A stretch of 35,043 nucleotides of DNA from an uncultured Elusimicrobium sp. (GTDB lineage Bacteria > Elusimicrobiota > Elusimicrobia > Elusimicrobiales > Elusimicrobiaceae), in assembly GCA_900319325.1 (NCBI GenBank), contig ONOD01000002.1:1-35043 (forward strand), read 5' to 3'. A program made the translations under genes and the position numbers. This document shows positions 1 through 35,043 of the stretch, one piece after another (the stretch's first letter is position 1; every line of letters begins with the position of its first letter). A model generated the notes under the pieces. It had not been told where the DNA came from and ran no database searches. It saw only the letters and a program-made list of their open reading frames with translations.

Positions 1-129
1 CGACGGAAGCAGATGCTCAGCGACAAAATCGATTGCGCCAAGTTCTTGACCTATTTCATCGAGCAATATCCCTCCTCTGCCTCAGAAGTTAAAAACGCCA
101 CACCTGATTTTTGGGATAGATTTAAATAA
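1..129 (+). CDS. C-terminal fragment of an unrecognised protein
   Basis: Frame 1 is open from the window edge to a TAA at 127-129 and gives 42 residues ending NATPDFWDRFK. The composition is normal for a folded protein (SDKIDCAKFLTYFIEQYPSS), so I read it as the true end of a gene that starts outside the window. I do not recognise the family from this tail. It is followed after 31 nt by the first palindrome of the array, which could act as its terminator. Function is unknown. Confidence 0.6.
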   Translation, partial: RRKQMLSDKIDCAKFLTYFIEQYPSSASEVKNATPDFWDRFK

Positions 130-160
130 TAAAATCTTTTTGGATTTTCCCCACTCATCT

Positions 161-190
161 AAAGGGTACAAGTTCAGCTTGTACCTTTTA
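161..190 (+). terminator. Possible intrinsic terminator (palindrome unit 1)
   Basis: AAAGGGTACAAG (161-172) pairs with CTTGTACCTTTT (178-189) around a 5-nt loop TTCAG, with one G-T wobble. It is the shortest-loop member of the array and lies 32 nt after the stop of the upstream gene, with T-residues on its 3' side. It may serve as that gene's terminator, although part of the T-run is inside the stem. Confidence 0.4.
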
Positions 191-820
191 GTTAATTAAT
201 GTTTTTGATATATGTCTTAAAGGTACAAGCTAAGTAGTAGTATATTACTGGCTTGTTCCTTTAGTGTATTTATTCATTTCTATTTTCCTCTTAAGGGTAC
301 AAGCTTATCCCCATCATCGTAGTCTTGGCTTGTTCCTTTTATCTATAATTATTTTTTATATTATCTCTCGGGGAACAAGCTAACTAGTCGTAGTACAAGC
401 TTGTACCTTTTAGTATATATTTAGATCTTGCCTTTCTCCCTAAGGATACAAGCTGTCTATTGAATGGCTTGTTCCTTTAGCATATTTCTCTCATCTCCAT
501 TTCTCCCTAAGGGTACAAGCCACTACCCATCATCACTGGCTTGTTCCTTTTGGTCTGTATACTGATTATGTATTTGTACTTCGGGGTACAAGCCATCTCA
601 CCATCCTCCCACTTGGCTTGTACCTTTTAGCATGTATCTCGATCTATTATTACTTCCTCGGGGTACAAGCCAATGTCTCTCACCCATGGCTTGTTCCTTT
701 AGTGCATTTATCATCTCTCGATTATCTCTTAAGGGTACAAGCTACCTCTCTGGCTTGTACCCTTAGACTATATTCCTTTTTAATAATATATAGAGTGGGG
801 TACATGCTCAGTTTTGTAAC
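161..820. repeat. Array of nine to ten imperfect palindromes, period about 71 bp
   Basis: Left arms AAGGGTACAAGC and right arms GCTTGT(A/T)CCTTTTAG alternate. Units lie at about 161-190, 218-264, 292-341, 370-413, 441-480, 508-551, 582-630, 659-701 and 729-766, with a decayed tenth at 796-822. Left-arm starts are 58-78 nt apart. Loops are 5-23 nt; several share a CCCATCATC-like core (units 3, 6, 7, 8). Spacers between hairpins are pyrimidine-rich on the top strand and loosely alike (TTTAGYRTATTTAT...TCTC), so whole units look duplicated rather than only arms. In units 2, 3, 5, 6 and 8 the right arm reads GCTTGTTCC against left GGTACAAGC, leaving a T-T mismatch. It resembles REP/BIME-type mosaics more than CRISPR. 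No transposase or cas gene is present in the window. Function unknown. Confidence 0.85.
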
Positions 821-1252
821 CGCGGTTGAATTAACGGCCATTACAAAAAGTGGTGTTGAGTAGGAAAAGTTGTTTGGAAAAGTGTAATGATTGCCGAGAA
901 AAGTCGCTTGAAAAAGTGTTGGATATCGTACCAAATGTGGGGTAAAAAGGGGAGATTTGGTAAAGTATTCGATAGTTTTGCGGAAAAAGTTACGGAAATA
1001 ATTGCGGCAAAAACGTTGGAAGAGGGATGGCCTTTCTGTTTGCTTGATAAACCAAATTGGCAGAGTTGAGATTGTAAACAAAATAAGAGAGGGTAAAAAC
1101 CCCAACAAAGTTCCCCATACAGGACCCAATTTTATGGATTCAATCAGGTAGGCGCTTAGTGGTAAACCGCAAACTATCGGCAAACCAATGCTACATAGTT
1201 TAAGGCCTGCGATAAAATTTAACATTTTCTGGTAAATTGGTTTTTGTCCCAT
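722..1252 (-). CDS. Hypothetical two-helix membrane protein
   Basis: An ATG at 1252-1250 is preceded by AGAGGG four nt upstream and opens 176 codons to a stop at 722. The first 75 residues look real: a short polar start (MGQKPIYQK) and two hydrophobic segments, about residues 17-36 (LCSIGLPIVCGLPLSAYLI) and 44-68 (the GFLPSLILFTISTLPIWFI region). The remaining 100 residues are aromatic and basic, low in quality, and the last 15 are encoded inside palindrome unit 9, so the original 3' end may have been overrun by the array. An in-frame extension upstream to 1489 would run through the rpsJ leader and is not credible. It is divergent from rpsJ. No family recognised; it may be a decayed gene. Confidence 0.4.
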   Translation of the reverse strand: MGQKPIYQKMLNFIAGLKLCSIGLPIVCGLPLSAYLIESIKLGPVWGTLLGFLPSLILFTISTLPIWFIKQTERPSLFQRFCRNYFRNFFRKTIEYFTKSPLFTPHLVRYPTLFQATFLGNHYTFPNNFSYSTPLFVMAVNSTAVTKLSMYPTLYIIKKEYSLRVQAREVACTLKR

Positions 1253-1261
1253 AGCACCCTC

Positions 1262-1290
1262 TTTACAAAACAACTCAATTATTATATAAT
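1262..1290 (+). promoter_or_regulatory. Promoter of the S10 operon
   Basis: TTTACA (1262-1267) is separated by 17 nt from TATAAT (1285-1290), a near-consensus sigma-70 type promoter. The expected start is near 1297, giving a leader of about 137 nt before rpsJ. The -10 is part of the self-complementary ATTATATAAT (1281-1290), which also offers a TATAAT on the minus strand for the divergent gene ending at 722. Confidence 0.7.
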
Positions 1291-1335
1291 ATTTCCAACA
1301 GGAAAAGTGCATAAACTGTACTGAGTTATTTTTAT

Positions 1336-1392
1336 GGCAGGAATTTCCTAGCCCGTCCGACGGAAGAAAGGACAGGTATAGGGTTTTCTGCC
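1336..1392 (+). promoter_or_regulatory. Structured 5' leader of rpsJ
   Basis: Three helices nest inside one another: GGCAG (1336-1340) with CTGCC (1388-1392), CCTA (1347-1350) with TAGG (1379-1382), and GTCC (1355-1358) with GGAC (1370-1373). The element lies in the predicted transcript 41 nt before the rpsJ start. S10 operons in other bacteria are often autoregulated by a ribosomal protein (L4 in E. coli) through such leaders; that role here is inference. Confidence 0.45.
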
Positions 1393-1433
1393 GATAAATA
1401 ATTTGTAACAAAATTGTTAAGGAAAAAACTAAA

Positions 1434-1778
1434 ATGGCAGAAAAAACAGCAAAAAAAGCCAACGTAATTGGCCAAGAAAGAATCCGCATTAAACTGCGTT
1501 CTTATGACCATCGCATGTTAGACGCTTCTGTTTCGCGCATTGTAGAAACCGCGCAAAAAACGGGCGCTATCGTGGCGGGTCCTGTACTCTTGCCGGTTCG
1601 GATTAAAAAGTACACTGTACTTCGCTCTCCCCATACCGATAAGAAAAGCAGAGAACAGTTTGAAATGCGTATTCATAAACGCTTAATTGATCTAAAAAGC
1701 CCCACCTCTAAAACCGTGGATGAATTGATGAAACTCGATTTGCCCGCCGGTGTAGATGTGGCCATTAAAAGCAACTAA
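1434..1778 (+). CDS. rpsJ: 30S ribosomal protein S10
   Basis: S10 sits in the head of the small subunit and in many bacteria also pairs with NusB in transcription antitermination. The 114 residues carry the family core [16 protein letters not shown] at about 17-32 and the typical end [19 protein letters not shown]. The family is usually about 102 residues; the extra length is a Lys/Ala-rich N-terminus ([14 protein letters not shown]). AAGGA 12 nt before the ATG supports the start. First gene of the S10-spc-alpha operon, 15 nt before rplC. Confidence 0.97.
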
Positions 1779-1793
1779 GGAAAGTAAACACGT

Positions 1794-2585
1794 ATGACAG
1801 AAGAAAATAAAAATGCTGCTGGTGCCCAAGAGGCAACAACCGTTGCTGAACCGGCCAAAGCAGAAACTGTCAAAGAAGCTCCGGCTACGTTTCGTTTCGT
1901 AATCGGCGAGAAAGTGGGCATGACCCAGCTCTTTGATGAAAAAGGCAACCTGCATGGCGTATCCGTTGTAAAAGCGGGCGATTGCAAAGTTGTGCGTGTC
2001 AGAACCCAAGAAAAAGACGGTTATAATGCCGTATGTGTGGGTTTTGGCGAAGTGAAAGAAAGCAAACTCAATAAACCCGAAATGGGCTACTTCAAAAAAG
2101 CAAATGTTACCCCGGTAAAACACATGAAGGAATGCCGTGTTGCCGATGTAACTGGTTTTGAAATCGGCCAAGTCATTTCACTTGAAAAAATCTTTAAACC
2201 CGGCGACTATGTAGACGTGCAGGGCAAAATTAAAGGCCACGGTTTTGCCGGCGGTATGAAACGCCACGGCTTTGCCGGTCAACCGGATTCGCACGGTCAA
2301 TCCGACCGCAGCCGCGCTCCGGGGTCTTTAGGTTCCCGCCGCTCTTTGGGTAAAGTTATCAGCGGTCAGCGCATGGCTGGTCACTATGGTACCACCACCC
2401 ATACAGTAGCCAAGATTGAAGTTATCAAAGTAGACAGCGAAAACGGTCTTTTATTCTTAAAAGGTTCCGTTCCGGGGGCCCGCGGGTCCATCGTGTCCGT
2501 CTTAGAAACTTCCAAATACAAAAAACACTATGTAGCGCCGCAACAGCAGAAAGTATCTGCTTCTAAGGCTGCTAACAAGAAGTAA
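1794..2585 (+). CDS. rplC: 50S ribosomal protein L3 with extended N-terminus
   Basis: L3 is an early-assembly 23S rRNA binder whose long loop reaches the peptidyl transferase centre. Conserved signatures are IGEKVGMTQLFDEKG near residue 38 and RAPGSLGSRRSLGKV followed by RMAGHYG near 173-200. At 263 residues it is longer than the usual 205-215. About 32 extra residues at the front are rich in Ala, Glu and Thr, and the tail (QQQKVSASKAANKK) is Lys/Ala-rich. No alternative start lies between the extension and the core, and GGAAAG precedes the ATG, so the extension seems to be translated. Confidence 0.96.
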   Translation: MTEENKNAAGAQEATTVAEPAKAETVKEAPATFRFVIGEKVGMTQLFDEKGNLHGVSVVKAGDCKVVRVRTQEKDGYNAVCVGFGEVKESKLNKPEMGYFKKANVTPVKHMKECRVADVTGFEIGQVISLEKIFKPGDYVDVQGKIKGHGFAGGMKRHGFAGQPDSHGQSDRSRAPGSLGSRRSLGKVISGQRMAGHYGTTTHTVAKIEVIKVDSENGLLFLKGSVPGARGSIVSVLETSKYKKHYVAPQQQKVSASKAANKK

Positions 2586-2597
2586 GGACTTGGACCT

Positions 2598-3230
2598 ATG
2601 GAAACAAAAGTTTTAGATTTAAAAGGAAAAGAAAAAGGGACCATCTCTCTGCCGGAATCTTTATTCGGTGTGAAAGCAAACCCTACTTTCTTACACGAAG
2701 TCATCACCGCTTTCTTGGCTAACCAACGCAGCGGTACGGCTGATGTGAAAACCCGTGCGGAAGTTTCCGGTACCGGTAAAAAACCGTGGAAACAAAAAGG
2801 CACCGGCCGCGCCCGTCAAGGGTCTTTGCGTGCAGTGCAATTCCGCCACGGCGGTGTAGCGTGGGGTCCTACTCCTCACTCCTACCGCCAGGATTTACCG
2901 GCCGCTAAACGCCGCACCGCGCTTGCCATGGCTTTGTCTACCAAATTAGCTGAAGGCAACGTGGTTGTGTTGGAATCTTTGACCTTCAAAGAACCCAAAA
3001 CCAAAGCGTTTACCGACGTCATGAAAGCCGTGTCTGCGGGCCGCAAACCCTTGGTGCTCGACAATTTTGCCGATGAAAACACCAAATTGGCTTGCCGCAA
3101 CGTAGCGGGCTTAACCCACATGCAAACGCAAGACATTAACGCGTATGAAGTATTAAACAGCTCTAAAGTAATCTTCACCAAAGACGCTGTGGATACGTTG
3201 ACCAAAACGTTTGCCAAGGAGGCCAAGTAA
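2598..3230 (+). CDS. rplD: 50S ribosomal protein L4
   Basis: L4 binds 23S rRNA domain I and extends a loop into the exit tunnel; in E. coli it also represses its own operon. The loop is visible as TRAEVSGTGKKPWKQKGTG followed by RARQGSLRAVQFRHGG at about residues 54-90. Length (210) is normal. AAGGA lies about 11 nt before the ATG. Its TAA overlaps the rplW ATG by one base (TAATG at 3228-3232), which predicts coupled translation. Confidence 0.97.
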   Translation: METKVLDLKGKEKGTISLPESLFGVKANPTFLHEVITAFLANQRSGTADVKTRAEVSGTGKKPWKQKGTGRARQGSLRAVQFRHGGVAWGPTPHSYRQDLPAAKRRTALAMALSTKLAEGNVVVLESLTFKEPKTKAFTDVMKAVSAGRKPLVLDNFADENTKLACRNVAGLTHMQTQDINAYEVLNSSKVIFTKDAVDTLTKTFAKEAK

Positions 3231-3526
3231 TGTCCGGCGCTTATGATACTTTAAAAAAGCCCCTCTTAACCGAGAAAAGCTTAATTGAACGCGATACACA
3301 CAACCGCTATGGCTTTATCGTAGCCAAAAACGCGTCCAAGGGCGAAATTAAAACCGCGGTGGAAAAAATCTTCAACGTAACTGTTGTAAAGATTAACACT
3401 ATTTCCGTCACGGGCAAGACCCATCGCATGGGTCGTTTCGAAGGCAAACGGCCTGATTATAAAAAGGCCTTTGTAACTTTGAAAGAAGGCGATAAAATCG
3501 AAGTGGTAGAATCCACTGCGAAGTAG
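3230..3526 (+). CDS. rplW: 50S ribosomal protein L23
   Basis: L23 lies at the tunnel exit and is the docking site for trigger factor and SRP. The 98 residues begin with the typical [11 protein letters not shown] and contain [20 protein letters not shown] followed by the [12 protein letters not shown] strand. The start overlaps the rplD stop by one base, and AAGGAGG within the last rplD codons (3216-3222) provides the ribosome binding site. Confidence 0.96.
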
Positions 3527-3545
3527 AGAAGGAGAACTACTAACT

Positions 3546-4385
3546 ATGCCTATTAAATCGTTTAGACCTTACACCCCGTCTCGCCGCACGATCACGGTGT
3601 CGGATTATTCCGATATTACCAAGACCACGCCCGAGAAACGGCTGACTAAAGGTCTTCGCAAAACCGGCGGAAGAAATAACACCGGTATGGTAATGGTACG
3701 TCACATTGGCGGTGGCCACAGACGTGCTTACAGACAAATTGATTTTAGAAGAGAAAAATACGGCGTACCGGCCAAAGTCGTTTCTGTAGAATACGACCCG
3801 AACCGCAGCGCGCGTATTTGCCTTTTAAACTATGCCGATGGTGACAAGAGATATATCTTGCAACCCGTAGGCGTACAAGTGGGCGATACATTGATGTCCG
3901 GCCCGACTGCTGATATTAAAGTGGGTAACTGCCTTGCTTTGAAATATATCCCTGAAGGTACTTTTATCCACGCTATCGAACTGAAAGTCGGCAAAGGTGC
4001 ACAACTTGCACGCAGCGCCGGTTCCCAAGCGCAGTTAATGGCGAAAGAAGCCGGTTATGCCCACATCAAGATGCCGTCTGGCGAAATCCGCTTAGTTCCT
4101 AGCGATTGCTGCGCCACGATCGGCCAAGTAGGTAACGTAGACCATGGCAACATTGTCATCGGTAACGCCGGCCGCAACCGCCACTTGGGCAACCGCCCGA
4201 CGGTACGCGGTAGCGCGATGAACGCTGTAGATCACCCGATGGGTGGTGGCCGCGGTCATGGTAAAGGCGGCAACATTCCGCGCTCTCCGTGGAACCAGCC
4301 TGCCCGTGGTCTAAAGACCCGCTCCACCAAGAAAGCTTTCAGCTGGATGATTGTGAGCGATCGAAGAAAAAACAAGGTTAAATAA
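3546..4385 (+). CDS. rplB: 50S ribosomal protein L2
   Basis: L2 is needed for subunit joining and lies near the peptidyl transferase centre. The 279 residues show [20 protein letters not shown] near 41-60, the SH3-like RNA-binding core, and [19 protein letters not shown] near 220-240. In the E. coli protein the last motif reads DHPHGGGEG; here the first His is kept and the second is Met, a form I associate with Bacteroidota-type L2. The C-terminus ([19 protein letters not shown]) is typical. AGAAGGAG lies upstream of the ATG. Confidence 0.97.
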
Positions 4386-4387
4386 GT

Positions 4388-4672
4388 ATGGGAAGATCAA
4401 CTAAAAAAGGTCCGTTTGTAGACTTAAACCTGTTGGAAAAGGTTCAAGCAATGAATGCTTCCAACGAAAAGAAACCTATTAAAACATGGGCAAGAGCATG
4501 CACAATCGTGCCGGAATTTGTAGGCCACACCTTCTTGGTGCACAATGGCCGCAAGTTTCTTCCCATCTACGTTTCCGAACGTATGGTAGGTTTTAAACTC
4601 GGTGAATTCTCGTTCACCCGGTTGTTCAAAGGTCACGGTGGTATCACCAAAGATTCCACGGCCTTGAAATAA
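4388..4672 (+). CDS. rpsS: 30S ribosomal protein S19
   Basis: S19 forms the head contact with S13 and the inter-subunit bridge. The protein starts [19 protein letters not shown] and has [20 protein letters not shown] near 37-56 and [16 protein letters not shown] near 71-86, all family hallmarks, with the usual length of 94. The ATG lies 2 nt after the rplB stop, and AAGG within the last rplB codons is the likely binding site. Confidence 0.97.
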
Positions 4673-4687
4673 GATTGAGGATTTGAT

Positions 4688-5047
4688 ATGGAAGCTTGTG
4701 CAAAAGCCAAATTTCAACGCTACGGCAGCCGCCGTGTAAACTTAGTGTTGGACCAAATCCGCGGTAAAAACGTAAAAGCGGCCGAAGAAGTACTGCCGTT
4801 TGTCGCTAAACGCACCGCCGACTTGGTAGCCAAAACCTTACACAGTGCCGCCGCCAACCTGCAAGTCAAAGCTGGCAAAAAGCTAGACTTCAGCCACGTC
4901 TATATTAAAGAGGCGTTTGCGAACCTCGGCCCCAGCGGCCATCTTCGCAGAGTGCAACCCGGTCCGCAAGGCCGTGCGATGCCCTACAAAAAGAGTATGT
5001 GTCATTTGACAGTAATCGTCACCGACGAAAAGAAAGGAGGCCGCTAA
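4688..5047 (+). CDS. rplV: 50S ribosomal protein L22
   Basis: L22 lines the exit tunnel with a long beta-hairpin; mutations there affect macrolide binding in other bacteria. The protein (119 aa) shows [19 protein letters not shown] near 19-37 and the hairpin tip followed by [20 protein letters not shown] near 91-110, with the final strand ending [13 protein letters not shown] precedes the ATG by 8 nt. The last codons contain the strong AAAGGAGG used by rpsC. Confidence 0.97.
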
Positions 5048-5050
5048 TTT

Positions 5051-5776
5051 ATGGGACATAAGATTCATCCCCGGTCTATTCGCTTAGGATACATCCAAGA
5101 TTGGCGCTCCCGCTGGTTTGCGCCGAAAAACATGCCGGCGCTCATTTTAGAAGATGCCCAAATTCGCAAACACATTGATGGCAAATTCGAAATGGCAGCT
5201 ATCAGCTATGTCGGTATTGAAAGAGCTGGAGCCTTCTTGCGCGTAAACATTCACACTGCCCGCCCGGGTGTGGTGATTGGTAAAAAAGGTGCTGATATTG
5301 AAGCCCTTCGCAAAGAGCTTGAAGCTATGACCGGCAGCAAGACGTTCGTAAACGTCATTGAAATTAAAAACCCGGAAACTGACGCCCAATTAGTAGCGCA
5401 AAACATCGCTCAACAATTGGAAAAACGTGCCCATTACGGCGCTGCTATGAAGAAAGCAATTGAAAAAGCTCTCTCCGGCAAAGCCTTGGGTATTAAGATT
5501 ATGGTATCTGGCCGTTTAGGTGGCGCGGAAATTGCCCGCACCGAATGGAAACGTGAAGGCCGCGTGCCGTTGCATACTTTGTGTGCCGACATTGACTACG
5601 GTTTCACCGAAGCCAACACCATCAGCGGTAAAATTGGGGTAAAAGTGTGGATCTTTAAACGCACGCACTTTGCTAAATCTCCCAAAGAGATTATGAACGA
5701 ACTCAAAAAACACCGCGATATGGAATCTGGCGCAACGGAAGGCGCCGTGGAAACGGCTGCCACAGAGGCCAAATAG
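5051..5776 (+). CDS. rpsC: 30S ribosomal protein S3
   Basis: S3 helps form the mRNA entry channel and its helicase activity. The N-terminal part begins MGHKIHPRSIRLGYIQDW; the KH domain shows RPGVVIGKKGADIEALR near 74-90, and the C-terminal domain has VSGRLGGAEIARTEWKREG near 151-169. The 241 residues end in a low-complexity tail (SGATEGAVETAATEAK) beyond the normal fold. A strong AAAGGAGG lies 10 nt before the ATG, which is 3 nt after the rplV stop. Confidence 0.97.
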   Translation: MGHKIHPRSIRLGYIQDWRSRWFAPKNMPALILEDAQIRKHIDGKFEMAAISYVGIERAGAFLRVNIHTARPGVVIGKKGADIEALRKELEAMTGSKTFVNVIEIKNPETDAQLVAQNIAQQLEKRAHYGAAMKKAIEKALSGKALGIKIMVSGRLGGAEIARTEWKREGRVPLHTLCADIDYGFTEANTISGKIGVKVWIFKRTHFAKSPKEIMNELKKHRDMESGATEGAVETAATEAK

Positions 5777-5788
5777 AGGTAACGAACT

Positions 5789-6199
5789 ATGTTGATGCCG
5801 AAAAGAGTAAAATATCGTAAACCTTTTAGCGCCCCGCGCATTAAAGGCAACGCCAAACGCGGGACCGAAGTGGTCTTTGGAGAATATGGATTGAAAGCCT
5901 TGGAACCCAAATGGATCACCGCGCGCCAAATTGAAGCGGCTCGTATTACCTTATCTCGTTTTATCAAGAAAAAAGGTAAATTGTGGATCCGCATTTTCCC
6001 GGATAAAGCCATCACCAAACACCCCGCCGAAACCCGTATGGGTAAAGGTAAAGGTGCGCCCGAATATTGGGCTGCCGTGGTAAAACCGGGCCGGATTTTG
6101 TTTGAACTTGAAGGTGCCAGCGAAGAAGACACGAAACGTGCTATGCGCTTAGCCTCCGACAAACTGCCGATTAAAACCAAATTGGTAACCAGAAGGTAA
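5789..6199 (+). CDS. rplP: 50S ribosomal protein L16
   Basis: L16 organises the A site of the large subunit. The protein (136 aa) opens [11 protein letters not shown] and carries [20 protein letters not shown] near 90-109, with [13 protein letters not shown]-like helix at the end ([15 protein letters not shown]). Two ATGs lie six bases apart; GAGGT is 8 nt from the first (5789) and 14 nt from the second (5795), so the first is chosen although MPKR is the usual N-terminus in other species. Confidence 0.96.
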
Positions 6200-6202
6200 G
6201 GT

Positions 6203-6406
6203 ATGAAAACCAACGAAAAAGCAGATTTGAAGAAAAAATCTTTAGCCGAACTTAACGAAGCGCTCGGCAAAGCCCAAGAAAAGAAATTCAACCTTCTTTT
6301 CAAACACAGCACCACGCCCTTGGCTAACCCCATGGAACTGCGCGCTGTAAGACGCGAAATCGCCCTTCTGCAGACGTTAATTAATCAGAAGGCTGCGGCC
6401 AAATAG
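6203..6406 (+). CDS. rpmC: 50S ribosomal protein L29
   Basis: L29 is a small coiled-coil hairpin next to L23 at the tunnel exit. The 67 residues form two helices: KSLAELNEALGKAQEKKFNL and NPMELRAVRREIALLQTLIN, with the family LRAVRREIA signature. The ATG lies 3 nt after the rplP stop, and AAGG sits at the rplP end. The length is standard and nothing is odd about it. Confidence 0.95.
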   Translation: MKTNEKADLKKKSLAELNEALGKAQEKKFNLLFKHSTTPLANPMELRAVRREIALLQTLINQKAAAK

Positions 6407-6414
6407 AGGTTTGT

Positions 6415-6684
6415 ATGGAAAATAAAGAAACCCGCGCTCAACGCAAAGTGCTTACCGGCGTGATCGTATCCGATAAAATGGATAAAACCCGCACGGTAAA
6501 AGTGGAACGCTTGGTACATGATGCACGCTATGGCAAAACCTTAAAACGTGCAACTAAATTCCACGCACACGACGAAGCGAACGAAAGCAAACTGGGCGAC
6601 AAAGTGGAAATTATGAGCACCCGCCCTGTTTCTAAAACGACCAAATGGCGTGTTTCCAAAATTGTGGAAAAAGCCAGAGCATAA
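6415..6684 (+). CDS. rpsQ: 30S ribosomal protein S17
   Basis: S17 is a primary 16S rRNA binder with an OB fold. The 89-residue product has the family start RKVLTGVIVSDKMDKTRTV near 10-28, the loop YGKTLKRATKFHAHDE, and the strand GDKVEIMSTRPVSKTTKWRV near 62-81. GAGG lies 7 nt before the ATG. It follows rpmC after 8 nt, the standard order. Confidence 0.97.
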   Translation: MENKETRAQRKVLTGVIVSDKMDKTRTVKVERLVHDARYGKTLKRATKFHAHDEANESKLGDKVEIMSTRPVSKTTKWRVSKIVEKARA

Positions 6685-6702
6685 GTAGGAGTTACTTAAC
6701 GT

Positions 6703-7071
6703 ATGATTCAATTAAGAAGCATCCTCAATGTGGCTGATAATTCCGGCGCCCGTAAAGTACAGTGCTTTAAGGTGCGCGGTGGCCACCACCGGGATATTGC
6801 AACTTTGGGAGACGTAATTATGTGTTCCGTCAGAGATGCAATCCCGACTTCCGCCATTAAAAAAGGCGACGTGGTACGTGCTGTAGTAGTGCGCGTAGCC
6901 CGTGAAAAAAGACGCAAAGACGGTTCCTATATTCGTTTTGATGACAACGCTGTGTGCATCATCAACGATAATGGCGAACCCAAAGGCACCCGTGTATTCG
7001 GCCCGATTGCCCGCGAACTCAGAGAAAAGAATTTCTTAAAAATCATTTCTCTAGCGCCGGAGGTAGTATAG
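6703..7071 (+). CDS. rplN: 50S ribosomal protein L14
   Basis: L14 forms inter-subunit bridges and contacts L19. The sequence matches the highly conserved form: [20 protein letters not shown] at the start, [20 protein letters not shown] near 62-81, and [20 protein letters not shown] near 97-116. Length is 122 as usual. TAGGAG lies 11 nt upstream of the ATG. In E. coli this is the first gene of the spc operon; here there is no break from rpsQ. Confidence 0.98.
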
Positions 7072-7073
7072 GT

Positions 7074-7382
7074 ATGAACGTGAAAACGAAAGATACCGTG
7101 CTCATTTTAGCCGGTAAAGATAAAGGCAAAAAAGGCGAAGTGAAATCTGTCAATCCGACCAAAAACACCGTTGTAGTAGCCGGGGTGAATATGGTTTCCA
7201 AACACCAAAAGCCTTCTCAAAATAAGCAAGGCGGCATTGTGCAGGTAGAAGCCCCGATCCACGCTTCCAACGTGGCGGTGGTCTGCCAAAAATGCAAAAA
7301 AGCCATGACGCCCAAAGTGCAAATTACGGCCGACGGTAAAAAGACTCGCGTCTGCCGCAAATGCAACGAAGCAATTATCTAA
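7074..7382 (+). CDS. rplX: 50S ribosomal protein L24, zinc-ribbon type
   Basis: L24 is an assembly initiator near the tunnel exit. The KOW motif is seen as DTVLILAGKDKGKKGEV near residues 7-23. The C-terminal half carries two CxxC pairs (CQKC near 74-77 and CRKC near 94-97), the zinc-binding form found in many bacteria but not in E. coli. The 102-residue length is normal. The ATG is 2 nt after rplN, with GGAGG in the last rplN codons. Confidence 0.96.
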   Translation: MNVKTKDTVLILAGKDKGKKGEVKSVNPTKNTVVVAGVNMVSKHQKPSQNKQGGIVQVEAPIHASNVAVVCQKCKKAMTPKVQITADGKKTRVCRKCNEAII

Positions 7383-7396
7383 GTAGGTACTGAAAA

Positions 7397-7990
7397 ATGA
7401 CTGCTAAGAAAGAAACAAAAGTAACTAAGGCCCCCGAAGGATACGTTCCTTCTTTACAGGCCCTTTACAAGGAAAAAGTGCTTCCGGCCTTGCTCAAAGA
7501 AATGGGAGTAAAAAGCCCCATGGCCGCGCCGAAACTCACCAAAATTGTGATTAACATCGGCGTAAAAGAAGCCCGCGAAGATATTAAAGCGATGGAAATC
7601 GCCAAGAACGATTTAACCGCCATCGCCGGACAAGCTGCCCAGGTACGCCGGGCTAAAAAGTCCATTTCTAACTTCAAATTGCGTGAAGGTATGCCCATTG
7701 GGGTCCGCGTAACCTTACGTGGCGCCCGCATGTATGAATTCATGGAGCGTTTCATTTCTATTGCATGCCCGCGCATCCGCGACTTCCAAGGCTTCAACCC
7801 GAGCTTTGACGGGAGAGGCAACTTGAACTTGGGGATTAAAGAACACTATATTTTCCCGGAAATTGACGTGGAAAAATCTCCCAAAGCCTATGGTATGAAC
7901 ATTACGTTCGTAACCACAGCCGACAACGATAAGAATGGCCGCTTGCTCATGGATTACATGGGAATGCCGTTCCGCAAATCGGGTAAATAA
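7397..7990 (+). CDS. rplE: 50S ribosomal protein L5
   Basis: L5 binds 5S rRNA in the central protuberance. The product (197 aa, against about 180 usually) has PKLTKIVINIGVKEAREDI near 50-68, MPIGVRVTLRGARMYEFMER near 100-119 and FPEIDVEKSPKAYGMNITFV near 153-172. The surplus is a charged N-terminus (MTAKKETKVTKAPEGYVP). TAGGT lies 10 nt before the ATG. It is followed by rpsN after 12 nt. Confidence 0.97.
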   Translation: MTAKKETKVTKAPEGYVPSLQALYKEKVLPALLKEMGVKSPMAAPKLTKIVINIGVKEAREDIKAMEIAKNDLTAIAGQAAQVRRAKKSISNFKLREGMPIGVRVTLRGARMYEFMERFISIACPRIRDFQGFNPSFDGRGNLNLGIKEHYIFPEIDVEKSPKAYGMNITFVTTADNDKNGRLLMDYMGMPFRKSGK

Positions 7991-8002
7991 GGAGCAAAAA
8001 AC

Positions 8003-8188
8003 ATGGCTACGAAAGCATGGGTTGCAAAAATGGCGAAAGACCAAAAGTTTGCTGTACGCTACCACAACAGATGCCAAATCTGTGGTCGTGCCCGCGGATA
8101 CTACCGCGACTTCGGTCTATGCCGTATCTGCCTGAGAAAAATGGCTCACCAGGGATTAATCCCCGGTCTTAAAAAATCCAGTTGGTAA
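8003..8188 (+). CDS. rpsN: 30S ribosomal protein S14, zinc type
   Basis: The short, zinc-binding form of S14 (61 aa) is defined by two CxxC pairs, CQIC near 24-27 and CRIC near 40-43, and the end [16 protein letters not shown]. The E. coli type is about 100 residues and lacks these cysteines. S14 lies in the 30S head near S3 and S10. GGAGC lies 10 nt before the ATG. The gene is followed by the longest gap (73 nt) inside the ribosomal block. Confidence 0.97.
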
Positions 8189-8194
8189 TTTACA

Positions 8195-8261
8195 GGAGGA
8201 GCTGCCTAGCCGGGCCAACTCTATTGAGTGATAGAAAGTGGTTTGGAGGGCAACTTAAAAT
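8195..8261 (+). promoter_or_regulatory. Folded leader in front of rpsH
   Basis: The 73-nt gap between rpsN and rpsH can fold as nested helices: TGCCT (8203-8207) with GGGCA (8248-8252), CCAA (8215-8218) with TTGG (8243-8246), and CTAT (8221-8224) with ATAG (8231-8234) closing a 6-nt loop TGAGTG. The right side contains GGAGGG, the likely rpsH binding site (8245-8250). It shares CCTAGCC followed by GGCC/GTCC with the rpsJ leader. An S8-type autoregulatory site is possible but not shown. Confidence 0.45.
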
Positions 8262-8654
8262 ATGGATCCAATCGCAGATTTCTTAACTAGAATAAGAAAC
8301 GCCAATATGAAGAAAAAAGAAAAAGTGGATATCCCTTTTTCTAAAATCAAAACTGAAATTGCGCGCATCCTTAAAGAAGAAGGATATATTGCCAATTTCA
8401 AAGCCGTCCACAATGAAACGAAAGGCGGCGTGGTCAGAGTATTTTTGAAATACACGCCCGAAAATGAATGCGTGATCCAAGGTTTGAAACGTGTTTCCAA
8501 ACCGGGTTCCCGCGTATACAGCGCTTACGATAATATTCCGAAAGTGCGCGGTGCGTTCGGTATTTCTATCTTGTCCACTTCCAAAGGTCTAATGACCGAT
8601 GCACAAGCCAAAGCAGCCAAGATCGGCGGCGAAATCTTGTGTCAAGTGTGGTAA
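8262..8654 (+). CDS. rpsH: 30S ribosomal protein S8
   Basis: S8 binds helix 21 of 16S rRNA and in E. coli represses the spc operon. The 130 residues begin [14 protein letters not shown] near 2-15, with [20 protein letters not shown] near 54-73 and the C-terminal [18 protein letters not shown], then the typical GEILCQVW end. GGAGGG lies 11 nt before the ATG within a potential hairpin. It is the only spc gene here with a long untranslated leader of its own. Confidence 0.97.
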
Positions 8655-8664
8655 TGGGGGAACT

Positions 8665-9216
8665 ATGAGCAGAATTGGTAAAAAAGTAATTAACGTTCCC
8701 GCTAAAACCAAAGTGGAAATTAAAGACAATGTAATTACCGCTACCGGTGCCTTGGGCTCTTTGTCCTACACTGTACCTGCCGGTATTACTCCGAAATTAG
8801 ACAATGGCACTCTCTCCTTCTCCATTGAAGAAAAAGACTACAAAACGTTAAATGCTTTGCACGGTACAACCCGCGCGAACGTATTTAACATCATTGAAGG
8901 GGTCACCAACGGTTTTGAAAAAACCTTGGAAATCAATGGGTTAGGATATCGTGCCAGCGTAGCCGGTAAGAAACTCAACCTAGAATTAGGTTTCTCTCAC
9001 CCGGTCAATTTAGACATTCCCGAAGGCCTCACGGTAACCGTGGACGGCAAAACCGGGTTTGTCACCATCAAAGGCAGCAACAAATTCTTAGTAGGTGACT
9101 TTGCTGCCAAGATCCGCCGCATCCGCCCGCCGGAGCCGTATAAAGGCAGCGGTATTAAATACCAAGGCGAACATATTGCTCGCAAAGCTGGTAAGACCGC
9201 CGCGGGAGGTAAATAA
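8665..9216 (+). CDS. rplF: 50S ribosomal protein L6
   Basis: L6 lies at the factor-binding region of the large subunit. The protein starts [19 protein letters not shown] and ends with the conserved [17 protein letters not shown] near 152-168. A longer in-frame opening exists from 8599 but lies inside rpsH; the ATG at 8665 gives the family N-terminus and is preceded by GGGGG at 8656-8660. Length 183 is normal. It starts 10 nt after rpsH. Confidence 0.97.
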
Positions 9217-9218
9217 TT

Positions 9219-9584
9219 ATGGCTACTAAACAAGAAAGATATCAATATAGAAAAGACCGCAGCCGCGGGCATCTGTTGAAAAACGGTGCCCACCGCCCGC
9301 GCTTGTCTGTATACAGAAGCTTGAAATATATGTACGCCCAAATTATTGATGACAATACGCATAACACATTAGTGTCTGCGACGACGTTGTCTAAAGAATT
9401 TGAAGGCAAATTTGATACCTCCGCCAAGAGCATTGAAGCCGCTAAGGCCCTCGGTGCTGCTATTGCTAAAAAAGCACTTGATCAAGGCATTAAAGAAGTA
9501 ATGTTTGATCGTGGTGGACGTGTATACCACGGCAGAATTAAAGCGTTAGCCGATGCTGCCCGTGAAGCAGGATTAAAATTCTAA
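9219..9584 (+). CDS. rplR: 50S ribosomal protein L18
   Basis: L18 binds 5S rRNA together with L5. The 121-residue protein shows the basic N-terminus and [20 protein letters not shown] near 26-45 and the C-terminal [20 protein letters not shown] near 96-115 followed by EAGLKF. The ATG lies 2 nt after the rplF stop; GGGAGG in the last rplF codons is the binding site. Confidence 0.97.
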
Positions 9585-9601
9585 GGTCATAGGTGAATTT
9601 A

Positions 9602-10189
9602 ATGTCCAACGAAGTGAAAAAAGAAGCGAAAGGCAAAAGAGCCGAGTTTCAAAAAGCAAAACCCGCTGTCGAAGGAAAAACGACCGTAATTAACGTTGCC
9701 CGCACCACCAAAGTAGTAAAAGGTGGTAAACGCATGGGTTTCCGTGCGTTAGTGGTAGTTGGCAACGGTCAAGGCAAAGTGGGTGTTGCTATTGGCAAGG
9801 CTAACCAAGTTCAGGCCGCTATTGCAAAGGCCGAAACTCATGCACGTAAGCACATGATTACATTCCCGATTGTCGGCGATACGATTCCGCACGAAGTGAT
9901 CGGCAAATTTGGCGCAGCCTCCGTATGGATGAAGCCCGCTGCCCCTGGTACTGGTGTAATCGCCGGTTCCGGTGCGCGTTTGCTATTTGAAGCTGCCGGT
10001 ATCAAAGACGTGCTGGCTAAGAGCTTAGGAAGCACCAATCCGTGCAACCTTGTGTATGCTACGATGGAAGCTTTTAAGCAACTCAAAAGCAAAGATACAG
10101 TAAATGTATTGCGCGGTAAAGCCGAAAAGGTAGAAGCCGCCCAAGAAGCGCCCAAAGCCGAAGACACAACCGAAGCCAAGGCCGCCTAG
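9602..10189 (+). CDS. rpsE: 30S ribosomal protein S5
   Basis: S5 contributes to decoding accuracy and the mRNA entry helicase. The double-stranded RNA-binding fold shows RALVVVGNGQGKVGVAIGKA near 48-67 and the C-terminal domain TGVIAGSGARLLFEAAGI near 116-133. A GTG at 9593 is in frame, but AGGTGA (9591-9596) sits 6 nt before the ATG at 9602, so the ATG is preferred. The 195 residues end in a low-complexity tail (EAPKAEDTTEAKAA). rpmD (L30), which normally follows, is absent. Confidence 0.96.
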   Translation: MSNEVKKEAKGKRAEFQKAKPAVEGKTTVINVARTTKVVKGGKRMGFRALVVVGNGQGKVGVAIGKANQVQAAIAKAETHARKHMITFPIVGDTIPHEVIGKFGAASVWMKPAAPGTGVIAGSGARLLFEAAGIKDVLAKSLGSTNPCNLVYATMEAFKQLKSKDTVNVLRGKAEKVEAAQEAPKAEDTTEAKAA

Positions 10190-10208
10190 TTTTGTGGAGA
10201 GATAACAT

Positions 10209-10664
10209 ATGGTAACTTTAAATAAACTTTTCCCTAAACATGGTTCTCGTAAAGCCAAACGCCGCTTGGGTATCGGCCCGGGCTCTGGCTTAGGTAACTA
10301 CTGCACTAAAGGGATGAAAGGGCAGACCTCTCGTTCCGGTAACACCCGCAAAGAAAGTAAAGAAGGCGGACAGATGCCGTTAATCCGTCATACGCCCAAA
10401 AGCGGTTTTTCCAATAAAGACTTTGCTACCCGCTATGATTATGTAAACGTGGGCTCTTTGGAAAAACTCTTTGCTGCCGGTGCGGAAGTAACCCCTGAAG
10501 CTTTGAAAAAGGCCGGTGTCATTCACTGCGCTTGCCGCGTGAAAGTGCTTGCCAACGGGACTTTAACTAAAGCCCTCAAAGTATCTGCTCATGGCTTTTC
10601 TGCCACGGCCAAAGCCGCGATTGAAAAGGCCGGCGGTACTGCAACCGTTATTGAGACGAAATAA
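10209..10664 (+). CDS. rplO: 50S ribosomal protein L15
   Basis: L15 is a late-assembly protein with an extended glycine-rich N-terminus, seen here as GIGPGSGLGNYCTKGMKGQ near 22-40 and EGGQMPLIRHTPKSGFSNKDF-like sequence near 56-76. The C-terminal domain ends ATAKAAIEKAGGTATVI. Length is 151. GGAGAG lies 9 nt before the ATG. Its TAA overlaps the secY ATG by one base (TAATG at 10662-10666). Confidence 0.96.
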   Translation: MVTLNKLFPKHGSRKAKRRLGIGPGSGLGNYCTKGMKGQTSRSGNTRKESKEGGQMPLIRHTPKSGFSNKDFATRYDYVNVGSLEKLFAAGAEVTPEALKKAGVIHCACRVKVLANGTLTKALKVSAHGFSATAKAAIEKAGGTATVIETK

Positions 10665-11998
10665 TGGCTAATAATACAGTTGCAAATATTTTTAACGCCC
10701 CCGAGCTCAAAAAGCGCCTGCTCTTTGTGATCGGGGCGTTGGCAGTTTTCCGGGTGGCTGCGGCCATCCCGATACCTGGTATTAATACGGATGTATTACG
10801 CCAGCTTTTTGCGGCGCACCAAAATGGTATTCTTGGATTTATGAATATCTTTTCGGGCGGTGCATTAGGGCGTTTTTCCATTTTAGCACTAGGGATCATG
10901 CCGTACATTAACGCATCCATTATCATGGGGTTAGTACGCGGGGCGCATATTTTCCCGGCATTGGACCGCATGCATAAAGAGGGCGAAAGCGGACGGCGCA
11001 AAGAAAACCAAATAACTCGTATTTTTGCACTGTTTTTAGCCTTGTTACAAGGCGGAATGATGACGTTTGCCATTACGCGCGTTACTGGCGCGGGGGATGT
11101 TCCGGCGGTTGTCAATCCGAATTTCTTGTTCTTCGCGACCACGCTGCTTACTTTAGCAGCTGGGACGATGTTTGTGATGTGGCTGGGTGAACAAATCACC
11201 GAAAAAGGGGTGGGGAATGGTATTTCGCTCATCATCTTTGCGGGGATCGTAGATCGTTTACCGGCTGCCATCAACGAAATCGTAAACCGTGTGCAAACGG
11301 GCGAAATGGACTTCTTTGTAGCCATGATTATTTTTGCGGCCGCTGTTATTATTACAGCGCTTGTAGTTTGGTTGGAAACGGCCCAACGCCAAATTCCGGT
11401 ACAATATGCCAAACGTCAAGTAGGTAACCGCATGTATGGCGGACAAACGAGCTATTTGCCTCTGAAAGTAGATCAGAGCGGTGTAATTGCCGTAATTTTT
11501 GCGTCCTCTGTGATCTCTTTGCCGCTCACAATAGCTAGTTTTAATCAAGAAGCAGAATGGGCACAGAAAATTTTAAATATGTTTAGCCATGGAAATGTGT
11601 GGTACATGTTATTATTTTCGGCGCTTATTATCTTCTTTTGTTATTTTTATAACTCCATGACGATTAATCCTGCTGATTTAGCCGACAACATGAAAAAATG
11701 GGGCGGCTTTATCCCAGGTATTCGCCCTGGCGAACCGACCAAAAATTACATTGAATGGGTCATGAACCGCATTACGTTTTGTGGTGCCATCTTTGTATGT
11801 TTGGTTGCGGTATTGCCGGATGCATTCCGTGCGTATTTCGGAGTAGATTTCTACTTTGGCGGTACGGCATTGCTGATCGTTGTGGGTGTAGCGTTAGACA
11901 CTGTAGGCCAAGTACAAGCGCACTTATTGGCGCGCAATTATGAACCTTTGATGAAAGGCTCTAAAAAAATACGTGGCCGTTGGTTTAACGTGCAATAG
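10664..11998 (+). CDS. secY: Protein translocase subunit SecY
   Basis: SecY is the channel of the SecYEG translocon in the inner membrane and works with SecA, whose gene lies at the far end of this window. The 444 residues have about ten hydrophobic segments; recognisable parts are AAIPIPGINTDVL near 33-45, GVGNGISLIIFAGIV near 181-195, and the cytoplasmic loop ending NPADLADNMKKWGGFIPGIR. The start overlaps the rplO stop by one base. Confidence 0.97.
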   Translation: MANNTVANIFNAPELKKRLLFVIGALAVFRVAAAIPIPGINTDVLRQLFAAHQNGILGFMNIFSGGALGRFSILALGIMPYINASIIMGLVRGAHIFPALDRMHKEGESGRRKENQITRIFALFLALLQGGMMTFAITRVTGAGDVPAVVNPNFLFFATTLLTLAAGTMFVMWLGEQITEKGVGNGISLIIFAGIVDRLPAAINEIVNRVQTGEMDFFVAMIIFAAAVIITALVVWLETAQRQIPVQYAKRQVGNRMYGGQTSYLPLKVDQSGVIAVIFASSVISLPLTIASFNQEAEWAQKILNMFSHGNVWYMLLFSALIIFFCYFYNSMTINPADLADNMKKWGGFIPGIRPGEPTKNYIEWVMNRITFCGAIFVCLVAVLPDAFRAYFGVDFYFGGTALLIVVGVALDTVGQVQAHLLARNYEPLMKGSKKIRGRWFNVQ

Positions 11999-12004
11999 TT
12001 TTTG

Positions 12005-12040
12005 ATTTTCCTCTTGTGCTAAGATGCGCAAGGGGAAAAT
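12005..12040 (+). promoter_or_regulatory. Hairpin in the secY-adk gap
   Basis: ATTTTCCTCTTGTGC (12005-12019) pairs over 15 bp with GCGCAAGGGGAAAAT (12026-12040), with two G-T wobbles and a 6-nt loop TAAGAT. It ends 15 nt before the adk start. Only TTGTCTTG follows, so it lacks the T-run of a strong terminator. The only purine-rich SD-like stretch (AAGGGG) is buried in the stem. It may attenuate transcription or translation of adk. Confidence 0.55.
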
Positions 12041-12055
12041 TGTCTTGAAAACGAC

Positions 12056-12682
12056 ATGAATATCATCTTGATGGGTTGCCCGGGGGCTGGGAAAGGAACT
12101 CAGTCTGCGCGGCTACAAAGCGCTTATAACCTGCAACATATTTCCACCGGGGATCTTCTCCGTGCGGAGATGGCTTCGGGTTCCGCATTAGGTAAACAGG
12201 TGGCCGAGGTCATCAACGGCGGCAATTTGGTGTCGGATGAGCTCATGATATCCATGTTGGAAACACGCGTAAAAGCTAGCGATAAAGGAATTATTTTTGA
12301 TGGTTTCCCGCGTACAGTGGCGCAAGCGCAAGCGTTGGAAATCATGCTCCAAAAATATAACCGTAGCATTACGAGTGTGATAATGATTGATTTGCCGGAA
12401 GAGGAAGTGGTGAAGCGCCTTTCTTCGCGCCGGTTATGTAAAAAATGCGGTCGCCCGGCGGCTACCATTACGCAGCCTGTATGTGCGTGCGGGGGGGAGT
12501 TGTATGTGCGGGCGGATGATGCTCCGGAAAGCGTAAAACATCGTTTGGAAGTATACCGCAAAGATACCTTGCCCGTGAAGAATTATTATCAACATTCCGG
12601 CAAGTATGTAGAGATTAACGGGCATCAAACACCGGATCAAGTTTTTGAGGACATTTGTAGCGTCCTAGAGAAGGTAAAATGA
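12056..12682 (+). CDS. adk: Adenylate kinase with zinc-type lid
   Basis: Adk interconverts ATP + AMP and 2 ADP in the cytoplasm. The P-loop is GCPGAGKGTQ (residues 7-16), the AMP site includes TGDLLR (31-36) and FDGFPRT (81-87). The lid carries Cys128, Cys131, Cys143 and Cys145; the second pair is CxC rather than the common CxxC, so zinc binding is likely but slightly atypical. Length 208. The ATG gives the exact family N-terminus, yet there is no SD close to it. The stop overlaps the map start (ATGA). Confidence 0.96.
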   Translation: MNIILMGCPGAGKGTQSARLQSAYNLQHISTGDLLRAEMASGSALGKQVAEVINGGNLVSDELMISMLETRVKASDKGIIFDGFPRTVAQAQALEIMLQKYNRSITSVIMIDLPEEEVVKRLSSRRLCKKCGRPAATITQPVCACGGELYVRADDAPESVKHRLEVYRKDTLPVKNYYQHSGKYVEINGHQTPDQVFEDICSVLEKVK

Positions 12683-13431
12683 TTGAAGTAAAAAACGAAA
12701 ACGAACTTGCCAAAATGCGGGCAGCCGGTAAAGTGACGGCGGCGGTCTTGAAACGTATGACCGAGATCGTCAAACCGGGTCTGTCTACTTTGGATTTAGA
12801 TCGTGAGGCCGAAAAAACGATTCGCTCCTTCGGGGCGACGCCTTTGTTTTTAGGCTATTATGGGTTTCCGGGCAGTATTTGCGCGTCTGTGAATGAAGAA
12901 GTCGTGCACGGAATCCCAAAAAAAGATAAAATATTAAAGAGTGGTGATATTATCAGTATTGATACAGGAGCCCGCCTTGACGGTTTCTGTTCAGATGCCG
13001 CAATCACCCTCGCTGTAGGAAAAGTTTCCGACGAAGCCCAGCGACTTATGGATGTAACTAAAAAGTCGCTATTTAAGGCAATTGGGCAAGTCAAAGCCGG
13101 GCGTCGTCTTGGCGACGTACAACATGCGGTGGAAACTTTTGCTATAGAAAACGGCATGGGCGTTGTGCGCGATTATTGCGGACATGGAATTGGCCGCAAT
13201 ATGCACGAAGAACCCAGTATCCCCAATTTCGGTAAACCCGGAACAGGCCCCGTGTTAGAAGCGGGCATGGTGCTGGCGATTGAGCCTATGTTGACTGCGG
13301 GAACGTATAAGGTCAGGGAGCTGTCAAATGGATGGACGGTGGTTACGCAAGATGGTAGTTTAGCGGCCCACTTTGAACATACCGTGGCTGTGACGGCTAA
13401 CGGCAGTGAAATTTTCACTGCTTTTGAATAG
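12679..13431 (+). CDS. map: Methionine aminopeptidase, type I
   Basis: Map removes the initiator Met from nascent proteins using a two-metal site. The expected ligands can be placed at Asp95 (SIDTGA), Asp106 (CSDAAI), His169 (CGHGIG), Glu202 (AIEPM) and Glu233 (FEHTV), with substrate His77 (VVHGIP). Length 250 is normal for type Ia. The ATG overlaps the adk stop by 4 nt (ATGA), and GAGAAGG within the adk end is the binding site. Confidence 0.97.
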
Positions 13432-13434
13432 TTA

Positions 13435-13452
13435 CATGCGATGGCTCGCATG
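13435..13452 (+). promoter_or_regulatory. Perfect hairpin between map and infA
   Basis: CATGCGA (13435-13441) and TCGCATG (13446-13452) form a perfect 7-bp stem with loop TGGC, 3 nt after the map stop. No T-run follows, so it is not a clear intrinsic terminator. It could be a processing site or 3'-end stabiliser in the polycistronic mRNA. Confidence 0.4.
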
Positions 13453-13487
13453 CAAATATTCCTAATTTAATCCGAACTCGGAGTTGT

Positions 13488-13700
13488 ATGAGTGATAAAA
13501 TCGAAATTGAAGGTAAAGTTCTAGAAGCTCTGCCTAACGCAATGTTTAAGATTGAAATTGCAGGCGGCAAAGTGATTCTGGGGCATATATCCGGCAAAAT
13601 GAGAGTTCATCATATAAGAATTCTTCCGGGTGATAAAGTCAAACTGGAACTTTCCCCGTATGATTTAACCCGTGGAAGAATAACTTATAGGGAGAAATAA
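13488..13700 (+). CDS. infA: Translation initiation factor IF-1
   Basis: IF-1 occupies the 30S A site during initiation. The 70 residues form one S1/OB fold: [20 protein letters not shown] near 4-23, [20 protein letters not shown] near 32-51, and the end [15 protein letters not shown]. Length and sequence are canonical. GGAG lies 6 nt before the ATG. Its own end contains GGGAG, the binding site for rpmJ, which starts at the very next base. Confidence 0.97.
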
Positions 13701-13814
13701 ATGAAAGTCAGAGCCAGTGTAAAGAAAATATGTCAAAAATGCAAAATCATTAAACGCAACGGCGTAGTTCGTGTGGTTTGCGAAGTAGCAAAACACAAAC
13801 AACGCCAAGGTTAA
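13701..13814 (+). CDS. rpmJ: 50S ribosomal protein L36
   Basis: The 37-residue reading frame [20 protein letters not shown]...KHKQRQG directly abuts infA. Cys11, Cys14, Cys27 and His32 are the zinc ligands of the standard (non-paralog) L36. The binding site GGGAG is 7 nt upstream, inside infA. It is one of the smallest ribosomal proteins, contacting 23S rRNA near the base of the L7/L12 stalk. Position between infA and rpsM is the universal one. Confidence 0.97.
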
Positions 13815-13835
13815 TTTAAGGAGTATTAAAAGAAT

Positions 13836-14210
13836 ATGGCTAGAGTCGCAGGTATTGATTTACCGAAAAACAAAAGAATTGATGTCGCTTTAGAATACAT
13901 CTACGGCATCGGCAAGAAAAACGCCAAAGAAGTACTCGCAAAAGTGGAAGGCCAAATTGACCCCGCCACCCGCGTTAAAGATTTAACCGAACAACAAGCC
14001 GGTCTGTTAAACACCATTTTGCAAAAGGAATACAAAGTGGAAGGTGAATTGCGCCGTGAAGTAGCGCAAAACATTCACCGTGCTATTGAAATCGGTTCGT
14101 ATCGTGGACAGCGCCACCGCCGCAATTTGCCGGTACGCGGTCAACGCACCAAAACCAACAGCCGAACCCGCCGCGGACGCAGAAAAACGGTCGGTTCCAA
14201 AGTGAAATAA
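13836..14210 (+). CDS. rpsM: 30S ribosomal protein S13
   Basis: S13 lies in the 30S head and contacts the P-site tRNA with its basic tail. The start [20 protein letters not shown] near 4-23 and the helix-two-turn-helix region are typical, and [20 protein letters not shown] near 89-108 is the universal C-terminal signature, followed by [10 protein letters not shown]. Length 124. AAGGAG lies 12 nt before the ATG. Confidence 0.97.
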
Positions 14211-14234
14211 ATTTTAACATAGGAATTTAACAGT

Positions 14235-14657
14235 ATGGCAGAAGAAAAAGAAACTAAAGCCGCCGAGACAAAAGCTCCTGCGGCCAAAACAAAAAAGAAA
14301 AATGCCAAAGCACCGGTATTCGGTGTTGTGCACATTTTCTGTTCGTTTAATAACACCATTGTAACCGTGTCCGATGATAAAGGCAACACGTTAGCCTGGT
14401 CTACCGCCGGTTCCCATGGTTTCAAGGGCACAAAAAAATCCACGCCGTTTGCTGCGCAAATCACCAGCAATACTGCGGCTGAAAAAGCCGTGTCTATGGG
14501 TATGCGCGAAGTGGCTGTTAAGGTGTGCGGTCCTGGTCAAGGACGTGAAACCGCAGTACGCGCCTTAGCGCAAGCCGGGTTAGTCGTATCTTCTATTAAA
14601 GACGTAACCCCGATCCCTCATAACGGATGCAGACCGCCCAAAGCACGGAGAGTATAG
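14235..14657 (+). CDS. rpsK: 30S ribosomal protein S11
   Basis: S11 supports the platform and the Shine-Dalgarno helix. The core shows [20 protein letters not shown] near 33-52, [20 protein letters not shown] near 56-75 and the end [18 protein letters not shown]. The first 30 residues are a lysine/alanine/glutamate low-complexity segment ([18 protein letters not shown]) that makes the protein 140 long instead of about 129. AGGA lies upstream of the ATG. Confidence 0.97.
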
Positions 14658-14661
14658 TTTT

Positions 14662-15291
14662 ATGTCAAGAAATATTGGAGCTACCTGCAAAAAATGCAGA
14701 AAATTAGATTGCAAACTTTTCCTCAAAGGAACCAAGTGCTACACCAATTGTGTCATTGACAAATTGGCAGCAGCCACCAAACGTGGTGGTAAAGTACGCA
14801 AAGCCAAAGTATCCGAATACGGTATCCGCTTGCAGGAAAAACAGAAAGCCCGCTTACAGTCTGGCATGTCGGAAATTCCTTTCCACAACATGTTTGCTAC
14901 GGCGGCCAAAGCAGAAGGTCAAACCGGTGAAAATTTCTTGCGCAAATTGGAAACGCGCTTGGATAACATTGTGCGCCGCTTAGGGTTTGCAGTATCCCTC
15001 AAAACGGCTCGTCAACTTGTCCTGCACGGTAATGTAACGGTAAACGGCAAAGCCGTCAACGTTCCTTCTTACCAATTACGCATCGGTGACAAAGTTACCT
15101 TGAAGAGCACCATGGTAGAAAATGCGATGGTAAAACAAGGTCTCACCGAAGCCGAAAAACATAATCCGCGCCCGAGCTTCCTTGAATATGATGCGGAAAA
15201 ATTAACCGGCAAATTGTTAAGATGGCCCGACAGAGAGGAAATGTCCTACCCTGTCAATGAACAGCTGATTGTAGAATATTATTCTAGATAG
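14662..15291 (+). CDS. rpsD: 30S ribosomal protein S4, zinc-binding type
   Basis: S4 nucleates 16S assembly and is part of the mRNA entry helicase. The N-terminus carries Cys9, Cys12, Cys17, Cys26 and Cys30 (CKKC, CKLF, CYTNC), the cysteine-rich form expected to bind zinc. The S4 RNA-binding domain is RLDNIVRRLGFA near 97-108 followed by RQLVLHGNVTVNGKAVNVPS. Length 209 and end YPVNEQLIVEYYSR are typical. It starts 4 nt after rpsK. Confidence 0.97.
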   Translation: MSRNIGATCKKCRKLDCKLFLKGTKCYTNCVIDKLAAATKRGGKVRKAKVSEYGIRLQEKQKARLQSGMSEIPFHNMFATAAKAEGQTGENFLRKLETRLDNIVRRLGFAVSLKTARQLVLHGNVTVNGKAVNVPSYQLRIGDKVTLKSTMVENAMVKQGLTEAEKHNPRPSFLEYDAEKLTGKLLRWPDREEMSYPVNEQLIVEYYSR

Positions 15292-15305
15292 TTTGGAGGC
15301 ATTGC

Positions 15306-16301
15306 ATGGCTTTAAACGAATTAGTCCTTCCCCAAAAAATTCAGTTAGAAGAAAAAACCGCTTCTGACTATTACGGTAAGTTTATTGCTGAACCGTACGA
15401 AAGTGGTTATGGTCACACGGTAGGGAACTCCCTACGCCGCATTTTGCTTTCCGGTATGGAAGGCGCCGCTGTAACAGCCGTACGTATTGCGGGGGCTGTG
15501 CACGAATTTAGTGCCGTTCCCAATGTGCGCGAAGACGTGATCAATATCTTGCTGAATTTCAAACACTTGCGTGTTAAAATGGAAGGAAAGAACCGTGAGT
15601 ATTTACAATTGCATGCTTCTAAACCCGGCGTGGTAACCGCTGCCGATATTGAAGAAGTAGACGGTGTGGAAATTATCAATAAAGACTTAGTGCTAGCTAC
15701 GTTAGAAGCTGGCGGCAAGTTGGAAATTGAAATTGAAGTTTCCCGCGGCAAGGGCTATATGCCCGGTGAAGAACTGGCCAAGGTGCAACGCCCGGCCGGC
15801 TTTATTGCGGTAGATGCTTTATTCTCGCCGATTGTAAAAGTACATTACGATGTTGAACCGGCTCGTGTGGGCCAAAAAACGGACTATGACCGCTTGATTT
15901 TGGAGATTACTACCGATGGTACGTTGTCCCCGGCGCGGGCTTTGCACCGTGCAGCGGTATTATTATCGGGCTCGTTGCACATCTTTACCATTGAAGGCGA
16001 AGATGATTGCGTAAAGACCGTTAGCGACGAAGTGGTAGAAACGGAAACCGCCCCGGCGACGATGGCAGTTTCTGCGGCTCAAAGCAAACAAGAAGAAACC
16101 TTAAGCCAATCCATTGAGTTTATTGAACTTTCTTCTCGTTCTATTAATTGCTTGAAGTCTGCCAATATCAACACCGTACGTGATTTAGTCAAAATGACGG
16201 AAGGGGAACTAAACCTCATCAAAAATTTTGGCGCCAAATCCATGGACGAAATTAAAGCAAAATTGGCCGAGATGAAGCTATCACTTGGCATGAAAATTTA
16301 A
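15306..16301 (+). CDS. rpoA: RNA polymerase alpha subunit
   Basis: Alpha dimerises to nucleate the polymerase and contacts activators and UP elements. The N-terminal domain shows GYGHTVGNSLRRILLSGMEG near 34-53 and EVSRGKGYMPGEELAKVQ; the C-terminal domain (about 255-331) contains INCLKSANINTVRDLVKM and GELNLIKNFGAKSMDEIKAK, the helix-hairpin-helix that binds DNA. Length 331 is normal. GGAGG lies 7 nt before the ATG, 14 nt after rpsD. Confidence 0.97.
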   Translation: MALNELVLPQKIQLEEKTASDYYGKFIAEPYESGYGHTVGNSLRRILLSGMEGAAVTAVRIAGAVHEFSAVPNVREDVINILLNFKHLRVKMEGKNREYLQLHASKPGVVTAADIEEVDGVEIINKDLVLATLEAGGKLEIEIEVSRGKGYMPGEELAKVQRPAGFIAVDALFSPIVKVHYDVEPARVGQKTDYDRLILEITTDGTLSPARALHRAAVLLSGSLHIFTIEGEDDCVKTVSDEVVETETAPATMAVSAAQSKQEETLSQSIEFIELSSRSINCLKSANINTVRDLVKMTEGELNLIKNFGAKSMDEIKAKLAEMKLSLGMKI

Positions 16302-16316
16302 GGAGTATTTGTTTGT

Positions 16317-16661
16317 ATGATTAAAAATACTGGATACAGAAAACTGGGGAAAACGGCATCTCACCGCCGTGCTATGCTTAACAACATGGCTACCAGCATC
16401 ATTCTGCATGAAGAAGTAACCACGACGCTTCCTAAAGCTAAAGAAGTGCGCCGCGTGGTAGAAGGTTTAATCACCTTAGCGAAAGCAAAAAATGAACGTG
16501 CGGTAAAAGACACGCTCAAAGACGCGGCCGCTGTCAAGAAAGTATTTGACGTCCTGGCTGCTCGCTATGCCAACCGCCCCGGCGGTTTCTGCCGCATCTA
16601 TCGCGCTGGCCTTCGCCAGGGCGACAATGCGCAAGTAGCTATTGTTAAACTTGTGGACTAA
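16317..16661 (+). CDS. rplQ: 50S ribosomal protein L17
   Basis: L17 lies near the tunnel exit. The 114-residue protein has the family signature RRAMLNNMATSIILHE near 18-33, then TTLPKAKEVRRVVEGLITLA, and ends with PGGFCRIYRAGLRQGDNAQV near 91-110. The ATG is 15 nt after rpoA, preceded by AAGGAG. It is the last ribosomal gene of the block; mreB follows after only 3 nt. Confidence 0.97.
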   Translation: MIKNTGYRKLGKTASHRRAMLNNMATSIILHEEVTTTLPKAKEVRRVVEGLITLAKAKNERAVKDTLKDAAAVKKVFDVLAARYANRPGGFCRIYRAGLRQGDNAQVAIVKLVD

Positions 16662-16664
16662 TCT

Positions 16665-17708
16665 ATGGTACTGGACTATCTGGGGGGGCTGTTTTCTTCG
16701 GACCTAGGCATGGACTTGGGCACGGCGAATTGCTTGATTTACGTCAAGGATAAAGGCATCGTGCTTAACGAACCATCCGTAGTGGCTATGGAGAAAGAAA
16801 CCGGCGAAGTAAAAGCCGTCGGTAAGCAAGCCAAACAGATGCTTGGTAGAACACCTGCCAACATTGTGGCCGTTCGCCCGATGAAAAACGGGGTGATTGC
16901 GGACTTTGAAGTTACGCAAGAAATGATCCGTTATTTCATTCGTAAGGTGCACACACGCAGCAGCTTATTGCGCCCCCGGATTGTCATAGGTATCCCCTCG
17001 GATATCACGGGTGTAGAACGCCGTGCCGTAGATGATGCCGCCCGCCAAGCGGGTGCCCGCGAAGTATATTTGATTGAAGAACCCATGGCTTCGGCCATGG
17101 GGGCTGATTTGCCTGTTGCCGAACCCCACGCCAGCATGATTGTAGATATTGGGGGTGGCACAACGGAAGTAGCTGTTATTTCTTTGGGCGGTATGGTAGT
17201 TGCCAAATCAATTGATGTGGCGGGAGATGAACTGACTGAATGTATCGTTCAATATTTCCGCAAGAAATACAATTTGATTGTGGGCGAGACCACGGCGGAA
17301 GAAGTAAAAATCAATTTGGGCTCTGTGTACCCGCTCAAAGAAGAAAAGTCCATGGAAGTAAAAGGGCGTGACCAAACGCAAGGGTTACCTCGTACATTGA
17401 CGGTCACCTCGGAAGAAATTCGCCAGGCGCTTATGGAACCTGTGCGGCTAATTTTGGACGTTATCAAGAGTACCTTGGAAGAGACCCCGCCCGAGTTAGC
17501 AGCCGATTTAGTGGACCGTGGGCTTATGGTAGCCGGCGGAGGCAGCCTGTTGCGTGGAATTACGGAATTAATCCGTAAAGAAACGGATATTCCTGTGCAT
17601 CGTGCGGCTGATCCACTTAATTGCGTGGCGCTAGGTACTGGAAAATATTTGGAACAATTAAACGAAAAAGGTTCCCATTTTTGGGGATTTCGCCATAAAT
17701 CGTTTTAA
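16665..17708 (+). CDS. mreB: Rod-shape actin homologue MreB
   Basis: MreB forms membrane-bound filaments that guide side-wall synthesis. The actin fold shows phosphate loop 1 as [17 protein letters not shown] near 15-31, phosphate loop 2 as [16 protein letters not shown] near 161-176, and the adenosine site [12 protein letters not shown] near 289-300. The N-terminus [14 protein letters not shown] is amphipathic, as expected for membrane binding. Length 347 is normal. It lies 3 nt after rplQ, with only a weak SD, so it is probably cotranscribed and coupled with the alpha operon. Confidence 0.96.
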
Positions 17709-17725
17709 CTAACAGTAACAACGTT

Positions 17726-17775
17726 CAAACGGGCACAGTTCTATTACTAGGAACGGTGTCCGTTTTGATTTTTTC
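17726..17775 (+). terminator. Intrinsic terminator between mreB and mreC
   Basis: AAACGG-G-CAC-A-GTTC (17727-17741) pairs with GAAC-G-GTG-T-CCGTTT (17751-17765): 13 Watson-Crick pairs, one G-T and one A-G mismatch, with loop TATTACTAG. A run of six T (17769-17774) follows, three bases after the stem. This fits a Rho-independent terminator and would end or reduce transcription coming from the ribosomal operon. Confidence 0.75.
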
Positions 17776-17785
17776 GTAATATTGT

Positions 17786-18646
17786 ATGCAAACAACAAAA
17801 TACAAAAAGAAACTATATACCCCCATTGAATCGTGGCGACGTCGTTGGTTGTTGCCAAGTTGTTTTTTGCTCGTTTCGTTTTTGCTTATGATTTTGCCCC
17901 TGGAGGGGCTTGTATCTTCCATTAAAGCAGTGCTTTCCTATGTTTTTATTCCGCAGGTGCGTGTGGCTCACAGTGCAGTAGAATATGGGCAAAGTGTTTC
18001 CGATACGGTACGGGAATTATTGCAAGCCCATCATGAAAACCAACAACTCAAGCAAGAAATTGAAACCACTAAGTTGTTGTCTGCTCAAGCAACGGAGGTA
18101 TTCGCGGAAAATGCCAGACTCACCCAATTGTTAAAATTACAGTTTTCCGAGCCTTGGAAAGGAGTATGGGCCAAAGTGGCCTATCGTGAACCGACACGTT
18201 GGAATACGATTATTTTGGATAAGGGCACCGCGGATGGAATTCGGGAACGGAGTGCCGTAATTGCTATAGAAAACGGCCAAGAAGGGTTGGCTGGAGTTGT
18301 GGTAGAGGCAACGGAAACTACCGCCAAAGTATTGCTTGTGCGAGATGAAGAGTTTTCCGCAGCAGTACGTTTGGAAAGCGGGGAGGAAGGATTGCTGATA
18401 GGGAACGGTCCCCGGCCCGTGCAGATTAAATATATACCCCTACTTACGCAAGTACACAAAGGGGATAAAGTGTATACATCGGCCTCCAGCAGTGTGTTTC
18501 CTTCCGGGATTTTAGTGGGCGAAGTGAACGGTATTTACGAGGAAGAAAATTCACAAACAGCTTTAACGATTAACGTCACTCCGCATATTCGTGCGGCGGC
18601 TGTAAAAGAGGTTTTTGTAATTTTAGAAGAAGGAACGAAACAGTAA
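17786..18646 (+). CDS. mreC: Rod-shape-determining protein MreC
   Basis: MreC links cytoplasmic MreB to the periplasmic PBP2. The 286 residues have a short basic N-tail, one membrane segment (LLPSCFLLVSFLLMILPLEG near 22-41), a coiled coil (about 70-115, HHENQQLKQEIETTKLLSAQ) and the two-barrel beta domain with PTRWNTIILDKGTADGI near 136-152 and TSASSSVFPSGILVGEV. The ATG has no visible SD and lies 11 nt after a T-run, so expression from its own start is puzzling. Confidence 0.94.
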   Translation: MQTTKYKKKLYTPIESWRRRWLLPSCFLLVSFLLMILPLEGLVSSIKAVLSYVFIPQVRVAHSAVEYGQSVSDTVRELLQAHHENQQLKQEIETTKLLSAQATEVFAENARLTQLLKLQFSEPWKGVWAKVAYREPTRWNTIILDKGTADGIRERSAVIAIENGQEGLAGVVVEATETTAKVLLVRDEEFSAAVRLESGEEGLLIGNGPRPVQIKYIPLLTQVHKGDKVYTSASSSVFPSGILVGEVNGIYEEENSQTALTINVTPHIRAAAVKEVFVILEEGTKQ

Positions 18647-18649
18647 TTT

Positions 18650-19144
18650 ATGCTCAATGCAATTAGGGTATTTTGTTTATTTATATTCGCCACAGTCTTT
18701 CACTGGGCGTTTGCTTCGCTGTTTGCACGCTGGGGAATTAGTGCAAATATGATACTTGTGTTTGTAGCGGCTTTTTGTGCTTTGTTGAAACCTTCATTAG
18801 CCTATAGTATTTCTTTTTTATGCGGTTTATTTTTAGATTTTTTTAGCGCCAAATTATTTGGCAATAATGCTTTTACGTTTACCGTTTGTGCCTGTTTAAT
18901 TTGCAATATTGTAGATCGGTTTGATTTTGATGAACTATTTCCCCAAATGGTTGCGGTATTTGGGCTGAGTTGGTTAGCAGGACTCTTAAATACGCTCTTG
19001 GTAGCGGTGTTTGCATCCAGTAGTGCTTGGCCCGGATTTGGAAGTATGATGGGAGGCGCCATTCTGAATGCTATTTTTGCTCCCTGGGTATTTTGGATTA
19101 CACGAAAAATTGTGGGTAGTTCATCATTGCGCCGGCAGGGATAG
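18650..19144 (+). CDS. mreD: Rod-shape-determining protein MreD
   Basis: MreD is an integral membrane partner of MreC. The 164 residues are almost entirely hydrophobic, with five or six predicted helices, and the family region YSISFLCGLFLDFFSAKLFG near 46-65. Sequence is poorly conserved between phyla, so the call leans on size, topology and its place between mreC and the PBP2 gene. It starts 3 nt after mreC and ends 5 nt before PBP2. Confidence 0.9.
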   Translation: MLNAIRVFCLFIFATVFHWAFASLFARWGISANMILVFVAAFCALLKPSLAYSISFLCGLFLDFFSAKLFGNNAFTFTVCACLICNIVDRFDFDELFPQMVAVFGLSWLAGLLNTLLVAVFASSSAWPGFGSMMGGAILNAIFAPWVFWITRKIVGSSSLRRQG

Positions 19145-19149
19145 TACGC

Positions 19150-20934
19150 ATGCCAATTACCAAAGAAGTTTTCAATGAACGCTTAAAAATCCTACTGATA
19201 GCAACCCTGGTGGTTGGGGTGATTATTGCATTTCGTTTGATTGATATACAGGTATTGCATTATCAAAATTATATGCAGTTGGCCGAGCGTAACCGTACCC
19301 AGATTCTTTATCAGACGGCTCCACGGGGGCGTGTTTTTACGGCAGACGGAACTGCGATTGCCTCCAACAGCCCTTCATTTAGTTTGTATTATTTGGGAAT
19401 GGCCAAAGCCGATGATAGCTACCTAAATCGGTTGGTGGACGACATTGCACCCTACGTAAAATTGTCTCCGCAAGCCATTCGGACGGGATTGGAAACCAGC
19501 GGAAAAACGGGCAAAGCTATTGCGCTGGCGGAAAATCTATCCACAAAAAGTACAGTTGCCTTACAAGAATTACAGCAGTACTATCCGGGGATTTATCTGT
19601 TAGAAGAATCCAAGCGCAACTATCCCTATGGTACGTTGGCCAGTCACTTATTGGGTTATATTGGCAGCATGGATGAACGCCAATGGCGTAAACGAGATAC
19701 GAACGCGGGGTATCGTCTTAATTCTAAAATTGGCAAGAACGGCATTGAGCGAAAATTTGAAGAACAGTTAAAAGGTAAAGACGGTGGCGTGTATTTGGAA
19801 GTGGACTATCGCGGACGCGTCAAACGTATTATTCAAGACAAGAAATGGGCCGCCGGTAACGATATTTATTTGACTTTAAATTTTCCGTTGCAAAAAGCGG
19901 CCGAAGAAGCCCTCAAAAACTCAAAGACGGGGCGCGGGGCGGCTGTAGCGTTAGACCCCAGAACAGGGGCGGTGCTTGCTTTAGTTAGTGCCCCGGCATA
20001 TGACCCGAACTTGTTTGTTCCCTACAGTGATCAGGATTCCCCCAACGCATCCAAGCGTATTAACGAATATAATCTGGCTATCCAGGGGATTTATCCGCCG
20101 GCTTCTACGTTTAAAATTATCACAGCTGCCGCCGCGTTGGAAGAAACAGATTTGGATGTAAAACGTAAAGTGACTTGCACGGGCAAGTATGATTCCGGGC
20201 CGCGTGTGTTCAAATGTTGGGGAACTCATGGACCTGTTGATTTTTTTGACGGGATGAGCAATTCTTGTGATGTGTATTTCTATGCTTTAGCCGCTTCTAT
20301 GGGGCCGGCTCCTATTGAACGGATGGAACGCAAATTTATGTTCGGGCGTCCAACAGGGATAGATCTCCCCGGGGAAAAAGCAGGGAACTTATATGGCCCT
20401 ACACGCCGTGCCAGAAATAAAACCTACTGGTTTGTTGGGGATACGTTAAACTTGTCTATCGGGCAAGGAGAACTTTTGGTTACGCCCATTAAATTAGCGC
20501 AATTTGCGGCGGCACTTGCTAGCCGTGGGAACGTATATCGTCCATATTACGTAGATAAAATTGTGAATAGTCAGACGGGCAAAACACAAAAAATCGGAGA
20601 GACAGAAATTTTACAACGGGCCGATTTAAAACCAGAAACATACGATTTGTTATATCAGGCACTTAAACACACGGTTGACGATGGAACGGCACGTCGTGTT
20701 AAAATCAAAGGGTTGGATGTATATGCCAAAACAGGGACCGCTCAAAATCCACACGGGGCAGACCATGGTTGGTTTATGGCTTTTGCCGGAAGGGAAGGAC
20801 AAGCCCCTTCAATTGCCTTGGCTGTTTTTGTAGAATTTGGGGAAGGGGGTAGCTCGGCGGCCGGGCCGATTGCCCGCACCATGTTGGAAACTTATTTTGG
20901 GCTCAATACGCCAACTCCTACGGAGGCCAATTAA
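19150..20934 (+). CDS. mrdA: Penicillin-binding protein 2, elongasome transpeptidase
   Basis: PBP2 cross-links new peptidoglycan during elongation. The 594-residue protein has an N-terminal anchor (ILLIATLVVGVIIAFRL near 14-30), the dimerisation domain starting TAPRGRVFTADGTAIASN near 56-73, and a transpeptidase domain with the SxxK motif Ser319-Thr-Phe-Lys322, SxD at Ser372-Cys-Asp374 and KTGT at 527-530. All catalytic motifs are present. The TAA overlaps the rodA ATG by one base (TAATG), so the transpeptidase and its glycosyltransferase partner are translationally coupled. Confidence 0.96.
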   Translation: MPITKEVFNERLKILLIATLVVGVIIAFRLIDIQVLHYQNYMQLAERNRTQILYQTAPRGRVFTADGTAIASNSPSFSLYYLGMAKADDSYLNRLVDDIAPYVKLSPQAIRTGLETSGKTGKAIALAENLSTKSTVALQELQQYYPGIYLLEESKRNYPYGTLASHLLGYIGSMDERQWRKRDTNAGYRLNSKIGKNGIERKFEEQLKGKDGGVYLEVDYRGRVKRIIQDKKWAAGNDIYLTLNFPLQKAAEEALKNSKTGRGAAVALDPRTGAVLALVSAPAYDPNLFVPYSDQDSPNASKRINEYNLAIQGIYPPASTFKIITAAAALEETDLDVKRKVTCTGKYDSGPRVFKCWGTHGPVDFFDGMSNSCDVYFYALAASMGPAPIERMERKFMFGRPTGIDLPGEKAGNLYGPTRRARNKTYWFVGDTLNLSIGQGELLVTPIKLAQFAAALASRGNVYRPYYVDKIVNSQTGKTQKIGETEILQRADLKPETYDLLYQALKHTVDDGTARRVKIKGLDVYAKTGTAQNPHGADHGWFMAFAGREGQAPSIALAVFVEFGEGGSSAAGPIARTMLETYFGLNTPTPTEAN

Positions 20935-22271
20935 TGCCTGTTCTTAAAACAGTACAAAATGCTCGTAATCGTATGGATACTATCTTGCTAGGCGCAATGG
21001 TAGGTATTGTGGTACTAGGAGCTTTGTGTATTATGTCTGCGGTAAACAGCCTATCGTGGTCTAACGCGATCGTGCGCACACATTTAGTAGCGCTGCCGCT
21101 GGGATTGATGGCCTTTGCGTTCGGGTGGAGTTTTAATTATCAAATTTACGACGAACAATGGAAATGGCTATACGGTTTTATTTTGGCGTTACTAGTTGGG
21201 GTTTTGTTGTTTGGATCTTATCAGCGCGGAAGCCGTTCTTGGTTTGTGCTCCCGTTCTTTTCTATGCAACCTTCCGAAATTTGCCGGGTATGTACGATTC
21301 TAGTATCAGCCGCTTTTTTAACACGTCGTGGGCGATATATTTATGATCTTTCTACCCTGCTATGGCTGGGAGTATTATTGGCCCCTATCTTTGGGCTCAT
21401 TATGCTTCAGCCGGACTTTTCATCCGTCGTAGTTACGTTGCCAGCTTTGATTGTGCTTTTATACTGTGCCGGAGCAAATTTGTTCTATTTGGGATTAGGG
21501 GCACTTTTTGCGGGCGTAGCCGGGTTTTTCACAATCACGTGGACGTATTTGTATTTGCATCCGGATCTAACGCAAGAAGGAATAGGGTACGTACTCAATC
21601 AATTGGCACATAACGGTTGGTATATGTTGGGGTTTTCAGGTTTAGTCGCTTTATTAGGGTACGGCGCTTGGTGGTTTTTTAAGCAGTTGCGTATTTTGTT
21701 ACCTTCTTTCTATTTTGTGCTGATTACACTGGCGCTATTGGCGGGATTGTTTGGCGGAATTTTTATAGAAAATCACATGAAACCACACCAACGTAAACGC
21801 GTGGAAACATTTTTAGCACCCAATTCGGATCCGCAAGGAGCCGGCTATAACGTGTTGCAGGCCCAAATTGCCATGGGTTCCGGGGGCGTATGGGGCAAGG
21901 GGTTGTTCTCGGGGACACAATCGCGCTTAGGGTTTGTGCCGGAAAAACATACCGATTTCATTTTGGCCGTGGTGGGTGAAGAACTGGGCTTGTGGGGTAT
22001 GTTTTTGGTACTGGGATTATATTTAATTATTTTATGGCGCATTGTGGTAATTGCCTATATGGCAAGTGATCGGTACGGCTATTTAGTATGCGCCAGCATA
22101 TTTGGGATGTTTTTTACATATATGTTGGTGAATTTCGGGATGCTGCTGGGGATTGTGCCCGTAGCCGGGATTCCGCTGCCGTTTATCTCGTACGGAGGGT
22201 CCAATTTAGTAGCTAGTTTATGGGCGTTGGGAGTAGTGCAATCTGTATACGCGCGGCGCATTCGGGCATAA
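20934..22271 (+). CDS. rodA: Peptidoglycan glycosyltransferase RodA (SEDS family)
   Basis: RodA polymerises lipid II and works as a complex with PBP2. The 445 residues have about ten membrane helices; SEDS signatures are FFSMQPSEICRVCTILVSA near 108-126, ALPALIVLLY-type segment after LMLQPDFSS, MGSGGVWGKGLFSGTQSRLG near 316-335, PEKHTDFILAVVGEELG near 339-355 and PLPFISYGGSNLVAS near 417-431. Somewhat longer than the E. coli protein (370). It begins inside the PBP2 stop codon. Confidence 0.95.
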   Translation: MPVLKTVQNARNRMDTILLGAMVGIVVLGALCIMSAVNSLSWSNAIVRTHLVALPLGLMAFAFGWSFNYQIYDEQWKWLYGFILALLVGVLLFGSYQRGSRSWFVLPFFSMQPSEICRVCTILVSAAFLTRRGRYIYDLSTLLWLGVLLAPIFGLIMLQPDFSSVVVTLPALIVLLYCAGANLFYLGLGALFAGVAGFFTITWTYLYLHPDLTQEGIGYVLNQLAHNGWYMLGFSGLVALLGYGAWWFFKQLRILLPSFYFVLITLALLAGLFGGIFIENHMKPHQRKRVETFLAPNSDPQGAGYNVLQAQIAMGSGGVWGKGLFSGTQSRLGFVPEKHTDFILAVVGEELGLWGMFLVLGLYLIILWRIVVIAYMASDRYGYLVCASIFGMFFTYMLVNFGMLLGIVPVAGIPLPFISYGGSNLVASLWALGVVQSVYARRIRA

Positions 22272-22276
22272 AAAAG

Positions 22277-22972
22277 ATGATAAATACGTCAAAAATTTAT
22301 AAAATGCGTATAGTATTTAGTGTGTCTGAAAATGGCTTCAAACGCCAGGACACATTTAATGCTGTGCGCAATATGGTCCTGCGCAGCGGGTTGGATTATG
22401 AGCCCGCTAAAGTGAATGCACATTGGCCGCGTTTGTCTGTCGGCCCCTCGGTAGGGCGTGGACAAGCGGCTGAGCGTGAATATATAGATATTTATTTGAA
22501 AACGTCTGTTCCGGTTGAGCAAGTACGTGAACAACTCAGCAAAAGTAAGCCGCAGGGAGTAACGATTTTAGATGTAAAACGTGTTCCCTACGCGTTGGCT
22601 TCCGTACAGCAGTTGTCCGCGGCAGCCGTGTGGAGAATAGAAGGAAATTTCACAGAGTACGCTCCTGTACAGACGATTGAAGAATGGGTAGCTGCCGGGC
22701 GGCTAGAGGCCGTGCAGCAGGCCAATAACGGGATGCGTTTTGCAACGGATATTTGCCCGTTTGTGCGCCAAGCCCATACGCTGGGAGAGAATGAAATAAA
22801 ATTAACCTTGCTCTCTGTAGCGCAGAAGTGGATAAACCCGTTAGTTTGCATATATGCATGGCTGGGGATGGACATCTTAGGCCCGCTGGCGGATTTAACG
22901 GATGAACGTTTCAAAGTAATACGGGAAGGATTATACTGGCAGGATAGTGCCGGTGATCTGCACCTAATTTAA
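22277..22972 (+). CDS. TIGR03936 / DUF2344 family protein
   Basis: Residues 10-120 (MRIVFSVSENGFKRQDTFNA then YEPAKVNAHWPRLSVGPSVG) match the radical-SAM-associated family TIGR03936, which typically reads MRYRIRFSK...SEGFNPHPKISFGPALPVG. Its biochemical role is unsettled. In Clostridia it sits between a radical SAM gene and RNase G, often after rodA; here the RNase G neighbour is kept but the radical SAM gene is missing. The longer opening from 22220 overlaps rodA and is unlikely. ATG 22277 (231 aa) is chosen; ATG 22304 is equally possible. Neither has a good SD. Confidence 0.8.
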   Translation: MINTSKIYKMRIVFSVSENGFKRQDTFNAVRNMVLRSGLDYEPAKVNAHWPRLSVGPSVGRGQAAEREYIDIYLKTSVPVEQVREQLSKSKPQGVTILDVKRVPYALASVQQLSAAAVWRIEGNFTEYAPVQTIEEWVAAGRLEAVQQANNGMRFATDICPFVRQAHTLGENEIKLTLLSVAQKWINPLVCIYAWLGMDILGPLADLTDERFKVIREGLYWQDSAGDLHLI

Positions 22973-23002
22973 AGGGAACTAAGGCCCTGGGAGATTTGTT
23001 GT

Positions 23003-24460
23003 ATGACACAAGCAGTAGAAGAAACAAAACCAACAGTGGAAGTATTAGTAAATACTTCGTTTGAAGAAACGCGTATCGCTATTTTAGAAAACGAACGCGT
23101 CAATGAAATCTTATGGGAGCGCCGTGGAGCGCTTAACATTGTAGGCAATATCTACAAAGGAATTGTTGAAAATGTGCTTCCCGGGATTTCCAGCGCGTTT
23201 TTAAATATCGGTTATGAAAAGAACGCGTACTTATACATTTCCGATGTAATCGGTGGCGATAAAAAGAACATTGATAAAGTGTTGCATAAAGGCCAAGAAG
23301 TAATGGTACAAGTAGTTAAAGATGCCATTAGCACAAAAGGGATGAAAGTAACGATGGATGTTACATTGCCCGGCCGTTATTTGGTGCTCACGCCCAATCA
23401 AAGTTTCGTAGGATTATCCAAAAATATTGAAGACGCTGAAGTGCGGCACAAATTAAACGAAGTTATGCAGGAACTGGCGGATAAGCATCTGGAAGGAATG
23501 GGATGTATTGTGCGGACAGAGGCGGAAGAAGCCACAAAAGAAGAATTGGAACGAGAAGTTAAATATCTGTATCGTCAATGGCAATCCATTGTGAAAAAGT
23601 TTGATTCTGTACGCGGCCCGCATTTGCTGCATGAAGATATGGATGCAGTTCTTCAAGTAGCGCGTGATGTCCTTTCGGAAAATGCCAAAGTGTATTTGTT
23701 GGATAATCGCAAGGATTATGAACGCGTGCGCGATTTTGTGGAAAAAAATTCCCCTGATTTGGCTAATCGGGTGCAACTCTACAAAGGCAAAACGCCTATT
23801 TTTGAAGCCTATAACATTGAACCCGAAATTGATAACTTGCGCAAAATTAAGTTGCCTCTTCCCAACGGGGGAAGTATTATCATCCAAGAGGCTGAAAGTT
23901 TGTGTGCTATTGATGTAAACACGGGCAAATTTACGGGAAGCAAATCACAAGAAGAAACGGTTACACAAACCAATATTGAAGCAGCGAACGAAATTGCTCA
24001 CCAGTTACGTTTGCGTAACATTGGTGGAATTATTGTTATTGATTTTATTGATATGCGTAAAGCGTCCAGCCGCCACCGCGTAGTAGATGCCTTGGCGCGT
24101 GCTGTACAGGGGGACCGCGCTAAAATTCGCATTTTACCCATTACCAAATTAGGGCTTGTGGAAATGACACGCGAACGCAAACGTGCCAGCACGGGTAGCT
24201 TTATTAGCGAAGAATGCCCTCAGTGCCACGGCTCCGGGCGTGTGTTGTCGGCCGAGAGCATGCGCATTAAAATTCAGCGCGAAATCTACGATTTGACCAG
24301 TGGGCGTCCCGGTGGAAATTTGCGTGTAGTGTTACATCCTACATTGGCGGAGGCTATCCGTCATCGCCAAGCTGATATTGAAGAAAACATTCACCGTTCG
24401 CTGAAAATTCAGGCGGATGCCCAATTGGCGTGGGAAGATTATAAGATCGTTTTGGAATAA
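23003..24460 (+). CDS. rng: Ribonuclease G (RNase E/G family)
   Basis: A single-strand endoribonuclease acting in rRNA 5'-end maturation and mRNA decay. The 485 residues contain an S1 domain (about 40-125; IYKGIVENVLPGISSAFLNI), the catalytic magnesium residues Asp304 (AIDVNTG) and Asp347 (VIDFID), and the zinc-link CPQCHGSGR with Cys405 and Cys408. There is no long C-terminal scaffold, so it is the RNase G type rather than RNase E. GGGAGA lies 9 nt before the ATG. Confidence 0.95.
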   Translation: MTQAVEETKPTVEVLVNTSFEETRIAILENERVNEILWERRGALNIVGNIYKGIVENVLPGISSAFLNIGYEKNAYLYISDVIGGDKKNIDKVLHKGQEVMVQVVKDAISTKGMKVTMDVTLPGRYLVLTPNQSFVGLSKNIEDAEVRHKLNEVMQELADKHLEGMGCIVRTEAEEATKEELEREVKYLYRQWQSIVKKFDSVRGPHLLHEDMDAVLQVARDVLSENAKVYLLDNRKDYERVRDFVEKNSPDLANRVQLYKGKTPIFEAYNIEPEIDNLRKIKLPLPNGGSIIIQEAESLCAIDVNTGKFTGSKSQEETVTQTNIEAANEIAHQLRLRNIGGIIVIDFIDMRKASSRHRVVDALARAVQGDRAKIRILPITKLGLVEMTRERKRASTGSFISEECPQCHGSGRVLSAESMRIKIQREIYDLTSGRPGGNLRVVLHPTLAEAIRHRQADIEENIHRSLKIQADAQLAWEDYKIVLE

Positions 24461-24504
24461 ATTTTTCACCTGCCGTGTTGTAGTAAAGGGATGAGAAGGC
24501 GTTT

Positions 24505-26268
24505 ATGAAACGTATTGGGACGCTTGTTTTGGGTATATTATTTCTTTTGATGAGCCAACTTGCGTTTGCGCAAGGGAAAGTTCATTTGAAGGAAAGCGGA
24601 CGCTCGGCTGGGTCGGTTAGTGCTATTGACCTGAATGGCATTACCTATGTGGATGTTCAAGCAACAGCGCGCAAACTGGGGGCGCGAGTAGAGCTTTTTG
24701 CCACTTCCAAGCAAGCCAAAATTACCTCTAAAGGTTTTTTTGCTATTTTGACGGGCTCACTAGATGAGATTATTGTCAATGGCAAACATGTGCGTGTCAG
24801 TGGCCCGATAGAAATACGTGGGGGCAAGCTCATGGCACCGGTTGAGGTGTTTCTGCTGCCTTCTTTTCAACAAGCAATCAATAAACTAGTTGAGTTTAAA
24901 GATAATACTTTGATTATAGAGCGCCGTTTTAATGTGGAATTAGCAGAAACAGTGCTCAATGCTAAAGATAATCTGTTGGTTTTTAATGTCCAAAAAGCGT
25001 TTAAGTTTACCACGGAACAAACATCCCCTCACACAGCATTGGTAACCCTCAAGGATGTAGTTATTAAGCGGGATGCGTATGAAAAACTACGCACGGATTA
25101 TATTTCAACAGTAGAAATTCGGCAATCGCGTAATGATGTGCAGCTGCGTGTGATTTTGGGGGAAAAAGCCAAAGCCTGGAGTTTTACGCAGGAAGGAGCT
25201 CAATTTGTTTTCCGTGCCGGTGCCGTAAAAGCAGCCCCCGTATTACCAGCGACAACCCCCAGCATAACCGGGCCGGTTGCTTCGGCTATTACGGCGGACA
25301 AGCCGATTAGTTTAGTGCCCAGTGTCTCCGAGGAAGAGGATGAAAACGTCTTGTCCTCCACGGCGGAAAATGCCGGGTCTTTAACCGAAGAAGCGCCTGC
25401 CGAGCAGCCCCTGTCGGAAGAGCCTTCCGCACCGGCTGTTGCCGACCAAGACGATGATGAATTTGAAGAGATGATTCTTGGGGAACAGGGCACTCCTGCA
25501 ACCCCGGCTCCTGCACCAGCCCCTGTTGCCACAGGCCCTGTCATTAAGGCAGAACCACATCCGCTGGCTATTAAAGCACATCCAAAAATACGTATTGTGG
25601 TAGATCCGGGGCACGGCGGAAAAGATCCCGGGGCTGTGCGCAGTAAATATCGCGAAAAAGATTGGAATTTGGCTGTAGGTAAAGAGTTGACCCGCCTATT
25701 GGAGAAGGGAGGATTTGAAGTCAAAATTACACGTAGCACGGATGTATTTATTGCTTTGTCTGAGCGTAGCCGGATTGCTAACAATTTCAAGGCTGATTTG
25801 TTTGTGTCGGTGCATGTAAATTCTTCCAAGGATACGCGTGCCAATGGGTTCCAAGTGTATTTCCGTTCGGAAAAAGCCACCGACCGCGAAGCTGCCGCCA
25901 CCGCCGCGTTAGAAAACGAAGCCATGCAATATGAAGAAGTTCACTATAATTTTGTAGATGCGCTCTTGCAGTCAATGGCCAAAAATGAATATATTAACGA
26001 GAGCTCTAAACTGGCCGGCTATGTGAAAAATTCAGTTTATCAGCAACCGGGCATTGGCATTGCTATCGCACAAAAAAATGCTATTCGTCAGGCTAATTTC
26101 TATGTGCTTAAAGGGGTGCAGAGCCCGGCTATTCTAGTAGAAATGGGCTTTATCAGTAGCCCTAAAGATCGCGCGAAACTTGCCCAAAGTTCCGTACAAA
26201 AGAAAATGGCGCAGGGTATTTATAACGGTATCGTCAATTATGCTAAAAAAGAAGGGTGGATGAAATAA
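24505..26268 (+). CDS. Secreted N-acetylmuramoyl-L-alanine amidase (Amidase_3)
   Basis: It cleaves the amide between N-acetylmuramic acid and the stem peptide, separating or remodelling the wall. A signal peptide (to about AFA-22) is followed by a copper-amine-oxidase-N/AMIN-like beta region (30-235), an acidic, Pro/Ala-rich linker (240-345) and the Amidase_3 domain from 360. Zinc ligands are His370 (DPGHGG), Glu384 (YREKDWN) and His437 (SVHVNSS), and the catalytic Glu is Glu546 (VEMGF). An insertion of about 60 residues after YF-453 is in the place of the regulatory helix of AmiC-type enzymes. GAAGG precedes the ATG. Confidence 0.93.
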   Translation: MKRIGTLVLGILFLLMSQLAFAQGKVHLKESGRSAGSVSAIDLNGITYVDVQATARKLGARVELFATSKQAKITSKGFFAILTGSLDEIIVNGKHVRVSGPIEIRGGKLMAPVEVFLLPSFQQAINKLVEFKDNTLIIERRFNVELAETVLNAKDNLLVFNVQKAFKFTTEQTSPHTALVTLKDVVIKRDAYEKLRTDYISTVEIRQSRNDVQLRVILGEKAKAWSFTQEGAQFVFRAGAVKAAPVLPATTPSITGPVASAITADKPISLVPSVSEEEDENVLSSTAENAGSLTEEAPAEQPLSEEPSAPAVADQDDDEFEEMILGEQGTPATPAPAPAPVATGPVIKAEPHPLAIKAHPKIRIVVDPGHGGKDPGAVRSKYREKDWNLAVGKELTRLLEKGGFEVKITRSTDVFIALSERSRIANNFKADLFVSVHVNSSKDTRANGFQVYFRSEKATDREAAATAALENEAMQYEEVHYNFVDALLQSMAKNEYINESSKLAGYVKNSVYQQPGIGIAIAQKNAIRQANFYVLKGVQSPAILVEMGFISSPKDRAKLAQSSVQKKMAQGIYNGIVNYAKKEGWMK

Positions 26269-26299
26269 AATTTACTGTAAGAAGTTAAAGATTAATTAG

Positions 26300-26311
26300 T
26301 ACAATAGTTTC
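26300..26311 (+). promoter_or_regulatory. Possible -10 element directly before the CHR gene
   Basis: TACAAT (26300-26305) ends six bases before the GTG start, so initiation seven bases downstream would fall on the start codon and give a leaderless mRNA. No convincing -35 is seen at 16-18 nt spacing, so this is a weak call. Confidence 0.3.
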
Positions 26312-26845
26312 GTGAGAGATCTTGCGAAACTATTTTTTATTTTTGCCAAAATTGGGCTGTTTACTCTGGGCGGCGGGTATGCCATGTTGCCACTGATGGA
26401 GCGCGAATTAGTGGGGAACTATCTTTCACACGAAGATTTCCTGGATATTACCGCAGTGGCGCAATCTGCCCCCGGTATTATGGCCATCAATGTGGCTATT
26501 TTAACGGGATATCGTTTGAAAGGGCTGACGGGAGCTGCGTTCGCAGCGTGTGGGGCGGCGCTTCCTTCGTTTGTCATCATCTTATGCGTGGCTTTGTTCT
26601 TCCGCAAATTTGCCGAAAATCCAATTGTGGTGCGTGTGTTTAAAGGGATCCGCCCAGCGGTAGTAGCGCTTATCATGGTGCCTGTATTTACTTTAGCTAA
26701 AAGCGCCGGAGTTACGTGGAAAACGGTGTGGATCTGTGCGGTGGTGGCCCTGGCTGTGTGGTTGCTTAAAATGTCCCCGGTATATGTAGTAATACTCGCC
26801 GTATGGGTGGGGATCCTTTGTGATCGTAAGGAGCGCACTCAATGA
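26312..26845 (+). CDS. CHR-family (chromate-type) transporter, first half-size subunit
   Basis: A short CHR protein of 177 residues with the family start FFIFAKIGLFTLGGGYAMLP near 8-27, AQSAPGIMAINVAILTGY near 51-68 and five to six membrane helices. Half-size CHR proteins are usually encoded in pairs that act together; the substrate may be chromate or another anion. The start is GTG: an in-frame TAG at 26297 and no other start codon between leave 26312 as the only option. No SD is visible. The stop overlaps the next start by 4 nt (ATGA). Confidence 0.88.
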   Translation: MRDLAKLFFIFAKIGLFTLGGGYAMLPLMERELVGNYLSHEDFLDITAVAQSAPGIMAINVAILTGYRLKGLTGAAFAACGAALPSFVIILCVALFFRKFAENPIVVRVFKGIRPAVVALIMVPVFTLAKSAGVTWKTVWICAVVALAVWLLKMSPVYVVILAVWVGILCDRKERTQ

Positions 26846-27360
26846 TTTATTGCAAGCTCTTTTTAACATTTTTGAAGATTGGATTATTCAATTTTGGCGG
26901 TGGGTACGCCATGATTTCGTTTCTGCAAAACGAAGTGGTATATAAGCAGGCGTGGCTTTCTACAGCAGAGTTCACTGACATTGTAGCCATTAGCCAAGTA
27001 ACCCCGGGCCCGGTGGGAATCAATTTAGCTACCTATACTGGATATGCAGCCAGTGGAAGTGTGTGTGGGGCGGTAGCGGCGACATTGGCCGTTTGCCTTC
27101 CTTCGTTTGTGCTGCTTGTGTTGGCGGGAAAATATGTGTTTGCCACGCGAACGAATTACCCGGCTGTATGGCGTGCTTTGCGTTTGGTAGTGATTGGGTT
27201 GATTGCCTCGGCTGCGCTTACACTTTGCAATGCAGAAAACTTTATAGACTACAAAAGTGTATTATTGTGTGTGGTGGCATTTTGGGCAGTATGGAAGTTA
27301 AAGTGCGGGCCCATTTGGATACTGGTAATGAGTGGGTTTTTAGGAATTTTGTTATATTGA
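26842..27360 (+). CDS. CHR-family (chromate-type) transporter, second half-size subunit
   Basis: The partner of the preceding gene: 172 residues with FLKIGLFNFGGGYAMISFLQ near 10-29, AISQVTPGPVGINLATYTGY near 49-68 and five to six membrane helices. The two halves share GGGYAM and the PG(I/P).xxN motif but diverge elsewhere, as expected for the N- and C-type halves of full-length ChrA. Translation is probably coupled through the ATGA overlap. Substrate unproven. Confidence 0.88.
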   Translation: MIYCKLFLTFLKIGLFNFGGGYAMISFLQNEVVYKQAWLSTAEFTDIVAISQVTPGPVGINLATYTGYAASGSVCGAVAATLAVCLPSFVLLVLAGKYVFATRTNYPAVWRALRLVVIGLIASAALTLCNAENFIDYKSVLLCVVAFWAVWKLKCGPIWILVMSGFLGILLY

Positions 27361-27405
27361 ACTAACTATTTTATAAGATATTTTTAACTTGTTTTTAGAA
27401 GGAAA

Positions 27406-27428
27406 AAATATTTTTATAAAAAATATTT
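27406..27428 (+). terminator. Weak AT-only hairpin after the CHR pair
   Basis: AAATATTTTT (27406-27415) pairs with AAAAAATATTT (27418-27428). It consists only of A-T pairs and lies 46 nt after the stop. It could contribute to termination but is not a strong signal, and it abuts the -35 of the next gene. Confidence 0.25.
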
Positions 27429-27455
27429 GTTAGTTTTAACTAACTTTTGTATAAT
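27427..27455 (+). promoter_or_regulatory. Promoter with a palindromic operator candidate
   Basis: TTGTTA (27427-27432), 17 nt, TATAAT (27450-27455) forms a good sigma-70 type promoter. GTTAGTT-TT-AACTAAC (27429-27444) lies between and partly over these elements, the classical position for a repressor site. A further AACTAAC half-site occurs at 27360-27366. Expected start near 27462, with AAGGA before the ATG at 27480. Confidence 0.6.
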
Positions 27456-27479
27456 ATAAGTATCTAAAAAGGAATACTT

Positions 27480-28220
27480 ATGAAATACACAAGTTATATT
27501 AAAACCCTGCTAGCAGCCGCACTATTAAATCTGTCTGCTGCTGCATTTGCACAAAATTCGCGCTTGCCTAACAATGTAGAACGATCTGTCGCTTCCGCAC
27601 AAGCGCAAGCTCAACAAGCTCAAGAAGCCGCAGTCTCTATTACCGCTACGTTTCAAAAGGCAGTTAAAATGTCAGATGTGATGTGTCGGCGTCCGCGTTG
27701 TAAAGATCAGATTATCTCGTATGAGACCAAAACAAATATTTGTCGCGGAACACTCGCCAAAAGCGGCGTGCGTGTATATACTACGGCCAACTGTATGCGG
27801 CATAAGGATTTTGCGTTATCTACAGTAACGCTTAAATTTGCTAATGGCCGTACGGCCTCAGGTGGCCATGGCGCTGTTGGCTTCTCGGGAGATATTGCCT
27901 ATGTAGCGGTGCAAGCAAGCGTTACCCGTGGCCTCAATGGGCTAGATTTTGCTGTTATCCCGCAAGGGAAAAGCCTTATGGACGTGTTCGGGAATGAAAT
28001 AGAAAGCTTTTTGTTGAGTTTCTTTCACGAAAAGGGAGTACCGGCCCACAGAAGAGCCCGTGTCGGTCGCATATCTACGCGTCATCCTACGGTGAAATTG
28101 GGGGACCCTGTTTTATATAACGGTAAAGTGATTGCCCTAGTAAAACAAGTTCCATACATATTTCGTCGTGGCCCTTTTGGCGGAGTAAGTGAAAAACCCT
28201 TTGCAATTATCCGTTTATAA
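27480..28220 (+). CDS. Secreted degenerate trypsin-fold (S1-like) protein
   Basis: A signal peptide (to AAFA-24) leads into a Gln/Ala-rich helix (35-55) and a region that follows the S1 serine protease pattern: ICRGTLAKSGVRVYTTANCM (87-106) in place of C-GTL-...LTAAHC, GDIAYVAV (137-144) in place of DIALL, and LGDPVLYNGKVIALV (207-221) in place of GDSGGPLF-G. The catalytic His is Asn104, Asp138 may be kept, and the Ser loop is lost. Cys88 and Cys105 would match the conserved disulfide. It is therefore probably not a protease. Monocistronic, with its own promoter and terminator. Confidence 0.6.
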   Translation: MKYTSYIKTLLAAALLNLSAAAFAQNSRLPNNVERSVASAQAQAQQAQEAAVSITATFQKAVKMSDVMCRRPRCKDQIISYETKTNICRGTLAKSGVRVYTTANCMRHKDFALSTVTLKFANGRTASGGHGAVGFSGDIAYVAVQASVTRGLNGLDFAVIPQGKSLMDVFGNEIESFLLSFFHEKGVPAHRRARVGRISTRHPTVKLGDPVLYNGKVIALVKQVPYIFRRGPFGGVSEKPFAIIRL

Positions 28221-28272
28221 TTTGTAAAAATACTTCTTTGTGCCTAAGCCACACAGAGAGGTCTCCTATAAT

Positions 28273-28308
28273 AAAAGCACCCTCAAAATTAATTTGAGGG
28301 CGCTTTTT
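28273..28308. terminator. Bidirectional intrinsic terminator
   Basis: AAAAGCACCCTCAAA (28273-28287) pairs with TTTGAGGGCGCTTTT (28293-28307) with one A-C mismatch and loop ATTAA. T-runs exist on both strands, fitting its place between two convergent genes (stop at 28220 on the plus strand and at 28322 on the minus strand). Confidence 0.85.
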
Positions 28309-28321
28309 ATGTAGCGCAAAG

Positions 28322-29131
28322 TTAAAATAATACACTTAGTAATTTGTTATAGTGATTTTGTGGAATTTGCATCCCGGGAGTAGAGCTGCGCCCGCCTTTG
28401 GGGCCGTGGTAGTCCGATCCGGCCGTCGCGAATAAGCCGTACTTGTCTGCTAAATGAAGGAGTTCTTGACGGATGCTAAATGTATGCGCCGGATAAAAAA
28501 CTTCAATGCCATCCAGGCCGGCTTCTTTCCAGGCTGGGAAGTTCCAATGACCCGTTACAATTCCCGGATGTGCAATTACCGCTACTCCCCCGGCTTTTTT
28601 GATGCGTCGGATCGCTTCTACAGCATTTACGCCGATGGGGGGAACATAACCCGGCATGCCTTCCACTAAATACTTGCGGAAGGCCGCCTGTCGTGTGGGA
28701 GCGTAACCCTTGACTCTTAGCGTGTCGGCTACATGGGCACGTGATATTGTGTTGGAGGCGCGCGCGAAAACATCCTCTTCTGTTATTTCTATTCCAGCTT
28801 GTTGTAGTTGCTGAATAACCTGACGGATGCGTCCGGAGCGTTTTTCGCGGTTTTCTTTTAGAAAAGTTTGAAAAGAGGAGTCATTAATGTCTATATTGTA
28901 TCCGGTAAAATGTAAGTGGTCATGTTCGCAGGTGCTAATTTCCACCCCGTAGACAAATTTGAGTTTCCGTTCGGTGGCCAAGATGCGGGCACGCGCAGTG
29001 CCGTCCATGGTATCGTGGTCCGTCAATGCAAAAATTTGCACGCCACTTTTCAAAGCGGCATGCACAACTTCTTCCGGTGAACTGGTGCCATCGGAGAAAC
29101 AAGAATGGGTGTGTAGATCCACAACCGGCAT
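28322..29131 (-). CDS. PHP-domain phosphoesterase
   Basis: The 269-residue protein has the PHP metal motifs in order: DLHTHSCFSDG (5-15), LTDHDTMDG (36-44), GVEIS (62-66), AHPG near 190 and GSDYHG near 242. This is the stand-alone family that includes RNase AM/YciV-type enzymes and 3',5'-nucleoside bisphosphate phosphatases; polymerase-type PHP is excluded by size. Substrate is inferred from family only. It follows the NifU-C gene after 3 nt on the minus strand and is probably cotranscribed with it. Confidence 0.88.
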   Translation of the reverse strand: MPVVDLHTHSCFSDGTSSPEEVVHAALKSGVQIFALTDHDTMDGTARARILATERKLKFVYGVEISTCEHDHLHFTGYNIDINDSSFQTFLKENREKRSGRIRQVIQQLQQAGIEITEEDVFARASNTISRAHVADTLRVKGYAPTRQAAFRKYLVEGMPGYVPPIGVNAVEAIRRIKKAGGVAVIAHPGIVTGHWNFPAWKEAGLDGIEVFYPAHTFSIRQELLHLADKYGLFATAGSDYHGPKGGRSSTPGMQIPQNHYNKLLSVLF

Positions 29132-29134
29132 AAA

Positions 29135-29359
29135 TTAGACGCGTTCTACGGCGGTTACACCAGGCACTACTTCTTTAATGCGGCGTTCCACTACGGCCTG
29201 TAACGTCATTTGCGCATGTGGGCAGCCGCCACAGTGTCCACGCAGGCCTACGGTTACAATTCCCGTTTTTTCGTCTACGCTGACCAGCTCAATATCTCCC
29301 CCGTCGGATTGTAAGATGGGGCGGATTTCGTTAATTACTTTTTCTACGGCTTCTTTCAT
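29135..29359 (-). CDS. NifU C-terminal domain Fe-S scaffold protein
   Basis: A 74-residue stand-alone NifU-C domain with GHCGGCPHAQ, Cys43 and Cys46 being the cluster ligands. Such proteins (Nfu-type) accept or deliver Fe-S clusters in the cytoplasm. SDGGDIELV near 18-26 is the typical first strand. AGGAG lies 6 nt before the ATG. It is the first gene of a two-gene minus-strand unit. Confidence 0.92.
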   Translation of the reverse strand: MKEAVEKVINEIRPILQSDGGDIELVSVDEKTGIVTVGLRGHCGGCPHAQMTLQAVVERRIKEVVPGVTAVERV

Positions 29360-29386
29360 AAAATTCTCCTATGTGAATCTACTTAT

Positions 29387-29414
29387 ATTATACCTTTTTT
29401 AGAAATTCATCCAA
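29387..29414 (-). promoter_or_regulatory. Promoter of the NifU-C/PHP unit
   Basis: On the minus strand TTGGAT (29414-29409) is separated by 16 nt from TATAAT (29392-29387). The start would be near 29380, about 21 nt before the ATG at 29359. Confidence 0.5.
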
Positions 29415-29429
29415 TACTTGAAAAAACAC

Positions 29430-29466
29430 TTGCAAAAATTCCGCCAGTATTGCTATACTTATAGCA
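29430..29466 (+). promoter_or_regulatory. Extended -10 promoter of the SH3-like gene
   Basis: TTGCAA (29430-29435), 18 nt, TATACT (29454-29459) preceded by TGC, an extended -10. The -10 is inside a palindrome TGCTATA-CT-TATAGCA (29451-29466), which would allow a regulator to cover the start site. A very similar -10 region occurs at 30642-30655. Confidence 0.6.
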
Positions 29467-29499
29467 TAGGAGTAATCCCCTAGACAAAAAAGGAGCTTT

Positions 29500-29967
29500 A
29501 TGAAGAAACTGATTGCCTTGTTTTCACTTTGTATGATGATGAGTACGCCGATGTTTGCCCAAAAATATGCTAGCGTCAATGCTAAAGAAGCCAACGTCCG
29601 CACCTGTGCGGGAACAAATTGTGCTGTTAAATGGCATGCGTGGCGTTATACCCCCGTTATTATGATTCGCGCCAACGAAGATAGAGATTGGGTGTTGATT
29701 AAAGATTTTGAAGGATATCAGGGCTGGATCTCTTCTTCTTTATTAAGCCCAAACGGCGGAATGTCTGCCAAGATTGACTTGAACGTCCGTGCTACTCCGT
29801 CTGCCAGCGGTGACATTGTTTGTACCGTGGAAAAAGGATATCCCTTTAAGTATATTTCCAAAAAAGGGAAATGGATTCAGGTGCAAGATGAACCGCTCAA
29901 AGCTTCTGATGGTGTTTGCAAAGGCTGGGTTTACAACGCCAATTTATGGGGATTCTTTAAGCAATAA
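29500..29967 (+). CDS. Secreted protein with two bacterial SH3-like domains
   Basis: A signal peptide (to MFA-20) precedes two SH3b-type repeats: ASVNAKEANVRTCAGTNC (24-41) ending with WVLIKDFEGYQGWISSSLL, and KIDLNVRATPSASGDIVCTV (91-110) ending with WIQVQDE...CKGWVYNANLW. The pattern (N-R-x-x-P/T, then W-x-x-V, then G-W-V/I) is that of SH3_3 domains, which often bind wall peptides. Four cysteines could form disulfides. No enzyme domain is attached. AAGGAG precedes the ATG and a strong terminator follows. Confidence 0.85.
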   Translation: MKKLIALFSLCMMMSTPMFAQKYASVNAKEANVRTCAGTNCAVKWHAWRYTPVIMIRANEDRDWVLIKDFEGYQGWISSSLLSPNGGMSAKIDLNVRATPSASGDIVCTVEKGYPFKYISKKGKWIQVQDEPLKASDGVCKGWVYNANLWGFFKQ

Positions 29968-29989
29968 GGTTTTATGTAGGTATTTTGCA

Positions 29990-30028
29990 AGAAGAACACA
30001 CAAATGATTTTGTGTGTTCTTCTCTTTT
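29990..30028 (+). terminator. Intrinsic terminator after the SH3-like gene
   Basis: AGAAGAACACACAAA (29990-30004) and TTTGTGTGTTCTTCT (30009-30023) form a perfect 15-bp stem with loop TGAT, followed by CTTTT. Confidence 0.9.
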
Positions 30029-30043
30029 GAAATAAAAATTCCC

Positions 30044-30073
30044 TTGCCAAAGTTGTTCCATTTAGGTTAAAAT
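30044..30073 (+). promoter_or_regulatory. Promoter of the CcmI-like gene
   Basis: TTGCCA (30044-30049), 18 nt, TAAAAT (30068-30073). The -10 ends six bases before the ATG at 30080, so the transcript may begin at the start codon. No good SD is present (only AGG at 30064-30066). Confidence 0.45.
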
Positions 30074-30079
30074 ATTATT

Positions 30080-30553
30080 ATGAGAAAGATCCTCGCATTA
30101 TTTTTAGCTGCTGTAAGCGTAGGGGTGTGTTACTATTGTATGCACCGCGCTGCGCAAGAGGCGCGTTTTGATGTGGCGGGCACCGTAAATGTGCCGCAGC
30201 GCTTGTTGCAACTGGCGCAATCCGATAATAATGCTTGCGCAATTATCGTTAAAAACGAAGCCGATGTGCCAGTAGCTATTAAACGAGTGGTAAACCCTAA
30301 ATTTCCGCTTGATTTTACCTTGGGCGAAGAAGACCTGCTCGCTGAAAGCGTAGAAGGTGATTTAAAGTTAGAAGTGCAAATTAACAGCCATGGCCAATTG
30401 GGCATCATCAAGGAAGGGGATGTCTTTGGCGCGGTGGATGGGTTTGTGACGGCTCACGCTAAAAACATTGTAGTGGATGCCGATAAAACGTTAGGCAAAG
30501 TGCAGCTTGCCAGAAACGCAAAAGGAAACTTTTTTCGGACGGCTGCCCGCTAA
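30080..30553 (+). CDS. Membrane-anchored protein resembling the CcmI/CycH C-terminal domain
   Basis: The 157 residues begin with one hydrophobic anchor (ILALFLAAVSVGVCYYCM, 4-21; the Cys is not in a good lipobox). The rest follows the periplasmic C-terminal domain of CcmI: ACAIIVKNEADVPVAIKRV (52-70) for FVIAR...GPPLAVxR, FPLDFTLGEEDLL (75-87) for LPLxFTLxxxxxM, and QINSHGQLGIIKEGDVFG for RxSxSGxAxxxxGDL. The TPR part and all other cytochrome c maturation genes are absent from the window. The match is by pattern only; the protein may have another ligand. It has its own promoter and terminator. Confidence 0.5.
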   Translation: MRKILALFLAAVSVGVCYYCMHRAAQEARFDVAGTVNVPQRLLQLAQSDNNACAIIVKNEADVPVAIKRVVNPKFPLDFTLGEEDLLAESVEGDLKLEVQINSHGQLGIIKEGDVFGAVDGFVTAHAKNIVVDADKTLGKVQLARNAKGNFFRTAAR

Positions 30554-30572
30554 CTCGGATCTGTTTTATTGT

Positions 30573-30601
30573 AAAGCGCTAACTCGTGTTAGCGCTTTTT
30601 T
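30573..30601 (+). terminator. Intrinsic terminator after the CcmI-like gene
   Basis: AAAGCGCTAAC (30573-30583) pairs perfectly with GTTAGCGCTTT (30588-30598) around TCGT, followed by a T-run to 30601. Confidence 0.9.
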
Positions 30602-30640
30602 ATGGCTTAGAATTATTATTGGCCGGGACTATGTGAATTT

Positions 30641-30660
30641 TTGCTATACTATAGGAGCAA
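30641..30660 (+). promoter_or_regulatory. Extended -10 promoter of the metallophosphatase gene
   Basis: TGC-TATACT (30642-30650) is an extended -10 inside the near-palindrome CTATA-C-TATAG. No good -35 is seen at 17 nt; TTGGCC (30619-30624) is 20 nt away. The element is almost the same as that before the SH3-like gene. Confidence 0.5.
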
Positions 30661-30681
30661 ATTGCTAAATTGGGAGAGTAT

Positions 30682-32292
30682 ATGGCAAAAAAGTGGGGGA
30701 TGTTTTGTGTATTTTTGTTATGTGCGAGCGGATTGTGGGCGAAAGATATTGTAATTTATCACACGTCGGATATTCACGGACATTATTTTTCAACGAACGA
30801 TAACAACGGTAAGCCCTATGGGGGATTTGCTCGTTTGGCAGCTTTGCTTAAAGATACGAAAACGCCTTTCTTATTATTAGATAGTGGAGATTTTAGCAGC
30901 GGTTCGTACGAAGCTAATATTTCCGACGGAAAATACTCGGTAGAACTGATGAACCGCATGGGATATTCGGCGCTGACGATTGGAAATCATGACAGCGATT
31001 TTGGAGATAACAGATTGGGAGATATGCTCTCTGGGTTTGATGGAGATGTGTTGGCAATGAACGTCTCTGTTTTTCAAATTCCTAACAAACCTATCAAAAG
31101 CTATGCTTTGTATAAGGTAGGTGATATTAAAGTGGGCGTGCTTGGCGTGGCTATGGAAGGGGCTGGTGCCGAACGCATGCAAGTTGATAATACGCCTACC
31201 GTAGAGGAATTTGAAAGAAACCTTTCTGCGCTTAAGGAAAAAGGGGCCGAGGTAATTATAGTATTAGCACACGATTCGTTAATTGAAGATTCCACTGTCT
31301 CCGTAGATAAACGCTCCCATATTTTAGCTACCATCAAGCAAGCGCCTTCCTTCAAAGATATAGATTTAATTCTTGGGGGACAGGCCCATATCCGGACAAT
31401 TCCCCTCCGAACGACCGATGAACAAGGGGAAGGCCCCTGGATATTAGAAGATGAGGCTTACTTAAAAAGTCTATCGGCCACGGTTATTAGCAAAAATCGA
31501 TGGTCTGGTAAGATTACGGTTAAAGAGCCTAAGTTTATCATGCTAGATGGGAAAGAAGATCCGGATACTAAAAAGTATCTGGATTCCATTCGCTCTACAC
31601 AACTAGATGATAAATTGTATGCAGAAGTACCGCAATTAATTAGCCGGTATCCAAATTTTGATCAAGCCGATCGCACTTCCGGAGTGGCGCGTCTTTTTGC
31701 AGACCAGATGTACGAACGGATTGCAGGACAAGAGCCCCTGGATTTAGCGGCCTATTCGCTCAACTCCGTTCGCGGTGACTATAAATCAGGGAAGATGACT
31801 GGCCGTTATTTTACCGAAAAAACTCCTTACAAAGAACATGCCGGTACGTTTAGCATTACAGGGCGTCATTTGCTCAAAGCCATGAATGAATCGCTGGGAT
31901 TTCGTGAAGGTCGGTGCTACTCTGTATATGGATATTCTAAAAATGTGCGCATGACGATCTTGTGTGACAAACAAAAGCAACAAGCTTCCTTGCAAAAAGT
32001 TTCCATTAATGGGGTGGCTATAAATCCCCGAAAAGTATATCGTATGGCCATGCTGACGCACTTGCCGCAGGGGTATTATGAAGGGAAACCTTTTAAAGTA
32101 GTGGATCCTTCTAACCCGCAAAAGAACTCTATTATCAAACATTACTATACCGTCACAAATGCGGATATGCTCTTTGGAATTATTGACAAGTTTAAAAAAG
32201 AACAAAGCATAGAGGTCCCTTTGTTTGTCGCTCCGACGGATATTCAAGTTGAAGAGATTGTTCCTTCGTCGGATACAGAAGTGAGAAACTAA
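30682..32292 (+). CDS. Secreted 5'-nucleotidase-family metallophosphatase
   Basis: An exported two-domain enzyme of the UshA/5'-nucleotidase family, expected to hydrolyse nucleotides or related phosphates in the periplasm. After a signal peptide (to about LWA-19) the metallophosphatase motifs follow: TSDIHGH, LLDSGDF, TIGNHDSDFG, VLAHDS and LGGQAHIRT. The last usually reads GGHxH, so Gln-Ala replaces part of it while the final His is kept. The C-terminal domain (about 300-500) has the 5'-nucleotidase-C layout (DLAAYSLNSVRGDYKSG). A TTG at 30670 is in frame, but GGGAGAG places the ATG at 30682. Length 536. Confidence 0.88.
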   Translation: MAKKWGMFCVFLLCASGLWAKDIVIYHTSDIHGHYFSTNDNNGKPYGGFARLAALLKDTKTPFLLLDSGDFSSGSYEANISDGKYSVELMNRMGYSALTIGNHDSDFGDNRLGDMLSGFDGDVLAMNVSVFQIPNKPIKSYALYKVGDIKVGVLGVAMEGAGAERMQVDNTPTVEEFERNLSALKEKGAEVIIVLAHDSLIEDSTVSVDKRSHILATIKQAPSFKDIDLILGGQAHIRTIPLRTTDEQGEGPWILEDEAYLKSLSATVISKNRWSGKITVKEPKFIMLDGKEDPDTKKYLDSIRSTQLDDKLYAEVPQLISRYPNFDQADRTSGVARLFADQMYERIAGQEPLDLAAYSLNSVRGDYKSGKMTGRYFTEKTPYKEHAGTFSITGRHLLKAMNESLGFREGRCYSVYGYSKNVRMTILCDKQKQQASLQKVSINGVAINPRKVYRMAMLTHLPQGYYEGKPFKVVDPSNPQKNSIIKHYYTVTNADMLFGIIDKFKKEQSIEVPLFVAPTDIQVEEIVPSSDTEVRN

Positions 32293-32313
32293 CGGATCAC
32301 TTGAAGAATATTG

Positions 32314-32340
32314 GGGCCGCTCTGATCGGGCGGCCCTTTG
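32314..32340 (+). terminator. Probable terminator after the metallophosphatase gene
   Basis: GGGCCGC (32314-32320) pairs with GCGGCCC (32330-32336) around a 9-nt loop, followed by TTTGTGTT. The stem is strong and GC-rich but the T-run is short. Confidence 0.6.
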
Positions 32341-32409
32341 TGTTGGTAAACAAACCGCCAAGGGAGACATCTGGCGACAAAGCGGAAAAACGCGCGCGCG
32401 TACCTAGAA

Positions 32410-32415
32410 TATAGT
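32410..32415 (+). promoter_or_regulatory. Possible -10 of the gene before secA
   Basis: TATAGT (32410-32415) lies 27 nt before the ATG at 32437, with AAAGAG as SD. No -35 is recognisable because a (CG)5 run occupies 32391-32400. Low confidence. Confidence 0.3.
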
Positions 32416-32436
32416 AAAATAATAAAAGAGATTTTT

Positions 32437-33075
32437 ATGAAACGCGGTTTATTTTTATTGGCCACAGTAACCCTTACCTCTGCGCTTTATGCGCAAGGGA
32501 CTATGTCGGCTCAAAGAGCTCGCCAAATTATAGGGAATTTCAATCCGCAGCTTTTAGAACACGCTTCCCAGAACTCCGGCGTTTCCCAGTTAGTGGATGA
32601 ATTAATCTCTACTTATTTGGCTAAACAGCCTGCCGACGATTTAGCTAACCGGTATGAACTGGCTGCCTTGGCTCGCAATTTTGATAATTCCGTGGCCTTG
32701 TATCAAGTTAAACAAGGCTACCAGCAGGCGGTGCGTTATTCTTATGCTGGGCAAAATGTAGAACCTGCTGCGCGTCAATATGCGCAAGAGCAATTACGTA
32801 AAATTTTTTCTCGTATTTGGGCAGTTAGCGTACAAACAAAAACGGAGTTGTTGTCCCAATACAAGGCCTTGAACGATGCCAAAAACCAACAAACCATTTC
32901 TGCCCTAGAAGCAGATTTGAAAAATTTGCAAACAAATGTAGGAGACCAGTTGGTTTACTTGGTACAAACGACGTTGGAACAGGTGCACGCGCATGTGTTG
33001 GCGGAGCAAACGGCCCTAAGGGAAACCTCCAATATGCAAATTAAAACCAAGCATAAAAAACCGGTAGCTGAGTAA
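32437..33075 (+). CDS. Secreted helical protein of unknown function, upstream of secA
   Basis: The 212 residues start with a clear signal peptide ([19 protein letters not shown]) and are otherwise predicted to be mostly alpha-helical, rich in Gln and Ala (for example [17 protein letters not shown] near 109-125 and [20 protein letters not shown] near 150-169), ending in a basic tail [11 protein letters not shown] recognise no family. It lies 47 nt before secA, with no terminator, so the two may be cotranscribed. A secretion-monitor role like SecM is possible by position, but no known arrest motif is seen. Confidence 0.75.
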
Positions 33076-33108
33076 AAATGGGGGTAGTACCTCGTTTAAT
33101 TTTACTCA
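33069..33108 (+). promoter_or_regulatory. Stem-loop spanning the stop codon before secA
   Basis: TGAGTAAAA (33069-33077, containing the stop codon of the upstream gene) pairs with TTTTACTCA (33100-33108), a perfect 9-bp stem with a 22-nt loop that holds GGGTAGTACC. The secA SD (AAGGA, 33111-33115) begins two bases after the stem. A ribosome at the upstream stop would melt it. Confidence 0.55.
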
Positions 33109-33122
33109 ATAAGGATTTAACT

Positions 33123-35043
33123 ATGATTCAAACTGTAATTAATAAAATTTTTGGAACAAAAAGCGAAAGAGATTTAAAGAAAATTCAGCACTATGTAGAC
33201 CAAGCTAATGCGTTGGCTTCTCAAATGGAAGCTCTAACCGACGATCAACTAAAGGCTAAAACGCAAGAATTTAAGGCACGTCTGGCTGACGGCGAAACAC
33301 TTGATGACATCTTAGCCGAAGCTTTTGCTACCGTGCGCGAAGCCGCTAAACGTGTTATCGGCCTTCGTCCGTATGATGTGCAGCTTCTAGGCGGTATTGT
33401 ACTGCATCAAGGGAAAATAGCAGAAATGCGTACCGGGGAAGGGAAAACCCTGGTGGCAGTGCTTCCTTCTTACTTAAATGCCCTAACCGGCAAAGGGGTA
33501 CACGTCGTTACCGTAAACGATTACCTGGCAAAACGTGACCGCCAATGGATGGGCCCTATTCACGAATTTTTAGGCCTTACGGTAGGATTTATCGGCCACG
33601 ATATGGAAAATGCGGAACGCCGTGAAATGTATCAAAAAGATATTACGTATGTAACTAACAATGAACTGGGGTTTGATTATTTGCGTGATAATATGGTCAT
33701 CAATCGGGAGGACCGTGTACTGCGTCCGTTAAACTACTGCATTGTGGACGAAGTAGACTCTATTTTAATTGACGAGGCCCGCACGCCGCTTATCATTTCG
33801 GGTCCGTCCGATCAAAGTACGGACAAGTACTATATTGTAAATCGCTTAATCCCTTCGTTAAAAGTACGCTTAATTACAGAGAAGGATGAAGTGAAAGCCA
33901 AGTATGAAGGAATCAATCTGGATGAAGGCGTGGATGCTATCATTGACGAAAAAGCACACACAGCCACCCTTACTGATACCGGTATTGCTAAGGCAGAAAA
34001 ATTCTTAAACGTAACGAACCTGTATGACGATGTGCAATCGGAATGGGTTCATCACATTAATCAGGCTTTGCGTGCTCATCACCTGTATGAACGAGATGTG
34101 GACTATGTCGTTAAAGACGGTGAAGTGATTATTGTGGATGAATTTACCGGGCGCTTAATGCCGGGCCGACGTTGGAGCGACGGCCTTCATCAAGCTGTAG
34201 AGGCCAAAGAGGGCTTGCAGATTAAAGAAGAAAACCAGACGTTGGCTACCATTACCTTTCAGAATTTCTTTAAACTGTATAATAAGCTTTCCGGTATGAC
34301 GGGTACAGCTATGACGGAAGCAAACGAATTTTGGCAAATTTATAAGCTGGATGTGGTAGAAATTCGTCCTAATCGTCCATCTAAACGTATTGATTACCCT
34401 GATTCTGTATATCTTACTGAACGTGCTAAATTTAATGCCATCGTAGAAGAGGTGGAGCAACTATGGAAACAGGGCGCACCTGTTTTGGTAGGTACCAGAA
34501 GTATTGAAAAATCTGAAAAATTAAGTCAAATGCTTCGGCAAAAAGGGATTCCGCACAAAGTGCTTAACGCCAAATATCATGAGATGGAAGCGCAAATCAT
34601 TAGCCAAGCGGGCCGTAAGGGAGCAGTGACAATTGCCACCAACATGGCCGGGCGTGGAACGGATATTGTATTGGGCGGAAATCCGGCCACGCAAGAGGAA
34701 CAGGATGAGGTAGTATCCTTGGGAGGGTTACACGTAATTGGTAGTGAGCGCCATGAAAGCCGCCGTATTGATAACCAGTTGCGTGGGCGTTGTGCTCGCC
34801 AAGGCGATCCGGGAAGCTCACGTTTTTATATTGCGTTGGATGATGAACTGATGCGTTTATTTGCTAATTCGCAAAAGATTGCGTCTATTTTGTCTCGCGT
34901 AGGAATGAAGGAAGGGGAAGCAATTGAGTCCTTTATGCTTTCCCGTCAAATTGAAGGTGCGCAACGTATGGTTGAAGGGCGTAACTTTGATATTCGCAAA
35001 CAGCTGTTGGATTATGATAAGGTGATGAATCAACAGCGTACGG
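33123..35043 (+). CDS. secA: Protein translocase ATPase SecA (5' part)
   Basis: SecA drives preproteins through SecYEG. The frame is open from the ATG to the window edge (640 codons) and lacks the C-terminal part. Visible motifs: [20 protein letters not shown] (preceding Walker A), [18 protein letters not shown] (Walker A), [16 protein letters not shown] (DEAD box), the preprotein cross-linking region after it, [16 protein letters not shown] and [20 protein letters not shown] in the second motor domain. Ala replaces the usual Gly in RCARQGDPG. The linker between GGNP and GGLHVIG is short. AAGGA lies 7 nt before the ATG. Confidence 0.97.

What the first reader, a model, noticed from the sequence alone, without database searches (positions are those of the whole stretch)
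27480..28220. Secreted protein with a trypsin-like frame but lost catalytic residues
The TAAHC, DIAL and GDSGGP blocks are replaced by TANC, GDIA and GDP, so His and Ser are gone while the flanking pattern and the Cys pair remain. An exported, separately regulated pseudo-protease suggests a binding or decoy role.
Basis: partly seen in the sequence, partly recalled or inferred. Interest (0 to 1): 0.5.

Follow-up and report, generated by a model that had tools for sequence, protein, structure and literature searches.

The report
Dead protease under iron-uptake control
A little-known bacterium exports a protein that is predicted to be shaped like a digestive protease but lacks its cutting residues, and the gene carries the same control element as the bacterium's iron importer, so it is probably a metal-shortage protein that works by binding rather than cutting.

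Summary
The 246-aa ORF at 27480-28220 has a signal peptide, the chymotrypsin Cys42-Cys58-like pair, Asn for His57, the Asp kept (GDIA) and no Ser195 block. The predicted fold (pLDDT 90.8) is the double beta-barrel, nearest HtrA/Deg proteases (Z about 11); sequence evidence alone is weak. Matches occur in 56 of 340 genomes of the phylum searched, all in the window's Elusimicrobiota genus. None of 55 rows has the catalytic His.

The context is new. The gene sits after paired CHR transporters. Its protein diverges fast and is reduced to the first barrel in two separate clades (21 of 60 loci read). Yet its promoter keeps an exact TTGTTAG-N6-CTAACTT element in 55 of 55 loci; three genomes without the gene lack it. 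In the own genome (87% complete) the exact core occurs only before this gene and its paralogue. The next best site precedes feoB, and all 45 feoB loci examined (of 63 genomes with feoB) carry it. An MntR/DtxR-type repressor is present in 61 of 66 genus genomes.

Best reading: an exported, cationic, non-catalytic pseudo-protease made with FeoB when iron or manganese is scarce. Regulator binding is inferred; the ligand is unknown.

The parts
27480..28220 (+). Secreted pseudo-protease gene, 246 aa
27480..27554 (+). Signal peptide, residues 1-25 (AFA-Q cleavage region)
   Evidence: read directly from the translation; similar layout in the relatives
27630..27911 (+). First beta-barrel, residues 51-144; the part kept in short orthologues
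   Evidence: strands in the model; three near short orthologues align up to window residue 144, 144 and 151; divergent short forms
27927..28217 (+). Second barrel, residues 150-246, with a helical stretch at 166-184; missing in 21 of 60 loci read
27741..27743 (+). Cys88, equivalent of Cys42
   Evidence: 26 of 26 rows; aligned with azurocidin
27789..27794 (+). Asn104 (His57 position) and Cys105 (Cys58 equivalent)
27891..27893 (+). Asp138 (Asp102 position), variable across the family
   Evidence: D in 29 of 54 rows with a residue
28101..28109 (+). GDP (208-210) where GGP stands in serine proteases; the Ser195 position falls on Leu207 in the profile alignment
27427..27455 (+). Sigma70-type promoter: TTGTTA (27427-27432), 17 nt, TATAAT (27450-27455)
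   Evidence: spacing 17 (32 loci) or 18 (23 loci) in 55 of 55
27427..27446 (+). Operator-like palindrome TTGTTAG-N6-CTAACTT in the promoter
   Evidence: exact in 55 of 55 slot loci; 0 of 1100 shuffled regions reach 2 mismatches or fewer to AAGTTAG-N6-CTAACTT
27349..27368 (+). Weak second operator-like site (4 mismatches here, not above chance by itself; better copies in other genomes)
   Evidence: two sites with 3 mismatches or fewer in 43 of 55 loci
28280..28310 (+). Intrinsic-terminator-like hairpin after the gene
26312..26845 (+). First CHR-family (chromate-type) transporter half; conserved neighbour
   Evidence: below NCBIfam cut-offs
26842..27360 (+). Second CHR-family transporter half; the gene lies downstream of it in 56 of 60 loci read

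Best explanation
It is an exported, catalytically dead relative of HtrA/trypsin-fold proteases, kept as a non-catalytic protein and transcribed under a metal-responsive repressor. Shown by computation: signal peptide, predicted double barrel, loss of the His and Ser positions throughout the family, purifying selection, two clades that keep only barrel 1, a strongly positive net charge, and a near-invariant element shared with feoB. Inferred: an MntR/DtxR-type repressor with Fe2+ or Mn2+ occupies the element inside the promoter, so metal shortage switches on this gene together with the ferrous-iron importer FeoB. Inferred, least certain: outside the inner membrane the cationic first barrel, pinned by a disulphide, binds an anionic ligand or partner (an iron source, envelope polymer, or host or competitor molecule) and needs no proteolysis.
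For: Fold: pLDDT 90.8 without templates; best Z 11.0 to HtrA3/HtrA2, all 50 listed rows HtrA/Deg or trypsin-like; Foldseek DegP E 1.1e-4. Dead site: 0 His in 55 rows, GDSGGP replaced. Constraint: dN/dS 0.12 and 0.16 against the two closest orthologues. No need for catalysis: 21 of 60 loci carry a 130-168 aa form ending at or just after barrel 1, the divergent short forms match the long profile at E 1.1e-9, and their model resembles the first HtrA barrel. Regulation: element exact in 55 of 55 slot loci, also before paralogues L002, L025, L026, absent in 3 of 3 genomes without the gene; only two exact matches of the core in the own genome, both before family members; feoB site in 30 of 30 plus 15 of 15 loci, two of which (G082, G083) are genomes that lack the slot gene; MntR/DtxR-type protein over cut-off in 61 of 66 genomes, own copy nearest to MntR models; half-site AAGTTAG before 13 of 19 regulator genes read. 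Charge +7 to +22 in 26 of 26 rows, against -5 to +10.5 in 14 HtrA-like proteins of the genus.
Against: Sequence kinship to S1 is weak: no Pfam trypsin match above cut-off, best E 0.007, in 2 of 26 rows; profile comparison with the genus's HtrA-like proteins is in register, but in a trimmed rerun it scored lower (E 0.075) and 16 of 300 column shuffles reached it. Foldseek TM-scores are low (about 0.3-0.4). The short-form model has best Z 7.6, within the range of chance arrangements, and no Foldseek row at E 0.001. No conserved His column exists. The regulator-operator link is by association; the own regulator gene has no site within 2 mismatches in a 4-kb region, and 6 of 19 regulator genes have no half-site. 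Fur was not searched for. More distant orthologues give dN/dS 0.24-0.35 with saturated dS. One of 17 short-form rows is acidic. L064-L067 paralogues and the second tandem copy in L062 lack the element.
Confidence: 0.6

Rival explanations
1. Pseudo-enzyme regulator: the protein docks on an active HtrA-like or other S1-fold protease of the same cell and switches it on or off, as MamO activates MamE.
For: HtrA-like proteins with H, D and S exist in the genus; Trypsin_2 matches in 60 of 61 genus genomes searched. MamO, an HtrA-type pseudo-protease, promotes MamE-dependent proteolysis (PMC4794232, abstract and passages).
Against: Short orthologues lack half of the fold. Fast divergence (mostly 28-40% identity where the CHR halves keep about 50-88%) fits a conserved intracellular partner poorly. 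14 HtrA-like genes have no copy of the element (best 4-7 mismatches).
Confidence: 0.15
2. Host- or competitor-directed secreted cationic protein (azurocidin-like), switched on by the metal shortage that a host niche imposes.
For: Strong positive charge, fast divergence, best PDB profile row is heparin-binding protein/azurocidin (E 0.74 only), element shared with feoB.
Against: No evidence that the protein leaves the periplasm; no family match in PADLOC or NCBIfam. E 0.74 is not significant alone. The host is not shown by any search.
Confidence: 0.25
3. Partner of the adjacent CHR transporters, for example a periplasmic binding protein for an oxyanion.
For: Gene downstream of the CHR pair in 56 of 60 loci read. 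MamO carries a TauE-like transporter domain (PMC4794232, passages).
Against: Own promoter and operator-like element; L059 and L061 lie next to the amidase gene with no CHR match in a 3.7-kb locus; paralogues live elsewhere.
Confidence: 0.08
4. Decaying gene on the way out, with loss of catalysis, then of barrel 2, then of the gene.
For: Absent in 3 of 60 and shortened in 21 of 60 loci read.
Against: dN/dS 0.12-0.16, element exact in 55 of 55, short forms have intact frames and conserved W, R, C, C.
Confidence: 0.05

Closest known systems
HtrA/Deg (MEROPS S1C) catalytic domain
   Same: Predicted double barrel, Z about 10-11 with 141-165 residues aligned; exported
   Different: No His or Ser, helical stretch at 166-184, no PDZ domain, extra Cys pair, strongly cationic
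MamO of magnetotactic bacteria (HtrA-type pseudo-protease that binds transition metal; PMC4794232, abstract and passages seen)
   Same: Degenerate HtrA-type protease domain in a metal-related setting
   Different: MamO has Thr as predicted nucleophile, a surface di-histidine metal site and a TauE-like domain (passages); here no His is conserved and the metal link is transcriptional
Azurocidin/CAP37 heparin-binding protein (properties recalled; PDB row 1fy1)
   Same: Cationic S1 pseudo-protease with the Cys42-Cys58 pair and His57 replaced
   Different: Animal granule protein; sequence match not significant (E 0.74)
DtxR/IdeR/MntR metal regulons (DtxR consensus TTAGGTTAGCCTAACCTAA, PMC7762939, passage)
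   Same: TTAG-N6-CTAA spacing occurs inside that box; feoB among the targets; regulator of this family in 61 of 66 genomes
   Different: Element here is (AA/TT)GTTAG-N6-CTAACTT; a secreted pseudo-protease as a target did not turn up in the paper searches made

Membership tests
S1 / PA-clan serine peptidase (active) | Double beta-barrel chymotrypsin fold | tested here: met
   Predicted model only; Z 11.0, 164 aligned, rmsd 4.9 to HtrA3 and similar rows
S1 / PA-clan serine peptidase (active) | Catalytic His57 | tested here: not met
   0 of 55 rows
S1 / PA-clan serine peptidase (active) | Catalytic Ser195 in GDSGGP | tested here: not met
   Block reads G in 49 of 49, then D/E in 46 of 49; Leu207 at the Ser position
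S1 / PA-clan serine peptidase (active) | Catalytic Asp102 | tested here: inconclusive
   Asp in the window protein and in 29 of 54 rows
S1 / PA-clan serine peptidase (active) | Profile match above curated cut-off | tested here: not met
   None in Pfam for the window protein; 2 of 26 rows match Trypsin weakly, best E 0.007; none in NCBIfam for three members
HtrA/Deg (S1C) | PDZ domain after the protease domain | tested here: not met
   Protein ends at residue 246 with the barrel; no Pfam PDZ match
MamO-type metal-binding pseudo-protease | Surface di-histidine metal site | tested here: not met
   No His column conserved at 75% in A1
MamO-type metal-binding pseudo-protease | Direct binding of transition metal | not testable with these tools
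   Needs purified protein
DtxR/MntR regulon member | Conserved palindromic element overlapping the promoter | tested here: met
   55 of 55 loci exact
DtxR/MntR regulon member | Element shared with metal-uptake genes | tested here: met
   feoB, one mismatch, 30 of 30 and 15 of 15 loci, of 63 genomes with feoB
DtxR/MntR regulon member | Binding of the element by the regulator | not testable with these tools
   Association only; regulator family present in 61 of 66 genomes

The most novel reading that the evidence does not exclude
A bacterial lineage has turned an HtrA-type protease into a metal-starvation binding protein and, in two clades, reduced it to a stand-alone N-terminal barrel: half of the chymotrypsin fold used on its own as a secreted, metal-regulated capture protein for an anionic iron source or surface.
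Probability: 0.3. Interest if true: 0.75.

Novelty: new variant of a known kind. Interest (0 to 1): 0.58.

Why it matters
Trypsin-fold pseudo-proteases are best known (recalled, apart from MamO) from animals and magnetotactic bacteria. Here is a genus-wide bacterial family with no Pfam or NCBIfam name, tied by a shared promoter element to ferrous-iron uptake, in which the protease fold has been reduced to one barrel in some clades. If true it gives a dead protease a role in metal starvation, and offers a natural test of what half of the chymotrypsin fold can do alone.

Tried and rejected
Sequence-only proof of S1 kinship: Pfam gave nothing above cut-off; the PDB profile search gave 9 weak rows, all S1-type, E 0.74-2.3; hhalign with the genus HtrA-like set aligned in register (E 0.0087), but a trimmed rerun gave E 0.075 and 16 of 300 column shuffles reached its score. 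Two earlier versions of that control were faulty (one search used a wrong option, a reference lacking key columns, as L028 has an 8-residue gap) and are not used.

An intact-triad member of the family itself was looked for among 57 rows and not found. An ancestor in the same slot outside the genus was not found: of 10 other genomes of the family searched, one has a distant CHR match, and its surroundings were not read.

A genome-wide regulon by loose matching is not readable: at two mismatches the pattern occurs about as often as its backward control in many genomes, so only sites with 0-1 mismatch or at fixed places are used. Two further one-mismatch sites (G079 C2, G080 C139) lie beside or in genes with no evident link.

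Rows dropped: L027 (504-aa frame, E 0.0023) was left out of A1. G008 and G092 (CHR gene at a contig end) were left out of the slot count, which covers 60 of the 62 genomes with the CHR gene. G072 was set to 'long' by hand from L048 and G082 to 'none' (its slot ORF is a pilin). G013 ends at a contig edge. Weak matches at E 1e-4 to 1e-3, such as the 548-aa frame in G006, are probably signal-peptide matches but are in the count of 56.

Viral fold library: 3 rows at E 0.001 or better, polyproteins or unnamed, no closer than the PDB rows. PADLOC none for 3 members. Paper searches: 21, 93, 97, 105 found nothing on this combination; others gave listings only; MamO (PMC4794232) was opened from the listing, and PMC7762939 from those.

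Full report
What is there. The ORF at 27480-28220 (+) encodes 246 aa with a signal peptide. It has no Pfam match above cut-off and no NCBIfam or PADLOC match. TTANC, GDIA and LGDP replace TAAHC, DIAL and GDSGGP. In an alignment of 26 rows (the window plus 25 relatives) C88, G90 and C105 are invariant and R73 nearly so. In 57 rows, 55 have a residue at the His57 position and none is His; the Ser195 block reads G in 49 of 49, D/E in 46 of 49 and P in 41 of 49 (rows are partly near-duplicates and one, L083, is probably spurious). The Asp102 position is D in 29 of 54.

Fold. AlphaFold2 with the 26-row alignment and no templates gives pLDDT 90.8, pTM 0.81. VIA-align finds HtrA3, HtrA2, HtrA1, DegP and DegQ at Z 10-11 (for example 164 residues at 4.9 A to HtrA3, or 146 at 3.1 A to DegQ); the 50 listed rows are all HtrA/Deg or a trypsin-like domain. 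Foldseek's best is DegP, E 1.1e-4, with low TM-scores. Sequence evidence is weak by itself: nine PDB profile rows, all S1-type, E 0.74-2.3; hhalign to the genus's HtrA-like proteins is in register over columns 86-222, E 0.0087, yet in a trimmed rerun E is 0.075 and 16 of 300 column shuffles reach the score. The kinship therefore rests mainly on the predicted structure plus the in-register motifs.

Paralogues. The own genome has one paralogue, 35% identical over the matched part. An HtrA-like protein with H, D and S invariant in a 15-row alignment exists. Three proteins with TAAHC lie on contigs or stretches cut before the Ser block.

Distribution. With the family profile, 56 of 340 genomes of the phylum match at E 0.001 or better, all in the window's own genus; some of the weakest are probably signal-peptide matches. 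Named records of relatives include Elusimicrobia bacterium UBA1436 and uncultured Elusimicrobiales assemblies (11 loci).

The slot. Of 66 genus genomes 62 have the second CHR transporter half at E 1e-30. In the 60 that were read, the place downstream of it holds a long form (219 aa or more) in 35, a short form (130-168 aa) in 21, nothing of the kind in 3, and a contig end in 1. Five short forms are near relatives of the window gene; three of them aligned in A1 end at window residues 144, 144 and 151, the end of barrel 1. Sixteen belong to a more divergent clade; these and one tandem copy match the long family profile (E 1.1e-9, probability 96), keep W, R, C and C, and their model (pLDDT 85.6) resembles the first barrel of HtrA proteases: best Z 7.6, 70 residues at 2.0 A, all 50 rows HtrA/Deg or titled serine protease. 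That Z is in the range where chance arrangements occur; Foldseek's three best rows are Deg1 at E 0.017-0.036, with unrelated rows after them. On a tree of the neighbouring CHR protein the short label needs 5 changes, at least 3 forced by starred branches; that loss rather than gain of barrel 2 explains this is inferred. Since the S1 active site lies between the barrels (established knowledge), a one-barrel protein cannot be such a protease.

Selection. Against the two closest orthologues (73% and 59% identical) dN/dS is 0.12 and 0.16; their neighbours give 0.01-0.13, leaving out a first-CHR-half comparison in L051 that hit the wrong half; dS is above 1, so the values are rough. More distant ones give 0.24 and 0.35. 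Otherwise the protein is mostly 28-40% identical where the CHR halves keep about 50-88%. It evolves fast but under constraint.

Control region. TTGTTA-17-TATAAT lies at 27427-27455. The palindrome TTGTTAG-N6-CTAACTT spans the first hexamer and the spacer. It is exact in 55 of 55 slot genes, with spacer 17 (32) or 18 (23), and is also present in G072. Shuffled intergenic regions (single-base shuffles) reach 2 mismatches or fewer to AAGTTAG-N6-CTAACTT in 0 of 1100 trials. Two sites with 3 mismatches or fewer, 23-24 or 63-89 bp apart, occur in 43 of 55. The three genomes without the gene show only 4-5 mismatches. In the own genome (1.27 Mb, 87% complete) the pattern GTTAG-N6-CTAAC-TTTT has two exact matches: before this gene and before its paralogue. 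The only other site within one mismatch, symmetric, sits directly before a FeoA-FeoB fusion. The feoB site is found in 30 of 30 loci at -22 from the ATG, after a -10-like element, and in 15 of 15 further windows, a few bases before the gene; together 45 of the 63 genomes with feoB, the other 18 not being examined. Two of the 45 (G082, G083) lack the slot gene. Fourteen HtrA-like genes, as a control, have 4-7 mismatches.

Regulator. A DtxR/MntR-type protein is above cut-off in 61 of 66 genomes; the own copy scores best with MntR models, below their curated cut-off. AAGTTAG half-sites lie near the start of 13 of 19 of these regulator genes read, drawn from the 20 best-scoring loci; the window's own copy has none within 2 mismatches. 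The DtxR consensus TTAGGTTAGCCTAACCTAA (PMC7762939, passage) contains TTAG-N6-CTAA. Binding itself is inferred.

Charge. With 25 residues removed, the 26 rows have calculated net charge +7 to +22; short forms +4 to +15 in 16 of 17 and -9 in one; 14 HtrA-like proteins -5 to +10.5. No His column is conserved at 75%, so a MamO-like di-histidine site is not supported.

Conclusion. It is best seen as an exported, non-catalytic barrel protein under the metal-responsive switch of ferrous-iron uptake. The ligand or partner remains unknown. The nearest precedent is MamO (PMC4794232, abstract and passages), which is degenerate, HtrA-type and metal-related, but differs in its metal site and TauE-like domain.

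Noticed in passing
L033:862-1950 (own genome C74) and L290-L299: S1-fold secreted proteins, many in tandem, with Cys in the nucleophile position: GxCG[GSA]P in 21 of 25 long ORFs that showed either motif, His motif in 22 of 25 (loci chosen from the Trypsin_2 hits). Candidate chymotrypsin-fold cysteine proteases in a bacterium, a type mainly known from RNA viruses (recalled).
   Followed up: partly
L028:1366-2085 (own genome C121): The own-genome HtrA-like protease lacks eight residues (the TGTGF strand) that 14 of 14 other aligned genus homologues keep, although H, D and S are present.
   Followed up: partly
L064-L067: A further divergent family branch (about 250 aa, HxNC-type motif in most, tandem in L065) outside the CHR slot and without the element.
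   Followed up: partly
L164:697-1976: Two tandem short-form copies in one genome; the second is acidic (-8.9) while the 16 other aligned short forms are basic.
   Followed up: partly
L002:469-1170: A 233-aa ORF with a signal-peptide-like start, of unknown kind, divergently oriented to the paralogue with the operator-like element between them.
   Followed up: no
L250-L269: 13 of 19 MntR-like regulator genes read carry the AAGTTAG half-site near their own start, suggesting self-control in part of the genus only.
   Followed up: partly
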